A stretch of 64,000 nt of DNA from Bacteroidaceae bacterium (GTDB lineage Bacteria > Bacteroidota > Bacteroidia > Bacteroidales > Bacteroidaceae): positions 186,001 through 250,000 of the forward strand of contig JAGBBX010000011.1 in NCBI GenBank assembly GCA_017938245.1, written 5' to 3'. Below the pieces are notes generated by a model. It searched no databases and was not told the DNA's origin. It saw only the letters and a list, made by a program, of their open reading frames with translations. A program made the position numbers and the translations under genes. Positions 1 to 64,000 of this stretch are shown here, piece by piece. The stretch's first letter is position 1, and every line of letters begins with the position of its first letter.

Positions 1-3000
1 TGGAACAATATGTCAACCGACCTTTCGGATGTTGAATTGCCTGTGCCTACTAATGACGAGATACATAGGTGTAGTGCCGATTATCGTTACTATCTTAACT
101 ACTGTACTTTTTCCTATTCTATGGCATTTTGGACTTGGGAGCGTTGGCAGCAAGAGGTCGACTGGATGGCTCTGCACGGTATAAATATGCCGTTGGTGCT
201 TGTGGGTCTGGAGACAGTGTGGCGCGATGTCCTCACCGAAATGGGATATTCGAAAAGCGAGATTAATGAGTTTGTGGCAGGCCCCGGTTTTATGGCGTGG
301 TTTGCAATGAATAACCTCGAGGGATGGGGTGGTACAGGTGCCGGAATGAATGGTAACCCCGATTGGTGGTACGAGCGTCAAGGTAATCTTTGCCGCCGGA
401 TTCTTGCTGCTATGCGCGAGTATGGTATGAAACCTGTATTGCCCGGATATAGCGGAATGGTTCCCAACAGTATGAGAAACAAGAAACCCTCTTGGAATAT
501 CATTGAGTCGGGTATGTGGGCAGGAGGATACACCCGCCCCGACATTCTAAGTCCCGCCGATACCAAGAACTTTGGCTATATGTCAGAGCTCTATTATCGT
601 CATCTTAAGAAACTTATGGGTACGTCGGAGTTCTATAGTATGGACCCATTCCACGAGGGTGGTGTGCCCACAGGACAGGTGAGCATAAAGGCGGTTTACA
701 ACGGTGTTATGAAGGCGATGGACGACTATGCCATGACTGCCGAAGAGTTGTCGGCGTTAGGAATAGAGAAACCAAAGTGGGTGGTTCAGTATTGGCAGAA
801 TCTGCCTAATGCGACAGCTTTCGCATCGGTGCCTCTGGAGAATCCCGACCGCTTCGTAGCTCTCGACCTCTTCTCGGATGGTAATCCCAATTGGAGTGGC
901 AATCACTATGCGGGACACGATTTTATCTATTGTATGCTACATAATTTCGGTGGTCGTACTGGTCTGCACGGACGTGTAGCAAAGACCATCAGCGGATATT
1001 ATGCTGCTCTTAAAAAAGGCAATATGCGTGGAATAGGTGCCACTCCCGAAGGTATCGAGACCAACCCGATGCTCTACGATATGCTTTTCGAACTTCCCTG
1101 GAGAGCCGAGGAGCCTGCACCCGAGGAGTGGTTACGTACATACGCTTATAACCGCTATGGCATCGACTCAAAGGATGCACACACTGCGTGGGTGAAACTG
1201 TTAAACTCGGTTCACAATTGTACGGTTGATGGCCAGCAGGGAACTACAGAGCCTGTAATCCTTGCTCGTCCGGCCTGGACGGTAAACAGCGTGTCGAGTT
1301 GGAGTAAATCGGCTATCTATTGGGATGTTCAGGATGTGCTGAATGCTGCCGACCTGCTTCTGTCGTTGCAGAATGTACCGCAAAGTTCCGAGGCTAATTA
1401 CAGTTACGATGTAGTGGATGTTGTACGCCAGTCGATGGTCGATTTTGCCTACTATCTGTTGCCCGAAATTAAAAATGCTTACAATAAGCGTTACACAGCC
1501 GAGTATGAGCGTCTGTATAAACTATTCCTGCAACTGATGCTCGATGTAGATACATTGCTATCGGCCGATACCAATTTTACTCTTGGTCGTTGGACTGCTA
1601 TGGCTCGTGACGTTACCGACGAGGCCGAGGGTACGACGGTTGCCGATAAGAATTGGATGGAGTGGAACGCTCGTACGCAAATTACCGTTTGGTCTAAGAC
1701 CGACAGCAATCTGCACGATTACTCGAATCGTTGCTGGTCGGGGCTCATAAAGGATTATCACTACCAACGTTGGAAAATGTTCTTCGAAAATAATGGTGCA
1801 GCCCCCTTGGGTGGTTGGTTTACAGCTTTTGAGCGTCTCTGGACATTGAATTTTACCGATTATGTATATGATAACACCGTCTCGGGTGCCGATGCTGTTG
1901 CTACTGCAAAGGCTACTTTCGCCAACTATTTCGGCGTTCTTGGTGGTAGTTACTATTTCCCGTACGGTGTGACACGCGATGCTTCGGCAGTAGTTACGGA
2001 TGAGGCTTATCGTGGCGAGGAGTACCGACTTCCCATAAGAGAACTTAAAGCGGGTGTTTCGCTCGAGTCGCTATGGATTGACCTGAATGCCGACCTTGGC
2101 GTAAGCAGCAATGAGCAACTTGCAGTTGCGAACAACGCAGTGCAACTTCCTGCCGATGCTTTCATTGGTGCTGTTAAAGCTATCGCAACGCTCTCCGACA
2201 AGACTGTTCTTACATTTAAGGTGGCTATACGAGAGAAGATTACCGAGCCTCGTACTGTTACAGTTGCAACCGATGGCAACGGAACTGTATCTATAGAGGG
2301 CAGTGAAAGCCTTACGGTTAAGAATACCGACCCCGTTACAATGTTGGCAAAGGCAAATGCAGGTTACGACTTCTATCGTTGGGTCGACGCTAATGGTAAT
2401 GCAGTAAGCAACGAAAATCCCTATACCTATTATGGCAAAGAGGCAGCAACATTTACCGCGCAGTTTGTAGTGAACAAATGGGGAGTGCCCGGCGAGGATT
2501 TGTCCGATATCGGTGACATAAAGAGCTATGCGCAGTATGCCGAGTACATCTCAATAAAACGATATAACAAGGAGGAGGTTAGAATTTACGAGGTACAGGA
2601 GTCTCCCTCTAAACTCTTTAATGTTGTTCCCGGTATTGTAAATGTCGCTCGTGGCAGCAGTTTCGATATAAAGTGGAACGACCCTGCAAGCAACGGTCTC
2701 AAATATTGCTGTCTCTCGGCATATATCGACCTTAATGCCGATGGCGATTTCGATGATGAGAACGAACTTGTAAAGGTGCTTGGAACAAAGGGCGCTCAGA
2801 ACACTGCTGTATCGCAGGGTACTATAAATATTCTTCTGCCCTATGAAATTCCTCTTGGAATAACACATATGCGTATGCGATTCGATGGTGCTTGGAAAGA
2901 GGGATACGATAGCAAGACTAAAGCATTCCCTGCAAAAGCCGATGCCAACCGTATGATTTACGAGATTGTTCTTAATGTAACAGAATATCCCGAGACAGCT

Positions 3001-4218
3001 TCGCTCGTTACAATAAAGTCGAATAACGAGGAGTGGGGTAAGGCTACTATGGAACTCGACGGACAGATTGGCGAGAATACCGGAAGCGGAATCTCCGTTG
3101 CATCGGGAATGTCGATGCGACTCATCGCAAAGCCTATCGGAACGGCGCAGTTTGTCTGCTGGAAAGACCGTTACGAACGTGTTGTAAGCACAGAGCCTGA
3201 GTTTAAAATGTATGCTGTCGAGGATGGAGAGTTTACAGCGGTTTTTCACAAAGGTCTCGTGATTGAGGATTGGGTATTTGGTTACGAGACCGAAAACAAC
3301 GAGATAACCCTAACAAGCATAACAACAAAAGGTAAGGGCAACCTTGTTATTCCCTCAAATGTAACTATTGGTGATGACGAATATATAATTGTGGGACTTG
3401 CAAACGGTCTTTTCGATGGCGTAACGTCGCTCACATCGGTAACCCTGCCGTCGACACTTAGATTCGTGGGCAGCAATGTAGTGGCAAAGACTTCCATTGC
3501 CGGCAATGGCGAGGTGCAGATTTATAAATTAAAAAGTTCGCTGCCTCCTAAGAAGGCGTGGGCTTTGTCGTTGAAGGTATATACCGATGGCAGCACCTAT
3601 AATCAGTGGGGCTCGGGACTCCTTGCTACCGGCGAGGAGCCTTTGGGCGAGAACTACAAAGGTGGTTTCCAAATATATCTTGCCAAAGCCGGTAATATTG
3701 TTATGAAGATTGGTGGAAACACCGAGTATGCTCTTGATAACAGTGATTGTACGATAGCACAGGGTACCGCTTTTGACATAAATGTCGAGAGCAATGGTGC
3801 AGGCACACTAATGATAGAGGTAATAAATGCCAACGGTGTAGTGGGACGCAAAGAGGTATCGGTGTCACTGTCAAATGTGTTCTCTTTCTCTACTGCAATA
3901 CCCAAAGGAATTGACATAAACCTGTTCGAGGTGCGCTCGGGAACGATTCCCACACCTTTTGTGGGTTGCAGCAATCTTGTTGAGATTCTTGTCGAGGGGG
4001 GTAGTGAATACTTCTCTTCGATAGATGGTGTTCTTTATAATGCCGATGGCACCGAACTTATCTGCTACCCCGAGGGTAAGACCACTTCAATAGATATCGT
4101 AGATGCCGATTCGGTAGATGCACAGGCGATTTTCGACCTTGCCGGTAACCGCATCAAGGGTGTATCGGGTAGCGGAATTTATGTTGTAGACGGAAAGAAA
4201 GTTTTTATTAAAAAATAG
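1..4218 (+). CDS. Alpha-N-acetylglucosaminidase (GH89), multidomain, 5' partial
   Basis: Hydrolyses terminal alpha-linked N-acetylglucosamine, as in heparan sulfate ends or gastric-mucin GlcNAc caps; probably secreted. The reading frame is open to base 1, so the signal peptide and N-terminal domain lie outside the window. Numbering from the ATG at 10: the NAGLU barrel and C-terminal helical domain occupy about 1-710; likely catalytic glutamates are E216 (in DPFHEGG) and E347 (in TPEGIE), the two acids expected of GH89. Next come a divergent InlB-type repeat (about 755-825), a GEVED-like domain (about 840-1000, with DLNADGDFDDENE), a second InlB-type repeat, remnants of BspA-like leucine-rich repeats (FDGVTSLTSVTLPSTL) and a C-terminal IFDLAGNRIKG...IYVVDGKK tail typical of secreted Bacteroidales proteins. 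lnb starts 20 nt downstream without an intergenic terminator. The enzyme class is secure; the natural substrate is inferred. Confidence 0.9.
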   Translation, partial: WNNMSTDLSDVELPVPTNDEIHRCSADYRYYLNYCTFSYSMAFWTWERWQQEVDWMALHGINMPLVLVGLETVWRDVLTEMGYSKSEINEFVAGPGFMAWFAMNNLEGWGGTGAGMNGNPDWWYERQGNLCRRILAAMREYGMKPVLPGYSGMVPNSMRNKKPSWNIIESGMWAGGYTRPDILSPADTKNFGYMSELYYRHLKKLMGTSEFYSMDPFHEGGVPTGQVSIKAVYNGVMKAMDDYAMTAEELSALGIEKPKWVVQYWQNLPNATAFASVPLENPDRFVALDLFSDGNPNWSGNHYAGHDFIYCMLHNFGGRTGLHGRVAKTISGYYAALKKGNMRGIGATPEGIETNPMLYDMLFELPWRAEEPAPEEWLRTYAYNRYGIDSKDAHTAWVKLLNSVHNCTVDGQQGTTEPVILARPAWTVNSVSSWSKSAIYWDVQDVLNAADLLLSLQNVPQSSEANYSYDVVDVVRQSMVDFAYYLLPEIKNAYNKRYTAEYERLYKLFLQLMLDVDTLLSADTNFTLGRWTAMARDVTDEAEGTTVADKNWMEWNARTQITVWSKTDSNLHDYSNRCWSGLIKDYHYQRWKMFFENNGAAPLGGWFTAFERLWTLNFTDYVYDNTVSGADAVATAKATFANYFGVLGGSYYFPYGVTRDASAVVTDEAYRGEEYRLPIRELKAGVSLESLWIDLNADLGVSSNEQLAVANNAVQLPADAFIGAVKAIATLSDKTVLTFKVAIREKITEPRTVTVATDGNGTVSIEGSESLTVKNTDPVTMLAKANAGYDFYRWVDANGNAVSNENPYTYYGKEAATFTAQFVVNKWGVPGEDLSDIGDIKSYAQYAEYISIKRYNKEEVRIYEVQESPSKLFNVVPGIVNVARGSSFDIKWNDPASNGLKYCCLSAYIDLNADGDFDDENELVKVLGTKGAQNTAVSQGTINILLPYEIPLGITHMRMRFDGAWKEGYDSKTKAFPAKADANRMIYEIVLNVTEYPETASLVTIKSNNEEWGKATMELDGQIGENTGSGISVASGMSMRLIAKPIGTAQFVCWKDRYERVVSTEPEFKMYAVEDGEFTAVFHKGLVIEDWVFGYETENNEITLTSITTKGKGNLVIPSNVTIGDDEYIIVGLANGLFDGVTSLTSVTLPSTLRFVGSNVVAKTSIAGNGEVQIYKLKSSLPPKKAWALSLKVYTDGSTYNQWGSGLLATGEEPLGENYKGGFQIYLAKAGNIVMKIGGNTEYALDNSDCTIAQGTAFDINVESNGAGTLMIEVINANGVVGRKEVSVSLSNVFSFSTAIPKGIDINLFEVRSGTIPTPFVGCSNLVEILVEGGSEYFSSIDGVLYNADGTELICYPEGKTTSIDIVDADSVDAQAIFDLAGNRIKGVSGSGIYVVDGKKVFIKK

Positions 4219-4238
4219 TTGATTGACGCAAAGGATAT

Positions 4239-5408
4239 ATGAAGAAATTAGTTCTTTTATTGCTCTTTATGCCATTGTGCGCACTTGCCGATGACAAAAG
4301 AGAGATATCACTCCTGACCTGCTCACCGGGTGAGCAGGTCTATGAATTGTTTGGGCACACCGCGTTACGTGTAACCGACCCTGCGCGAGGTGTAGATGTC
4401 GTGTTTAACTATGGCCTTTTCAGTTTTGATGAACCCAATTTTGTATGGCGCTTTGTACGTGGAGAGACCGATTATCTGCTTGGATGCACCGACTTTAAAT
4501 ATTTCATAGCCGAATATGGCATACGTGGCTCGGGAGTAACCGAACAGGTTCTTGCCCTCGACTCATTGCAAAAAAATAGGATAATAGAGGCGCTTGCGAC
4601 AAATTCTTTACCTAAGAATCGCGTTTATCGCTATAATTTCCTCTTTAATAATTGTACCACAAAGGCACGTGATAAGATACTCGAGGCCGTTGGGGGAAAT
4701 ATAGCTTATGCAGCTCCTTCGGTGGGTGACTCTCTCACATTCCGAGACATTATACATATGCATACAGCCCAAAATGAATGGTATCAGTTTGGAATGGATA
4801 TGTTACTTGGCGTCCCTGCCGATGAAACAGCAAAGCGCGGAGGTGCGCAGTTTGCTCCTTTTGTGCTTATGCGTGAGTTCGCCGATGCTACAGTTTCTGT
4901 CGATGGCTCTACAAGGCGCCTTGTTGGCGCGCAGCACGAGCTGTTGTTGCCACAAAAACGCGAGGCGGTAAGGAATAATCTAACTCCTTTTAATGTATCG
5001 TTGCTGCTTCTACTGTTTACTCTTGTGGTGATGCTGTGCGAACGTCGTTCGGGACGTACCTTTTGGCTGTGGGATATACTGCTGATGTTGTTGCAGGCTT
5101 TCTCGGGTTCTGTACTGCTTTTTATGGTACTCTTCTCGCAACATCCGGCGGTAGATTGCAATTGGTTGCTTTTGTGGCTTAATCCGCTGCCCTTTGTGCT
5201 ATTGCCTATTCTGTTGTATCGCGTAGGGAAAGGACTCTCAATGGACTTTATGTGGCTTCAGGTCGCAATGCCTACGTTGTTTATCGTGACATCGCCGTTG
5301 TTGCCACAGAGCTTTCCCGCACCACTCTATATTTGTGCTGTAACAGTTATTATTCGTTCACTTTTTTATATATATAAAGATAAAATATGCGCATTGGATA
5401 TACGTTGA
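4239..5408 (+). CDS. lnb: Lipoprotein N-acyltransferase Lnb (formerly DUF4105 protein)
   Basis: A 389-residue inner-membrane protein of the family recently identified as the Bacteroides lipoprotein N-acyltransferase, which would add the third acyl chain to the N-terminal cysteine of lipoproteins. A signal peptide (about 1-17, ending CALA) is followed by a periplasmic papain/NlpC-like domain with conserved H40 (in ELFGHTALRV) and C139 (in FNNCTTKARD), the expected catalytic pair. About five hydrophobic helices fill residues 250-389, as in the C-terminal Lnb membrane domain. It starts 20 nt after the GH89 stop and its last 22 nt overlap the next gene, so translation of the two is probably coupled. 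A 12-bp perfect inverted repeat lies inside the early coding sequence at 4316-4340. The function is assigned from the family, not from anything unique to this sequence. Confidence 0.85.
   Translation: MKKLVLLLLFMPLCALADDKREISLLTCSPGEQVYELFGHTALRVTDPARGVDVVFNYGLFSFDEPNFVWRFVRGETDYLLGCTDFKYFIAEYGIRGSGVTEQVLALDSLQKNRIIEALATNSLPKNRVYRYNFLFNNCTTKARDKILEAVGGNIAYAAPSVGDSLTFRDIIHMHTAQNEWYQFGMDMLLGVPADETAKRGGAQFAPFVLMREFADATVSVDGSTRRLVGAQHELLLPQKREAVRNNLTPFNVSLLLLLFTLVVMLCERRSGRTFWLWDILLMLLQAFSGSVLLFMVLFSQHPAVDCNWLLLWLNPLPFVLLPILLYRVGKGLSMDFMWLQVAMPTLFIVTSPLLPQSFPAPLYICAVTVIIRSLFYIYKDKICALDIR
4316..4340. repeat. Perfect inverted repeat inside early lnb coding sequence
   Basis: Arms GACCTGCTCACC and GGTGAGCAGGTC are separated by a single G. 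The element begins about 77 nt into lnb and about 98 nt after the GH89 stop codon. No T tract follows, so it is not a classical terminator; it could fold in the mRNA. Confidence 0.6.
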
Positions 5409-6937
5409 TTTTTTTGTTTATCTCGCTTTTCTCTGCAACAGCAAAGGATAAGGGCGATGGTAATATAAGGCTGGTATTATCGATAAATGTCGACCAGCTT
5501 CGCAGCGATTTTCTATATGAGTTCACCGGCCTCTATGGCGATAAGGGCTTCAAGCGTCTAATGAATGAGGGACGTCTGTACTCTAATGCTTATTATGCCT
5601 ATGAGCACATCGACCGTGCCTCGGCAACGGCAACGATGATGTCGGGAACCTATCCATACGTTAGTGGAATAGTCGCAGGGCAGTGGCTCGACCGCAGTTC
5701 GTTGCGCCTTGTTAATTGCACCGACGATAGTCGCTATAAGGGATTATACACCAATAGGTCTGTTTCGCCTGCCAAGCTAAAGTCGCTTACTCTGCCCGAC
5801 GAGATGAAACGTGCCACTCGTAGCAAGGCGCAGGTATGTGCCATAGCTCCCGATTGCGATGTGGCAGTTATGGCAGGTGGTCACGCAGCCGATGTCGTTC
5901 TGTGGAAAAACGATGATACAGGATTCTGGTGCAGTTCGTCATACTATGGTAAGTTCCCTTCGTGGGCAGCCGATTTTAATAAGAAGATTGGTACAAAAGG
6001 TGCCAATTGGAAACCTTTCTTTCCAACCGAAATTTATGAGAATTTCGGCGATAAGGCGCCAAAGGCTTTCAGTTACTCGTTCAACGGAACAAATGATGTA
6101 CGCGACTATAAGACAAGCGCCTGCATAAACAGTGAGGTAAATGATATGGCAATAGCCTGCCTGCGCTCGGGAAATATGGGTCTCGACGATATTCCCGATT
6201 TTCTCTCGGTGACATACTATGCAGGAAACTATAAGTCGGCACCTATGGAGAATCGTCCTATCGAGGTACAGGATATATATACTCGTCTCGACCTTAACCT
6301 TGCAGCATTGCTCGATGAGATTGACAGTCGCATAGGACTCGAAAATGTACTCATCTCGGTAGCCTCTACGGGATACGTCGTAGAGGGAGAGGGTGACGAA
6401 GAGGAGTATCGCCTGCCGTCGGGTTATTTGCAACTCGACCGTATCTCGGCGCTGCTGAATGTATATCTTGGAGCCATCTTCGGTAAAGGACAATATGTCG
6501 AAGGGTATCATAATACACAGCTTTATATGAATCGTCGTCTCATTGAGACTATGCAACTCGATAAATTAGATGTTATTTCTCACGCAGTGGAGTTTCTAAA
6601 ATCGTTAGAGGGTGTTGAGGATGTATTTACCATTTACCGTTTGGGAGGATTGCTCAGCCCCGAGATGCAGTATGTGAAGAATGGTTATAATGCCAACTGT
6701 TCGGGCGATATCTGGCTGCGTCTTATGCCGGGGTGGAAGATGGCTAAGGATGTGGCGTCGGCATCTAATTTGGTACGTCGCAGTTCGGTATTCTTCCCTA
6801 TGATTATATGGGGCGGAGGCGTGGAGCCTCAGTTGGTCGAGACAATGACTCCTGCCAATATTATGGCTCCCGAGTTGGCGCGTATCCTGCGCATACGTCG
6901 CCCCAATGATAATTGTCTTAGAATGTTCAACCAGTAA
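5387..6937 (+). CDS. PafA-like alkaline phosphatase family protein, apparently catalytically dead
   Basis: A 516-residue protein with a signal peptide (about 1-19) and the full-length fold of the PafA-type alkaline phosphatase/phosphodiesterase family. Aligned by eye to PafA of Elizabethkingia as I remember it, the first metal ligand survives (D36 in NVDQLRSD), but the nucleophile Thr is R77, the Lys/Arg pair is D156/D158, the Asp/His pair before the IEVQDIYTRLD motif is N281/A285, the SADHG pair is S327/T328, and the last His is S460. Structural motifs such as RLDLNLAALLDEID and PMIIWGGG remain, so this is divergence of the active site and not random decay. It overlaps lnb by 22 nt, suggesting a coupled role such as a binding or accessory subunit in lipoprotein maturation. 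The role is inference. Confidence 0.8.
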   Translation: MRIGYTLIFLFISLFSATAKDKGDGNIRLVLSINVDQLRSDFLYEFTGLYGDKGFKRLMNEGRLYSNAYYAYEHIDRASATATMMSGTYPYVSGIVAGQWLDRSSLRLVNCTDDSRYKGLYTNRSVSPAKLKSLTLPDEMKRATRSKAQVCAIAPDCDVAVMAGGHAADVVLWKNDDTGFWCSSSYYGKFPSWAADFNKKIGTKGANWKPFFPTEIYENFGDKAPKAFSYSFNGTNDVRDYKTSACINSEVNDMAIACLRSGNMGLDDIPDFLSVTYYAGNYKSAPMENRPIEVQDIYTRLDLNLAALLDEIDSRIGLENVLISVASTGYVVEGEGDEEEYRLPSGYLQLDRISALLNVYLGAIFGKGQYVEGYHNTQLYMNRRLIETMQLDKLDVISHAVEFLKSLEGVEDVFTIYRLGGLLSPEMQYVKNGYNANCSGDIWLRLMPGWKMAKDVASASNLVRRSSVFFPMIIWGGGVEPQLVETMTPANIMAPELARILRIRRPNDNCLRMFNQ

Positions 6938-6995
6938 AAAATCGACTTATAGCGCATCTCATTTTTTACTTAACCGACTTTATAGGACACCGATA

Positions 6996-7043
6996 TTAAG
7001 CAACGAATGGCAGTCACCGCGGTGACTGCCATTCGTTGCTTAA
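6996..7043. terminator. 48-nt perfect palindrome between convergent genes
   Basis: A loopless perfect palindrome (half-site TTAAGCAACGAATGGCAGTC, centre CACCGCGGTG) lies between the plus-strand pseudo-phosphatase stop (6937) and the minus-strand PII-like stop (7064). It is well placed to act as a bidirectional intrinsic terminator. Confidence 0.75.
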
Positions 7044-7063
7044 TACTTTATAAATGTTGTCTA

Positions 7064-7357
7064 TCAATAACTCTGTTCGATGTTCCAAACAAATGCTCTC
7101 AGACCAAGCTGTGGAGCATTGGTATCCATCTTCTTAATCTCGGCCAACAGATTCTCGACCTTGTTGTCGTCAACAATAGAGATTATGCCACCGCACATCG
7201 AGGGCCACGCGTGTGAGCCGTAGTGAGGGTCACCTGTGCGACTGCCTCGTCCCTGCATTTGGTCGAAGAAAGAGAAACCTCGGCAGTTGTTATGCTCAAG
7301 CATAGTTATTATATCTTCCTTGTGAGATATATCGAATGTAATAAATATACTTTTCAT
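7064..7357 (-). CDS. Small PII-like (ferredoxin-fold) protein following RND pump genes
   Basis: A 97-residue cytosolic protein with no signal peptide. The pattern FITFDISHKEDIITML, then RGFSFFDQMQGRGSRTGDPHYG, then GGIISIVDDNKVENLLAEIKKM resembles the beta-alpha-beta repeats of the PII signalling superfamily, with a loop where the PII T-loop would be. It lacks the classical uridylylated Tyr and the C-terminal PII signature, so a nitrogen role should not be assumed. It is the last gene of the tetR-tolC-mfp-RND operon, 74 nt after the pump stop and behind a strong hairpin. Small PII-like proteins are known next to metal and solute transporters; control of the pump is inferred from position only. 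Confidence 0.6.
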   Translation of the reverse strand: MKSIFITFDISHKEDIITMLEHNNCRGFSFFDQMQGRGSRTGDPHYGSHAWPSMCGGIISIVDDNKVENLLAEIKKMDTNAPQLGLRAFVWNIEQSY

Positions 7358-7382
7358 TTTCTTATGGTTTTAATATATGTTT

Positions 7383-7421
7383 CTTTCAGATACAGGCCGT
7401 CCGACAGCCTGTATCTGAAAG
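7383..7421 (-). terminator. 15-bp stem between the RND pump and PII-like genes
   Basis: CTTTCAGATACAGGC pairs perfectly with GCCTGTATCTGAAAG around a 9-nt loop. On the minus strand it follows the pump stop codon by 10 nt and precedes the PII-like start by 25 nt. There is no good T tract. It may be an internal partial terminator or an mRNA processing stem that lowers expression of the last gene. Confidence 0.6.
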
Positions 7422-7431
7422 AGCTACTTAA

Positions 7432-10400
7432 TTAGTTTCTATCCTTATGCTTTAGCTGCTCCTCGTGTTTGTGCTCGTTCCAGTAGGCTGCAAGCTCGCG
7501 CTGCTTTTTAAGGCTGCGACGGCGGTTCTTCACACCAACACCTGCAAATATACAGTACATTGCGGGAACATAGATAAGTGTCATAATGGTAGATACAGTA
7601 AGACCACCGATAACGGCAATACCAAGAGGACGCCACATCTCGGCACCGACACCCTGACTGACAGCCATAGGCACCATACCAAGAATTGTGGTACAGGTTG
7701 TCATAAGCACAGGACGCAGACGGCTCTTTGCCGCACCTACGCAGGCCTGAATAATACCCAATCCGCGCTCGCGCAGCAGCATAATATAGTCGATGAGCAC
7801 AATACCGTTCTTCACAACCATACCAATGAGCATAATACCACCGAGCATCGACATAATGTTAAGGTTCGAACCGGTAACATATAGTCCGATGAGCACACCA
7901 CTGAGGGCAAACACCACCGAGAACATAAGGATGAAGGGGTAGGTGAGTGACTCGAACTGTGATGCCATTACAATGAACACAAGGATGAGGATAATCAATC
8001 CCAACTGACCGAGGTCACGGTTAGAATCCTGCTGGTCTTCGTAAGAACCTGCCACCTGTACGGCAATACCTGAGGGTATCTCCATCTGCTCGATTACCGA
8101 CTCTCCGTATGCTACACCATCACTCAGTACTGCACCTGCTGCAAGCACACCATCAACGGTAACGATACGCTCGCGGTCTTTACGCTCGATGGTAGGAGGT
8201 GTATCCTTCTGTACCACCTTTCCAAGCTCCTTGATGCGAACAGGCTTGCCTGTAGATGAGTAGATTACGATATTCTCGATAGCTTCGATGCTTGTACGGC
8301 TCTCGGGCTCGTAGCGAACCTTAACATCGTACTCGTCACCATCCTCGCGGAAGTATGTTGCCAACGAACCGTTGTAGCGGTTACGCAGGTATGTGGCAGC
8401 TGTGCTAAGGTTGAGTCCGTGTATTGCCAACTTCTCGCGGTCGAACTCCACCTGATACTCGGGCTGGTAGTCGCTACGACTTATGATAACCTGTGTAAAC
8501 ATCTCATTGCTACGCAGTTTGTCTGCCAACTCTTTTGCTATCTTATCGGTCTCGTTAAAGTCGTGACCATAAATTTCGAATGTGGCAGCGCTCTGTCCAC
8601 CCATTCCCTGCTGACCTGTCGAGATGTTGCTTCGTGCAATCTCGGGGAACAATTTTACGTCGGCACGCATCTGGTCACAAATCTGGTCAATTGAGAGTTC
8701 ACGCTGGTCAGAGGGAACAAAACTTATATTGAAACTGATGATGTGCGAACCATTATCGCGCAACGAAGCGAATGTATTGTTCTCATCGGCCTGACCAACG
8801 GTGAAGTTACAAGCCTTAAGGTCTTTGCCGTAACGCTCTTTCCATATATTGGTGAGTTTCAGTGCAATATCCTGCGAGTGCTCGACACGTGAACCGATGG
8901 GGAGCTCGATTGTAGCTGTTGCACGTGCATTATCGTTCGCAGGGAAGAATTCACTCTTTATACCTCCTGCCAAAAGTAAACTCAAAGCAAACAAGCCGAA
9001 GCAGGCTGCCAGCACTGTCCAACGGTGGCGTACAGCATAGTTGATTATGCGTGCGTATAGGTCATCTATGGCATCAAGACCCTTCTGAATGGGGGTATAT
9101 ATCTTAATGAACAGCTTGCTCTGTTTCTTCTGCAATTTGAGCATCTTGGCACACATCATAGGTGTCAGTGTCAGTGAAGCAACCAACGAAATGAGCATAA
9201 TGATACACATCATCCAACCAAGCTGCTTGAAGAGGACACCTGTCATACCTGTTACCATTGTCAGCGGGAAGAATACGGCAAACATAGTGAGTGTAGATGC
9301 CATAACCGAGGTTCCTACCTCATTTGTTCCGTGAACGGCTGCATTATAGGGACTTGAACCGCGCTCGATGTGTGTTGTTATGTTCTCGAGCACCACAATG
9401 GCGTCGTCCACAACCGAACCGATGGCAATACTCAAACAAGAGAGTGAAATCATATTGATTGAGCCGTCGGTTGCAAAGAGGTAGATGAACGATGCTACCA
9501 GCGAGAAGGGGATTGTGATGGCAACGATAACTGTTGCTCTCCAACGTCCCAAGAAGATAAATACCACCAATACCACAAAGATAAGCGCATCGCGGATAGT
9601 GTCGGTAAGAGTGTTTACTGTCTGAACGATGTTCTCCGAGGTATCGACAATTATATCGAGTTCTACATCAGAGGGGAGACGCTGCTGTAGTTTGGGGAGC
9701 TCTTCACGAACAGCATTGGCAATGGCAACAGAGTTTCCACCCGACTGCTTTTGAACGATAATCATCGCTCCTTGCTGTCCGTCGGTGAAGCTGCGCTGTG
9801 CGCGCTCTTGAACACTGTCGACAATACGAGCAACGTCGCGCAGGTAAATATTTGCACCATTGCGTGTTCCGACAACAAGGTCGAGCATATCTTGAGGGTT
9901 CTTGAATTCTCCCTCGACGCGCAGTGAGTAGGTATTGTTACCAATATCGAATGTACCGCCGGGGATGTTGCGGTTCTCGGCCGAGATAACGGAGCTGACA
10001 GCCTCTACCGAGATATTATATGCCTCCATCTTCACCGGGTCCATATAAATGTTAATCTCGCGCTCGGGGGCACCGCTGATTGATACAGTACCAACACCCT
10101 CGATACGTGCAAGGGGATTCACGATGTTATCGTCGAGAATCTTGTAAAGTGCAGCCTGACTCTCTTCAGCCTTTACCGAAATCATCATAATAGGAATCAT
10201 ATCGGTAGAGAACTTGAAGATGATAGGGTTGTTGGCATCATCGGGGAGTGAAGATGCTACCATATCGAGTTTATCGCGAACGTCGTTCGTGAGGTCGTCA
10301 ATGTCGTAACCAAATTCGAACTCCAATGTGATGACCGATACATTCTCGCGTGAGTTAGATGTAATGTGCTTAAGATGCTCGGTCGAGTTCAGGGTGTTCT

Positions 10401-10602
10401 CAAGCGGGCGTGTTACGTTGTTCTCAATATCTTCGGCACTTGCTCCGGAGTAGTAGGTAAATACCATAATGGTATTTGTCTCAATATCCGGCATAAGGTC
10501 AATAGGGAGCTTCGATAGTGAGAATATACCGAATAGTGCAATCGCTAAGAAGCATAGCGATGTCATAATCGGTTTTCTTACTGAACTTTCATAAATACTC
10601 AT
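7432..10602 (-). CDS. RND multidrug efflux transporter, AcrB/HAE1 family permease
   Basis: The 1056-residue inner-membrane pump of a tripartite efflux system, exporting drugs, bile salts or other amphiphiles using the proton gradient. The length and the duplicated layout (two sets of six membrane helices, each with a large periplasmic loop) are standard for AcrB. The proton-relay aspartates D399 and D400 are present in GSVVDDAIVVLEN. The N-terminus (MSIYESSVRKPIMTSLCFLAI) starts at the first membrane helix as expected. It lies 26 nt downstream of the membrane-fusion gene in the same operon. The C-terminus is basic and lysine-rich (KNRRRSLKKQREL). Substrate specificity cannot be read from the sequence. 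Confidence 0.95.
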   Translation of the reverse strand: MSIYESSVRKPIMTSLCFLAIALFGIFSLSKLPIDLMPDIETNTIMVFTYYSGASAEDIENNVTRPLENTLNSTEHLKHITSNSRENVSVITLEFEFGYDIDDLTNDVRDKLDMVASSLPDDANNPIIFKFSTDMIPIMMISVKAEESQAALYKILDDNIVNPLARIEGVGTVSISGAPEREINIYMDPVKMEAYNISVEAVSSVISAENRNIPGGTFDIGNNTYSLRVEGEFKNPQDMLDLVVGTRNGANIYLRDVARIVDSVQERAQRSFTDGQQGAMIIVQKQSGGNSVAIANAVREELPKLQQRLPSDVELDIIVDTSENIVQTVNTLTDTIRDALIFVVLVVFIFLGRWRATVIVAITIPFSLVASFIYLFATDGSINMISLSCLSIAIGSVVDDAIVVLENITTHIERGSSPYNAAVHGTNEVGTSVMASTLTMFAVFFPLTMVTGMTGVLFKQLGWMMCIIMLISLVASLTLTPMMCAKMLKLQKKQSKLFIKIYTPIQKGLDAIDDLYARIINYAVRHRWTVLAACFGLFALSLLLAGGIKSEFFPANDNARATATIELPIGSRVEHSQDIALKLTNIWKERYGKDLKACNFTVGQADENNTFASLRDNGSHIISFNISFVPSDQRELSIDQICDQMRADVKLFPEIARSNISTGQQGMGGQSAATFEIYGHDFNETDKIAKELADKLRSNEMFTQVIISRSDYQPEYQVEFDREKLAIHGLNLSTAATYLRNRYNGSLATYFREDGDEYDVKVRYEPESRTSIEAIENIVIYSSTGKPVRIKELGKVVQKDTPPTIERKDRERIVTVDGVLAAGAVLSDGVAYGESVIEQMEIPSGIAVQVAGSYEDQQDSNRDLGQLGLIILILVFIVMASQFESLTYPFILMFSVVFALSGVLIGLYVTGSNLNIMSMLGGIMLIGMVVKNGIVLIDYIMLLRERGLGIIQACVGAAKSRLRPVLMTTCTTILGMVPMAVSQGVGAEMWRPLGIAVIGGLTVSTIMTLIYVPAMYCIFAGVGVKNRRRSLKKQRELAAYWNEHKHEEQLKHKDRN

Positions 10603-10628
10603 ATAGTGTCGTTTTTATGTTGTGTTTG

Positions 10629-11639
10629 TTACTTTATTACATTTACCTCAACTCCGTCTGCAAGTGCATTCTGACCGGCAATAACTACCTCGGCTCCTGA
10701 TGCAACACCCGAGATAAGCTCATATTTGTCGTCCATACGCTTTCCAATCTGTATCTTGTCGTAGTTAACCTTGCCATTAGAGTAGGTATAGATATAGTAG
10801 TCGCCACTACCTGCTTGTTTAATTACGGCTGCATCGGGTACTACAACGCGGCTCTCTTCACCAAAGTTGATTGTTGCGTGTCCGAACATTCCGGGGCGCA
10901 CGCGACGGTCACTGTTAGATAGTGTAATCTCAACGGGGAATGTGTGTGTAGTGGGGTCGATGGTGGGATAAACGATGTTTACTTTGCCGTTGAACAGCTC
11001 ATCGCCGTAGGTCTCGAACTGTAGCTCTACGTCGGCACCTTTCTTAACCTTTGAGTAGTATTTCTCACTAACGTTTACCTTCATCTTTACGGGGGTAATC
11101 TGCTCTATAACAAGGATGGGCTGGCCACCGTACATATCGCCGTTGTCGTAGTTGCGTGCCGATACAACGCCGTTGATGGGGCTCACAAGCACTGTGTTTT
11201 CGAGGCGGTTCTTAAGAGCCTTCTCATTTACCTCAAGCGCAGTCTTTGCATTGTCGTACTCGGCTTTTGAGGCACCGCCTACTTTGTAAAGCTCGGCTAC
11301 ACGGTTGAACTCGGTGCGCTGGTTCTCTATCTGAAGTGTCAACTGCTCAAGGTTGCTTGCATCAAGCTCTACCAATTTCTGACCTTTTACTACATTGTCG
11401 CCAACCTCTACAAGTATCTTGTCGATGCGCAGGGGAGCGTTGGGGATGATATTGTTCTTCACCTCGGCTTCAACGGTTGTGGCGAAGCGCTCGGTTTGAG
11501 CAACCATCTGTGCTGTAACTTGAGCAATCTTTACGTTGGGCTTTGTTACCTCCTGTACTGCAGTCTCTTTGGTTTCGCTGCCGCACGAGCAGAGCAGGGT
11601 TGCGGCAACCATTGTAATGAATGTAAGATTCTTCTTCAT
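10629..11639 (-). CDS. RND efflux periplasmic adaptor (membrane fusion) lipoprotein
   Basis: A 336-residue AcrA/HlyD-type adaptor linking the RND pump to the outer-membrane channel. The signal ends in a lipobox LCSC, so C19 is probably lipidated and the protein anchored in a membrane facing the periplasm. It shows a barrel-sandwich hybrid half (about 45-80), a short coiled-coil hairpin (about 95-140), the second lipoyl half (PINGVVSARNYDNGDMYGG), a beta-barrel domain and a membrane-proximal end (RVVVPDAAVIKQ). It is 14 nt downstream of the tolC-like gene and 26 nt upstream of the pump gene. Confidence 0.92.
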   Translation of the reverse strand: MKKNLTFITMVAATLLCSCGSETKETAVQEVTKPNVKIAQVTAQMVAQTERFATTVEAEVKNNIIPNAPLRIDKILVEVGDNVVKGQKLVELDASNLEQLTLQIENQRTEFNRVAELYKVGGASKAEYDNAKTALEVNEKALKNRLENTVLVSPINGVVSARNYDNGDMYGGQPILVIEQITPVKMKVNVSEKYYSKVKKGADVELQFETYGDELFNGKVNIVYPTIDPTTHTFPVEITLSNSDRRVRPGMFGHATINFGEESRVVVPDAAVIKQAGSGDYYIYTYSNGKVNYDKIQIGKRMDDKYELISGVASGAEVVIAGQNALADGVEVNVIK

Positions 11640-11653
11640 AATATTTTATGTTT

Positions 11654-12970
11654 TTATTCTTTTCCTAATACTGTGTTCAACTCGGATTGTGCTACAAGAT
11701 ATTCGAATATTGTGTTGTTGTAGGCGAGTTGTGTGTTTGTGAGCGATACCTGTGAGTTGTTAAGCTCCAATATAGTTCCCTTACCTACCTCGTAACGTTT
11801 CTGGCTGATGTTAAGACCTTTCTGTGCCTGCTCCACTGCCAATTTGCTCGACTGAAGCTGTTCGGTGCTCTTTTTCATATTGTCGATGTAGCTCTGTGCT
11901 TGCATATTCAGCATACGCTCGGTATTCAGACGGTTCTCGGCCAACTGGCTCTGCTGTATCTTGTTTGTCTTTAGCTTTGTAAAGTTGCTTGCCTTGAAGA
12001 GAGGGATGCTAAGCGACAGGGTCAGCGACGATGCGTTGCTCCAGTTGTAGTTGTGTACCTCCCAATTGGTGTTCGACATCGACTGATATTGATAGCTTCC
12101 TACAAGTGCAAGGGTGGGGTGGAACGATGTGTTCAGAATCTTGCGCTGTTTTCTAAGAAGGTCGGCATTGAGGTCTAATTGACGCAATGTTGAGTTGTTG
12201 CTAAGGTCGATGCGCTGTGTGCCTGCGGCTGCCATCTCTACCTCGTGATTCTTAAGATTGTCGTCTATTACAAGGTTGACGTCTGCTGTAATTCCCATTA
12301 GAACTTTCAGTTGCAGCTTGGCAAGCTCGACAGCGTTCTTGCCGCTTACTACTGAGGGCCAGGCGCTGTTCTTCTGAACCTCGGCGCTTAACTTATCATA
12401 TTCGCTTACGCTACCCTGGTCGAATTTCGCTTTTACGATATCGAAATTTATCTCGGCCTGCTTGTAGTTGTCCTGAAGCACTTTGTAGGAGTCTTGTGCA
12501 AGCATCAACTGATAATATGCCTTTGTAACCTGGTTTACAAGGTCTAATTTCGAACCGCGACTCTTCTCAACAGCAAGTTCAAGGTCGCTCTTGGTTAAAC
12601 TCATAGTCTTGTAAACAGCGGGTGCATATAATGGCACTGCAACCTGCAATGCACCGTTCCAAGTGTTAGAGTCGTCCATACCCATCTTGAAACTACCCAT
12701 ACTTGTCTTAATCTCGGCAACCTTAATGTTGTACGAGATTGTTCCGTCGATTGATACTGTGGGCAAAAGATTCTGCCAAGCCTCGCGCTTAGATACCTCT
12801 TTGAGCTGTATCTCCTGCTCAGCTACTTTCATCGTGGGATTCTCGCTCAATGCAAGCTCGATGGCTTTGTCGAGCGTAAGATGCATTGTGGGATTACCTT
12901 CCTGTGCGTATGTCAGCGTTACAAGCGCCAACATTGCAATCAATGTCTTAAATCGCATTTTAATGTTCAT
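11654..12970 (-). CDS. TolC-family outer membrane efflux protein
   Basis: The 438-residue outer-membrane channel subunit of the tripartite RND system. A signal peptide (about 1-22, ending TYA) is followed by two structurally repeated long-helix OEP domains; the repeats open with LTLDKAIELALSENPTMKVAEQEIQLKE and close with VSLTNTQLAYNNTIFEYLVAQSELNTVLGKE-type segments that form the alpha-barrel. It is the first transport gene after tetR (18 nt downstream) and precedes the adaptor by 14 nt. Confidence 0.92.
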   Translation of the reverse strand: MNIKMRFKTLIAMLALVTLTYAQEGNPTMHLTLDKAIELALSENPTMKVAEQEIQLKEVSKREAWQNLLPTVSIDGTISYNIKVAEIKTSMGSFKMGMDDSNTWNGALQVAVPLYAPAVYKTMSLTKSDLELAVEKSRGSKLDLVNQVTKAYYQLMLAQDSYKVLQDNYKQAEINFDIVKAKFDQGSVSEYDKLSAEVQKNSAWPSVVSGKNAVELAKLQLKVLMGITADVNLVIDDNLKNHEVEMAAAGTQRIDLSNNSTLRQLDLNADLLRKQRKILNTSFHPTLALVGSYQYQSMSNTNWEVHNYNWSNASSLTLSLSIPLFKASNFTKLKTNKIQQSQLAENRLNTERMLNMQAQSYIDNMKKSTEQLQSSKLAVEQAQKGLNISQKRYEVGKGTILELNNSQVSLTNTQLAYNNTIFEYLVAQSELNTVLGKE

Positions 12971-12988
12971 AAATACTTTATTTATTGT

Positions 12989-13642
12989 TTATTCTTTGTT
13001 CTTCTTTTCGTTAAGTTTATCTATAAATTCTTCAATTATCTTTTGTCCTTTTTCGGTTGCTATCCCTCGTAGATAGAAAAGTATAAAAGCTTTTCCAAGC
13101 TCCTCGGGCGATTGGTTCTCGAACTGTTGCTCAAGTGTGATGAGTTTAAGGTCGTGATGAAGGATATAAGTGAGTACATCAAGATTTATATCTTCACGAA
13201 ACAGTCCCTCTTCTATGCCTTGACGCATAAGATGTCTGAATTTATGTTGGTTCAGACGTTCGCGCCGGTCGTTATTTTGCTTAATCTCGGGCAACTTCTG
13301 AAGGTCTATGAAAAATTGCTTGTTAACGTTGTTCATTATCGCAAAATAGACCTCGTACATTGTTAGAATTACGTCGAGTGTGTTGCGAGAGTTTGCACGC
13401 AGATGTTCAAGGACTTTATCCGACGTATAACGATGCAGATGTACTAAACAGGTTCTAAGCAACTGGTCTTTATCGGCAAAATGCTCATATATGGTGCGCT
13501 TCGATACTCCTAGTTCGTGGGCAATATCATCCATCCTTACGCATTTTATACCTTTAGTAAGAAATAGCTTGCTTGCACCGTCTATTATGCGCTGGTGGAC
13601 ATTAGTGCTGTTGTCGTTGTTTTCGATTTTCTTTACTGTCAT
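12989..13642 (-). CDS. TetR/AcrR family transcriptional regulator
   Basis: A 217-residue one-component repressor that probably controls its own operon. The N-terminal helix-turn-helix is clear (MDDIAHELGVSKRTIYEHFADKDQLL, about residues 37-62). The C-terminal ligand-binding domain is divergent, so the inducer cannot be guessed. It is the first gene of the efflux operon, and a perfect 11-bp inverted repeat overlaps the promoter just upstream, the expected place for its operator. The C-terminus is lysine-rich. Autoregulation is inferred from this arrangement. Confidence 0.9.
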   Translation of the reverse strand: MTVKKIENNDNSTNVHQRIIDGASKLFLTKGIKCVRMDDIAHELGVSKRTIYEHFADKDQLLRTCLVHLHRYTSDKVLEHLRANSRNTLDVILTMYEVYFAIMNNVNKQFFIDLQKLPEIKQNNDRRERLNQHKFRHLMRQGIEEGLFREDINLDVLTYILHHDLKLITLEQQFENQSPEELGKAFILFYLRGIATEKGQKIIEEFIDKLNEKKNKE

Positions 13643-13688
13643 AATTGTGCTTACAGCGTTATTTCTGCAATTTTATCTTTTAGCGTTG

Positions 13689-13719
13689 CAAAGGTACAAA
13701 GAAAACTTTTCTCTAGCAA
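13689..13719 (-). promoter_or_regulatory. Bacteroidota-type promoter of the tetR-efflux operon
   Basis: On the minus strand TTTTTG (the -33 element, with TTG at 13719-13717), a 20-nt spacer and TACCTTTG (the -7 element at 13696-13689) match the Bacteroidota primary-sigma consensus exactly. The tetR start is about 45 nt downstream. Confidence 0.75.
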
Positions 13720-13729
13720 AAAGTTTTCT
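13700..13729. promoter_or_regulatory. Candidate TetR operator
   Basis: Perfect 11-bp inverted repeat AGAAAACTTTT / AAAAGTTTTCT with an 8-nt centre. It covers the spacer and the -33 element of the tetR promoter, so binding would block RNA polymerase. Assignment to this TetR is by position. Confidence 0.55.
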
Positions 13730-13759
13730 GTATTTAAGAGCACTAATTAAGTTTTTTTA

Positions 13760-14031
13760 GTAATAAATTAAGTTGTTCAGGGTGGGCTTTGCGATTTTAG
13801 CTGTTACATCCTAAAAAAACTGTTATTTCTTTGTTGAAATAGCTATTGTTTAAGGGCAAAATTATTCAATGTGTCGTTTTATGCAATTTTCTTTAAAAGA
13901 CTCACTGTATTACAGTGTGGTATCGGTTCTTGGAAAATTGGTTCTTGTAATATGTAATCTTATTTCACAAAAGTGTTTTTTTTGCTCACAATTTTAATGT
14001 TTGTTTTTTATGTTTTTTGGTGGATAAATGA
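13760..14031. other. AT-rich intergenic stretch between the efflux promoter and the small-peptide promoter
   Basis: No coding sequence was recognised. The only notable structure is a short palindrome CACTGTATTACAGTG near 13902-13916. The rest is T-rich spacer. Confidence 0.4.
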
Positions 14032-14095
14032 TTGTATATATAGAAAATAGTCTATATATTTGTAGTGCTTACATCCTCACACCCTAATTAGGGTG
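14032..14095 (+). promoter_or_regulatory. Promoter and leader palindrome of the 44-aa secreted peptide
   Basis: TTG at 14032-14034, a 20-nt spacer and TATATTTG at 14055-14062 form a perfect Bacteroidota promoter. The expected transcript would begin near 14069. A 16-nt palindrome CACCCTAATTAGGGTG (14080-14095) lies in the leader, 13 nt before the start codon, and could be an operator or an RNA stem. Confidence 0.65.
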
Positions 14096-14108
14096 ACTAT
14101 TTGTTATT

Positions 14109-14243
14109 ATGGATTTGGACACTAAGAAAAACTATATACTTTTTTTGCTTCTTTTTGTTTGTGCGTTTGTGGCATATTCACAAGAGGATGGTACGCGAGT
14201 ACGTAAATACTTGCGTGCCGATGATGAATATGTAGCTCCCTAA
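14109..14243 (+). CDS. 44-aa predicted secreted or membrane peptide, unknown
   Basis: A short frame not resembling any family I know. It reads MDLDTKKNYILFLLLFVCAF at the start: a short charged N-terminus, a hydrophobic core of about 14 residues and a possible cleavage site at VAYSQ. A charged tail of about 20 residues follows (EDGTRVRKYLRADDEYVAP). It has its own consensus promoter and leader palindrome upstream and an 16-bp hairpin downstream, so it is a complete small transcription unit and not spurious. The mature part would be about 20 residues, or the whole could be a single-pass membrane peptide. It could also be the remnant of a larger exported protein cut by a stop codon. Confidence 0.55.
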   Translation: MDLDTKKNYILFLLLFVCAFVAYSQEDGTRVRKYLRADDEYVAP

Positions 14244-14260
14244 TATATAATTAAGGTATA

Positions 14261-14305
14261 ATAATTAAAGCCTCAAGACTTTTACAGTTTTGAGGCTTTA
14301 ATTAT
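14261..14305. terminator. Bidirectional terminator hairpin
   Basis: ATAATTAAAGCCTCAA and TTGAGGCTTTAATTAT form a 16-bp stem around a 13-nt loop between the small plus-strand peptide gene and the convergent 147-aa gene. The A/T-rich outer arms supply a T run in both directions. Confidence 0.75.
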
Positions 14306-14323
14306 ATAAAGGTGTAAGATGTG

Positions 14324-14767
14324 TTACTCCTCTAACAGTTTCTTTAGAAACTCGTCCATCTCTTTGTCGAAGTTCTTCATTAGGTCGTCGTTGATGATGT
14401 AGGTGTCGTCGTCGACGTAGAGCAGGTCAACGATGGTCTCTTTGTCGTCGTCGATGAGCAGGCACGAGTAGGGCTTTAGGATATTCATATTCTCGAGTGT
14501 GCCGGCCTCTTGCGCCTCGGTTAGTTTGTTGCGCAGTGTGGCTTCTATAATGTCGTAGCAGTGCTCTTGATTAAAATGCTCCCATTCGCTTATGTGTGTG
14601 CTTGCAAGCGTGCGGTCGTCGTCGTCGAAGATGGTGAGGCTGCCGCTCTCGGTGTTTACGTGAAAGTGAAAGTCGGTAATGCTTGTCTCTTCGGTGGTTA
14701 CGAAACTGCGTGCCATCGTTTCGATGGCTTTTTGCAGGTTGCTGTTCGATTCTTTACTGAGTAACAT
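14324..14767 (-). CDS. Conserved-type hypothetical protein, 147 aa, acidic
   Basis: No family recognised. It is a soluble, strongly acidic cytosolic protein without signal peptide or membrane helix. It contains runs of aspartate (IFDDDDRTLAS, LLIDDDKETIVDLLYVDDD) and an acidic helical C-terminus (FDKEMDEFLKKLLEE). Alternating beta-like segments suggest a small alpha/beta domain. It lies 49 nt downstream of secA on the same strand, so the two may be transcribed together, but no functional link is visible. Confidence 0.65.
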   Translation of the reverse strand: MLLSKESNSNLQKAIETMARSFVTTEETSITDFHFHVNTESGSLTIFDDDDRTLASTHISEWEHFNQEHCYDIIEATLRNKLTEAQEAGTLENMNILKPYSCLLIDDDKETIVDLLYVDDDTYIINDDLMKNFDKEMDEFLKKLLEE

Positions 14768-14815
14768 AGTTGCTGCTTTTTATTGGTTCATTGAAACTGC
14801 TGTAAACTGTCGGAC

Positions 14816-17800
14816 TTAAAGGTTTTTGCCGTGACAGTTCTTGAATTTCTTACCGCTGCCGCAGGGACAGGGGTCGTTTCGGCCTACTGTCTTATCGACG
14901 CGTACCGGCTCGCGACGCATCGAACGTGTGTCGTTCTGTGCTGCTGCCTGCTGGTTGGGGTCGTTGAGGTCGGCTTTTATTTCGTTATAATGTTGTTGCT
15001 GACGAGGACGCTCGGGCTGTGGTGCCTGGTTCACTCTTGCAGGGTCAATCTGTGGTATCTGTCCGCGTGTGAGGATAGATACTGTCTGGTCGTTAATCTT
15101 TGTTACCATCTTGTCGAACAGATTTACCGACTCGAGTTTGAAGATGAGCAGAGGATCTTTCTGTTCGTAGCTTGCATTCTGTACCGAGTGCTTAAGCTCG
15201 TCGAGGTCGCGAAGGTTCTCTTTCCAGGCGTTGTCGATGGTGTGCAGCAGGATAGCCTTCTGGAAGCACTTTATAATCTCTTTGCTCTGTGTCTCGTAGG
15301 CTTTTACAATGCTTACGGGGATATTATACAACAGGCGACCGTCGGTAATGGGAACCGATACAATGCCATCTTTACCCTCGGTCTTTTGGTATATATACTC
15401 GATGTTGGGCCGGGCAGTGCTTGCCATACGCTCGGTTTTGCGTTTGAAATTCTCGATGGCTGCATCGAAACATTTCTCGGCACGGGCCTCGGGGTCGAGT
15501 TTGTCATACTCCTCTTGTGTAGCAAAAGGAAGTTCCATTGCCAATATTCTAAGGAACTCGAGTTTCGCATCGTCGTAGGGGAAATTTTCGGCGATATTGC
15601 AGCAACGGTCCCAAATCATATTTACAATATCCATACCGATACGCTCTCCAATGAGGGCGTGGCGGCGTTTGGTGTAAATTACGGTACGCTGTTTGTTCAT
15701 TACGTCGTCATACTCGAGCAGGCGTTTACGTATACCGAAGTTGTTCTCTTCGACCTTCTTCTGTGCACGCTCTATCTGCTTGGTCATAAGGCTGCTCTCA
15801 ATCATCTCGCCATCGGCCATTCCAACATATTTGTTGTCCATAAGCTTGGCTATCTTGTCGCTTCCGAACAGACGCATCAGGTTGTCTTCGAGCGATACGA
15901 AGAATACCGATGAACCGGGGTCGCCCTGACGTCCGGCACGTCCGCGCAGCTGACGGTCGACACGACGCGACTCGTGGCGCTCGGTACCGATTATTGCAAG
16001 ACCACCTGCTGCCTTTACCTCGTCGCTGAGCTTGATATCGGTACCACGACCTGCCATATTGGTGGCAATGGTCACTGTTCCCGAAAGACCGGCCTTTGCT
16101 ACAATATCGGCCTCTTTCTGGTGCAGCTTTGCATTGAGGACGTTGTGCTGTATCTTACGCATTGTGAGCATACGGCTCAGCATCTCTGAAATCTCTACCG
16201 ATGTTGTACCCACAAGAACAGGACGACCCTGCTGTACAAGGCTCTCAATCTCCTCGATTACTGCTTTGTATTTCTCGCGCTTGGTCTTGTAGATGCGGTC
16301 GTTCATATCGTTACGCGCAATGGGGCGGTTGGTGGGTATTACTACCACGTCCAACTTGTAGATATCCCAAAATTCGCCAGCCTCGGTCTCGGCTGTACCG
16401 GTCATTCCCGACAGCTTGTGATACATACGGAAGTAGTTTTGCAGGGTGATTGTGGCGAATGTTTGCGATGCTGCCTCAACCTTTACGCGCTCTTTGGCCT
16501 CGATAGCCTGGTGCAGACCATCGGAGTAGCGGCGGCCCTCCATAATACGTCCTGTCTGCTCGTCGACAATCTTAATCTTTCCATCTTCGCTTACCACATA
16601 CTCTATATCGCGGTCGAACATTGTGTAGGCCTTCAACAGCTGATTTATGGTGTGTATACGTTCCGATTTTACGGCATAGTCGGCAAGCATCTTGTCTTTG
16701 CGGTCGAGTTTCTCCTCATTTGTAAGGCTGCTGTTCTCGAGCTCCGACATCTGAGTGGCAATGTCGGGAAGCACGAAGAATTCGCGGTCTTGCGAGTTAC
16801 CTGTGATAAGCTCGATACCTTTGTCGGTGAGGTCGACACTATTGTTTTTCTCGTCAATGACAAAGTATAGGGGCTCTACTGCCTCGGGCATACGCTTGTT
16901 GTTCTGCTCCATATAATACTCCTCGGTTTTCAGTAGTCCCGATTTTACTCCGGGTTCGCTCAGAAGTTTTATAAGGGGCTTGTTCTTTGGAAGTGCCTTG
17001 TGGCTGCGGAATAGCGATACATAACCCTCGGCTACCTCGTCCTTGTTCTCGGAGTATATCTTGCGACGTGCTTCGGCAAGGTATTCGGTGGCGAGTTTTT
17101 TCTGCACATCCACCAGACGCTCTACTATGGGGCGGAACTCCTCGAACATCTGGTCGGCGGTGCGGGGTACAGGGCCTGCTATGATAAGGGGGGTACGGGC
17201 ATCATCGATAAGCACCGAGTCGACCTCATCGACAATGGCATAGTTGTGTATGCGCTGTACAAGGTCGTCGGGCTGCATTGCCATATTGTCGCGCAGGTAA
17301 TCGAAACCAAACTCGTTGTTGGTACCAAAGGTGATGTCGGCAAGGTAGGCGTTACGGCGTGCTTCTGAGTTGGGCTGGTGCTTGTCGATACAGTCGACGC
17401 TGAGTCCGTGGAACATATAAAGGGGCCCCATCCACTCCGAGTCGCGCTTGGCAAGATAGTCGTTCACTGTTACCACGTGAACACCGTTGCCGGTGAGTGC
17501 GTTCAAGAATACGGGAAGGGTAGCTACGAGAGTCTTACCCTCACCGGTTGCCATCTCGGCAATCTTGCCTTTGTGAAGTACCACACCACCAAACAACTGA
17601 ACATCGTAGTGAACCATATTCCACTTTGTGTCGTTGCCTCCGGCTGTCCAATGGTTACTGTATATCGCATTGTCTCCCTCGATGCGCACAAAATCGAATT
17701 TTGCGGCAAGGTCGCGGTCGAACTGTGTTGCCTTTACTATTGTCTCCTCGTTCTCTGTGAAACGGCGGGCGGTATCTTTTACTATGGCGAATGCCTCGGG

Positions 17801-18121
17801 CAGTGCCTCGTCGAGTGCCTTGTCGAGTTTCTCAAGAACCTCTTTCTCTAATTTGTCTATCTGGTTAAAGATACTCTCGCGCTTATCAATCTCGGTTCTC
17901 TCGATGCTCTCTTTAAGCTCGGCAATTTTACGACGCTCTTCGGTTACTGTGCTCTGAATCTTTGTCCTAAGCTTGGCTGAACGCTCACGCAACCCGTCGT
18001 TGCTGAGTGCAGATATCTCGGGGTATACAGCTTTTACTTTATCTACCCAGGGCTTAATCTCGCGTGCATCACGGCTTGCTTTGTTTCCAAAAAGTTTACT
18101 TATAAATTCGTTAAATCCCAT
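14816..18121 (-). CDS. secA: Preprotein translocase ATPase SecA
   Basis: The ATPase motor that drives unfolded preproteins through SecYEG. At 1101 residues it has the long form usual in Bacteroidota, with an insertion compared with the ~900-residue E. coli protein. Walker A is MATGEGKT, the DEAD-type motif is IVDEVDSVL, and the second helicase domain carries [13 protein letters not shown] and [20 protein letters not shown]. The C-terminal zinc motif [13 protein letters not shown] (SecB/ribosome-binding tail) is intact. The start [14 protein letters not shown] is the usual SecA N-terminus. It is the first gene of its unit; the acidic hypothetical gene follows. Confidence 0.98.
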
Positions 18122-18319
18122 TATGTATTTAAATTGTAGTTATTCTTAAATTCGTAAATTTTTGCGAAGATAACAATAAAATGGCAATCTTCTATTATAT
18201 AAATAAGAAAAAGTTTCTCTCTTTTTATGGTTGTATATACAAAAAGCGTGCCAATATGTGAAATAACTCATGTTTTGTATTTATTTTGGTAGCTTTATGA
18301 CAATATGACATTTTTTTAC

Positions 18320-18327
18320 TATCTTTG
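18320..18327 (+). promoter_or_regulatory. Candidate -7 element for the GH110 gene
   Basis: TATCTTTG matches TAnnTTTG and sits 32 nt before the start codon. A convincing -33 TTG at the right distance is not visible, so expression may need an activator. Confidence 0.45.
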
Positions 18328-18358
18328 CAAAAAATGATAATTAAGAGACTCCTAAATT

Positions 18359-20185
18359 ATGAAACGAATTTTTGTATCTGCATTGGCAGCGATAATGCTA
18401 ACGGCTTGTGGCCCCAAAGTTTATCGTGCTGCCGATTTTGGTATTGTTCCCGGTACGGGAGAAGATATGACCGAGGAGGTTGCAACTGCAATTGAGACTA
18501 TAAAATCGGAGTGCAATGGCAGTCCTGCGGTATTGCTGTTCGAGGGTGGAGACTACGATTTTTATCCCGACAGTGCCAATGTGCGTGAGTATTATATCTC
18601 GAACCACGACCAGGATAATCCCAAAAAGGTTGCAATTGTGCTTGAAGGGGTAAAGAACCTCACTCTTAAAGCTGAGGATAAGGGAAAGGATGCTCGTCGA
18701 GCCGATTTTTATATGAACGGACGTATGCTTCCTATCGCTATGGTTGGTTGCGAGAATTGTACGCTCGATTTTATAGGAATCGATACTCGCGTACCACAGA
18801 TTACGCAGGTCGAGGTGATTGAAAATGACACCGAGAATGGCTTTATTACCTATCGCATAGCACCCTACGCAAACTATAAAATCATAGATGGTCGCTTGGT
18901 TGTATATGGCAGTAATTGGGAGATGACACCTTCGGCGGGTATTGCTTTCGACGGAAAGACAAGACATCTTGTCTATCGTACAAGCGATATTTGGGTAGGT
19001 GTTCATAATGTTCAGGAGGTTGAACCTCGCGTTATTCGTGCTCCCTGGCGCGATGCTCGTCTTGTTCCCGGTACTGTTGTTGCAATGCGTTCATACGCAC
19101 GTCCCACTCCCGGAATCTTTGTTTCGGAGTGTAGGAATGTTGCTTTCGATGCGGTAACGGTCTATTATGCCGAGGGTATGGGACTGTTGGCACAGGTGAG
19201 CGAGAATCTTACTCTCGATGGTTTCCAAGTGGCTGCACGCAGCAACGAGCGTTACTTCACCACACAGGCCGATGCTACGCACTTCTCGGCTTGCAAAGGT
19301 ACTATTAAGTCGGTTAACGGTCTGTACGAAGGTATGATGGACGATGCAATAAATATTCACGGTACTTATCTGCGTGTAAAAGAGCGTCTCGACGATTATA
19401 CTCTTGTCGGACGTTATATGCACCCTCAGGCCTACGGATTCTATTGGGGTGGCGCAGGCGACAGTGTGCAGTTTGTGCGCTCTAATGTTATGGAGATTAC
19501 CGAGGGTAACCGAGTTGTTGAGATTGCTCCATACGATAAAGAGCAGTTGGCAGGATGTAAGGAGTTCAAGATTAAGTTCGAGAAGGCATTACCACAGGAT
19601 ATTGCAAACGGAAACTACGGTATCGAGAATCTCGAATGGACTCCCGAGGTGCTGTTTGCCAACAATACAATTCGCAACAACAGAGCTCGCGGAACGCTCT
19701 TCAGTACTCCCAAACGCACAGTCGTAGAGAATAACTTCTTCGACCACACATCGGGAACCGCTATTCTGTTGTGCGGCGACTGCAACGGCTGGTTCGAGAC
19801 GGGTGCTTGTCGCGATGTCGTAATTCGCAACAACCGCTTTGTAAATTCTCTTACAAATATGTTCCAGTTTACCAACGGAATTATCTCTATCTATCCCGAG
19901 ATTCCCGACCTTGCCGCGCAGACAAAATATTTCCACGGTGGCAATGGTAAGGGTGTTGTAATAGAGAATAATGTATTCGAGACGTTCGATGCGCCCATCG
20001 TCTATGCAAAGTCGCTCGACGGTTTTGTGTTCCGAGGTAATAAGATTATTCAGAATAATGATTTTGAGCCGTTCCATTGGAATAACCGCCGTTTCTTCTT
20101 CGAGAAGGTTGTGAATGTGACCATCGAAAATAACGAGTTCGACGGTGGTTTCGACGAGGGTAAGGATGTACTCTATAAAAACTAA
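18359..20185 (+). CDS. glaB: Alpha-1,3-galactosidase lipoprotein (GH110)
   Basis: An exo-enzyme removing terminal alpha-1,3-galactose, as on blood group B or linear alpha-Gal epitopes. 608 residues with lipobox LTAC (C17), so probably surface- or periplasm-anchored. The sequence follows the GH110 pattern: REYYISNHDQ near residue 80, RMLPIAMVGCENCTLDFIGID, then a right-handed parallel beta-helix with repeated N-N-x-F steps (IRNNRARGT, VVIRNNRFVNS, VIENNVFETF). The conserved DDAINIHGTYLRV segment is present. The last base of the stop codon is the first base of the next start (TAATG), so the two genes are translationally coupled. Subfamily B is chosen by overall resemblance; the exact linkage preference cannot be read. 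Confidence 0.85.
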   Translation: MKRIFVSALAAIMLTACGPKVYRAADFGIVPGTGEDMTEEVATAIETIKSECNGSPAVLLFEGGDYDFYPDSANVREYYISNHDQDNPKKVAIVLEGVKNLTLKAEDKGKDARRADFYMNGRMLPIAMVGCENCTLDFIGIDTRVPQITQVEVIENDTENGFITYRIAPYANYKIIDGRLVVYGSNWEMTPSAGIAFDGKTRHLVYRTSDIWVGVHNVQEVEPRVIRAPWRDARLVPGTVVAMRSYARPTPGIFVSECRNVAFDAVTVYYAEGMGLLAQVSENLTLDGFQVAARSNERYFTTQADATHFSACKGTIKSVNGLYEGMMDDAINIHGTYLRVKERLDDYTLVGRYMHPQAYGFYWGGAGDSVQFVRSNVMEITEGNRVVEIAPYDKEQLAGCKEFKIKFEKALPQDIANGNYGIENLEWTPEVLFANNTIRNNRARGTLFSTPKRTVVENNFFDHTSGTAILLCGDCNGWFETGACRDVVIRNNRFVNSLTNMFQFTNGIISIYPEIPDLAAQTKYFHGGNGKGVVIENNVFETFDAPIVYAKSLDGFVFRGNKIIQNNDFEPFHWNNRRFFFEKVVNVTIENNEFDGGFDEGKDVLYKN

Positions 20186-21837
20186 TGGAGCTTATTCATC
20201 GTTTCACTTCCGATATTGGGATTATTGAACCGCCCGGGCGGTTCAATAATCCTTTTCATTATCATCCTCATCCGCTGTGTCAAATTGCTGTCGATGAGGT
20301 AAAGGCTTATATATCCGAGCACAAGGAGTTTGCAGTCGAGGTTGCCGAAGGAAAAATGTTCGGTGTGCTTGTGGTACGTGATGCAAACGGATACTTAGGA
20401 TATCTTGTTGCATTCTCGGGACTATTGGGGGGGAGCAATGTGCAAGAGGGCTTTGTTCCTGCTGTGTTCGATTTTCAGAATCCCGATGGCTATTTTAAAC
20501 GTGAGGAGGCAGAAATTTCAAGCATAAACCACCGTATTGCTGCTGTTTGTGATAGCGATGAGTATAAAGATACTATTCGTAATTTGGGAATCTGCCGCAG
20601 AAAGGCCGAGGCCGACCTTGAGCAGATGCGCGAGGATAACAGAGTGGCAAAAATTGTGCGCGATAAGATGCGTAGCGAGGGGAATATGACACCCGAGGAG
20701 ACAGCAGCGCTTGTGCGCGATAGTCAGCATCGCAAGGCCGACCTTAAGCGACGCACAAAAATGTGGAACGAAAAAATTGCCGAGGCCGAGACGCTTTTTA
20801 ACTCGGTAAACAGTGCGGTAGAATCTCTTAAAGAGGAGCGTAAACGGCGGTCGGCGACGTTGCAAGAGTGGCTTTTCTCGCAATTTGTGATGCTCAATGC
20901 GCGCGGCGAGAGTCGCACTTTGCTACAGATTTTCGCTGAGCGCCGAGGCTGCGTTCCACCTGCCGGGGCGGGGGAGTGTGCCGCCCCCAAACTGCTGCAA
21001 TATGCCTATAAAAACAGTTTGCAACCCATTTGTATGGCCGAATTTTGGTTGGGTGCTTCGCCCGTAGGCGAGGTTCGTCGCGATGGCTGTTTCTATGGCT
21101 CGTGCAAGGGAAAATGCGAGCCGATACTCGCCTTTATGCTGCAAGGCTTAGATGTCGAAAAATCCTCATTAGAGGATGCAGGGGAGCAGTTCACCGATAT
21201 TCCTATTTTGTATGAGGATGATTGGCTTGTTGTGGTCGATAAACCATCGGGGATGCTCTCGGTACCGGGAAAGGTTGGCGGACGTTCGGTGCAAGAGTGG
21301 CTTGCCCGCCATTTTGGCAGAGAGGATATTTTTGTGGTGCACAGACTGGATATGTCAACCTCGGGGCTGTTAGTGGCAGCAAAGGGGGCAGAGGTGTTAA
21401 AGGCGATGCAGTCGCTTTTTGCGCGTCGCTTGGTACAAAAGTATTATACTGCGCTATTGTCGGCCGTACCTAATAGTAGCGAGGGGGAAATATCTCTTCC
21501 TTTATCGCCCGACTATATGCATCGTCCACGTCAGATGGTAGATGCCGAGCAAGGTAAAGAGGCGGTCACTATCTATCGCATTGTATCTACTTGCGAGTAT
21601 AACGGTCGCGAGTGTGCTGTGGCACTGCTGCAACCGCTTACGGGACGCACTCATCAGCTGCGTGTGCATTGCGCTCACACAGCCGGGCTCGACACACCTA
21701 TTGTGGGTGACGAACTATACGGCTCGCCCGATAAACGTCTGATGCTGCACGCTTCTAAGATTGCTTTTGAGCACCCCTTTACTCACAAAAAGATAGTACT
21801 CGATAGCGCCCCCCCCATTTCTTGGAAAAAGTTTTAA
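20185..21837 (+). CDS. Large RluA-family RNA pseudouridine synthase
   Basis: Converts uridine to pseudouridine in rRNA or tRNA. 550 residues, well over the ~300 of classical RluA/RluC. The C-terminal catalytic domain (about 335-550) has ILYEDDWLVVVDKPSGMLSVPG and HRLDMSTSGLLVAAK with catalytic D389, then LTGRTHQLRVHCAH. The first 330 residues form the extension seen in Bacteroidales homologues, opening with HYHPHPLCQIAVDEVKAYI and including a charged coiled-coil stretch (about 115-230). The start overlaps the GH110 stop by one base. A perfect 34-nt palindrome followed by TTTT falls at codons 12-23; because this N-terminal segment looks conserved in relatives, the start was kept. The target site is unknown. 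Confidence 0.85.
   Translation: MELIHRFTSDIGIIEPPGRFNNPFHYHPHPLCQIAVDEVKAYISEHKEFAVEVAEGKMFGVLVVRDANGYLGYLVAFSGLLGGSNVQEGFVPAVFDFQNPDGYFKREEAEISSINHRIAAVCDSDEYKDTIRNLGICRRKAEADLEQMREDNRVAKIVRDKMRSEGNMTPEETAALVRDSQHRKADLKRRTKMWNEKIAEAETLFNSVNSAVESLKEERKRRSATLQEWLFSQFVMLNARGESRTLLQIFAERRGCVPPAGAGECAAPKLLQYAYKNSLQPICMAEFWLGASPVGEVRRDGCFYGSCKGKCEPILAFMLQGLDVEKSSLEDAGEQFTDIPILYEDDWLVVVDKPSGMLSVPGKVGGRSVQEWLARHFGREDIFVVHRLDMSTSGLLVAAKGAEVLKAMQSLFARRLVQKYYTALLSAVPNSSEGEISLPLSPDYMHRPRQMVDAEQGKEAVTIYRIVSTCEYNGRECAVALLQPLTGRTHQLRVHCAHTAGLDTPIVGDELYGSPDKRLMLHASKIAFEHPFTHKKIVLDSAPPISWKKF
20219..20252 (+). terminator. 34-nt perfect palindrome within the start of the pseudouridine synthase gene
   Basis: Half-site GGATTATTGAACCGCCC is followed directly by its reverse complement and then TTTT. 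It lies 34 nt after the GH110 stop but inside the next coding sequence. By structure it is a strong intrinsic terminator or attenuator; its activity is inferred. Confidence 0.6.
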
Positions 21838-21886
21838 GATAAAGTTTTGTTAGCTATTTTTGAAACAATAAAAAAATGTTTTTGCA

Positions 21887-22438
21887 ATGAACAAAGAAAT
21901 TATAATAAGAGAAGCTACAGTCGAGGATGCTCCCTTTGTGGGCCTTGTTGTTTGTATGGCGCTTCATTACGACGAGACGCATCCTCTGTACGAGGTGTTT
22001 GTGAAACTTGCCGCACGCACCGATGCACAATATAGCTATTGCAATGCTCTTGTTGCCGAGGTCGACGGAAAGGTCGCTGGTGCCATTGTGGGGTACGACG
22101 GGGCGCGTCTGTATGAACTGCGTGCTCCACTGCAAGCGATGATTGTAGAAAAGACGGGGCGCCCGATTGATATTGAGGATGAGACAAGCGCAGGTGAATT
22201 TTATATTGATTCTCTTGCGGTGTTGCCGCAGTATCGAGGATGCGGTATTGGCGGCAAACTGTTGTGTGCAATGCGTGAGAAGGCTTTTGCAGATGGGTTC
22301 AATCGCGTTGGCTTGTTGGTGGATGTGGAAAATCCCAATGCCGAGGCACTATACTCGTCGCTTGGGTTCGTGCGTGTTAATCCTACCACTTTCTTGGGAC
22401 ATAGTATGTGGCATTTACAGTGTGTGAAAAATGATTGA
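21887..22438 (+). CDS. GNAT family N-acetyltransferase
   Basis: Transfers an acetyl group from acetyl-CoA to an unidentified amine. 183 residues, a single GNAT domain. Motif A is clear: FYIDSLAVLPQYRGCGIGGKLLCAM, in which QYRGCGIGG binds the CoA pyrophosphate. Motif B follows (GLLVDVENPNAEALYSSLGF). The N-terminus IIIREATVEDAPFVGLVV is the typical first GNAT strand and helix. It lies 49 nt after the pseudouridine synthase gene and overlaps the alkD-like start by 8 nt, so it belongs to the same plus-strand unit. Confidence 0.88.
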   Translation: MNKEIIIREATVEDAPFVGLVVCMALHYDETHPLYEVFVKLAARTDAQYSYCNALVAEVDGKVAGAIVGYDGARLYELRAPLQAMIVEKTGRPIDIEDETSAGEFYIDSLAVLPQYRGCGIGGKLLCAMREKAFADGFNRVGLLVDVENPNAEALYSSLGFVRVNPTTFLGHSMWHLQCVKND

Positions 22439-23198
22439 GAATATTCTTACACCGTTGGTCTGCGAGCGTTTTCTGTCGGACGAGCGCTACCGCGAAGGGC
22501 ATTTAAGAGTAGTAAATGCTTTGCCTTGTCGCAGGGTGCTGGGACTGCACACTCCCGAGATGAAGCAGGTGGCAAAGGCTCTCTCAAAGGAGGGTGGTGC
22601 CGAATATATCATCCGCTTCGAGCAGGCTGCGCCCGAGGCTCTCGCCTATGAAGAGACGGTTATCTGGGGCTTTCTTATTAACCTGCAGAAATGTCCGTTG
22701 GAACAGCGTCTTAAGATGCTCGAGCGTTATATCCCTGTGCTCGATAATTGGGCGGTGTGCGATGCTTTCTGTGCCAATGCAAAGTGGATGCAACGCGCCG
22801 ACAAGAGGGTGTTGTGGAATTTTCTGCTGCGGTGGTTTGCCTCGAAACGCGAGTTCGAGGTGCGCTTTGCCGTTGTTGCGGCAATGTGCTATTTTATCGA
22901 TGAAGAGTGGTTGCAACAGCTCTTTGAACAGATTGACAAGATAGATTTTTCAATAATAACGTCTCAATACAAAAGTTATAAAGGGCGTCCCGAGCGTCCT
23001 CGGATGGGTGTGGTACAAGGAGCCTCTCCCTATTATGTGCGTATGGGTGTTGCGTGGCTGCTGGCAACTGCGCTTGCAAAATTTCCCGATGCAACGCGAG
23101 CCTATGTGCACTCGTCGTCCCTGCCCGAAGATGTTATCAGTCTTTATGTGAGAAAGGCACGTGAGTCGTTCCGTACGCGTTGTGTGTCGGCCAAATAG
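22431..23198 (+). CDS. DNA alkylation repair protein (AlkD-like glycosylase)
   Basis: Predicted HEAT-repeat DNA glycosylase that removes alkylated purines such as N3- or N7-alkyl adducts. 255 residues, all-helical. The AlkD-type signatures are LPCRRVLGLHTPEMKQVAKALSK near residue 27, the DNWAVCDAFC motif near 104, and the basic RKARESFRTR end. The start overlaps the acetyltransferase gene by 8 nt. Its 3' end overlaps the convergent thiamine pyrophosphokinase gene by 55 nt, a rather long coding overlap, with no terminator between them. Confidence 0.85.
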   Translation: MIENILTPLVCERFLSDERYREGHLRVVNALPCRRVLGLHTPEMKQVAKALSKEGGAEYIIRFEQAAPEALAYEETVIWGFLINLQKCPLEQRLKMLERYIPVLDNWAVCDAFCANAKWMQRADKRVLWNFLLRWFASKREFEVRFAVVAAMCYFIDEEWLQQLFEQIDKIDFSIITSQYKSYKGRPERPRMGVVQGASPYYVRMGVAWLLATALAKFPDATRAYVHSSSLPEDVISLYVRKARESFRTRCVSAK

Positions 23199-23803
23199 TT
23201 AACGAACAGCAGATATTCGCCTGTGGCCCTTATGGTTACCTCGTTGTCTGTAGCTTCGTTCAAAGTTCCTTGCCACCAATTTGTGAAATCGAAAATGGGG
23301 TATCGCAGACCTTCGGCCGAGAAGTCTCGGGCTGTGAAATTGAAGATTGAAATTTGTTGTCCTGCAGTTGTCTCTATTGTGCAGTTGCCGTTGCAAGGGA
23401 TAAATACTCCGTAGTCGGTGTATGTGCGTACGTTGGCACCGGCGCGGGCATACTCGATGAGCAGACTTATGTTGCCCAGCGTGTGGTCTTCGCGCTTGCC
23501 TGTTGCGCCTACGATGGCAATATTACGTTTGCCTTGCGATAACAGAAAGCGGACAGCCTTTGTCTGGTCGTTGCTCTCTTGCTCGGTTACCCGGTGCAAC
23601 AGGTGTCGGTATCTCTCTCGGTATTCGGGGGCGAGTGAGTCGCCGTCACCGACAATCGCGTCGGGTATCTTGCCGCTTGCCAGATATCTGTTGGCGCCAC
23701 CGTCGCAGCAGACTAAATAGGGCGCTTCGTGCAGCAGGTGCAGTGGAGTATCGGCAGTGGGGTAGTCGCCGTTAGCCAATATTACAGCATCAATGTTTTT
23801 CAT
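23144..23803 (-). CDS. Thiamine pyrophosphokinase (thiamine diphosphokinase)
   Basis: Phosphorylates thiamine to thiamine diphosphate with ATP, trapping imported vitamin. 219 residues with the family motifs CCDGGANRYL, DAIVGDGDSL, ESNDQTKAVRFL and GATGKREDHTLGN, and a C-terminal beta domain. It is the last gene of the TPP-riboswitch operon after the TonB receptor and PnuT, and its start overlaps the pnuT end by 14 nt. Its C-terminal coding sequence overlaps the convergent alkD-like gene by 55 nt. Context and motifs agree, so the assignment is firm. Confidence 0.92.
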   Translation of the reverse strand: MKNIDAVILANGDYPTADTPLHLLHEAPYLVCCDGGANRYLASGKIPDAIVGDGDSLAPEYRERYRHLLHRVTEQESNDQTKAVRFLLSQGKRNIAIVGATGKREDHTLGNISLLIEYARAGANVRTYTDYGVFIPCNGNCTIETTAGQQISIFNFTARDFSAEGLRYPIFDFTNWWQGTLNEATDNEVTIRATGEYLLFVNYLADTQRVRNDSRAFLT

Positions 23804-24377
23804 TGTTCATCAGTTGCTTCCATTTACGATAGCCAAAGATAGCGATTATTGCGTAAAGAGCATATAGTGCAGCGGTAAAATATAACTCTTTGTATATATA
23901 CAGGGCACTGCTTACAACATCTACTACCAACCACACCCACCACTGCTCTATGTATTTGCGGGCAAGCATATACATACCCACAATGCTCAGGGCAGTGGTG
24001 AATGCGTCGGTAAAGGGTACTGTGCTATTTGTAAAATGTGTGAGTATATACGAGATTACTGCCCACGCAGCAAGAAAGAGTAGGGCAAGATGCGAAAAAG
24101 TCACTCGGCTTATGTGGCCGATAGATAACTCTTTGCTATCGGCTCTTTTACCTCGCAGACTGAAATTGTAGCGCCAGGCAAGCCATCCGTACAGGGCTAT
24201 CACAAGATAGTATATGTTTATTCCAAAATCGGCGTAAAGCCCGGCTTGGTAGTAAACATACAGGTATATTGCAGGCATAATTATGCTTGTTATCCACAGG
24301 TAGATGCTTGCGCGATACTCTTGCCACAGGTAAATGAGTCCCACTACTGTTCCTGAAATCTCGATATACTGTTCCAT
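23790..24377 (-). CDS. pnuT: PnuC-family thiamine transporter (PnuT)
   Basis: Inner-membrane facilitator of the PnuC family, about seven hydrophobic helices in 195 residues. PnuC proteins usually carry nicotinamide riboside, but members placed between a TonB receptor and thiamine pyrophosphokinase under a TPP riboswitch are thiamine carriers, which is the arrangement here. Typical features are the WQEYRASIYLWITSIIMPAIY segment near residue 18, LYGWLAWRYN, and EQWWVWLVVDVVSSALYIYKELY near 145. It starts 4 nt after the receptor gene and overlaps the next gene by 14 nt. The substrate is assigned from the operon. Confidence 0.9.
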   Translation of the reverse strand: MEQYIEISGTVVGLIYLWQEYRASIYLWITSIIMPAIYLYVYYQAGLYADFGINIYYLVIALYGWLAWRYNFSLRGKRADSKELSIGHISRVTFSHLALLFLAAWAVISYILTHFTNSTVPFTDAFTTALSIVGMYMLARKYIEQWWVWLVVDVVSSALYIYKELYFTAALYALYAIIAIFGYRKWKQLMNNEKH

Positions 24378-24381
24378 CTTT

Positions 24382-26619
24382 TTATAGTTCTATTGTCACG
24401 TGTCCCATAAAGTTGGTTCCGGCCTGCGCGGCATATCCTGCATAGTTGTAACGGTTCTTTACTCCGTTCCCGTCGGTGTAGTATCCGCTGCCTGCGTATC
24501 CGTTGTTCTCGTACTCTTCGTTAAACAGGTTGTATATGTTTACACCTACTGTTATGTTTTTTGTGCTCTTCAGTTTGAAACTGTACGAGGCATAGAGGTT
24601 GCTCACAAAATAGGCATCGAGCAGATGCTCTCTTTGGTGGGCGTTACTCATATATTGCTTGCTGATATATTGTGTGTGAAGCGATAGTGAGGCACCTTTG
24701 TAGCTGTATCCGATGGTGTTGTTTACAATTACGTCGGGCGAGAATGAGATTGGTGTGTCGCCGTGGTTAATCTCCCAACGCTCGTATGTGTCGTCGTCGT
24801 AAAGCACCTCGGTAAAGTTTTTTATGCGGTTGCGGCTCAGTGTGGCATTTGCTTCCCACGATAGTCCGAAGGGGAACTGTACTCCTGCCATAAGCTCAAC
24901 ACCGGCGCGGTAGCTGTCGGGGATATTCTTTGCCATCGGCTCGCCAATCTCGTTAAGCTCACCGGTGAGTACAAGCTGGTCTTTGTAGTCCATATAATAT
25001 AGGTTTACACCGGCGTGTAACCAGTTGTTGCCGAATGTGTAGCCAAGCTCGTAGTCGGTGAGGCGCTCGGCAGTGGGATGCTCAACGAGTTTACCATCGG
25101 TGTAGTTGTTTCGTGTGGGCTCTTTATGGGCTACACTCACCGAACCAAACAGGCGGTTGTGACGGTCTATCTGCCACGATAGTCCGGCCTTAGGATTGAA
25201 AAAGTCGAATTTCTCATCTACTGCCAGCTGTTGCAGTGCTCCTGTGGCATCGTTCCATTTGTCGTTGCAACCATCTATCTTATAGCTGATGTGACGATAC
25301 TGAACATCGGCGTATGCATTAAGGCTCTTTGTCAGACGATAATCGGCTTTAAGGTATATGTTACCGTCGTTTTTGGTGCCTTTGTTGCGGTAGTACTCGT
25401 GAGTGGCATCGAGAGCACCGATATAGTTCTTTACCCAAAGAACCTTGCCGAAGTGGTCGCCCTCGTATCGGTTGAGTGCTCCGCCCAATGAGGCTGTAAC
25501 TTTGTCACTATTATAGTTTATCGAGAATATTCCACCGCCAAAATGGTTGTCCATAGCCTTGCGGCGCACAAGGTCGCTCTTTTTTACGCTCTCGCCATTG
25601 TGCTCGAAGGGCAGTAGGGCATATTCCACCAATTTACGTGAGGCCTTATACTCCTGATAGTATCCGTCGCCCTTTGTATAGTGCAGACCCACGTTAAGGC
25701 TTATGCGGTTGGTGAAATGGTGGTCGACAAGCAGCTGGTAGTTCTTTTGAATGTAATTATCGGTCTGGTCGTTGTAGTAGTGTGCTACTCCCTTGTCGTC
25801 GGTATACATATATCCGCAGGAGTTGTAGCGTCGGCCATATTCGGCAAGCTCCTCTTTCGAGGCATAGTTCCAAGCGTGGTAGGTCTCCTCGTCGCCTGCG
25901 AATGTGATGAACTTGACAGCGGTGTTATTGCCGTAGTAGGCAGCCTGCAGATAGTGTGATTTCAGTTTGGTCGATGCACGGTCGATATATCCGTCGCTAC
26001 TTATGTTCGATAGTCGTGCGTCGATACTCCAATGACCTCCCAACAGTCCCGAACCAACCTTTACTGTCTGCTTGTTTGTCCCAAAAGAACCTGCCGAAGC
26101 GCTCACAGTGGCGTAGGGTAGCATACTCATACTGCTTGTCTGAAGATTGACGCTTGCACCGAACGAGCCTGCTCCGTTGGTCGATGTTCCCACACCACGC
26201 TGAATCTGTACATCCTTTACCGACGATGCAAGGTCGGGCAGATTGACCCAAAAGACAGTGTGGCTCTCGGCATCGTTGATGGGTATTCCGTTGGCTGTTA
26301 CATTGATGCGTGTGCCGTCGGTGCCACGTATGCGCAGGCTTGTGTAGCCAATTCCCGCTCCCGCATCGCTTGTGGTGATGGCGCTTGGCGTCATACTCAC
26401 AAGATAGGGAAAGTCGAGTCCCACATTCTGCTTCTTAAGCTCCTCACTCCCTATGTTAGTGTAGGCGATAGGGGTTGTTTCGGTAGCTCTTGTCGACATA
26501 ATCTCTACCTGTTGCAGGTCGTATCTCTGCAAACTGTCCTTTTCGTTCTTCTGTGTCTGTGCACAGATGGCCGTGGCTGCCATTGCAACGAGGCAGCCAA
26601 GCAATGTTCTCTTTTTCAT
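24382..26619 (-). CDS. TonB-dependent outer membrane receptor, probable thiamine importer
   Basis: A 745-residue receptor with a signal peptide (about 1-20, ending ICA), a plug domain (about 45-160, with SLRIRGTDGTRINVTANGIPINDAESH) and a 22-strand barrel ending in an aromatic/Leu strand (AGTNFMGHVTIEL). It lacks the N-terminal carboxypeptidase-like domain of SusC proteins and has no SusD partner, as in vitamin and metal receptors. It is the first gene behind the TPP riboswitch and is followed by pnuT and thiamine pyrophosphokinase, so it most probably imports thiamine or its phosphates across the outer membrane. Barrel class is certain; substrate is inferred from regulation. Confidence 0.9.
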   Translation of the reverse strand: MKKRTLLGCLVAMAATAICAQTQKNEKDSLQRYDLQQVEIMSTRATETTPIAYTNIGSEELKKQNVGLDFPYLVSMTPSAITTSDAGAGIGYTSLRIRGTDGTRINVTANGIPINDAESHTVFWVNLPDLASSVKDVQIQRGVGTSTNGAGSFGASVNLQTSSMSMLPYATVSASAGSFGTNKQTVKVGSGLLGGHWSIDARLSNISSDGYIDRASTKLKSHYLQAAYYGNNTAVKFITFAGDEETYHAWNYASKEELAEYGRRYNSCGYMYTDDKGVAHYYNDQTDNYIQKNYQLLVDHHFTNRISLNVGLHYTKGDGYYQEYKASRKLVEYALLPFEHNGESVKKSDLVRRKAMDNHFGGGIFSINYNSDKVTASLGGALNRYEGDHFGKVLWVKNYIGALDATHEYYRNKGTKNDGNIYLKADYRLTKSLNAYADVQYRHISYKIDGCNDKWNDATGALQQLAVDEKFDFFNPKAGLSWQIDRHNRLFGSVSVAHKEPTRNNYTDGKLVEHPTAERLTDYELGYTFGNNWLHAGVNLYYMDYKDQLVLTGELNEIGEPMAKNIPDSYRAGVELMAGVQFPFGLSWEANATLSRNRIKNFTEVLYDDDTYERWEINHGDTPISFSPDVIVNNTIGYSYKGASLSLHTQYISKQYMSNAHQREHLLDAYFVSNLYASYSFKLKSTKNITVGVNIYNLFNEEYENNGYAGSGYYTDGNGVKNRYNYAGYAAQAGTNFMGHVTIEL

Positions 26620-26739
26620 TGCAATTTCAAATCATTTTTTGTGGAGCAGGAGAAAAAAAGAAATCCTCCAGCTCCCGGTTAAACGGAAAATGGGGATTTT
26701 TCCAGTGTAGCTATATGTGTGGCCACGCCATATAGCCTA

Positions 26740-26845
26740 TTCCCTACGCCGGCATTATCCGGATCAGGTTATGGGTATGATCTCAGCCTTTTCGATGAGG
26801 TTAGGCAATTTGAAAAGCCACCCTCTTAGGCACCCCGTAATTGAA
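26740..26845 (-). ncRNA. TPP riboswitch (THI element)
   Basis: Minus strand. Conserved elements in order are ACGGGGTGCC, GGCTGAGATCATACCC, AACCTGATCCGGATAATGCC and GGCGTAGGGA, the hallmark TPP-binding core. It precedes the TonB receptor gene. Downstream, GGAGCTGGAGGA can pair with a TCTCCTGCTCC segment just before the start codon, a possible expression platform acting on ribosome access or termination. Boundaries are approximate. Confidence 0.95.
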
Positions 26846-26891
26846 ATCTGCGACAAAATTAGTGCTAAAGATTCATCTGTGCAAGAATTGG

Positions 26892-26936
26892 ATAAAAAAA
26901 GACAGCAATTAGTATGCAAAAATACCAATTGCCGTC
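26892..26936 (-). terminator. Intrinsic terminator of the threonine operon
   Basis: On the minus strand GACGGCAATTGGTAT pairs with ATACTAATTGCTGTC (15 bp including G-U pairs) and is followed by TTTTTTTATCC. It starts about 24 nt after the thrC stop codon. Confidence 0.8.
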
Positions 26937-26959
26937 CGTTTTATAATTATTGAAACCTT

Positions 26960-28291
26960 TTAATAATAAATCTCGCGACCTTCGTGGAGAACCTCTTTTA
27001 GAAGATATTCTTTAAACTCCTTGAAACTACCTCCAAGTGCAACCGATTGCTTCTCGCCACGCATAAACTCCTGAAGTTTTTTAGGAATCTGAATCTCTTG
27101 TTGTAGAATATCCTCGATGGTCTCTTTGAACTTTGCCGGGTGCGCAGTTTCAAGGAATACTCCTGTTTGCCCCTCACCGAGACTATTTTCGAGAGCAAGA
27201 TAACCACAGGCACCGTGCGGGTCGAGCAGATAGTCGGTCTCGCTGTAAACCCTTTTGACCCCCTCGGCAATTTGCCTATCGTCGAAAGTAGCCCCCGAAA
27301 TATCCTTGCATATAGCGTTATAGTCGTTATTGTAAAGAGATATTATGCGCGCAAAATTGCTGGGGTTGCCAACATCCATTGCATTGGCTATTGTTGCAAT
27401 TGAAGGACGCGGATTATATTCCCCTGTCTGTAAATAATTGTAGAATATATCGTTGCGGTTGTTGGCTGCAATAAAATGTTTAATAGGCAGTCCCATCTGC
27501 TTGGCAAATAGTCCTGCGGTAAGGTTGCCGAAATTACCGCTTGGAACAGATACGACAAACTCTCTCTCTCGGCCCATTCTCTTTAGCAGAGCATAACCCC
27601 AAAAATAGTAGAACGATTGTGGCAAGAAACGCGCAAGATTAATTGAGTTTGCGCTCGTTAGGAACATTTTGCAGCGTAGCTCCTCGTCCATAAAAGCACT
27701 CTTTACAAGCGTCTGACAGTCGTCGAAGCATCCGTCAATCTCCAATGCCGTGATATTATTGCCCAATGTAGTGAACTGCTTCTCTTGAATCTCACTTACC
27801 TTGCCTTTGGGATAGAGTACGTACACCTGCACGCCATCGACATTCAGAAAACCATTAGCTACAGCACTGCCCGTATCACCCGAGGTGGCCACAAGTACAT
27901 TAACACTCTTACCATTGCCACCCTTTACGAAATACCCCAGCATACGCGCCATAAAACGTGCTCCAACATCTTTGAATGCGAGAGTAGGCCCGTGAAATAG
28001 CTCTAAAGAGTAGATGTTCTCCTTTACCTGAACTATAGGAATGTCGAAATTGAGAGTCTCGTTGACAATCTTTCTTAAATCATCGGCGGGAATATCCTCA
28101 CCGAAGAAAGCCTCGGCAACCCGGAAAGCAATCTCTTGCAGGTTCATAGTATCTATCTGCTCGAAAAATTCTTGTGGCAGTTGCTTTATTTTTTCGGGCA
28201 TAAAAAGTCCTTTGTCGGCCGCGAGTCCCTTTATCACTGCCTCGTTGAGGCTTACGTTGCTTACTATCCCGTTTGTGCTATAGTATTTCAT
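26960..28291 (-). CDS. thrC: Threonine synthase
   Basis: PLP enzyme making threonine from O-phosphohomoserine. 443 residues. The N-terminus MKYYSTNGIVSNVSLNEAVIKGLA is the usual ThrC opening, the PLP lysine lies in HGPTLAFKDVGARF, and the phosphate-binding and PLP-anchoring segments VATSGDTGSAVANGF and SVPSGNFGNLTAGL are present. It is 13 nt downstream of the ApgM-like gene and followed by a strong terminator, and the operon is headed by a Thr/Ile-rich leader peptide, so synthesis should respond to charged tRNA-Thr. Confidence 0.96.
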   Translation of the reverse strand: MKYYSTNGIVSNVSLNEAVIKGLAADKGLFMPEKIKQLPQEFFEQIDTMNLQEIAFRVAEAFFGEDIPADDLRKIVNETLNFDIPIVQVKENIYSLELFHGPTLAFKDVGARFMARMLGYFVKGGNGKSVNVLVATSGDTGSAVANGFLNVDGVQVYVLYPKGKVSEIQEKQFTTLGNNITALEIDGCFDDCQTLVKSAFMDEELRCKMFLTSANSINLARFLPQSFYYFWGYALLKRMGREREFVVSVPSGNFGNLTAGLFAKQMGLPIKHFIAANNRNDIFYNYLQTGEYNPRPSIATIANAMDVGNPSNFARIISLYNNDYNAICKDISGATFDDRQIAEGVKRVYSETDYLLDPHGACGYLALENSLGEGQTGVFLETAHPAKFKETIEDILQQEIQIPKKLQEFMRGEKQSVALGGSFKEFKEYLLKEVLHEGREIYY

Positions 28292-28304
28292 AATAATTCC
28301 TTTG

Positions 28305-29516
28305 TCAATTATTCATAAATGCGTTTATAAATTCGTCTCTTTGCAGTAGGCCGTAGCTACCGGTTTTTGCAGCCTCTTCGTCGAATGTGCTAACACTGTC
28401 GGGGGTTATTTCGGGGTGCCATACGAGGAAGGGAACAGGCTCGGCGGTGTGTGTGCGGTGCTTGCAAGGGGTGGGGTGGTCGGGGAGGATGGCTATAGCC
28501 ACCGGCTCGTCCCACTGTTTCACTGCCTCGTAAATTGGGCCCACAGCACGGCTGTCGAGATTCTCGACGGTGCGTATTTTAAGAGCAATGTCGCCCTCGT
28601 GTCCTGCCTCGTCGCTTGCCTCGATGTGCAGGTATACAAAATCGTCCTTTTTCAGCGCTTCGAGCAGCGCTGCGGTCTTGTTCTCGTAGCTTGTGTCGTA
28701 AAGACCTGTTGCTCCTTCCACTTCAATAACCTGCAGTCCGGCATATCGCCCGATGCCACGAATAAGGTCGACCGCCGATATTACCGAGCCACTCTTTATT
28801 TGTGGAAATTTGCTGCTGAGAAACTCCATTTGAGGACGATAGCCACCGCCCCAAGGCCAGATACTGTTGGCTGCGTCCTTCCCCTCGCTCACTCGTTGTT
28901 TGTTCAATGGGTGCTCGGCGAGCAACTGTTGCGATTCTACGATAAGTTCGTTTATAAGAGCTGCTGTCTCCTCGGCCTCGGGAACATCGGCCTTTACAAG
29001 ATGGTGTAAATAATTCTCCCCAGGAATATCGTGCGGAGGTGTGCAGCTGATGCGCTTGTCACCTCCTTTTATCACAAGCAGATGGCGGTACTGTATGCCC
29101 GTGTGGAAACGCACACGCTCATTGCCCAGATGCTCTTGCAGATACTTGACGAGAATATCGGCTTCGGCGGTGGTGATGTGTCCCGCCGAGTGGTTCTTCA
29201 GTATGTGGTCGTTGATACATACAATGTTACATCGCAGGGCAAGTTCTCCGGGACAGAGGTCAATGCCTATGCTGGCAGCCTCTAACGGGCCACGTCCCTC
29301 GTATACCTTTTGCAGGTCGTATCCGAGTATCGACATATTGGCAACTTCGCTGCCGGGGTGGAATCCGTCGGCAACGGTTACAAGGCGACCATTGCGTCCC
29401 TCTTTTGCAAGCCTGTCCATATATGGCGTGTGCGCGGCCTGCATAATAGTTTTTCCGCCTAATGACTCAACGGGCCAGTCGGCCATCCCGTCTCCTAGAA
29501 TTATAATGTGTTTCAT
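28305..29516 (-). CDS. ApgM-type phosphoglycerate mutase family protein, probable homoserine kinase
   Basis: A 403-residue member of the archaeal-type cofactor-independent phosphoglycerate mutase branch of the alkaline phosphatase superfamily. Metal-site motifs are visible: IILGDGMADWPVESLGGKT at the start, NMSILGYDLQKVYEGRGPLEAAS, HIEASDEAGHEGD and LPDHPTPCKHRTHT. In Bacteroides this gene sits in the threonine operon and is thought to replace ThrB as homoserine kinase; here it also lies directly between a Thr/Ile leader and thrC, and no GHMP-type thrB is seen. A glycolytic mutase role is possible by family alone but is poorly supported by the context. Confidence 0.8.
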   Translation of the reverse strand: MKHIIILGDGMADWPVESLGGKTIMQAAHTPYMDRLAKEGRNGRLVTVADGFHPGSEVANMSILGYDLQKVYEGRGPLEAASIGIDLCPGELALRCNIVCINDHILKNHSAGHITTAEADILVKYLQEHLGNERVRFHTGIQYRHLLVIKGGDKRISCTPPHDIPGENYLHHLVKADVPEAEETAALINELIVESQQLLAEHPLNKQRVSEGKDAANSIWPWGGGYRPQMEFLSSKFPQIKSGSVISAVDLIRGIGRYAGLQVIEVEGATGLYDTSYENKTAALLEALKKDDFVYLHIEASDEAGHEGDIALKIRTVENLDSRAVGPIYEAVKQWDEPVAIAILPDHPTPCKHRTHTAEPVPFLVWHPEITPDSVSTFDEEAAKTGSYGLLQRDEFINAFMNN

Positions 29517-29681
29517 TGTTCTGTAAGAATTTTTTCCTTTGCTATATAGGGTGGTGTTATGGCGTAATTTAGTGCGCCTAACCGGGTTAATACTACAAGC
29601 CTTCTATTCATTGGCTTGAAATTTGTAAATAAAAAGAAAAGTGCTGAGAAAATGTTTCGCGTAGAAACAAGAAATATAACC

Positions 29682-29789
29682 CTAACCCCTAAGGGTAATA
29701 GTAGTAGATGAACAGCCGATAGTGCTACCTGTAGTCGTAACTATGGTAGTGCAGAGCGTTATCGTTGTATGTAGAAAACTGCTGTTCAT
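29682..29789 (-). CDS. Threonine/isoleucine-rich leader peptide (thr attenuator)
   Basis: A 35-residue frame on the minus strand, ending in TAG, 165 nt before the ApgM-like kinase. It contains 12 threonines and 4 isoleucines, in clusters such as HTTITLCTTIVTTTG and STTITL, as in the E. coli thrL peptide. It follows a perfect promoter by about 20 nt. Ribosome stalling at Thr/Ile codons would alter folding of the transcript. An 11-bp inverted repeat pairs its start-codon region with its own 3' coding end. The amino-acid bias together with placement makes this a confident attenuator call. Confidence 0.85.
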   Translation of the reverse strand: MNSSFLHTTITLCTTIVTTTGSTIGCSSTTITLRG

Positions 29790-29791
29790 CT
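29706..29791 (-). promoter_or_regulatory. Long-range inverted repeat enclosing the thr leader peptide
   Basis: AGATGAACAGC (minus-strand 29791-29781, containing the leader ATG) is perfectly complementary to GCTGTTCATCT (29716-29706, in the leader's last third). The helix would bury the leader start codon unless disrupted. Further downstream, GTTTCTACGCGAAAC followed by ATTTT (around 29648-29670) is a weak terminator-like stem. Confidence 0.6.
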
Positions 29792-29810
29792 TTTTCTGTT
29801 GTGTCGTTGG

Positions 29811-29840
29811 CAAATGTATGAATAATTTTAGTTAAAACAA
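29811..29840 (-). promoter_or_regulatory. Promoter of the threonine operon
   Basis: Minus strand TTG (29840-29838), a 19-nt spacer and TACATTTG (29818-29811) match the Bacteroidota consensus. Transcription should begin near 29804, about 15 nt before the leader ATG. Confidence 0.75.
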
Positions 29841-29954
29841 TAGTTTGTGTGACTTTTTTTTATAAAAAACAGAAATTGCTGTTTTTTTTGTTCTCTTTGC
29901 TATTATATAAGGTGGAAAAATGTTACGATTCGTTATAGAATTGTGTGGTGCCCG

Positions 29955-29986
29955 TTTGCTTTTGTTTACTTTTTGACCTATTTTTG
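29955..29986 (+). promoter_or_regulatory. Promoter of recX-comF
   Basis: TTTG (29955-29958), a 20-nt spacer and TATTTTTG (29979-29986). The element lies downstream of the earliest possible GTG start (29945), which supports the later ATG at 30014. Confidence 0.65.
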
Positions 29987-30013
29987 TGTGCAGATGGCAA
30001 TTTGTATAGTAAA

Positions 30014-30490
30014 ATGAGAGAACTTAGCGAACCCGAGGCATTGAATAAGGCCGCAGCCTATTGTACGACGTGCGAGCGTTGTATAAGTGAGGTGACGGCG
30101 AAACTTATTGCGTGGGGTGTGGATGCTGCTGCACAGCGACGCATTGTCGATAGGCTTCTGCACGAGAATTTTATCAGCGAGGAGCGCTATTCACGTGCTT
30201 TTGTAAACGATAAACTGCGCTTCAATCATTGGGGACGCATTAAAATAGCGGCAGCGTTGCGCGAGAAACGGCTTCAGCAGAACCTTGTAAAAGATGCATT
30301 GGAACAGATAGATGATGAAGAGTATATGAAAATTCTGCGTGACGTAGTGGATGCAAAGCGTCGCGAGCTGCGTGGAAAAGACGATTATGCATCGAAGCAG
30401 AAAATCTTGCGCTTTGCCGCGAGTCGAGGCTTTGAGCCCAATCTCATTATGCATACGATAAAATTTAATCCCGATGAAATGGATTTCTGA
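30014..30490 (+). CDS. recX: Regulatory protein RecX
   Basis: Modulator of RecA filament extension. 158 residues from the ATG at 30014. A GTG at 29945 would add 23 residues of non-conserved sequence and would precede the promoter, so it is not used. The three-helix RecX repeats are recognisable: LIAWGVDAAAQRRIVDRLLHENFISEERYSRAFVNDKLRFNHWGR and the second copy with ALREKRLQQNLVKDALEQI. The C-terminus KQKILRFAASRGFEPNLI is typical. It overlaps the comF-like gene by 17 nt, implying coupling. Confidence 0.88.
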   Translation: MRELSEPEALNKAAAYCTTCERCISEVTAKLIAWGVDAAAQRRIVDRLLHENFISEERYSRAFVNDKLRFNHWGRIKIAAALREKRLQQNLVKDALEQIDDEEYMKILRDVVDAKRRELRGKDDYASKQKILRFAASRGFEPNLIMHTIKFNPDEMDF

Positions 30491-31160
30491 CTTTATCGAT
30501 TTTATCCTGCCACGCCATTGTGCAGTGTGTGGTGAGGTGTTGTCGCGCGGCGAACAGGAAATTTGCCTTAACTGCCTTCTTGCTCTGCCTCTCATAGACG
30601 ATGCCCACTGTGCCGAGATTGAGAAACTGTTTTGGGGAATAGTGCCGGTGGAGCGTGTTGCATCCTACTTCTATTATCGTAAAGGGTCGCCATATATTAA
30701 TCTGCTTCATCGTCTGAAATACAAAAACCGACCACAGATAGGTGTTTTGCTTGCAAAGAATGCCGCAACAGAACTCCTTCCTAAAGGTTTTTTCGATGGG
30801 GTAGAACTTATTATACCTCTGCCACTATCGAAGAAAAAAGAGCGCAGCCGAGGATATAATCAATGTGATTATATAGCCGAAGGGATATCGCAAGTTACAG
30901 GGATTCCCATTGGCCGAGGATGTGTTGCTCGTACAAAAGCCAATGAGACACAGACACATAAGAACCGTGAGGAGCGATGGAAGAATGTAGAGGGTATTTT
31001 CACAGTCTTTAACCCCGATGCTGTTCGGGGGAAGCACGTTCTTCTTATTGATGATGTACTTACGACCGGTGCCACCATTGCCGATTGTGCTCGAGCGCTT
31101 GTTGCTGTAGGTTGTCGCGTTACAATATTTACTCTTGCCTATTCGTCGAATACGATATAA
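30474..31160 (+). CDS. ComF family phosphoribosyltransferase-like protein
   Basis: 228 residues of the ComF/GntX group, related to DNA uptake and utilisation proteins. An N-terminal zinc-binding double CxxC (CAVCGEVL and CLNCL, about residues 16-44) precedes a type I phosphoribosyltransferase domain with the PRPP loop VLLIDDVLTTGATI near residue 186 and RSRGYNQCDYIAEGIS. It overlaps recX by 17 nt and ends before a 46-nt palindromic terminator. The biochemical activity in Bacteroidota is not known. Confidence 0.88.
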   Translation: MKWISDFIDFILPRHCAVCGEVLSRGEQEICLNCLLALPLIDDAHCAEIEKLFWGIVPVERVASYFYYRKGSPYINLLHRLKYKNRPQIGVLLAKNAATELLPKGFFDGVELIIPLPLSKKKERSRGYNQCDYIAEGISQVTGIPIGRGCVARTKANETQTHKNREERWKNVEGIFTVFNPDAVRGKHVLLIDDVLTTGATIADCARALVAVGCRVTIFTLAYSSNTI

Positions 31161-31217
31161 GAGATACAATTAGAGAAAATTATTTTAGTGCTGAGGGTAC
31201 TTGGATTTTTTGACTAA

Positions 31218-31263
31218 CTACAAATAATGCCGACAAGCACGTGCTTGTCGGCATTATTTGTAG
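31218..31263. terminator. 46-nt perfect palindrome between comF and RNase G
   Basis: A loopless palindrome with half-site CTACAAATAATGCCGACAAG plus CAC and its mirror. It separates the convergent comF-like and RNase G/E genes and should terminate both transcripts. Confidence 0.75.
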
Positions 31264-31283
31264 AGATTATATGACTTAAATTG

Positions 31284-32861
31284 TCATTTTACTTCGGATT
31301 CCTCTTTCATATCAATCTCCTTGCCCGAAGCATCGTAGAAATGATACTCCAGGAAAGCAAGGTTCTGATTGGGAACGACGCGTATTCCTAATCCGTATTT
31401 CATTTGCCATCTGCGATACATAGATATAAATCCTTTGTTAACGTAGGCGGCAACGTAGGGGTGTATGTGCAGTGTGAACTTGCGTACACCGGTGTTGTTG
31501 ACCAAAGTGTCTATCTTACTCTCTAATGTGTCGGTAAACAGAATGGATGATTGCACCTTGCCTTTTCCGAAACAGGTGGGACATCTTTCCTCAACCGGCA
31601 TATCGGTTACGGGACGTACCCTCTGTCGGGTAATCTGCATAAGACCGAATTTGCTTAGTGGCAGAATGTTGTGCTTTGCTCTGTCGTGCTCCATATTTTC
31701 GGTCATTCGCTCGTAGAGTTTTTGGCGGTTCTCCGACTTGTCCATATCAATAAAGTCGACAACGATGATGCCGCCCATATCTCTGAGTCTTAGTTGGCGG
31801 GCCAGCTCGTCGGCGGCAGCCAGGTTTACTGCAAGTGCGTTCTCCTCTTGTGTCGTTGCGTTGTTACGTGCCCTGTTGCCACTATTAACATCAACTACGT
31901 GCATAGCCTCGGTGTGTTCGATGACTAAATAGGCTCCTCCCTTAAACGAGACAATGCGTCCGAAAGACGATTTAATCTGTTTGGTTATTGCAAAGTGGTC
32001 GAAGATGGGAAGCTCGCCTCGATAGAGTTTTACAACATCGGTTCTTTCGGGAGCTATCTGCGAGACATAGTTCTTTATATCTCTCCATACTTCGATATTA
32101 TTTACGTGTATGCTCTCGTACGATGGGTTGAAGAGGTCGCGTAGCAGGGCTACCGTGCGGTCGGACTCTTCGTGTACAAGGGTAGGGGGCTTTGTGGCAG
32201 TACGTGCTTTGGCAATTAGCCTCTCCCAATTCTCGACAAGTTGTCGAAGCTCAGTGTCGAGTTCGGCAACGCGTTTGCCCTCAGCAACTGTGCGAACTAT
32301 TACACCATAGTTCTTAGGCTTGATGCTTTGCAGCAATTGTTTGAGGCGTGTGCGCTCCTCGGGTGATTTGATTTTTGATGATACCGATACTTTGTCTTCA
32401 AAAGGTATCAGTATTAAAAAACGACCGGCAAATGATATTTCGCCTGTGAGACGGGGCCCTTTAGTGCTTATAGGCTCTTTTGTCACTTGTACAAGAATCT
32501 CTTGTCCTGTCTGTAGTGCTTCGGAGATGTTACCGTCTTTTCCTTTCTCGGGCATTATCGATGCCTTCGACATCGGGAAATTTTTTTTGCGGTCACTGGT
32601 AACCTGCGTCAGGTATTTCTGTAGAGAGTAAAATTGTGGGCCTAAATCTAAATAGTGAAGGAATGCGTCTTTTTCGGAACCCACGTCCACAAAGCAGGCA
32701 TTCAGGCCGGGCATAATTTTCTTTACGCGGCCCAGGTAGATATTGCCTACCGAGAATGATGCGGTTTGTTCTTCCTTTTGAAACTCCACAAGCTGCTTAT
32801 CTTCGGTGATAGCAATAGAGACTTCTTCGGGTTGAACATTGATAATGAGTTCGCTTGTCAC
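31284..32861 (-). CDS. rng: Ribonuclease G/E
   Basis: Single-strand endoribonuclease for rRNA maturation and mRNA decay. 525 residues, the length of RNase G, lacking the long C-terminal scaffold of RNase E. Residues 40-130 form the S1 domain (GNIYLGRVKKIMPGLNACFVDVG). The DNase I-like catalytic part holds GGIIVVDFIDMDKSENRQKL, with metal-binding aspartates. The zinc-link motif is CPTCFGKG near residue 437. It is convergent with comF and downstream of the 30-aa ribosomal-type gene and HU on the same strand, but separated from them by a hairpin. Confidence 0.93.
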   Translation of the reverse strand: MTSELIINVQPEEVSIAITEDKQLVEFQKEEQTASFSVGNIYLGRVKKIMPGLNACFVDVGSEKDAFLHYLDLGPQFYSLQKYLTQVTSDRKKNFPMSKASIMPEKGKDGNISEALQTGQEILVQVTKEPISTKGPRLTGEISFAGRFLILIPFEDKVSVSSKIKSPEERTRLKQLLQSIKPKNYGVIVRTVAEGKRVAELDTELRQLVENWERLIAKARTATKPPTLVHEESDRTVALLRDLFNPSYESIHVNNIEVWRDIKNYVSQIAPERTDVVKLYRGELPIFDHFAITKQIKSSFGRIVSFKGGAYLVIEHTEAMHVVDVNSGNRARNNATTQEENALAVNLAAADELARQLRLRDMGGIIVVDFIDMDKSENRQKLYERMTENMEHDRAKHNILPLSKFGLMQITRQRVRPVTDMPVEERCPTCFGKGKVQSSILFTDTLESKIDTLVNNTGVRKFTLHIHPYVAAYVNKGFISMYRRWQMKYGLGIRVVPNQNLAFLEYHFYDASGKEIDMKEESEVK

Positions 32862-32888
32862 AATAACTTTTATTTTGATTTAGTAGCT

Positions 32889-33052
32889 GTTTGAATTTTT
32901 ATTTGCATATAAGCAAATATTCCCTTAGAAGAGATTTAAACAGCCTTTCGGTTGCAGGTCTCATATTCTGTAGGGCGAGACCTTTTTCCCCTGAAGTACT
33001 TATACCTTTTATGAGGTTATTGGGAACTTTACACCTCGAAAGTGTATTCTTT
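32889..33052. other. Leader region upstream of RNase G, no gene seen
   Basis: Contains two small stems. TATTTGC/GCAAATA lies at 32900-32919, and AGGTCTC/GAGACCT (32956-32983) is followed on the plus strand by TTTTTCCCC. A 65-codon minus-strand frame spanning this segment shows no recognisable domain. The stretch may be the 5' untranslated region of rng, where RNase G autoregulation could act. Confidence 0.35.
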
Positions 33053-33112
33053 AATACAAAGAACAAACTTGCTACATCTATTTTTGTGTTCGGCAAGTTT
33101 GTTCTTTGTATT
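33053..33112 (-). terminator. 20-bp terminator stem after the bS22-like gene
   Basis: AATACAAAGAACAAACTTGC and GCAAGTTTGTTCTTTGTATT pair perfectly around a 20-nt loop. On the minus strand it starts 12 nt after the stop codon of the 30-aa basic protein gene. Confidence 0.75.
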
Positions 33113-33124
33113 CATTCAGACATT

Positions 33125-33217
33125 TTACTTCTTGCTCTTATGTCTGTTCTTTCTCAATCTTTTTTTACGCTTGTGCGTAGACATTTTATGTCTTTTCTTT
33201 TTCTTACCGCTAGGCAT
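33125..33217 (-). CDS. 30-aa very basic AURKAIP1/COX24-type (bS22-like) ribosomal protein
   Basis: Begins MPSGKKKKRHKMSTHKRKK and ends RKNRHKSKK; two thirds of its residues are Lys, Arg or His. It matches the tiny Bacteroidota proteins annotated AURKAIP1/COX24 domain, related to the small-subunit protein bS22 of mycobacteria. It lies 32 nt downstream of the HU gene on the same strand and is followed by a strong terminator, so it is probably expressed with HU. It is short enough to be missed by automated calling. A ribosome-bound role is inferred from family resemblance and charge. Confidence 0.8.
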   Translation of the reverse strand: MPSGKKKKRHKMSTHKRKKRLRKNRHKSKK

Positions 33218-33249
33218 AGTTAATAATGTTTATTAAGTTAATATTAAAA

Positions 33250-33525
33250 TTATTTCTTTACTTCATTTACGAAAGTCTTTGCGGGCTTGAAAGCGGGGAT
33301 AGAGTGTGCAGGGATAATCAGAGTAGCCTTCTTGTGAATATCTCTTGCAGTTTTCTCTGCTCTCTCTTTAATGATAAAACTACCGAAACCGCGTAGGTAC
33401 ACAGGTTCGTGGTTCGATAATGACTCCTTTACTACATCCATAAATGCTTCAACGGTAGAAAGAACTGCTGTTTTTTCAATACCTGTCTTTTTTGCAATTT
33501 CGTTAACAACCTCTGCTTTTGTCAT
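33250..33525 (-). CDS. HU-family DNA-binding protein
   Basis: A 91-residue nucleoid protein of the HU/IHF family that bends and wraps DNA as a dimer. The helical base (MTKAEVVNEIAKKTGIEKTA) and DNA-binding arm (GFGSFIIKERAEKTARDIHKKATLIIPAHSIPAFKPAKTFVNEVKK) are complete. The arm tip differs from E. coli HU in carrying RDIHKKATLIIPAHSIPAF in place of RNPQTGKEI. A TATATTTG -7 element is at 33577-33584 on the minus strand. Confidence 0.93.
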   Translation of the reverse strand: MTKAEVVNEIAKKTGIEKTAVLSTVEAFMDVVKESLSNHEPVYLRGFGSFIIKERAEKTARDIHKKATLIIPAHSIPAFKPAKTFVNEVKK

Positions 33526-33576
33526 TTTTCTATTTATTTAAATTATAAGTGAATTGACGTTTTTTATTTCGGATGG

Positions 33577-33584
33577 CAAATATA
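33577..33584 (-). promoter_or_regulatory. -7 promoter element of the HU gene
   Basis: TATATTTG on the minus strand, 52 nt upstream of the HU start. No clear -33 TTG was found. Confidence 0.45.
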
Positions 33585-33721
33585 TAGCTTTTTTTACTTA
33601 TCCCGAAATTTAATTGCCTTTTTTTGTGAAAAAAAGCTCATTTTGTACAGATTTTGTTGTTCAACTGGGGGTGTATGCTTAACAAACTATCGTTAAATTT
33701 CTGTTTTTGTATTTTTTGTAG

Positions 33722-33729
33722 TAAATTTG
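33722..33729 (+). promoter_or_regulatory. -7 promoter element of ssb
   Basis: TAAATTTG matches TAnnTTTG, 20 nt before the ssb start codon. The upstream region is T-rich and the -33 element is not well defined. Confidence 0.45.
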
Positions 33730-33749
33730 CATCCGAAAAATAAATAAAT

Positions 33750-34112
33750 ATGTCTGTAAACAAAGTTATACTAATAGGTAATGTAGGCAAGGAGCCCGAT
33801 GTTCGTCATCTCGACCGCAATGTGGCTGTTGCCAATCTTGTTATGGCTACTACCGAGCGTGCTTATACATTGCAGAATGGAACACAGGTTCCCGAACGTA
33901 CAGAGTGGCATAATATAGTGCTGTGGGGTGGGCTTGCCGAGGTTGCCGAGAAATATGTCCATAAGGGAGACCGCATATATATCGAGGGTAAGATAAGGAC
34001 AAATACATACGAGGACAAGAATGGTATCCGTCATTATCGTACCGAGATTTTGGCCGAGTCAATGGAGATGCTCTCGACACGTGCAGCAGTGGCTGAAACG
34101 GCTAATGGTTGA
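33750..34112 (+). CDS. ssb: Single-stranded DNA-binding protein lacking the acidic C-terminal tip
   Basis: A 120-residue OB-fold protein protecting ssDNA during replication and repair. The OB domain is complete (VNKVILIGNVGKEPDVRH, ERTEWHNIVLWGGLAEVAEKYVHKGD, YIEGKIRTNTYEDKNG). It ends at TRAAVAETANG, immediately after the OB fold, without the Gln/Pro-rich linker and the DDLPF-type tip that recruits partner proteins in related SSBs. No frameshifted tip is visible in the bases downstream. A second, full-length ssb may exist elsewhere. The stop codon is 17 nt before the gldE start. Confidence 0.9.
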   Translation: MSVNKVILIGNVGKEPDVRHLDRNVAVANLVMATTERAYTLQNGTQVPERTEWHNIVLWGGLAEVAEKYVHKGDRIYIEGKIRTNTYEDKNGIRHYRTEILAESMEMLSTRAAVAETANG

Positions 34113-34129
34113 ATGTAAGCGAGGAAATA

Positions 34130-35455
34130 ATGGATATTGATATTCTGCCTGTTACGCAGTTGATTACGACGCAGTCGCCCGATACAGCTGCCGTCGCAGC
34201 TTTGCTTGTAGCTATATTGTTGTTGATGGTGTCGGCCTTTGTCTCGGGTTCCGAGATTGCATTCTTCTCGCTCTCGCAGTCCGAACTCGACAAGTGTTCC
34301 GAGAGTGACTCACTCTCGGACAAGCGTATCCTGCATCTTGTAAACGACCCCGAGCGTCTGCTTGCTACTATACTGATTGCTAATGATTTTGTAAATGTCG
34401 GTATAGTAATGTTGCTGAACTTCTTTTTTATGTCGGTACTTACATTTGCTGCTCCCTGGATAGAATTTCTGGTCTTGACAGTGGTGCTGACTTTTTTGTT
34501 GCTGCTTTTTGGTGAGGTGATGCCTAAACTCTATTCAAAAAACAATATTTGGACATACGTGCATTTTGCAGCATCGCCATTGTATGCGTTGAGTCGCTTG
34601 CTTACACCTTTTTCGGCTATATTGGTGCGCTCGACACGTTTTACCGAGAGACTTGCCAAGAAACAGAATTTTTCGCTCTCGGTAGATGAACTTGAGCAGG
34701 CTCTTGAACTCACCGATACAAAGGAGATTAGTGAGCAAAAGAATATGCTTGAAGGTATTATACGTTTCGGTGATGAGACTGTTAAGGATATTATGACTTC
34801 GCGAATGGATATGGTGATGCTCGATATTCACGCGTCGTTCGATGAGGTGCTGCGTTGCGCTGCCGAGAATGCTTATTCGCGAATACCTGTGCACGGCGAC
34901 CGTCAAGACGATATTCGTGGTGTGTTATATATAAAAGACCTTATCCCTTACCTTACACGTGGTTCCAATTTCCGTTGGCAGACACTGTTGCGTCAGCCCT
35001 ATTTTGTTCCCGAAACAAAAAAAATTGATGATTTGCTGTGCGATTTTCAGGCAGTGCGTGTTCATATGGCAATTGTTGCCGATGAGTTTGGTGGTGTCTC
35101 GGGTCTTATTACACTCGAAGATATTGTCGAGGAGATTGTGGGTGAGATAAATGATGAGTTCGATGAACCCGATAGCAGCTATGAGCGCATTGACGAGAAT
35201 ACCGTTGAATTCGATGGTCGCACTCTGCTAAGCGATTTCTATAAGATTATGGATCTCGATGCCGATGATTTCGAAGATTACGTTGGTGAGGCCGATACCC
35301 TTGCAGGACTCCTATTGGAACTGAAAGGGGAATTTCCTCGTCTGCATGAAAAGATTACTTGTAACGATATCCTTTTCGAGGTTATGCAGAAAGATAAGCA
35401 TCGTCTTGTGAGAATAAAGGCGACTCTGCCTGTAGAGATTAAAAAAACGGAATAA
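34130..35455 (+). CDS. gldE: Gliding-motility-associated GldE-like CBS membrane protein
   Basis: 441 residues: four membrane helices (about 20-180, a CNNM/DUF21 domain), a pair of CBS domains (MTSRMDMVMLDIHASFDEVLRC and QAVRVHMAIVADEFGGVSGLITLEDIVEEIVGEI) and a C-terminal transporter-associated CorC_HlyC domain. It is the Bacteroidota GldE type, found next to ssb in this phylum; in non-gliding Bacteroidales the role is unclear, possibly ion transport. A TTG at 34109 would extend the frame, but the ATG at 34130 follows GAGGA at good spacing and is preferred. A strong terminator follows. Confidence 0.88.
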   Translation: MDIDILPVTQLITTQSPDTAAVAALLVAILLLMVSAFVSGSEIAFFSLSQSELDKCSESDSLSDKRILHLVNDPERLLATILIANDFVNVGIVMLLNFFFMSVLTFAAPWIEFLVLTVVLTFLLLLFGEVMPKLYSKNNIWTYVHFAASPLYALSRLLTPFSAILVRSTRFTERLAKKQNFSLSVDELEQALELTDTKEISEQKNMLEGIIRFGDETVKDIMTSRMDMVMLDIHASFDEVLRCAAENAYSRIPVHGDRQDDIRGVLYIKDLIPYLTRGSNFRWQTLLRQPYFVPETKKIDDLLCDFQAVRVHMAIVADEFGGVSGLITLEDIVEEIVGEINDEFDEPDSSYERIDENTVEFDGRTLLSDFYKIMDLDADDFEDYVGEADTLAGLLLELKGEFPRLHEKITCNDILFEVMQKDKHRLVRIKATLPVEIKKTE

Positions 35456-35488
35456 TATCAACTTGCCTTTTAATGTTAGCTGATTATG

Positions 35489-35529
35489 CTTCGGTCTTTT
35501 TACATTAAGTATAGACCGAAGTATTTTTT
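35489..35529 (+). terminator. Intrinsic terminator after gldE
   Basis: CTTCGGTCT (35489-35497) pairs with AGACCGAAG (35513-35521), followed by TATTTTTTTTGTTTTTTTT. Confidence 0.85.
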
Positions 35530-35541
35530 TTGTTTTTTTTA

Positions 35542-35570
35542 TTGTTTTTAATATATAATTACTATCTTTG
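35542..35570 (+). promoter_or_regulatory. Promoter of the HdeD-like gene
   Basis: TTG (35542-35544), an 18-nt spacer and TATCTTTG (35563-35570), 30 nt upstream of the start codon. Confidence 0.65.
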
Positions 35571-35600
35571 CTCTTACACATTCTTGTTTATGTATAAAAA

Positions 35601-36194
35601 ATGAGTATGCTGAATGTTATAGTTCGTAGCGTAGCTACTATTATTATTGGAGTTTTGCTGGTTATGCAGCGTGAGGTCATTTTGCCGATTATTGTCCAAT
35701 GTATTGGTGCGGCATTTATATTGCCCGGCCTTTTTGCTCTTGTTTCATCTTTGTTGAATAAGAAAAAAGCGACTATGCAAAAATGGCAACCAACGGTAAT
35801 GATGCTGACATCGGTAGGAAGCATTGTGTTTGGATTGTGGCTTTTACTCTCGCCTTCGTTTTTTGTAGAGATACTGATGATGCTGTTGGGAGTATTGATA
35901 ACGCTTCATGGGCTTTATCAGATGATGACGTTGATTTTGGCACGTAAATATTCTTCGGTGCCATTTGTAATGTTTATTATGCCGCTTACGCTTATAATTA
36001 TAGGACTGGCGGTTCTTGCGAATCCGTTTGATGCAGCATCTGTTCCATTTGTCCTGCTTGGTGTAGGGGCTGTGATTGGTGGAATTTCCGACCTTGTAAA
36101 CTCTCTGTATATAATGTACCGTCGTCGGAAACAAAGGGCATCAAGTGATGAGACAGTGATTATAATTGATGATTCTAAAGAGGTAACACATTAG
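35601..36194 (+). CDS. HdeD-like DUF308 membrane protein
   Basis: 197 residues with six hydrophobic helices in three pairs, separated by short basic loops (RKYSSV, YRRRKQRAS), as in the DUF308/HdeD acid-resistance family. The tail (SSDETVIIIDDSKEVTH) is acidic and cytosolic. It has its own promoter and lies between gldE and the DUF5723 gene. HdeD is linked to acid resistance in E. coli; the role here is not known. Confidence 0.8.
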   Translation: MSMLNVIVRSVATIIIGVLLVMQREVILPIIVQCIGAAFILPGLFALVSSLLNKKKATMQKWQPTVMMLTSVGSIVFGLWLLLSPSFFVEILMMLLGVLITLHGLYQMMTLILARKYSSVPFVMFIMPLTLIIIGLAVLANPFDAASVPFVLLGVGAVIGGISDLVNSLYIMYRRRKQRASSDETVIIIDDSKEVTH

Positions 36195-36240
36195 TTGTTG
36201 TATATCACCGGAAATAATTATTAACACAAAATAAAACACT

Positions 36241-37710
36241 ATGAGACACAATGGAATCTTAATCAGATGCCTTTTGGCTGTTGTATTCTTTGTTATTTTG
36301 CAATCGGTTACTGCACAATCATTGCGAACAGGTTATTTTATGGACGGTAATATGTTTCGTTACCGTATGAATCCCGCTTATATGAGCGAGCGCGGTCACT
36401 TTTCTATACCTATATTGGGTGGTGTGGGGTTGACTACCGAGAGTAACCTGGGATTTGGTGATCTTTTCTACGATTCTCACCTGAATAATGGCGAGTATCT
36501 CTTCTTTATGCACAATTCGGTTGATACTAAAGATTTCCTCGCTCGTCTTGAGCAGAGTAACGATTTTCATTTTAATGCCGATTTTACACTCCTTTCTGCC
36601 GGGTTCAAGGCTTATGGCGGATATACTACGATTGATGTTACAATGCACTCGCGTGTGTCAATGAATATGCCCTATGACCTTTTCCGCTTTATGAAGGTTG
36701 CCAACCCTATGCTTGACGCATTTGCCAACGGTCGTATTCCTGCCGAGGAGATGGGTGCGTCGTCATTCGATATTGGTGGTGTAATGATGAATACAAGAAA
36801 TTATATCGACCTCTCTTTGGGACACTCTCGTACTGTAAATAAAAACCTTACATTGGGCGCACGTGCAAAGGTTCTTTGGGGATTGGGCTATGCAAACGCC
36901 GAGATTGATCAGATGAATATCAAGTATGACAATATCGATAGCTGGAGTATTCAGGCACATGGTTCGGCTAATGTAGCATTGGGAGGTGAGTTTAAATCAC
37001 AGCAGAGGTTGATTAACGGTGTTAACAGCGAAGTTGTGAATGGTTATCGTGGTGCCGAACTTGGTATACAGGGTATAGGTTTCGGTGTCGACCTTGGTGC
37101 AATATATGAGTTTAAGGGGAATGTGCTCGATGGTCTCACTCTGTCGGCTTCGGTAAACGACCTTGGATTTATACGTTGGAAGGATGCCAAGAGTGCCGAG
37201 ATTGCAGGTGGCGAGTATTCATTCGGTGGATTTAACCGTATGGGTATTATTATGGGTACCGAGAGTATCGATGAGCAGATTGATAATCTTACCGAGGACC
37301 TTGGCGATTTTATTGCGATGCACGAGAAAGAAGATGAGAATACAACAACGGGAATCGGTGCTAAATTGAATATTGGTGCCGAGTATGCAATGCCTTTCTA
37401 TAAGAAACTGAGTGTTGGCGCTTTGTATACACACTGCTTCGACGATATATATTCGTACGACCAGACATCACTTGTTCTTACAGTTTCTCCTCTGAAGGTA
37501 TTCGACCTTGCTTTGAGTAGCACCTTCTCGGATTATGGAACACGATTCGGAGCGATGGCCAACCTGCATTTTACAGGAATCAGCCTCTTTGTAGGTACCG
37601 ATTGCTTTATGTCCGATTTAAGCGATAGTGACTATCCTCTCCCTAATGAGAATATGAATGCCAATATTACTTTAGGAGTTAATATATCGTTCTCGAAATT
37701 CAAGAAATAA
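36241..37710 (+). CDS. DUF5723-family outer membrane beta-barrel protein
   Basis: 489 residues with a signal peptide (about 1-25, ending VTAQS). The rest is rich in alternating hydrophobic strands and Gly/Asn turns, opening with RTGYFMDGNMFRYRMNPAYM, the usual start of DUF5723 proteins, and ending in a strand (ANITLGVNISFSKFKK) consistent with barrel insertion. The middle contains an acidic segment (EQIDNLTEDLGDFIAMHEKEDENTT), probably an extracellular or periplasmic loop. Function unknown. It is 46 nt from the HdeD-like gene and is followed by a terminator. Confidence 0.75.
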   Translation: MRHNGILIRCLLAVVFFVILQSVTAQSLRTGYFMDGNMFRYRMNPAYMSERGHFSIPILGGVGLTTESNLGFGDLFYDSHLNNGEYLFFMHNSVDTKDFLARLEQSNDFHFNADFTLLSAGFKAYGGYTTIDVTMHSRVSMNMPYDLFRFMKVANPMLDAFANGRIPAEEMGASSFDIGGVMMNTRNYIDLSLGHSRTVNKNLTLGARAKVLWGLGYANAEIDQMNIKYDNIDSWSIQAHGSANVALGGEFKSQQRLINGVNSEVVNGYRGAELGIQGIGFGVDLGAIYEFKGNVLDGLTLSASVNDLGFIRWKDAKSAEIAGGEYSFGGFNRMGIIMGTESIDEQIDNLTEDLGDFIAMHEKEDENTTTGIGAKLNIGAEYAMPFYKKLSVGALYTHCFDDIYSYDQTSLVLTVSPLKVFDLALSSTFSDYGTRFGAMANLHFTGISLFVGTDCFMSDLSDSDYPLPNENMNANITLGVNISFSKFKK

Positions 37711-37744
37711 CAATACACTGTAGTAGAAATTACTACTCATTATC

Positions 37745-37782
37745 ATACACCGAAAAAGAGATAAAAGCCTTTTTCGGTGTAT
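37745..37782 (+). terminator. Terminator after the DUF5723 gene
   Basis: ATACACCGAAAAAG pairs with CTTTTTCGGTGTAT (14 bp) around a 10-nt loop, then TGTTTGTT. Confidence 0.75.
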
Positions 37783-37897
37783 TGTTTGTTCTAAAAGATG
37801 GATTTACTTGGTAAAATGCAAGAAAAATGCATCTTGAACGAAAAAAAGTATGTCCTAAATATTTAATTTTTCATAAAAAAATGGCAACTTTGCAAAG

Positions 37898-38590
37898 ATG
37901 AACGAAATTAACGACTTTCTACAGCAACTTGTATCCCAAATATCGGTCGTAGAGACGATAGTCAAGGGTATTATCATAGGCATAGTGGCTTCGGCTCCTA
38001 TGGGTCCTGTGGGTGTGCTTTGTATTCAGCGTACTTTGAATAAAGGCCGTATTTATGGCTTGGTGACAGGATTCGGTGCTGCTATAAGTGATATAATATA
38101 TGCTCTTATAACAGGCTATGGTTTGTCGTTCATCTACGATTTTATCCATAATCAGCGCAATCTGTTCTGGTTGCAGCTTATCGGTTCGGTGTTGTTGTTT
38201 ATCTTTGGTGTTCACACATATCGCAGTAATCCTGCACGTAACACACGTAAGGTGAGCCGTAACCGTAGCAGCCTTGTTCAGAACTGTGTGACGGGTTTCT
38301 TTATAACCCTCTCGAATCCGCTTATAATACTGCTGTTTATGGCAATGTTCACACCTATGCAATTTATGCTCCCCGAACAGCCCTATTATCAGCAGGCAAT
38401 TGGTTACCTTGCTATTTTTGGCGGTGCAGTTCTGTGGTGGCTTTTCATTACTTATGTGGTAAATAAGCTAAGCTCGCGTTTCGACGTTTATGGTGTGTGG
38501 ATTATAAATCGTGTCATAGGAGCTATTGTGATGATTGCATCATTCGTGGGTGCCGTCCTTCTGTTTACAGGTATTTACTCGTTCCATTAA
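37898..38590 (+). CDS. LysE-family transporter
   Basis: 230 residues with about six membrane helices. The LysE/RhtB signature APMGPVGVLCIQRTLNKGRIYGLVTGFGAAISD is near residue 34, and FFITLSNPLIILLFMAMF in the second half matches the NP motif of the family. Members export amino acids or related small molecules; the substrate is not predictable. It is 11 nt upstream of the DUF4924 gene on the same strand and probably co-transcribed. Confidence 0.85.
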   Translation: MNEINDFLQQLVSQISVVETIVKGIIIGIVASAPMGPVGVLCIQRTLNKGRIYGLVTGFGAAISDIIYALITGYGLSFIYDFIHNQRNLFWLQLIGSVLLFIFGVHTYRSNPARNTRKVSRNRSSLVQNCVTGFFITLSNPLIILLFMAMFTPMQFMLPEQPYYQQAIGYLAIFGGAVLWWLFITYVVNKLSSRFDVYGVWIINRVIGAIVMIASFVGAVLLFTGIYSFH

Positions 38591-38601
38591 AAGAATAGGC
38601 T

Positions 38602-39159
38602 TTGTTTGTTTCAAGAGAACTTAGAAAGAAGAATATAGCAGAGTTTCTGCTGTATATGTGGCAGGTCGAGGATTTGCTGCGTGCAAATGAATTGTCGATA
38701 GATAAGGTCGAGGCCGTTATGGTCGAGCCCTATAATTTGCCTGCCGAACAGCGTGCCGAACTTGTTGAATGGTACTCGAATCTCATCGATATGATGCGCA
38801 TCGAGGGTGTAGTCGAGAGTGGTCATCTGCAAATTAACAAGAATATTGTTATTATGCTTACCGACCTGCATCAACGACTGTTGAAGTCGCCAAAGGTGCC
38901 TTTCTACTCGGCTGCCTATTACAAGGCGCTCCCGTTCATTGTTGAGTTCCGTAACAAGAGCGAGGGACGTGAGAAACCCGAACTCGAGAACTGTTTCGAT
39001 GCACTTTATATGCTATGGATGATGAAACTGCAACATCGTACCATAAATGAGGAAACATTGGCGGCTACAGCCGAGATAAGTAAATTTATCTCGATGTTGT
39101 CGCTCTATTATAAGGAGGAAGAGGAGGGTAAACTAAACCTTGAAGAGGATGAGGCCTGA
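38602..39159 (+). CDS. DUF4924 family protein
   Basis: 185 residues, all-helical and cytosolic, with no signal peptide. It begins FVSRELRKKNIAEFLLYMWQVEDLLRA, the conserved DUF4924 N-terminus, which forces use of a TTG start at 38602; the first ATG would remove this conserved block. The C-terminus is highly acidic (YKEEEEGKLNLEEDEA). It follows the LysE-like gene by 11 nt. The function is unknown. Confidence 0.8.
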   Translation: MFVSRELRKKNIAEFLLYMWQVEDLLRANELSIDKVEAVMVEPYNLPAEQRAELVEWYSNLIDMMRIEGVVESGHLQINKNIVIMLTDLHQRLLKSPKVPFYSAAYYKALPFIVEFRNKSEGREKPELENCFDALYMLWMMKLQHRTINEETLAATAEISKFISMLSLYYKEEEEGKLNLEEDEA

Positions 39160-39259
39160 TGGCTATAGGATAAACCGATTTTAATCCCTGTAGTTGGTAC
39201 GCGAGTGTGCAACTGCAGTGGATTTGCTTTTTTAGAAACAAGATAAAAACTACATATAG

Positions 39260-40834
39260 ATGAATATTCAAGAAGAGATAGGAAGAAGAAGAACGTTTGC
39301 GATTATATCGCATCCCGATGCCGGTAAAACAACACTCACCGAGAAACTGCTTTTGTTCGGAGGACAGATTCAGGTGGCCGGTGCTGTAAAGTCGAACAAG
39401 ATAAAGAAGAGTGCTACGTCAGACTGGATGGAGATTGAGAAGCAGCGTGGTATCTCGGTTACTACATCGGTAATGGAGTTCGATTATGAGGGATATAAAA
39501 TTAATATTCTGGATACCCCGGGACACCAGGATTTTGCCGAGGATACATTCCGTACACTCACAGCTGTAGATAGTGTTATCATTGTTGTAGATAGTGCCAA
39601 GGGTGTAGAGACGCAGACACGTAAGTTGATGGCTGTGTGTCGTATGCGCAATACTCCTGTTATTGTATTTGTAAACAAAATGGACCGCGAGGGTCGCGAC
39701 CCGTTCGACCTGCTCGACGAGCTTGAGAAGGAGTTGCAGATTGCTATACGTCCGCTCAGCTGGCCCATCGCTCAGGGAGCACGTTTCAAGGGTGTATATA
39801 ATATATATGAGCAGAAACTCGACCTTTTCACTCCCAACAAGCAGCGTGTGACCGAGAAGATTGCGATTGATGTAAATAGTACACAACTCGAAGAAAATAT
39901 CGGTGAGGAGCAGGCCGAGCATCTACGTAACGACCTGGAACTTGTCAACGGTGTATATCCCGAATTTGATGTCAATGACTACCTCAATGCTAAAGTGGCA
40001 CCGGTGTTCTTTGGTTCGGCACTGAATAATTTTGGTGTGCAGGAGTTACTTAACTGTTTTGTGAAGATTGCCCCCAGCCCTCGTCCCGTTCAGGCGATGG
40101 AGCGCGTTGTAAATCCCGAGGATGCAAAGTTTACAGGATTTATCTTTAAGATTACGGCAAATATCGACCCCAACCACCGTTCGTGTGTGGCATTCTGCAA
40201 GGTGTGCTCGGGAAAATTCGTGCGTAACGCTCCCTATCGTCATATACGTCTGGGTAAGGATTTGCGTTTCTCTTCGCCTACACAGTTTATGGCACAGCGC
40301 AAGAGTACCATTGACGAGGCCTATCCGGGCGACATAATAGGTTTGCCCGATACAGGAAACTTTAAGATTGGCGATACTCTCACCGAGGGCGAATTATTGC
40401 ATTTCAAAGGATTGCCCAGTTTTTCGCCCGAAATGTTCAAATATATCGAGAATGCCGACCCGATGAAGACCAAGCAGCTTGCAAAGGGTATCGACCAGCT
40501 TATGGGTGAGGGCGTGGCACAGCTTTTTGTTAACCAACATAATGGTCGTAAACTAATTGGAACTGTTGGACAGTTGCAGTTCGAGGTAATACAGTATCGT
40601 CTCGAGAACGAGTATAACGCAAAGTGTCGTTGGGAGCCTGTGAGTCTCTACAAGGCTTGTTGGATTGAGAGCGATGACCAAACCGAGCTCGAGAATTTCA
40701 AGCGACGCAAATATCAATATATGGCAAAGGATATCGAGGGTCGCGACGTCTTTCTTGCCGACAGCAACTATGTGCTACAGATGGCGCAGAACGACTTTAA
40801 GAACATCCGTTTCCACTTTACAAGCGAGTTTTAG
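39260..40834 (+). CDS. prfC: Peptide chain release factor 3
   Basis: Translational GTPase recycling RF1/RF2 after termination. 524 residues, the normal length. G motifs are [13 protein letters not shown] (P-loop), DTPGHQDF (switch II) and NKMDREGRD; the RF3-specific domains follow ([13 protein letters not shown]-type region and [30 protein letters not shown]). It stands alone, 100 nt after the DUF4924 gene and 53 nt before tsaC. Confidence 0.96.
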
Positions 40835-40887
40835 ACGTTTCTAATATAAGAAAAACATTTTTTAGAAATTTAAGCAGTTTCTTAATT

Positions 40888-41460
40888 ATGGGTACAATAG
40901 CCGATGAAGCAAAAAAATGTGTCGAGGTACTAAGAAAGGGTGGTGTAATACTCTATCCGACAGACACTGTGTGGGGTATTGGTTGTGACGCAACAAATAC
41001 CGAGGCTGTGAAACGTGTCTACGAGATTAAACGCCGCGCCGACAATAAAGCAATGCTGCTGCTCGTCGATAGTGCCGACCGCATCTGTCGTTACGTGGCA
41101 AAGGTGCCGGCTGTGGCGTGGGATTTGATAGAACTAACCGATAAGCCATTGACGATAATATATGATGGTGCGCGTAATCTTGCTCCCAATCTACTTGCCG
41201 AGGATGGTAGCATAGGCATACGTGTCACATCGGAACTTTTCTCAAAAGAGCTTTGCTACCGCTTTCAAAAAGCGGTGGTATCGACCTCTGCGAACATAAG
41301 TGGCGAGCCTACTCCTCGTTTCTTTGCCGAGATAAGCCCCGAGATAGTCGAGGCTGTCGATTACGTGGTTGGCTATAAACAGTTGGAAAAAGGTAATCCA
41401 AAATCATCGAGCATAATAAAACTAGGTGAGAATGGCGAGGTAACAATAATCAGGCAATAA
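40888..41460 (+). CDS. tsaC: Threonylcarbamoyl-AMP synthase (TsaC/Sua5/YrdC)
   Basis: Makes threonylcarbamoyl-adenylate from threonine, bicarbonate and ATP for the t6A37 modification of ANN-decoding tRNAs. 190 residues, YrdC domain only, without the extra Sua5 C-terminal domain. Characteristic segments are GGVILYPTDTVWGIGCDATN, KRRADNKAMLLLV, and VVSTSANISGEPTP. The stop overlaps the ClC start (TAATG). The mtaB product, encoded about 18 kb away, acts on the resulting modification. Confidence 0.93.
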   Translation: MGTIADEAKKCVEVLRKGGVILYPTDTVWGIGCDATNTEAVKRVYEIKRRADNKAMLLLVDSADRICRYVAKVPAVAWDLIELTDKPLTIIYDGARNLAPNLLAEDGSIGIRVTSELFSKELCYRFQKAVVSTSANISGEPTPRFFAEISPEIVEAVDYVVGYKQLEKGNPKSSSIIKLGENGEVTIIRQ

Positions 41461-43244
41461 TGGGAAAGGCTAAGGAGAAAAACCTACTCGACCGGTTTAT
41501 CGAGTGGCGCGAGAAACATATTTCACAGCGGCAGTTTATACTGCTTCTGAGTTTTGTTGTGGGTGTGATTTCTTCGTTGGCCGCATTTGTGCTGAAGCAT
41601 TTTATTGAGTTTATTCAGCACCGGCTTACGGGTGGTTTCGAGAGCGATTCGTTTAACTGGCTCTATCTTATATATCCTGTTGTCGGTATTTTTATTACGG
41701 GACTTTTTATCCGTAATGTGGTGCGCGACGACATAAGTCACGGAGTGACAAAGGTTCTTTACTCTATTTCGCGTCGGCAGGGACGTATAAAGAGACACAA
41801 TATGTGGTCGTCGCTCATTGCCAGCGGAATAACCATTGGATTCGGTGGGTCTGTGGGTGCCGAGTCGCCAATCGTCTTTACAGGCTCGGCAATAGGCTCG
41901 AATCTTGCGAGCTTCTTCAAGATGGACCAGAAGGTGATGATGCTGCTCATTGGTTGTGGTGCGGCAGGTGCGGTGTCCGGAATTTTCAAGGCTCCTATCG
42001 CAGGCCTTGTCTTTACGCTCGAGGTACTTATGCTCGACCTTACTATGTCGTCACTGTTGCCGTTGCTTATCTCGAGCGTTACGGCGGTTACACTCTCGTA
42101 TCTGCTCTCGGGAACCGATGCAATGTTCCACTTTCAGCTCGAAGATGCCTTCAGCGTATCGCGTGTACCATACGTGATGCTTCTGGGTATTATGTGCGGT
42201 TTAATATCGCTCTATTTTACCCACGTTACCGCAGGGGTAGAAAAGTACTTCCGCCGCTTTCAGAATCCATACGCGCGTCTGGCAATCGGTGGCTCGGTGC
42301 TGAGTATTCTGATATTCCTCTTCCCGCCACTCTATGGCGAGGGTTACAATATGATTAACCATCTTATAAATGGTTCATCGGCCGATGTTATTCTGAATAA
42401 CTCGCTCTTCTATGGACACGCCAATCTGCTGTTTCTGTATATGGCGCTGATAATACTGTTTAAGGTATTCGCCTCTACGGTGACAAACTGCGGTGGTGGT
42501 TGCGGTGGAATTTTTGCACCCAGCCTCTTCCTCGGTTGTATCTCGGGTTATCTTTTTGCGGGACTGTGCAATATGTTTGGCCTAGGTGAGGTGCTTCCCG
42601 ATAAGAACTTTGCGCTTTTTGGAATGGCAGCGCTTATGTCGGGAGTGTTCCACGCTCCGTTGACGGGCGTCTTTCTTATTGCCGAGTTGACGGGCGGATA
42701 TGACCTTTTCTTGCCGTTGATGATTGTCTCGGTGTGCTCATATCTAACGGTGCGTCTCTTTGACGATAATAATATCTATGCCATTCGTTTGGCGCAGAGA
42801 GGAGAACTTATTACTCATCATAAAGACCAGGCTGTGCTTACAATCCTAAAGGTCGAGGATGTGATTGAGAAGAATTTTATGCGTGTCGATCCTGATATGG
42901 ATCTTGGGGCATTGACGTCAGTGGTTGCAAAGACCAAACGTAATATCTTCCCGGTGGTGAATGCTGCCGACCGTCTTGTTGGTATTGTCTTTTTGGATGA
43001 TATAAGGCATATGATGTTCCGTCAGGAACTTTATCATCGTTTTACTGTTGCAAAATTAATGCGCAGTGTACCGGTGCGTCTGAGTATCGAGGAACCAATG
43101 GAGGCTGTTATGCGCAAGTTCGAGGAGACTAATGCTTGGAATCTGCCTGTCGAGGATACAGCGGGAAACTATATTGGCTTTATCTCGAAATCGGCAATAT
43201 TTACGGCCTATCGCAAGACGCTGCTCGATTTTACCTCGGATTAA
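41460..43244 (+). CDS. ClC-family chloride channel/transporter with CBS domains
   Basis: 594 residues with the ten-to-twelve-helix ClC core followed by two CBS domains (about 455-590). Selectivity segments are GFGGSVGAESPIVFTGSAIGS (with the gating glutamate) and GGCGGIFAPSLFLG. At the position of the internal proton glutamate of E. coli ClC the segment APIAGLVFTLEVLM appears to have Val after the first Glu, as in ClC channels, so proton coupling is uncertain. The start overlaps the tsaC stop by one base. No terminator is obvious downstream. Confidence 0.9.
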   Translation: MGKAKEKNLLDRFIEWREKHISQRQFILLLSFVVGVISSLAAFVLKHFIEFIQHRLTGGFESDSFNWLYLIYPVVGIFITGLFIRNVVRDDISHGVTKVLYSISRRQGRIKRHNMWSSLIASGITIGFGGSVGAESPIVFTGSAIGSNLASFFKMDQKVMMLLIGCGAAGAVSGIFKAPIAGLVFTLEVLMLDLTMSSLLPLLISSVTAVTLSYLLSGTDAMFHFQLEDAFSVSRVPYVMLLGIMCGLISLYFTHVTAGVEKYFRRFQNPYARLAIGGSVLSILIFLFPPLYGEGYNMINHLINGSSADVILNNSLFYGHANLLFLYMALIILFKVFASTVTNCGGGCGGIFAPSLFLGCISGYLFAGLCNMFGLGEVLPDKNFALFGMAALMSGVFHAPLTGVFLIAELTGGYDLFLPLMIVSVCSYLTVRLFDDNNIYAIRLAQRGELITHHKDQAVLTILKVEDVIEKNFMRVDPDMDLGALTSVVAKTKRNIFPVVNAADRLVGIVFLDDIRHMMFRQELYHRFTVAKLMRSVPVRLSIEEPMEAVMRKFEETNAWNLPVEDTAGNYIGFISKSAIFTAYRKTLLDFTSD

Positions 43245-43271
43245 AGAGTACTAAGAATATTCATTGCTTGT

Positions 43272-43291
43272 AGGGGCGATTTCTAATCGCC
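43272..43291. repeat. Short GGGGCGA...TCGCCC stem, possible dispersed repeat
   Basis: GGGCGAT and ATCGCCC flank a 4-nt loop within TTGTAGGGGCGATTTCTAAT. The wording resembles the GTAGGGGCG hairpin repeats scattered in many bacterial genomes. It sits between the ClC gene and fmt and may act as a terminator, though no T tract follows. Confidence 0.4.
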
Positions 43292-43364
43292 CGCACATCC
43301 CGACTATTGGTATTTGTATTCACCACTGGCTAAAAGAATTTTTTGATTACATAGAGTATATAAA

Positions 43365-44354
43365 ATGGAAAAACTTAGAATAGTATATTTAGGTACCCCC
43401 GATTTTGCAGTAGAGCCTTTGCGTCGTCTCGTAGAGCGTCAGAAGAGTGATGAGAATTGCGGATTCGAGGTGGTGGGTGTTGTTACAATGCCCGATAAGA
43501 TGATAAACAAGCGCGGTACTCAGCTGCTTATGAGTCCGGTGAAAGAGTATGCGGTAGAGAATGATATTCCTCTGTTGCAACCGGTATCGCTCAAAGACGA
43601 GGAGTTTCAAGCTGCTCTCGCTGCGTGGCGTGCCGACCTGCAGATTGTTGTTGCTTTCCGTATGCTTCCCGAGAGCGTGTGGAATATGCCACGTCTGGGA
43701 ACGTTTAATCTGCACGCATCGCTGTTGCCACAGTATCGTGGTGCTGCTCCCATTAATTGGGCTATTATAAACGGCGATAAGGAGACGGGTGTTACAACAT
43801 TCTTCCTTAAACACGAGATTGACACAGGTGATATAATTTTCCAGGATATTGTACCCATTGCCACAGATGATACGGCAGGTACTCTGCACGACAAACTTAT
43901 GCTTACGGGTGGCGATACAGTGCTGCGCACCGTTGAGGCTATTGTGGCAGGCAAGGTCAAGGCGCTTCCGCAAGATAAACTATATAAGTGCGTTGACGAA
44001 CTTCGTCCGGCACCCAAGATTTTCCGCGATACCTGCCGAATAAATTGGGTCGCTAAGTCGCAGAATATATACGACTTTGTAAGGGGAATGTCGCCCTATC
44101 CTGCAGCGTGGACCGAGATTCTTACAGCTGATGGTGCCACTGTTGCGGTAAAGGTTTATGAGGCGAGCATCGAGGAGGCTACGCACGATAAGGAGTGGGG
44201 TACACTGCTTACCGATGGTAAGAAATTTGTAAAAGTTGCAGTAGACGGAGGATATATCCATCTGCTCTCTATCCAGATTCCCGGTAAAAAACGTATGGCG
44301 GTTGCCGACCTGCTTCGAGGTTTTAATATGCAAGGAGCAAAAGTTGTGAAATAA
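43365..44354 (+). CDS. fmt: Methionyl-tRNA formyltransferase
   Basis: Formylates initiator Met-tRNA with 10-formyl-THF. 329 residues. The catalytic segment HASLLPQYRGAAPINWAIINGDKETGVT contains the conserved SLLP and RGAAPI motifs, and a C-terminal OB-like domain (WVAKSQNIYDFVRGMSPYPAAWT) binds tRNA. An intrinsic terminator follows 30 nt downstream. Confidence 0.97.
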   Translation: MEKLRIVYLGTPDFAVEPLRRLVERQKSDENCGFEVVGVVTMPDKMINKRGTQLLMSPVKEYAVENDIPLLQPVSLKDEEFQAALAAWRADLQIVVAFRMLPESVWNMPRLGTFNLHASLLPQYRGAAPINWAIINGDKETGVTTFFLKHEIDTGDIIFQDIVPIATDDTAGTLHDKLMLTGGDTVLRTVEAIVAGKVKALPQDKLYKCVDELRPAPKIFRDTCRINWVAKSQNIYDFVRGMSPYPAAWTEILTADGATVAVKVYEASIEEATHDKEWGTLLTDGKKFVKVAVDGGYIHLLSIQIPGKKRMAVADLLRGFNMQGAKVVK

Positions 44355-44383
44355 TGATAAAATTAAAACTTTATAACGTATTG

Positions 44384-44417
44384 ATGCCGATATTATTGTT
44401 AATGTCGGCATTTTTAT
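44384..44417 (+). terminator. Intrinsic terminator after fmt
   Basis: ATGCCGA pairs with TCGGCAT around a 14-nt loop, followed by TTTTTATTTA. Confidence 0.7.
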
Positions 44418-44427
44418 TTAAAATTAT

Positions 44428-44692
44428 TTGGAACAAAAGAATAAATTTTATTTCTTTGCAGCGTTGATAAACAAATGTCAACATAATATAATGGTTCTAA
44501 GGCGGTGGCAACTGCTTGTTGTGCTTGGGATAGAGGGCAGACTGAAGTTGGTAATAGTGTGTGGTCAATAACCCGAATACAATGGTGTTTATAAAAACTG
44601 CTTTAAACATTGAATGAAATAATAAGAATCTTAACAATTTAAAATTATTGCCTATAGAGAAACTTCTACTCCTTAATAATATAATGTAAATA
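44428..44692 (+). promoter_or_regulatory. Promoter-like element and long leader upstream of the ECF sigma gene
   Basis: TTTG, about 20 nt and TTTCTTTG near 44428-44459 form a Bacteroidota promoter with one mismatch. If used, the leader is about 225 nt. A 26-codon frame from the ATG at 44491 is present but has no recognisable features. No riboswitch was recognised. Confidence 0.4.
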
Positions 44693-45289
44693 ATGGAGAA
44701 TTTGAAGAATATGACCGACGACGTGTTGGTCAAACTCTACTTAGAGGGCAATAATGTAGCGTTCGATACTTTGTTGGAGCGCTATCAGGATAAATTATAC
44801 CGATATATTTTCTTTCTTGTGCGTTCGCGCGAAGTAACCGAGGATCTTTTTCAGGAGACTTTCGTTAAGGCTATCGTGAACCTGCAACAGGGACGCTATC
44901 AGTCCGATGGTAAGTTTGCAGCTTGGATAACACGCATTGCACATAATCTGGTAATCGACCTCTTCCGCCAAGAGCGTAACGAGAATTTAATCTCGAACGA
45001 TGAGAGTGAGATTGACCTGCTGAATAGCGCAAAATTTTCGGAGGGGACAATAGAGTCTCAGATGGTAAACAAGCAGGTGTTGAAGGATGTTGCGCGTTTG
45101 GTAGAAGAACTTCCCGAGGCACAGCGTGAGGTGGTGCGTATGCGCTTCTTCGAGAACAAATCCTTTAAAGAGATAGCCGAAAGCGAGGGTATCAGCATTA
45201 ATACTGCTTTAGGGCGCGTACGATATGCAATATCTAATATGCGTCGAATTGCTGCCGAGAAGAGAATCAGTCTTGCTTTGGAGTTTTAA
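44693..45289 (+). CDS. ECF-type RNA polymerase sigma factor (RpoE-like)
   Basis: 198 residues with sigma region 2 (RYQDKLYRYIFFLVRSREVTEDLFQETFVKAI) and region 4 (LPEAQREVVRMRFFENKSFKEIAESEGISINTALGRVRYAISNMRR). The link between them is longer and more acidic than usual (ISNDESEIDLLNSAKFSEGT). No anti-sigma factor gene lies next to it; the following gene encodes a 59-residue soluble protein behind a terminator. The protein resembles the conserved single-copy ECF factor of Bacteroidales. The regulon is unknown. Confidence 0.92.
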   Translation: MENLKNMTDDVLVKLYLEGNNVAFDTLLERYQDKLYRYIFFLVRSREVTEDLFQETFVKAIVNLQQGRYQSDGKFAAWITRIAHNLVIDLFRQERNENLISNDESEIDLLNSAKFSEGTIESQMVNKQVLKDVARLVEELPEAQREVVRMRFFENKSFKEIAESEGISINTALGRVRYAISNMRRIAAEKRISLALEF

Positions 45290-45353
45290 TACTCCATTCA
45301 ATATATCTCTATACTCATAAGATAGACTAAAAAATATGCTGCTGATATAACAG

Positions 45354-45390
45354 GAGCAACAGAGCCTTACCGCCCTGTTGCTCTTTTTCT
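45354..45390 (+). terminator. Terminator after the ECF sigma gene
   Basis: GAGCAACAG pairs with CTGTTGCTC (9 bp) around a 12-nt loop, followed by TTTTTCTGTTT. Confidence 0.8.
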
Positions 45391-45562
45391 GTTTGTATGG
45401 AAATGAATATTTGTTAAAACTTTGACTTTGCAAGGCCAACTGACGGTTGACAAGGCCCATCAAACGTGTATTCACTTTTTCTTGAAAAAATATCATCAGC
45501 AGATATAATATATCTGTTAGGCGCGCGTTATTATAACAGAAGATACTAATAACAGACTGCCT

Positions 45563-45742
45563 ATGGATGATATTTTTACTCGTAATTTAAAATTTAATGA
45601 GAAGGTAACAGATGAGGCTTTGTATAGCGAGGAGAATCTTTCGCCGTCGAAAAGTTCATTAGAATTTATTAAGAATTTTGCCCGTAACTTCAGAGTGTAT
45701 AATGCGATAGAGGGTAGGGCACAGGAACTGTTACTTAACTAA
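45563..45742 (+). CDS. 59-aa small protein downstream of the ECF sigma gene, unknown
   Basis: Begins MDDIFTRNLKFNEKVTDEAL and continues with YSEENLSPSKSSLEFIKNFAR. It is amphipathic, probably helical, mildly acidic at the start and basic in the middle, with no signal peptide or membrane helix. It starts 273 nt after the sigma gene, beyond that gene's terminator, and ends inside a strong bidirectional hairpin, so it looks like a separate small unit. No family name is known to me. It could be a regulator or a ribosome- or sigma-associated peptide; this is speculation from size and placement. Confidence 0.6.
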   Translation: MDDIFTRNLKFNEKVTDEALYSEENLSPSKSSLEFIKNFARNFRVYNAIEGRAQELLLN

Positions 45743-45791
45743 CAATATCCCCATACGAATCAAAAATTTCGTATGGGGATATTGTTAGTTA
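45736..45791. terminator. 24-bp bidirectional terminator stem
   Basis: Arms 45736-45759 and 45768-45791 (core AACAATATCCCCATACGAA and its mirror) pair perfectly around an 8-nt loop. The element overlaps the stop codons of both convergent genes, the 59-aa gene and the minus-strand membrane protein. Confidence 0.8.
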
Positions 45792-46505
45792 TCCTCTTAG
45801 GTTCTTTATCATTCTGAGAATCTCTTCGAGACGTTTCCTGTTGGCTCTCTCTTGTTGTATTCCCCAAATTATGGACACTGCCATCGATGTAATTGTCAGT
45901 ATTGTAACAAAAGGCCTCCAAACAAAATCACTTGCAATTAGTATTGTCCAGGCAATTAGAATAATAATGGGTATTGCCATAATTCTGTTTGTTTGTGAAC
46001 GCATCTGTTTGTGTCGGGCAATGTTCTCTGTTGCCTGGGTCATACTAAGCGACGGGAGTATCTTTACATTAAGTATCCTGTAGCTTCTTCTGTTAAGAAA
46101 ATACTCCAACGCAGCTACTGCAAGGATATATAGTCCGAAAGTCCAATATTCTGCGCCCTGCCCGATATACATAAACAGGAATACTGCGCTCACTATGGGT
46201 GCCGACACAAAAGAAATCAGGAATCGGTTGTGATACCATTTTTCTATGTGCGAGAGTTTCTCTTGCATAGCGTCGTTTATTATCTCCTCGCTAAGAATAC
46301 TCTGCTTTTCGAGTTTCGCGTTCAGTAGACCGAATAGCTCTTTTAGACTATCTAATTCGCTGTTGTCTGTGGTCTGCTGTGCAATATTCTCTTTCTGTGT
46401 AATCTCCTTTTTAAGGAAGGCTCGCTTGTTGTGCTCTGTGTCTATCAGTTCGAAATGCTCTTTAGGGTAGTCCATCTCGTTGCTGTCTATGGTTTGCTGT
46501 ATCAT
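45789..46505 (-). CDS. Four-helix membrane protein following an ECF sigma gene (possible anti-sigma)
   Basis: 238 residues from the ATG at 46505. A longer frame begins at 46577 but lies inside the sigma gene and adds basic, non-conserved sequence. The N-terminal 95 residues are charged and helical (cytosolic), followed by helix pairs FLISFVSAPIVSAVFLFMY and YWTFGLYILAVAALEYFL, then IMAIPIIILIAWTILIASDF and FVTILTITSMAVSIIWGI, and a short charged tail. It starts 14 nt downstream of the sigma stop, so the two are co-expressed. An anti-sigma role fits the topology and position but no zinc or known anti-sigma motif is visible. Confidence 0.65.
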   Translation of the reverse strand: MIQQTIDSNEMDYPKEHFELIDTEHNKRAFLKKEITQKENIAQQTTDNSELDSLKELFGLLNAKLEKQSILSEEIINDAMQEKLSHIEKWYHNRFLISFVSAPIVSAVFLFMYIGQGAEYWTFGLYILAVAALEYFLNRRSYRILNVKILPSLSMTQATENIARHKQMRSQTNRIMAIPIIILIAWTILIASDFVWRPFVTILTITSMAVSIIWGIQQERANRKRLEEILRMIKNLRG

Positions 46506-46518
46506 ACTCTTTAGTTTT

Positions 46519-47001
46519 TTACTTGTTTGACATCTTTTTAAGTTGTTCCTTGATACGGAATAAACGGGTGGTGACATTGGAGAGGCTTATACCCACTACG
46601 TTGGCTATGTCGCGATAGCTCATATTCTCCAGCCAAAGAAGAATGATTGCTCTATCAAAGACATCGAGTCGGTTTATTCTCTCGTACAGCATCTGAATTT
46701 GTTGGCTCTGTTCGTCGTCATCGTTATAAAGGTCGATGTCGACCAAAAGAGGGACAGTTGGTACACTGCTTCTCTTTTTCCTCTCAACATTGCTGCAGGT
46801 GTTGAGGCTCACACGCCATATCCAGGTCTTAGGGTTGCTCTCTCCGCGGAAATTGGGAAACCCTCGCCACAGATTTATCAGAATCTCTTGGAACAGGTCG
46901 TTGACCTCCTCCTTGTCGTTTGAAAAGAAGTAGCAGACAGTGTATATTGTCTTGCTGTGTTCTTTTACCATTGCTGTAAATTTTTCTTCAATATTCTCCA
47001 T
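46519..47001 (-). CDS. ECF-type RNA polymerase sigma factor
   Basis: 160 residues. Region 2 includes VCYFFSNDKEEVNDLFQEILINLWRGFPNF and region 4 includes YRDIANVVGISLSNVTTRLFRIKEQLKKM. The helix-turn-helix is complete. Upstream on the same strand, 138 nt away, is a large FtsX-type permease; downstream 14 nt is a membrane protein that may hold the sigma factor inactive. The target promoters are not known, but autoregulation of this three-gene group is plausible. Confidence 0.9.
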   Translation of the reverse strand: MENIEEKFTAMVKEHSKTIYTVCYFFSNDKEEVNDLFQEILINLWRGFPNFRGESNPKTWIWRVSLNTCSNVERKKRSSVPTVPLLVDIDLYNDDDEQSQQIQMLYERINRLDVFDRAIILLWLENMSYRDIANVVGISLSNVTTRLFRIKEQLKKMSNK

Positions 47002-47138
47002 CGGTTTATTCGTTTTCTACTCTCTTAGACACAGGAAAAGAGAAAAACTTTCAGCAAACAAGTAAAAAATGTGTTTGCTTGGATTATTTACAATTTTGGT
47101 AGTTGCTTAAATTTTATATCGAAATATTTGAGAACCTC

Positions 47139-49538
47139 TTATTCTCCATTACCAATTACTTCGATGGGGTTCTGTGTAACAACTCGCCAAGCGCCTATGG
47201 TTATAATGGCAGCGGTGAGCAATGCCACAAGGAAAAATGAAACAGCAAACGGCCACACGTGCAGCGGTATTTTTTGTGCAAAATCCTGCTGCCACTGCTC
47301 AAAGGCGAAAATAAGCATTGGAATGGTGAAGACAAAACATCCTATAAGTATATATAGAAACTGTTTGTTGAACAACGTTAGTATATCTTTAACAAGAGCT
47401 CCGTTTACCCGGCGTATGGCAATCTCCTTGCGGCGGTAGCGCGTTTCGAGTGCAACAAGCCCAAATACTCCGAGCAATGCAACTATTACAGCTGTTATAC
47501 TAATGGGAATCAGTATCTTAATTATAGACTGTTCGGCATTGAGCCAAATATCCTCTATCTTTGTTTTTAACTGAAAAACGGGGATAGCAAGGTTGGTATT
47601 CGGCTCAATATTTTTTAATTCGCTCGTAATACTACTGTTTAGGTATGTGAGATTGCACTCTTCGGCTGTTTTAATTAGAGATTCATTAAGAGGGACTTTG
47701 GGTGAGTGTATAAGTGCTAATGGTTCGATGCTCCGGTGCAGGTCGTGGTGGTAAAAGTCGCGGCAGATACCGACAATCACAGCGCGGTCGTCGATGCCTC
47801 TTTCGTATATGCGCAGCATATCTCCTATTCCGATATTAAACTCTTTTTGCATAGTCTCGTTTATAATCGCCACAGGAGCTTTCTGTATGTCGTCACTGTT
47901 GAATCCTCGACCCGATATAATATCAATGCCCATCGTTTCTATGAAATTGTGATATACGTGCACAAAGTTGAACTTATTCTCTCGTTTCTCCTTGTCGGGA
48001 TGATTGTGGAATGTGGTTTTAATGAGTCCGTTGTAATTAGTGAAACTCGTGTGCATAAATGTTACCTCCTCGACCTGTTCGCAACCTTTGAATCGGTTAT
48101 ATACAGTAGGTAACATCTGTGGCGTTATTTCGTACTCTATATTGTGGTTCATACCATATTGGTATATATTATCGAAGCATATTCCCCAATCGCTATTGCT
48201 GCGGCTGTTGAATTGCTGATAGGTAAGAAAACCTGCTGTTACAAAAAAGAACGATGCTACGAATTGCAGACATACAAGTGCGTAACGCAACTGTTTTCCC
48301 GAAGCTGTTGCTGCAAACCTTCCTTTAAGCACAAAGGAGGGTGTGAACGATGTTATGTACCACGTGGGGTAGAGGGCCGCAAACAGAGCTGTTACCACAG
48401 ATGCGCATACGATGATAATTGTAACGTCGATATTATTCGAGGGTAGCAGACCTGTTAAACTCCACGAACGGAAAGTATTGGTGTCGTTTAGATAGTTTAT
48501 GGCTATATATGAGAAAAACAGTGATGCAATAACTAATATAAGGCTCTCTATCAACAATTCGCCACGCAGTTGCATTGTATATGCGCCCATAATCTTTTGG
48601 GTGTTTATGCTGCGTATGCGCCACGGGATGATTGCGGTGAATAGGTTAAAATAGTTTATAAAGGCAATCGCAAACAAAATTATAGCCAATGTCATCATAA
48701 GCAGGGTGTCTTCCAATCGACCTCTGAAAAAATGGCTGTTCTTGCCAATTTGTGGTGTAAAGAATATCTCGTCTAATGGTGTAAGATGAATATATTGCTC
48801 TACATTCTCGCTTGTGAGGTCTTTGATGAAATACTCGTTAATCTTCAGCTCTTTTACGCGCATTATAAAATGGTTGAGAAACTCCTTTTCTTGGGTCTCT
48901 TTATGTAACTTAACGAGTAGGGGACTATACATCACGTTCCACTGTTGTCCGTAAATGTCATAATCGTGGCTACCGTCTCTTATTATCTCGACAAGTCCCC
49001 ATTGGCTGTTTTTAGGGAAATCCTTGAATATTGCCGACACTTTCTTATAGCCGGATGTATGGTCCCATAGCTTTATGGTATCGCCTATGTTCAGCATCTG
49101 CTTTTTCGCGTATGAGCACGATACGGCACAACCGTCATAATCAAATAATCTCTCCCAACTACCGGCGGTAATCTTGGGGTTGTATAGGTTTATATGTTCG
49201 CGTCGCAGTCGCAGACAACCGATTGCTCTGTTATCTACAATTAGATACTCGCAGTCTGATTTGTGACTGTAACACTCGACGTAGGGATTGTCGTCACACA
49301 GCAGACGCACCATCCCCTGTGGAAAATACTCCGACTCGGGCTCCGATGGTCTAAAGTTGTGTGTCAGTACATAAATGCGGTCGCAGTCTTTTATACCTCT
49401 GTTCCAGGTGAGGGAATTATATACAGGAATTAAAAGAATATATACAACGGTGAGTACAATGGTTAGTCCAAGCACATTAAGTGCGGTGAAAAGTTTGTAG
49501 CGCGATAGTGCCGAAAATGCTTTTTTTATAATTGTCAT
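47139..49538 (-). CDS. FtsX/MacB-type ABC transporter permease
   Basis: 799 residues, with no ATPase domain of its own. The layout is one membrane helix (about 20-40), a periplasmic MacB-like core (about 45-270), three helices (about 275-400, including AIILFAIAFINYFNLFTAII), one further helix near 425, a second periplasmic domain (about 440-670) and three C-terminal helices (ILIPISITAVIVALLGVFGLVALETRYRRKEIAIRRVNGA). This is the duplicated FtsX fold common in Bacteroidota, normally for transmembrane signalling or export with a separate ATPase, which is not in the window. An inverted repeat is found about 85 nt upstream of the start. The ECF sigma gene follows. Confidence 0.88.
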   Translation of the reverse strand: MTIIKKAFSALSRYKLFTALNVLGLTIVLTVVYILLIPVYNSLTWNRGIKDCDRIYVLTHNFRPSEPESEYFPQGMVRLLCDDNPYVECYSHKSDCEYLIVDNRAIGCLRLRREHINLYNPKITAGSWERLFDYDGCAVSCSYAKKQMLNIGDTIKLWDHTSGYKKVSAIFKDFPKNSQWGLVEIIRDGSHDYDIYGQQWNVMYSPLLVKLHKETQEKEFLNHFIMRVKELKINEYFIKDLTSENVEQYIHLTPLDEIFFTPQIGKNSHFFRGRLEDTLLMMTLAIILFAIAFINYFNLFTAIIPWRIRSINTQKIMGAYTMQLRGELLIESLILVIASLFFSYIAINYLNDTNTFRSWSLTGLLPSNNIDVTIIIVCASVVTALFAALYPTWYITSFTPSFVLKGRFAATASGKQLRYALVCLQFVASFFFVTAGFLTYQQFNSRSNSDWGICFDNIYQYGMNHNIEYEITPQMLPTVYNRFKGCEQVEEVTFMHTSFTNYNGLIKTTFHNHPDKEKRENKFNFVHVYHNFIETMGIDIISGRGFNSDDIQKAPVAIINETMQKEFNIGIGDMLRIYERGIDDRAVIVGICRDFYHHDLHRSIEPLALIHSPKVPLNESLIKTAEECNLTYLNSSITSELKNIEPNTNLAIPVFQLKTKIEDIWLNAEQSIIKILIPISITAVIVALLGVFGLVALETRYRRKEIAIRRVNGALVKDILTLFNKQFLYILIGCFVFTIPMLIFAFEQWQQDFAQKIPLHVWPFAVSFFLVALLTAAIITIGAWRVVTQNPIEVIGNGE

Positions 49539-49620
49539 AATTGCCCTTTTTTTACTGTAAAGGTAGTTTCAGCACTTTGTGGTTGCAAGAGAATTTTCGA
49601 AAATCGTCTGTTTTTCGTAA

Positions 49621-49645
49621 AAAGTGTGCAAAAATTGCACACTTT
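49621..49645. promoter_or_regulatory. Inverted repeat upstream of the FtsX-type permease
   Basis: AAAGTGTGCA and TGCACACTTT flank 5 nt. On the minus strand it lies 83-107 nt upstream of the permease start. It could be a dimer-binding operator or upstream activating sequence; no regulator is assigned. Confidence 0.45.
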
Positions 49646-49671
49646 GGGTGGTATAATGTATGGTAAAAAAT

Positions 49672-49703
49672 AGAGAGCAAGGTATTTATGACCCTTGCTC
49701 TCT
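49672..49703 (-). terminator. Terminator of the MFS transporter gene
   Basis: AGAGAGCAAGG pairs with CCTTGCTCTCT around a 10-nt loop; on the minus strand it is followed by ATTTTTTACC. It starts 27 nt after the stop codon. Confidence 0.8.
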
Positions 49704-49730
49704 GTTCCCTTTTTATGTGTAAAATCTTTT

Positions 49731-51377
49731 TTATGCTTTTACATTGGGCTCATCAAGTCCCAAATTCTTCTTTTTGTCTACAACTTTAAGGATGAAGCCA
49801 ATTACCAGTGCTGCCACTCCAAGGCTCGCAAGCATTACAAGGGGTGCGGTATAGTCATAAGAGACAGCTGCCTGCTCGGGTGTTATTGTACCGTTGGCAA
49901 GACCCTCGACAATCTCGGGGTTCGAACCATCCAATACCTTACCGATGAGCATTGGGAATAACCACAAACCAATGTTCTGTATCCAGAAAATAAGTGCGTA
50001 TGCGCTACCGATAATCCTTGAATCAACTAATTTGGGTACACTGGGCCACAACGATGCGGGAACCAATGAGAACGATGCACCAAGTACAAGAATTGTGATG
50101 TAGGCAACAACGAAACCACCGACAGCACTACCTTTAAACAACGGAAGAATAAAAGCAAAGGTAAGGTGGCACAGGATAAGGAGTATAGAACCCATTACCA
50201 ACATTGTGGCTGCCTTGCCCTTGTAATCGACATATTTTCCTAATTTAGGAGTGATGGCCACAGCCAACAAAGGAAATACCGCAAACACAGCCGATGCACT
50301 CTGACGCTCGTAACCCATATAGCAATAGGCTGCAAGGAATATAACAGCAACGAGTGTCCAGGCATATTCAGCGCTTTTCTTCTTCATAAAGTTGCTTGCA
50401 AAAGATGCACCTGCAACAACCAACATAATAATATATTGGAATGTGGCAACAGCGTCGCTTGCCCAGAAAGAGTCGGCAGGAACCTCGTTGAATGTGAGGT
50501 TACACTGCAACATATTCACTGCATACTTCTGGAAGGGGAAGATAGCCGAGTAGTAGAGCACGCATAGCAGAGCAACAAGCCAGAAACCGCTGCTTGTAAG
50601 AATCTGTCCGAGGTCTTTCAATTGGAATGGTTCGTCTTTCTCCTCGGCCTCTCCTGTCTGTGAGTCGAGCTTCTTATCCATAAAGAAATATACGATGAAC
50701 ATTATGAGTGCAATGAGCAACAGAAGTACACCGAAAGCAACTGAACGTGATACATCTACATTACCGCCCATATTGGCAATAACGGGTGAGAAAATCATAC
50801 AGGTGGCAACGCCCAAGCGTGCAAGTGCCATCTCGGAACCCATTGCCAATGCCATCTCACGGCCTTTGAACCATTTTACAATACCACGGCTTACAGTGAT
50901 ACCTGCCATCTCGACACCGCAACCGAAAATCATAAAGCCGACAGCCGATAATTTTGCCGATGCGGGCATTCCTGCATAGAAAGGAGATATTCCCAACTCG
51001 TCGAATCCGGGGATGTAATTTAGATTGTTGTTGAACCAGGTCTCGAGTGAGCTGCCGATGAACATATCGGTAACAGCATACCAGTTGATGGTGGCACCAA
51101 CAAGCATCACTGCACCCGAGAGCAGGGCGGTGAAGCGTACACCCATCTTGTCGAGGATGATACCTGCGAAGATGAGGAAGAATACAAATACGTTAAGGAA
51201 AGTCTCGGAACCCTGCATTGTTCCAAAAGCTGTTGAGTCCCATCCGCGTGTCGATTGCATTAAATCTTTGATGGGTGATAGAATGTCCATAAATATATAT
51301 GAACAGAACATAGCTAATGCCAAAAGCATCAGTACTAACCAACGTGCCGATGCCGAATCTCTAAGTGTAGTTTTCAT
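49731..51377 (-). CDS. Major facilitator superfamily transporter
   Basis: 548 residues with about twelve membrane helices. The opening RWLVLMLLALAMFCSYIFMDILSPI is the first helix. The MFS loop 2-3 signature appears as GIILDKMGVRFTALLSGAV. A long charged cytosolic loop (DKKLDSQTGEAEEKDEPFQLKDL, about 235-260) joins the two halves. The closest resemblance is to Bacteroidales nitrate/oxalate-type MFS proteins of unknown substrate. It lies 43 nt downstream of the S9 peptidase gene on the same strand, so peptide or amino-acid uptake is a possibility inferred from position. Confidence 0.88.
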   Translation of the reverse strand: MKTTLRDSASARWLVLMLLALAMFCSYIFMDILSPIKDLMQSTRGWDSTAFGTMQGSETFLNVFVFFLIFAGIILDKMGVRFTALLSGAVMLVGATINWYAVTDMFIGSSLETWFNNNLNYIPGFDELGISPFYAGMPASAKLSAVGFMIFGCGVEMAGITVSRGIVKWFKGREMALAMGSEMALARLGVATCMIFSPVIANMGGNVDVSRSVAFGVLLLLIALIMFIVYFFMDKKLDSQTGEAEEKDEPFQLKDLGQILTSSGFWLVALLCVLYYSAIFPFQKYAVNMLQCNLTFNEVPADSFWASDAVATFQYIIMLVVAGASFASNFMKKKSAEYAWTLVAVIFLAAYCYMGYERQSASAVFAVFPLLAVAITPKLGKYVDYKGKAATMLVMGSILLILCHLTFAFILPLFKGSAVGGFVVAYITILVLGASFSLVPASLWPSVPKLVDSRIIGSAYALIFWIQNIGLWLFPMLIGKVLDGSNPEIVEGLANGTITPEQAAVSYDYTAPLVMLASLGVAALVIGFILKVVDKKKNLGLDEPNVKA

Positions 51378-51420
51378 TGATAATATGTTTTATTAGATAT
51401 TTTGTGCTTTTTAGGTGCTT

Positions 51421-53541
51421 TTATTTCGCTCCCTTTACCCATTTGTCGAGCCAAGCAAAGAATGTGCGTTGCCACAAGATTCCGTTCTGAGGTTTAAGCA
51501 CCCAGTGGTTCTCGTCGGGGAACAGTAGCAGCTGCGCGGGAACACCCTTGAGCTTTGCTGCGTTGAAAGCTGCCATTGACTGTGACGAGAGGATACGGTA
51601 GTCGAGGTCGCCGTGAATGAGCAGGATGGGGGTATCCCATTTGTCAACGAACTTGTGGGGTGAGTTAGCGTATGAGTGCTGTGTCTTTGCATTCTTCTCG
51701 TGGGGGGCACCGCCGAGGTCCCAATTTGTGAACCAGCTCTCCTCGGTCTCGAAGTACTGCTGCTCCATATTGAAGAATCCGTCGTGTGCAATGAATGCTT
51801 TGAAACGCTTCTCGTGGTGTCCTGCCATCCACATAGCCGTAAATCCGCCGAAGCTGGCACCTACACAACCCAAACGGTCGGTGTCGACGTATGGCTCCTT
51901 GCAAAGGTCATCGATGGCAGCAAAGAGGTCTTGCATACACTGACCGCCGTAGTCACCGCTAATCTTCTCGTTCCACTCAAGGCCGAATCCGGGAAGGCCG
52001 CGACGGTTGGGAGCAATGATGATATAGTCGTTGGCTGCCATTATCTGGAAGTTCCAACGGAAACTCCAGAACTGGCTGACGGGCGATTGAGGGCCGCCCT
52101 CGCAGAAGAGGAGGGTAGGGTACTTCTTGTTGGGGTCGAAATGGGGAGGATAGATAACCCAAGAGTGTAGCTGCTTGCCATCGGTTGTGGTGCACCAGCG
52201 TGCCTCTACCTTGCCAAAATCCATCTGGTCGTACAAGTGCTTGTTCTCCTGTGTAAGCTGTGTGACAGTAGCATTGGCTGTAGGCTCCATTGCAAAAATC
52301 TCAGTTGCCGAGCTCATACTCTGACGTGTGGCGATGAGCTTGCTGCCGAGGGTTGCTATCGAGGTATAGTCGTAGTCGCCACTTGTGAGCTGTTGCAACT
52401 CGCCATTGAGATTTATATTATATACCATTGATGCGCCGTGCCATACGCCTGTAAAATAGAGGCTTGTGCCATCGTTTGCCCAGCAGTAACTATCGACGTT
52501 GCTGTCGAATGGTTTTTCGCTGATGTACTTCTGCTCACCGCTTTTGAGGTTCATAATGCACAAACGATTCTGGTCGCTCTCATAGCCGTCGCGTTTCATA
52601 CTGAGCCACGCAAGGTAATTGCCATCGGGCGAGAAGGTGGGGGCTGTGTCATAACCGTAGTTCGAGCGGGCATCGTCCAATTTACACAGATTCTGTGTTT
52701 CGTTGCTCTCAAAGTCGAACAGATAAATATCGGTGTCGGTGCTGACACTGTAGTCGCGTCCTGTTTTTTTGTTGCAGGCGTATGCAAGTTTCTTGCTGTC
52801 TTGGCTCCACGCGAGCTGCTCGGTACCGCCAAAGGGACGGTTGGGGCAGTCGTAGGCGGTACCTTCGAGAAGGTCTTTGCCATCTGTGGCTATTGCATTG
52901 CCATCGAATGTTGCTACGAAGGGGTGGGGGGCATCGGTTATCCACTCGTCCCAATGTTTGTACATAAGGTCGTTCACGACAAAGCCCTTTGCAAGGGGAA
53001 GGTCGGGATGAACGTCTGCTGTTGTCTCTTTAATCTTTATGCGTTTTACGAGAATAACTTTTGTCTCGTCGGGCGAGAAGAGGAAACCTTCGATGTCACT
53101 CTCTTCATTCGATAGCTGTTTGCGGCCGCTGCCGTCGGGGTTCATCTCCCACACCTGATTGCTGCCACCCTCGTTCGAGAGGAATGCGATTTTTGTGCCT
53201 CCTTTAATCCACGCAGCGCTTGTCTCGTTGGCTGCGGTGGTGGTTAGCAGTCGCTGATTGCTACCATCTGCGTTCATAATGTGTAGCGTGTGATGGCTCT
53301 TGTTCTGCTCTACACTGTAGTAGCTTACACCATAAACCACGCTCTGTGCATCGGGCGATACGCTCACTGCGCCTACGCGCCCCATTGCCCAAAGAGCCTC
53401 GGGGGTGAGGCGACGATTCTCTATTGTCATCTGCTTTTTGCCGATGATAGGGGCAGTCGCCTTGTCATTACCGTCGCTACACGATGTAACAGCTGCTCCG
53501 GCCATTAACATTGCTGCCATAATAATTGAATGTCTTTTCAT
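51421..53541 (-). CDS. S9 family serine peptidase lipoprotein (dipeptidyl-peptidase 5-like)
   Basis: 706 residues with a lipobox VTSC near residue 20, so membrane-anchored on the periplasmic side. Residues 45-430 form a seven-bladed propeller with WD40-like SPD repeats (SVSPDAQSVVYG, LFSPDETKVILV, TFSPDGNYLAWLS); the rest is the alpha/beta hydrolase with S563 (GASFGGF), D647 (HGDLDYRI) and H679 (DENHWV). The overall form matches DPP5/acylaminoacyl-peptidase enzymes of Bacteroidota that release dipeptides from periplasmic oligopeptides. A divergent promoter region separates it from the GH2 gene. Confidence 0.87.
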   Translation of the reverse strand: MKRHSIIMAAMLMAGAAVTSCSDGNDKATAPIIGKKQMTIENRRLTPEALWAMGRVGAVSVSPDAQSVVYGVSYYSVEQNKSHHTLHIMNADGSNQRLLTTTAANETSAAWIKGGTKIAFLSNEGGSNQVWEMNPDGSGRKQLSNEESDIEGFLFSPDETKVILVKRIKIKETTADVHPDLPLAKGFVVNDLMYKHWDEWITDAPHPFVATFDGNAIATDGKDLLEGTAYDCPNRPFGGTEQLAWSQDSKKLAYACNKKTGRDYSVSTDTDIYLFDFESNETQNLCKLDDARSNYGYDTAPTFSPDGNYLAWLSMKRDGYESDQNRLCIMNLKSGEQKYISEKPFDSNVDSYCWANDGTSLYFTGVWHGASMVYNINLNGELQQLTSGDYDYTSIATLGSKLIATRQSMSSATEIFAMEPTANATVTQLTQENKHLYDQMDFGKVEARWCTTTDGKQLHSWVIYPPHFDPNKKYPTLLFCEGGPQSPVSQFWSFRWNFQIMAANDYIIIAPNRRGLPGFGLEWNEKISGDYGGQCMQDLFAAIDDLCKEPYVDTDRLGCVGASFGGFTAMWMAGHHEKRFKAFIAHDGFFNMEQQYFETEESWFTNWDLGGAPHEKNAKTQHSYANSPHKFVDKWDTPILLIHGDLDYRILSSQSMAAFNAAKLKGVPAQLLLFPDENHWVLKPQNGILWQRTFFAWLDKWVKGAK

Positions 53542-53599
53542 AATTTATAATGTTTTATTTTGTCTCTTTGTTTGCAGCTTACAGCTTATTGCAAAAATG

Positions 53600-53607
53600 C
53601 AAATTTA
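53600..53607 (-). promoter_or_regulatory. -7 promoter element of the S9 peptidase gene
   Basis: TAAATTTG on the minus strand, 59 nt upstream of the start codon. The -33 element is unclear. Confidence 0.4.
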
Positions 53608-53722
53608 CTTAATTTTTACAGAATTTGAAATAAATAGAGCTATTTAGCTTATTTGTTTCTTGTAAATCCCCTCTGCTTATTAAAAAAAGATTAAAAAAAA
53701 GTAGATTTATGTATTTTTGGTA

Positions 53723-53776
53723 TATATTTGCTTAATTTAGTTATGTATTGTAATTTTGTGCGCAGTGTATTTTTGA
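53723..53776 (+). promoter_or_regulatory. Candidate promoter elements of the GH2 gene
   Basis: Two matches to TAnnTTTG are present: TATATTTG at 53723-53730 and TATTTTTG at 53769-53776, the latter preceded by an ATTG about 17 nt upstream. Either could serve the gene starting at 53810. Confidence 0.4.
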
Positions 53777-58129
<4,353 letters not shown>

Positions 58130-58160
58130 CAGATACTCTTATCTCTAAAATAATTTTATT

Positions 58161-58202
58161 AAATATTACCCGAACTTTCGCGCGAAAGTTCGGGTAATAT
58201 TT
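58161..58202 (+). terminator. 42-nt perfect palindrome after the GH2 gene
   Basis: Half-site AAATATTACCCGAACTTTCG plus C and its exact mirror, ending in TTTTGATG. It starts 31 nt after the stop codon. Confidence 0.75.
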
Positions 58203-58371
58203 TGATGTTAGGAAAAATAATTGACCGAGATTTGGCCTTTATTGTGTTAAATAGCTTCCTTTTGTGATGAAAAAATATGGTTTATATGCTTGTGTTTACA
58301 GTTTTTTGTGAAAAATGATATTTTTAGCTAAAAAAAGTCAATTAAAATGAATATGTTTAAATAAAAAGTTG
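58203..58371. other. Intergenic stretch before the small lipoprotein promoter
   Basis: AT-rich spacer with no recognised gene or RNA. Confidence 0.35.
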
Positions 58372-58379
58372 TACCTTTG
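58372..58379 (+). promoter_or_regulatory. -7 promoter element of the 69-aa lipoprotein gene
   Basis: TACCTTTG followed by CACCCG, the wording seen at strong Bacteroidota promoters. The 5' leader would be about 65 nt, purine-rich (AAGAAGAGAGG, GAAGGGAGTAGGCGAG). Confidence 0.5.
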
Positions 58380-58452
58380 CACCCGTTTTAAGAAGAGAGG
58401 TTGCCGAAACGCTATGAAGGGAGTAGGCGAGACTTAAACTTTATTTGTTGTT

Positions 58453-58662
58453 ATGAAGAATTTTATTTATGTAGCCGGCTTGGCTCTTGTTATGACAGCT
58501 TGTGGTTCAGGTGCTACTACTGAGAAGGCTGAGGTTGTTGCAACAGACACAATCCCTAACGCAGCTACTGACGTAGTTCCCGCTGCTGCAACAGATGTAT
58601 TGCCCGTTGCTGTTCCCGGTCCCGAGAACGATGGCAAGGTTGCTACTGAGGTTATTAAGTAA
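58453..58662 (+). CDS. 69-aa small lipoprotein with TD-P repeats
   Basis: A short secreted lipoprotein with lipobox MTAC (C17 in LALVMTACGSG). The 50-residue mature part has low complexity, rich in Ala, Val, Thr, Asp and Pro, with near-repeats ATDTIPN, ATDVVPA and ATDVLPV. No charged clusters or domains are seen, so it is probably unfolded or elongated, like small Braun-type or surface lipoproteins. It has its own promoter and a downstream hairpin, and stands between the GH2 gene and mtaB without an operon partner. The function is unknown. Confidence 0.75.
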   Translation: MKNFIYVAGLALVMTACGSGATTEKAEVVATDTIPNAATDVVPAAATDVLPVAVPGPENDGKVATEVIK

Positions 58663-58684
58663 TTCAGAACAGTTACAGAGAAGT

Positions 58685-58753
58685 TATATATGCCGAACAA
58701 TCTCATTGTCCAACATAGGACAAACGAGATTGTGGCAATAACTTCGCTTTTTT
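58685..58753 (+). terminator. Imperfect hairpin terminator after the small lipoprotein gene
   Basis: ACAATCTC-A-TTGTCC pairs with GGACAA-AC-GAGATTGT, within outer GCC/GGC pairs. A CTTTTTTTGATT tract follows about 20 nt further on. Confidence 0.6.
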
Positions 58754-58768
58754 TGATTAAGCAAAAGT

Positions 58769-58845
58769 AACTATCGGTAAATACAGATAGTTGTCAGTGA
58801 TACAACAGCATTGGCGAACCAAACGGTTCGCCAATGCTGTTGTAT
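58769..58845 (+). other. Two further hairpins between the lipoprotein gene and mtaB
   Basis: AACTATC/GATAGTT (58770-58791) is followed by a perfect 20-bp stem TACAACAGCATTGGCGAACC and its mirror with loop AAAC (58801-58844). No gene is attached; these may be terminators or part of a small RNA. Confidence 0.45.
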
Positions 58846-59033
58846 GTCAAATGTCGTATGGGTACTCTCATTGTCCCGTCTGTCGATATCATATAGTTCT
58901 CTACATTCATAATGTAAAAGTACAGTTCGCTGCTTACCTGCGAACTGATATGCTCAATTCCTCCGATTTATATATTGCTATCTTAAAGATAAATATAATC
59001 TTTATATTGTTATGCATCTGAGCCTAAAATTCG

Positions 59034-59041
59034 TACCTTTG
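59034..59041 (+). promoter_or_regulatory. -7 promoter element of mtaB
   Basis: TACCTTTG, 47 nt before the preferred ATG at 59088. The -33 element is weak. Confidence 0.5.
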
Positions 59042-59087
59042 CAGTTGGTATTTGACAAAAAACAGGAGATACTGCCAAAAAAAGAGT

Positions 59088-60419
59088 ATGATAGACGAAA
59101 CTGTATTTAAGGATAAAAAAGCGGTCTACTACACCTTGGGCTGCAAATTGAACTTTTCGGAGACGGCGACGATTGAACGTACATTGCAGGAGGCCGGAAT
59201 ACGTACTGCTCGTCGAGGAGAACAGGCCGATATTTGTATAATAAACAGTTGTGCCGTAACGCAGGAGGCCGAGAAAAAATGCCGTCAGGCAATTCATAAA
59301 CTCATACGACAGCACCCCGGGGCATACGTGGTGGTAACGGGATGTTATGCTCAGCTCTCTCCACAAAAACTTGCAGCCGAGATTGGCGTAGATGTAGTGC
59401 TTGGTATCGAGCGTAAAGGTGATATATTGAAACATCTTGGTACATTGCAGAAACACGATGGCGAGGGTGAGTGGTATGCTCGTCCCACAAAAGATGTGCG
59501 CAATTTTGTACCATCTTGTTCGCGTGGCGACCGTACACGCTATTTTCTTAAGGTGCAGGATGGTTGTGATTACTTCTGCACATATTGTACAATTCCTTTT
59601 GCACGTGGACGAAGCCGTAATCCCGAGATTGCTTCGCTCGTGGCGCAGGCAAAGAAAGCTGCCGAGGAGGGTGGTAAGGAGATTGTTATTACGGGGGTAA
59701 ACATTGGCGATTTTGGAAAGACTACAGGCGAGAGTTTTGTCTCTCTTGTAAAGGCACTCGATGAGGTAGAGGGAATAGAGCGTTATCGTATATCTTCGAT
59801 AGAACCTAACCTCATTACCGATGAGATAATTGATTATATGGCTGTCTCGCGTAGCTTTATGCCGCATCTGCATATTCCTCTGCAAGCGGGCAGCGATGAG
59901 GTGCTGAAACTTATGCATCGTCGTTATGATACCGGGTTTTTTGCGCAGAAGATTGCCACTGTTCGCGAAAAACTTCCCAATGCTTTTATTGGTGTCGATG
60001 TTATTGTTGGTACAAGGGGCGAGACCGAGGAACTTTTCGAGAAGGCTTATAACTTTATAAAGGGTTTGGATATTTCGCAGCTACACGTGTTCAGCTATTC
60101 TGAGCGTCCCGGAACACAGGCGCTTAAGATAGAGGGTGTTGTATCGCCTGCCGAGAAGCATCGTCGTAGCCGCCTGCTTATAGAGCTTAGCGAGGAGAAA
60201 CGTCGTGCCTTCTACGAGCGTTTCTGCGGAAAAGAGGCGGTTGTTCTGTTCGAGAAACCTCGCGCGGGAATGCCTATGGGTGGCTTTACCGAGAATTATA
60301 TACGTGTCGAGATGCCTTACAACAAGGAATTTGTAAATTGTGAGGTGCGTGTTCGATTAGGTGGCTTTAACGAGGATGCTTCGGCGCTGTTGGTCGACGA
60401 GGTAATAAGTGCAGGATAA
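59088..60419 (+). CDS. mtaB: tRNA (t6A37) methylthiotransferase MtaB
   Basis: Radical-SAM enzyme converting t6A37 to ms2t6A37. 443 residues from the ATG at 59088; a TTG at 59052 would add 12 unsupported residues. The N-terminal UPF0004 domain holds three cysteines for one [4Fe-4S] cluster (TLGCKLN, NSCAVTQ, TGCYAQ), the radical-SAM motif is CDYFCTYCTIPFARG, and a TRAM-like C-terminus ends the protein. It acts on the product of the t6A pathway that uses tsaC. The stop overlaps the glycosyltransferase start by one base. Confidence 0.94.
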   Translation: MIDETVFKDKKAVYYTLGCKLNFSETATIERTLQEAGIRTARRGEQADICIINSCAVTQEAEKKCRQAIHKLIRQHPGAYVVVTGCYAQLSPQKLAAEIGVDVVLGIERKGDILKHLGTLQKHDGEGEWYARPTKDVRNFVPSCSRGDRTRYFLKVQDGCDYFCTYCTIPFARGRSRNPEIASLVAQAKKAAEEGGKEIVITGVNIGDFGKTTGESFVSLVKALDEVEGIERYRISSIEPNLITDEIIDYMAVSRSFMPHLHIPLQAGSDEVLKLMHRRYDTGFFAQKIATVREKLPNAFIGVDVIVGTRGETEELFEKAYNFIKGLDISQLHVFSYSERPGTQALKIEGVVSPAEKHRRSRLLIELSEEKRRAFYERFCGKEAVVLFEKPRAGMPMGGFTENYIRVEMPYNKEFVNCEVRVRLGGFNEDASALLVDEVISAG

Positions 60420-61435
60420 TGACGAAAATTGCAATAGTCATACTCAATTATAATGGTGCAGCTATGCTGCGTAGGTTCTTACCATCGGTAATAGCGGGGA
60501 GCGGGACGGATGTCGAGGTTATTGTTGCCGATAATGCCTCGACCGATGAGTCGTTGGCTGTATTGTGTAGTGAGTTCCCTTCGGTGCCGCTTATTAAGTT
60601 GGAAAAGAATTGGGGGTTTGCCGAGGGGTATAACAGGGCGTTGCAAAATGTGGATGCCGAATATTTTGTCTTGCTAAACTCGGACGTAGAGGTTACTGAT
60701 GGTTGGATTAATCCGCTGCTATCGACAATGGAAGCTGATAGAACTATCGCGGCTTGTCAACCGAAGCTGCTCGATTATAAGCGTAAGACGCATTTTGAAT
60801 ATGCAGGGGCATCGGGTGGTTTTATTGACCGTTACGGCTATCCCTATTGTCGTGGCAGAATTTTTGATACAGTAGAGGAGGATAGGGGGCAGTATAATGA
60901 GCCCAGCGATATTTTCTGGGCAACAGGCGCGGCACTGATGATTCGTGCCGAGGATTTTCGTTCTGTCGGTGGACTCGATGGCACTTTCTTTGCGCATATG
61001 GAGGAGATTGACCTCTGTTGGCGATTGAGGTCGCGTGGCAGACGCATCGTGTGTGTTCCCGAGAGTGTCGTTTATCACGTTGGTGGCGCTACGCTTAACT
61101 ACTCGAATCCAAGAAAGACATTCCTCAATTTCAGAAATAATCTGCTTATGCTCTATAAGAATCTGCCACAGAGGGAACTTGCGTCGGTAATGCGTGTGCG
61201 TTGTGTGCTTGATTATGTGGCTGCTCTGAAATTCTTGCTCACAGGGTGTATAGGCGATTTTAAGGCTGTTATTAATGCCCGACGTGAGTTTAAACGTATT
61301 AAGAGTGAATATGCAGCAAAAAGGGACGAGAATCTTGCCGCTACGCTAACGGAGTATATTCCCGAGAGGAGCCGATTCTCAATTCTGTGGCGGTACTATG
61401 CTTGCCATTGCAAACACTTTGCCAAACTAAAATAA
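60419..61435 (+). CDS. Glycosyltransferase family 2 protein
   Basis: 338 residues, cytosolic GT-A fold. Motifs are IAIVILNYNGAAMLRRFLPSV at the start, VEVIVADNASTDESL, the LLNSDVEV (DxD-like) segment, and AHMEEIDLCWRLRSRGRRI with the acceptor-side acid. It resembles the rhamnosyl-type GT2 enzymes (WbbL-like) that extend surface polysaccharides. It is translationally coupled to mtaB (TAATG), although no other polysaccharide gene is nearby. The donor sugar cannot be predicted. Confidence 0.9.
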   Translation: MTKIAIVILNYNGAAMLRRFLPSVIAGSGTDVEVIVADNASTDESLAVLCSEFPSVPLIKLEKNWGFAEGYNRALQNVDAEYFVLLNSDVEVTDGWINPLLSTMEADRTIAACQPKLLDYKRKTHFEYAGASGGFIDRYGYPYCRGRIFDTVEEDRGQYNEPSDIFWATGAALMIRAEDFRSVGGLDGTFFAHMEEIDLCWRLRSRGRRIVCVPESVVYHVGGATLNYSNPRKTFLNFRNNLLMLYKNLPQRELASVMRVRCVLDYVAALKFLLTGCIGDFKAVINARREFKRIKSEYAAKRDENLAATLTEYIPERSRFSILWRYYACHCKHFAKLK

Positions 61436-61442
61436 TGTTACT

Positions 61443-62090
61443 ATGAGTGATAAAAAAGAACGTAAACTGACGAAACGTGAGCAGCGTCGAAAAGAAAAAT
61501 TTATAGAAAAGTGTCACTTAATGGAGAAAGATGGTTACAAGGTCGAGAATCTCTTTTTTTCTATCCTGCTGGTTAATATTTTAGGACTCCTTGTTATCTT
61601 GCCGATTAACTTTCTGTTTCTTGCTATTTATTATCTTTTCAACGATTATACACCGAATGATAATACATATTCGCCCTATATCGGGTTGATTTTTATTGCG
61701 CTGATGTTGCTGTTGATAGTTGTGCACGAACTAATTCACGGTATTACTTGGGGACATTTTGCTGCTGAAGGGCGCAAAAGCATCGAGTTCGGTGTTATCT
61801 GGCAGGCTCTTACTCCCTATTGTACATGCTCTTCGCCATTGACAAAAGGGGAGTATATCAAAGGGGCTCTTATGCCTACCATTGTCTTGGGTTTCATTCC
61901 GGGAATAATAGCCGCAATAACAGGATGGGTGCCGTTGTTGATTTTGTCGCAACTGATGATACTTGCCGGTGCCGGGGATGTACTTATTGTTGCACGACTA
62001 TTGTTACATAGACCAAAGAATGCAAAGGTTGTATATCTCGACCATCCGACAGAGTGTGGTCTTGTTGCTTTTGTTAAGAAAAATGATTAA
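61443..62090 (+). CDS. DUF3267 membrane protein, possible metalloprotease
   Basis: 215 residues. A charged N-terminus (KKERKLTKREQRRKEKFIEK) precedes four helices. The second helix ends in VVHELIHGITWGHFA, which carries an HExxH motif typical of zinc peptidases and present in DUF3267 proteins. It is 7 nt from the glycosyltransferase gene and 9 nt from the methylase gene. An intramembrane or membrane-associated protease function is suggested by the motif but unproven. Confidence 0.8.
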   Translation: MSDKKERKLTKREQRRKEKFIEKCHLMEKDGYKVENLFFSILLVNILGLLVILPINFLFLAIYYLFNDYTPNDNTYSPYIGLIFIALMLLLIVVHELIHGITWGHFAAEGRKSIEFGVIWQALTPYCTCSSPLTKGEYIKGALMPTIVLGFIPGIIAAITGWVPLLILSQLMILAGAGDVLIVARLLLHRPKNAKVVYLDHPTECGLVAFVKKND

Positions 62091-62099
62091 ATATAATAT

Positions 62100-62804
62100 A
62101 TGGAAACTGCATTGTATCTTCTGCCTGTAACGTTGGGCGATACTCCGCTCGATAGGGTGATTCCTGCTCATAATATAGAAATTATTTCGGGTATACGGCA
62201 TTTTATAGTGGAGAATGTGCGCTCGGCGCGTCGTTTCCTGCGTCAGGCCGACCCTAAATTCGATATTGACGGGTCGCAATTCTATGAACTGAACAAACAT
62301 ACAGCACCGCAGGATATTGCAGGTTTTCTTCAGCCTCTGCACGATGGTAAGCCGATGGGAGTAATATCCGAGGCGGGTTGTCCTGCCGTTGCCGACCCCG
62401 GTGCCGATGTCGTTGCTATTGCACAGCGTAAAGGCTTTAAAGTGGTGCCTCTTGTGGGGCCGTCGAGCATAATCCTCTCGGTGATGGCATCGGGATTCAA
62501 TGGACAGAGCTTCGCTTTTCACGGTTATTTGCCAATAAAACCCGAGGAGCGTGCGCGACGTCTGAAACAGCTTGAGCAGCGCATCTATAACGAGCAGCAG
62601 ACGCAACTGTTCATAGAAACTCCTTATCGTAATGGTAAAATGATAGAGGATATAATTAAGAATTGCCGTCCTCAAACGAAACTTTGTATCGCAGCTAATC
62701 TTACGTGTGACGATGAATATGTGCGTACACGTACACTGAAAGAGTGGAGTGGCAGTGTGCCCGACCTCTCTAAAATACCTTGTATATTCCTGTTGTATAA
62801 ATAA
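62100..62804 (+). CDS. SAM-dependent methyltransferase, RsmI/tetrapyrrole-methylase family
   Basis: 234 residues of the tetrapyrrole methylase fold, closest to RsmI-type rRNA 2'-O-methyltransferases, but shorter than E. coli RsmI (286) and lacking its C-terminal domain. Landmarks are YLLPVTLGDTPLDRVIP, GVISEAGCPAVADPGADVVAIA, VPLVGPSSIILSVMASGFNGQSFAFHGYLP and ETPYRNGKMIEDI. It probably methylates 16S rRNA or a related RNA. It lies 6 nt before the antiporter gene. Confidence 0.85.
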   Translation: METALYLLPVTLGDTPLDRVIPAHNIEIISGIRHFIVENVRSARRFLRQADPKFDIDGSQFYELNKHTAPQDIAGFLQPLHDGKPMGVISEAGCPAVADPGADVVAIAQRKGFKVVPLVGPSSIILSVMASGFNGQSFAFHGYLPIKPEERARRLKQLEQRIYNEQQTQLFIETPYRNGKMIEDIIKNCRPQTKLCIAANLTCDDEYVRTRTLKEWSGSVPDLSKIPCIFLLYK

Positions 62805-62810
62805 TTGATT

Positions 62811-64000
62811 ATGTTTGGAAAGAATGTGATGAAGGGGCTTCTGGCTCTCTCGCCTATAATAGTCCTGCTTGTTATATATCTTGTCGGTTCTATTGTAGCC
62901 GGCGACTTTTACCGTATTCCTATTGCTGTGGCATTTGTGGTTGCCTCGGTATATGCGCTTACAATCACTCGTGGTAATACTTTGAACGAGCGTATCGATT
63001 GTTTCTCGCGCGGTGCAGCCGATACACGTATAATGTATATGGTATGGATTTTTGTTCTCGCAGGAGCTTTTGCAGCTGTTGCAAAGGAGATGGGGGCGGT
63101 TGATGCTACTGTTAACTTTACGCTCCATTTTATTCCAAGCAACTACCTGCCTGCGGGTATATTCGTGGCAGCTTGCTTTATTTCGATGTCGATAGGTACA
63201 TCGGTGGGAACAATCGTGGCTCTTACCCCTGTGGTAACACAGCTTGCTGCGCAGATAGATTGCAGCGTTGCGTGGCTTGTGGCTATTGTGGTGGGTGGTG
63301 CTTTCTTTGGTGATAATCTCTCTTTTATCTCCGATACTACGATTATGGCTACACAGACACAGGGGTGTTCTATGCGCTCTAAATTCAGGTCGAATATAAG
63401 GCTTGTTATGCCGGCTGCTATTGTAACGCTGCTACTGTATGCTTTCAGCGGTGCATCTTTTGCCGATGTAACCTCGACTGAGGTCTCTTTTGCCGATTTT
63501 ATAAAGGTTATTCCTTATCTTGTGGTAATTGTTGCGGCTCTGTTTGGTGTAAATGTACTTTTGGTGCTTGTAGCCGGAACGTTGGTTGCAGGAATCATTG
63601 GACTCTCTTGTGGTAATATCGATGTTATAGGGTTCTTTACAGCTTGTGGAACAGGTATCTCTTCGATGTGCGAACTGATAATAGTGACTATGCTTGCAGG
63701 AGGATTGCTCGAAATTGTGCGAGTAAATGGTGGAATAGATTTTCTTATTCGCATTGTTACGTTGCGTATCCGTTCGCGTCGAGTAGCGGAGGCTTCTATC
63801 TGTTTGCTCACCTCTCTTGCGAATTTGTGCACAGCTAATAATACCATTGCAATTCTTACTGTAGGTGCTATTTCGCGTGATATTTCGCAGAAATTCGGTA
63901 TTGCACCCCGCAGGGCTGCGAGTCTCCTTGATACAACATCGTGCTTTATGCAAGGTGTATTGCCTTACGGCGCACAGCTTCTTATGGCTTCGGGACTTGC
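62811..64000 (+). CDS. NhaC-family Na+/H+ antiporter, 3' partial
   Basis: The frame is open to the window end (396 complete codons). It starts MFGKNVMKGLLALSPIIVLL and continues with repeated membrane helices. Segments such as FISMSIGTSVGTIVALTPV and GAFFGDNLSFISDTTIMATQTQGC match the NhaC family, the second containing the DN(L)S-SDTT signature. A sodium/proton or malate/lactate-type exchange is possible within this family. The C-terminal part lies outside the window. Confidence 0.88.
   Translation, partial: MFGKNVMKGLLALSPIIVLLVIYLVGSIVAGDFYRIPIAVAFVVASVYALTITRGNTLNERIDCFSRGAADTRIMYMVWIFVLAGAFAAVAKEMGAVDATVNFTLHFIPSNYLPAGIFVAACFISMSIGTSVGTIVALTPVVTQLAAQIDCSVAWLVAIVVGGAFFGDNLSFISDTTIMATQTQGCSMRSKFRSNIRLVMPAAIVTLLLYAFSGASFADVTSTEVSFADFIKVIPYLVVIVAALFGVNVLLVLVAGTLVAGIIGLSCGNIDVIGFFTACGTGISSMCELIIVTMLAGGLLEIVRVNGGIDFLIRIVTLRIRSRRVAEASICLLTSLANLCTANNTIAILTVGAISRDISQKFGIAPRRAASLLDTTSCFMQGVLPYGAQLLMASGL

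Follow-up and report, generated by a model that had tools for sequence, protein, structure and literature searches.

The locus described here raises the question of what a protein with the fold of the phosphatase PafA, and without its known catalytic residues, does next to the lipoprotein N-acyltransferase Lnb, whose gene its own gene overlaps. The window, meaning the whole stretch of 64,000 nucleotides that was analysed, carries the following features of interest.

4239..5408, + strand: lnb, lipoprotein N-acyltransferase Lnb, 389 aa, with Lnb_N (periplasmic) followed by a five-helix membrane domain
5387..5408, + strand: overlap of lnb and pafA*, 22 nt in different frames, from the coordinates
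5387..6937, + strand: pafA*, PafA-fold pseudophosphatase (predicted), 516 aa, catalytic ligands replaced
5387..5446, + strand: signal sequence at the N-terminus of PafA*, roughly residues 1-20, without a lipobox, by eye
5492..5494, + strand: D36, equivalent to PafA D38, the only one of seven positions kept
5612..5617, + strand: D76-R77, with R77 in place of the nucleophile T79 of PafA
5852..5860, + strand: D156 and D158 in place of the phosphate-binding K162 and R164
6227..6241, + strand: N281 and A285 in place of D305 and H309; position 285 is freely variable
6368..6373, + strand: T328-G329 in place of D352-H353
6764..6766, + strand: S460 in place of H486, adjoining a low-confidence stretch of the model (pLDDT <50 at 456-459)

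The lnb gene and its surroundings

The upstream gene product scored over the Pfam cut-offs for both 5TMH_Lnb (114.2 bits, cut-off 25.2) and Lnb_N (89.9 bits, cut-off 22.2), and below the cut-off of the NCBIfam Lnb equivalog NF051878 (392 vs 550 bits). By both Pfam domains it is an Lnb-type protein, for which acyl transfer is predicted. The Lnb residues N138 and C139 were each retained in 168 of 171 Lnb rows. An earlier sequence-only reading of the window had described two open reading frames that overlap by 22 nt, and the coordinates (4239-5408 and 5387-6937, both on the + strand) bear this out. An lnb-pafA* overlap was also present in 29 of 30 loci of the window genus and in 65 of 80 named loci, measuring 4 nt in 53 of those 65.

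On the upstream side, window positions 10-4218 encode a NAGLU-type alpha-N-acetylglucosaminidase with InlB-like repeat and GEVED domains, which stops 20 nt before lnb. Downstream of pafA*, on the opposite strand (window 7064-12970), a 97-aa protein without a Pfam match comes first, and beyond it lies a likely efflux set consisting of an RND transporter, a membrane fusion protein and an outer membrane factor, all named by eye. The contig of the window is a perfect palindrome in which all 266142 bases match its own reverse complement, almost surely an assembly artefact. Each window gene therefore occurs twice, and a genuine second lnb-pafA* copy in the genome was rejected, the second copy being the mirror half of the palindromic contig.

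PafA* retains the fold and has lost the site

PafA* matched PafA of PDB entry 5tj3, which we take to be a zinc alkaline phosphatase, over residues 27-507 (4.7e-49), and its predicted model aligned with PafA end to end in the structural comparison; the PafA fold is present at full length. Against the NCBIfam PafA equivalog NF042991 the protein scored 268 bits, below the cut-off of 650. The zinc ligands and nucleophile of PafA were taken to be D38, T79, D305, H309, D352, H353 and H486, and its phosphate-binding pair to be K162 and R164; these roles and the numbering are our assumption, and 5tj3 carries the expected letter at each of the sites. In the alignment D38 corresponds to D36, T79 to R77, D305 to N281, H309 to A285, D352 to T328, H353 to G329 and H486 to S460. 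The six zinc ligands and the Thr nucleophile are thus changed at six of seven positions in the window, D36 alone being kept. This is the count given by the sequence-only reading, which, however, had placed the D352/H353 pair at S327/T328 rather than at T328/G329. Its assignments of the K/R pair to D156/D158 and of D36 as a kept residue agreed with the alignment to PafA: the pair K162/R164 is absent from the window protein. In addition, N100 of PafA aligned with G98.

With these replacements, the window PafA* is a phosphatase look-alike without the known catalytic residues, and it is predicted to be inactive. That fold and scaffold would be retained while the catalytic residues were lost had been proposed from the window sequence, and both the 146 homologues described below and the comparison of the model with PafA supported it. 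The structural comparison did not place intact zinc ligands elsewhere, and the end-to-end match of the model makes it unlikely that intact ligands are hidden by misalignment. The conservation of the changed state in the 146 homologues makes chance or a local sequencing error very unlikely. At the N-terminus, the model has a helix at residues 2-21, with low confidence at residues 17-23. A simple pattern for a signal-peptide site, [AGS]Q, was present in 79 of 80 named rows, a stricter regular expression matched 19 of 145 linked homologues, and a lipobox-like motif was found in 0 of the same 145.

Conservation and selection in linked homologues

The changed positions were followed through 146 homologues linked to lnb or secA, one of which (L078) is absent from the analyses of 145 rows. 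One of the seven positions is kept in 138 of these homologues and two in the other 8, and D36 is D in all 146. All seven positions are present in 8 of 8 intact PafA rows of the order, and 16 unlinked degenerate relatives retain 0 to 4. The site of PafA R164 is R in 0 of the 146 linked rows. Several of the replacing residues are themselves conserved: R77 is found in 114, T328 in 140 and G329 in 144 of 146 linked homologues, D76, P155 and G280 each occur in 97% or more of the 145 rows, and position 158 is acidic (D or E) in 138 of 145, with position 156 variable.

The mean entropy of the former active-site loops in the linked group was 1.36 vs 1.92 for the rest; only 0.0026 of random column sets were as low, and eight slid controls gave 1.62-2.06. 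For the same loops in the unlinked degenerate relatives the entropy was 1.87 vs 1.72 for the rest, with 0.82 of random sets as low. The conservation in the linked group is driven by D36 and T328-G329, together with nearby residues including D76, P155 and G280. Columns 77, 158 and 281 taken singly are of average conservation there, and columns 285, 460, 156 and 98 vary more than most columns do. Position 158 is acidic in 122 of the 125 rows in which position 77 is basic, and in 0 of the 3 in which 77 is itself acidic (Fisher p 0.007, uncorrected for kinship and with few independent events; two of the three acid-77 rows are sisters in the tree). This pattern suggests that the changed loops probably form a rebuilt pocket that is held by a salt bridge and is probably free of metal.

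Within the window genus, dN/dS for the mature parts was 0.029-0.096 for PafA* and 0.080-0.177 for lnb, several of the dS values being near saturation; the two least saturated pairs gave 0.033 and 0.034 for PafA* vs 0.177 and 0.084 for lnb. PafA* had the lower value in all nine pairs computable for both genes, of 12 tried, although the pairs share loci.

Gene neighbourhood

The related-genome search covered 120 genomes and gave matches in 98. From these, 90 places were taken, namely the 30 best of the window genus and 60 others (L001-L030 and L033-L092); further matches of the same genus (seven full-length, three partial) and a number of weak or second matches from other genomes were left out. 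Of 559 confirmed loci, the best 80 make up the named set, most of it from Bacteroides, Phocaeicola and Mediterranea, with B. fragilis and P. vulgatus ATCC 8482 among the members. Among the 90 places, all 65 lnb-adjacent copies are degenerate, and 0 of the 8 copies with a complete site lie beside lnb. The gene lnb is directly upstream of pafA* in 79 of 79 testable loci among the best 80 of 559 named, and in all 30 loci (the 30 best) of the window genus. The association with lnb that had been expected in other genomes therefore recurs, but it does not extend through the phylum: 43 genomes outside the order are listed for both lnb and a full-length PafA-like protein, and in none of them do the two lie within 10 kb. 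Across the order, at least 44 of the 149 listed lnb places that were entered are immediately followed by a PafA-like gene from the list of partner matches, which runs down to near E 1e-148.

A second neighbour, secA, was missed by the sequence-only reading. In the rest of the family it is as regular a neighbour as lnb, being directly downstream of pafA* in 75 of 75 testable loci among the best 80 of 559 named, and it is downstream in 34 of 60 family/order loci. Where secA does not stay beside pafA*, lnb does: in the window genus, with flanks of at most 1.5 kb, secA was found in 0 of 30 loci and lnb in 30 of 30. On the other side, 72 named loci had a long enough flank; coaX was present beyond lnb in 41 of them, as was bamG in 41, both on the opposite strand. 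Most named relatives have the order lnb-pafA*-secA, which points to a joint set-up of Sec export and lipoprotein maturation.

One of the 34 loci, L058 (genome G102), has pafA*-secA with no lnb beside it; the preceding gene is topA by eye, and two lnb matches are on other contigs. A second set of degenerate PafA relatives (L066, L067, L071, L074, L082 and L087) does not lie beside lnb, and its lost sites differ from those of the lnb-linked set. An M14 carboxypeptidase is nearby by Pfam in L066, L067 and L082, and a T9SS tail occurs in L066, weakly in L067 and also in the L071 gene. The genes pcrB, gldD and gldE, named from L071, are near the degenerate relative of that locus and have relatives in L067, L074 and L087.

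Fusions of Lnb and PafA*

The association with lnb is further strengthened by fusions of the two proteins. In L055 and L078, lnb and pafA* form one open frame. Genus g24 has the L055-type fusion in 20 of its 21 genomes; in the remaining one, G662, the match covers the Lnb half only. In family f42, to which L078 belongs, a stop-free fusion is found in 5 of 31 genomes, of which G113 and G697 share the same protein; in L187 of this family the two halves are in frame around a stop, and in its other genomes lnb and pafA* are adjacent or apart. With these counts, a sequencing or frame error as the source of the fusions was rejected. Since g24 and f42 fall in different clades, there were at least two fusion events.

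In total, 25 fused loci were read. The PafA* parts of g24 and f42, fused or not, are degenerate: they retain D36 and no more than one further position of the seven. The exceptions at D36 are an E in 2 of 19 f42 rows and one of the 20 g24 rows, which is truncated and leaves the position unread. In the L055-type junctions read, the last helix of Lnb is followed by a basic loop and then by a hydrophobic stretch that is the old signal sequence. This layout fits an Lnb end in the cytoplasm and a PafA* domain in the periplasm. An AF2 model of a natural fusion, from a 61-row alignment, folded both halves well (pLDDT 88.4), and its pTM of 0.58 means that it contains no confident Lnb-PafA* interface.

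Descent and losses

Complete PafA rows formed a clade of their own (100/99) with the window PafA* outside it. The linked rows formed a separate clade (100/100), which grouped with family f42 (100/98) among unlinked degenerate relatives. One of the trees was built without L081. PhoK, the outgroup, grouped with intact PafA on a long branch (2.51) and in an unsure position, and the fork at the drawn root was weak (66/33), so catalysis may have been lost once or more than once. Six genomes (G046, G051, G054, G056, G060 and G074) each have both an intact PafA and a linked PafA*, and in these PafA* is thus a paralogue. Unlinked degenerate relatives were also found in genomes without an Lnb match (G079, G086, G096, G103 and G115), which indicates that the loss of catalysis is not tied to Lnb. 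The simplest reading of the trees would be that catalysis was lost before the link to lnb, that linkage arose in one branch and that at least two fusions followed.

All 7 genomes of family f115 carry lnb, and none of the 7 gave a pafA* match in a search without a positive control; four of these genomes were also missed by profile A2, which matched 200 of 295 genomes. The two f115 loci that were read, L213 and L214, have lnb directly before secA, and the phosphatase-like gene is missing. PafA* was probably lost in this family while Lnb stayed. Since the family keeps lnb and shows no pafA*, Lnb can work without PafA*, and f115 provides a natural loss that is usable as a comparison.

Proposed role and alternatives

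The reading that we favour, and consider reasonably probable, is that PafA* is a dead PafA paralogue that works with Lnb in the periplasm and either assists lipoprotein N-acylation as an additional subunit or regulates it. PafA* would have lost the catalytic site, that is, all zinc ligands but one, the nucleophile and the phosphate-binding pair, while keeping the fold and signal sequence, and the old active-site loops would have taken new conserved residues (D36/D76/R77, P155 with D/E158, G280-N281 and T328-G329). Made beside Lnb from overlapping or fused genes, PafA* would be exported to the periplasm and act at the periplasmic face of Lnb. Its most likely job, although a speculative one, would be to hold or hand over the phospholipid head group or the lipoprotein substrate; a lipid- or phosphate-binding partner of Lnb had also been proposed by the sequence-only reading. 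In the fused form, Lnb with its five helices would end on the cytoplasmic side and the old signal sequence would become a sixth helix, and the order of the parts and their charges would place the phosphatase-like domain in the periplasm beside the Lnb catalytic domain. PafA* and Lnb are linked genetically; a physical link with contact between the proteins, a ligand in the pocket and an effect on acylation are inferred. A more specific version, to which we give slightly less than an even chance, is that PafA* is a dedicated pseudophosphatase subunit and the first accessory of a lipoprotein N-acyltransferase, in which the rebuilt metal-free pocket would handle the head group or substrate and, in gut Bacteroidales, tie Sec export to maturation.

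Chief among the alternatives is that PafA* serves the Sec step, a real rival because secA accompanies pafA* as regularly as lnb does in the rest of the family. PafA* would then be a periplasmic translocon factor, and lnb a mere fellow traveller in an envelope cluster with bamG-coaX divergent from lnb-pafA*-secA. This would account for the downstream secA in the named and the family/order loci, including L058 where no lnb is nearby, and for coaX and bamG on the other side. However, the window genus, genus g24 and family f42 keep lnb and have no secA in the flanks examined, the fusions seen join Lnb (the search covered Lnb fusions), and lnb-secA persists without pafA* in both f115 loci that were read. 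We consider this role unlikely. It is also conceivable that PafA* is still an enzyme, in which D36 with R77, D/E158, N281 and T328 would carry out a metal-free or one-metal reaction, perhaps on the lysophospholipid left over by Lnb. In its favour, the active-site loops are conserved above background on average, and phosphocholine complexes of ENPP6 and ENPP7 appear lower down among the structural relatives. Residual catalysis is nevertheless quite improbable when at most two of the seven ligand and nucleophile positions remain in any of the 146 linked rows, none of which has R at the R164 site, and when positions 285 and 460 vary freely.

A neighbourhood without functional tie, or a decaying gene, is already disfavoured, and we regard it as very improbable. 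The absence of a partner match in family f115 would agree with it, as would the 105 of 149 listed lnb places in the order that have no listed adjacent match, a figure that is inflated, the partner matches being at least 44. In contrast, purifying selection on PafA* is stronger than on lnb in every computable pair, fusions occur in two clades, and the linked loci have long open frames. PafA* is not a local oddity; it is strongly conserved and sometimes fused to Lnb, and this suggests a new helper in envelope building.

Comparison with known systems

In B. thetaiotaomicron, the tag that we take to be that of Lnb is BT_4364; from this tag, the gene order in relatives and the identity of BamG with Bt4367, the PafA* orthologue is expected near BT_4363. 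The BamG assignment is given in the available part of PMC12578637. Our literature search found no paper on the lnb-pafA* pair, none in which a partner of Lnb is described and none with BT_4363 or BT_4364; Armbruster et al. 2024 may mention the neighbour gene. A PafA survey, according to the portion of PMC8812569 that was available, dropped homologues lacking key residues and retained 423 of 468 isolate ORFs. The dropped homologues probably include such degenerate relatives, and their removal may be the reason that these relatives are undescribed. In addition, if pafA*-type genes are annotated as alkaline phosphatase, they should not be counted as phosphate-releasing enzymes.

Compared with PafA (5tj3), PafA* has six of seven metal or nucleophile residues and both phosphate-binding residues replaced. 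Lnb is the lipoprotein N-acyltransferase of Bacteroides (Armbruster et al. 2024, as cited in the available parts of PMC13103446 and PMC12994826), and the upstream gene of the window resembles it in having both Lnb domains. The difference lies in the partner gene, a new element in that the same parts of PMC13103446 and PMC12994826 mention no accessory subunit. Lnb was identified only recently, and if PafA* is indeed its partner, genetics could be used to test how lipoprotein triacylation is controlled in Bacteroides and Phocaeicola.

The closest working parallel to PafA* appears to be PbgA/YejM, a likeness drawn from descriptions. There too, according to the available parts of PMC7018646 and PMC13333357, a periplasmic domain of the superfamily without the usual catalytic residues is tied to a membrane part and serves envelope building, and metal-dependent phosphatase activity is reported for full-length YejM (PMC13333357, in the same part). 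PbgA/YejM differs in belonging to another protein family and in having a membrane part that is not Lnb. If the proposed role is true, PafA* would stand beside PbgA/YejM as a second case in which a phosphatase-superfamily domain lacking catalytic residues takes part in envelope building.
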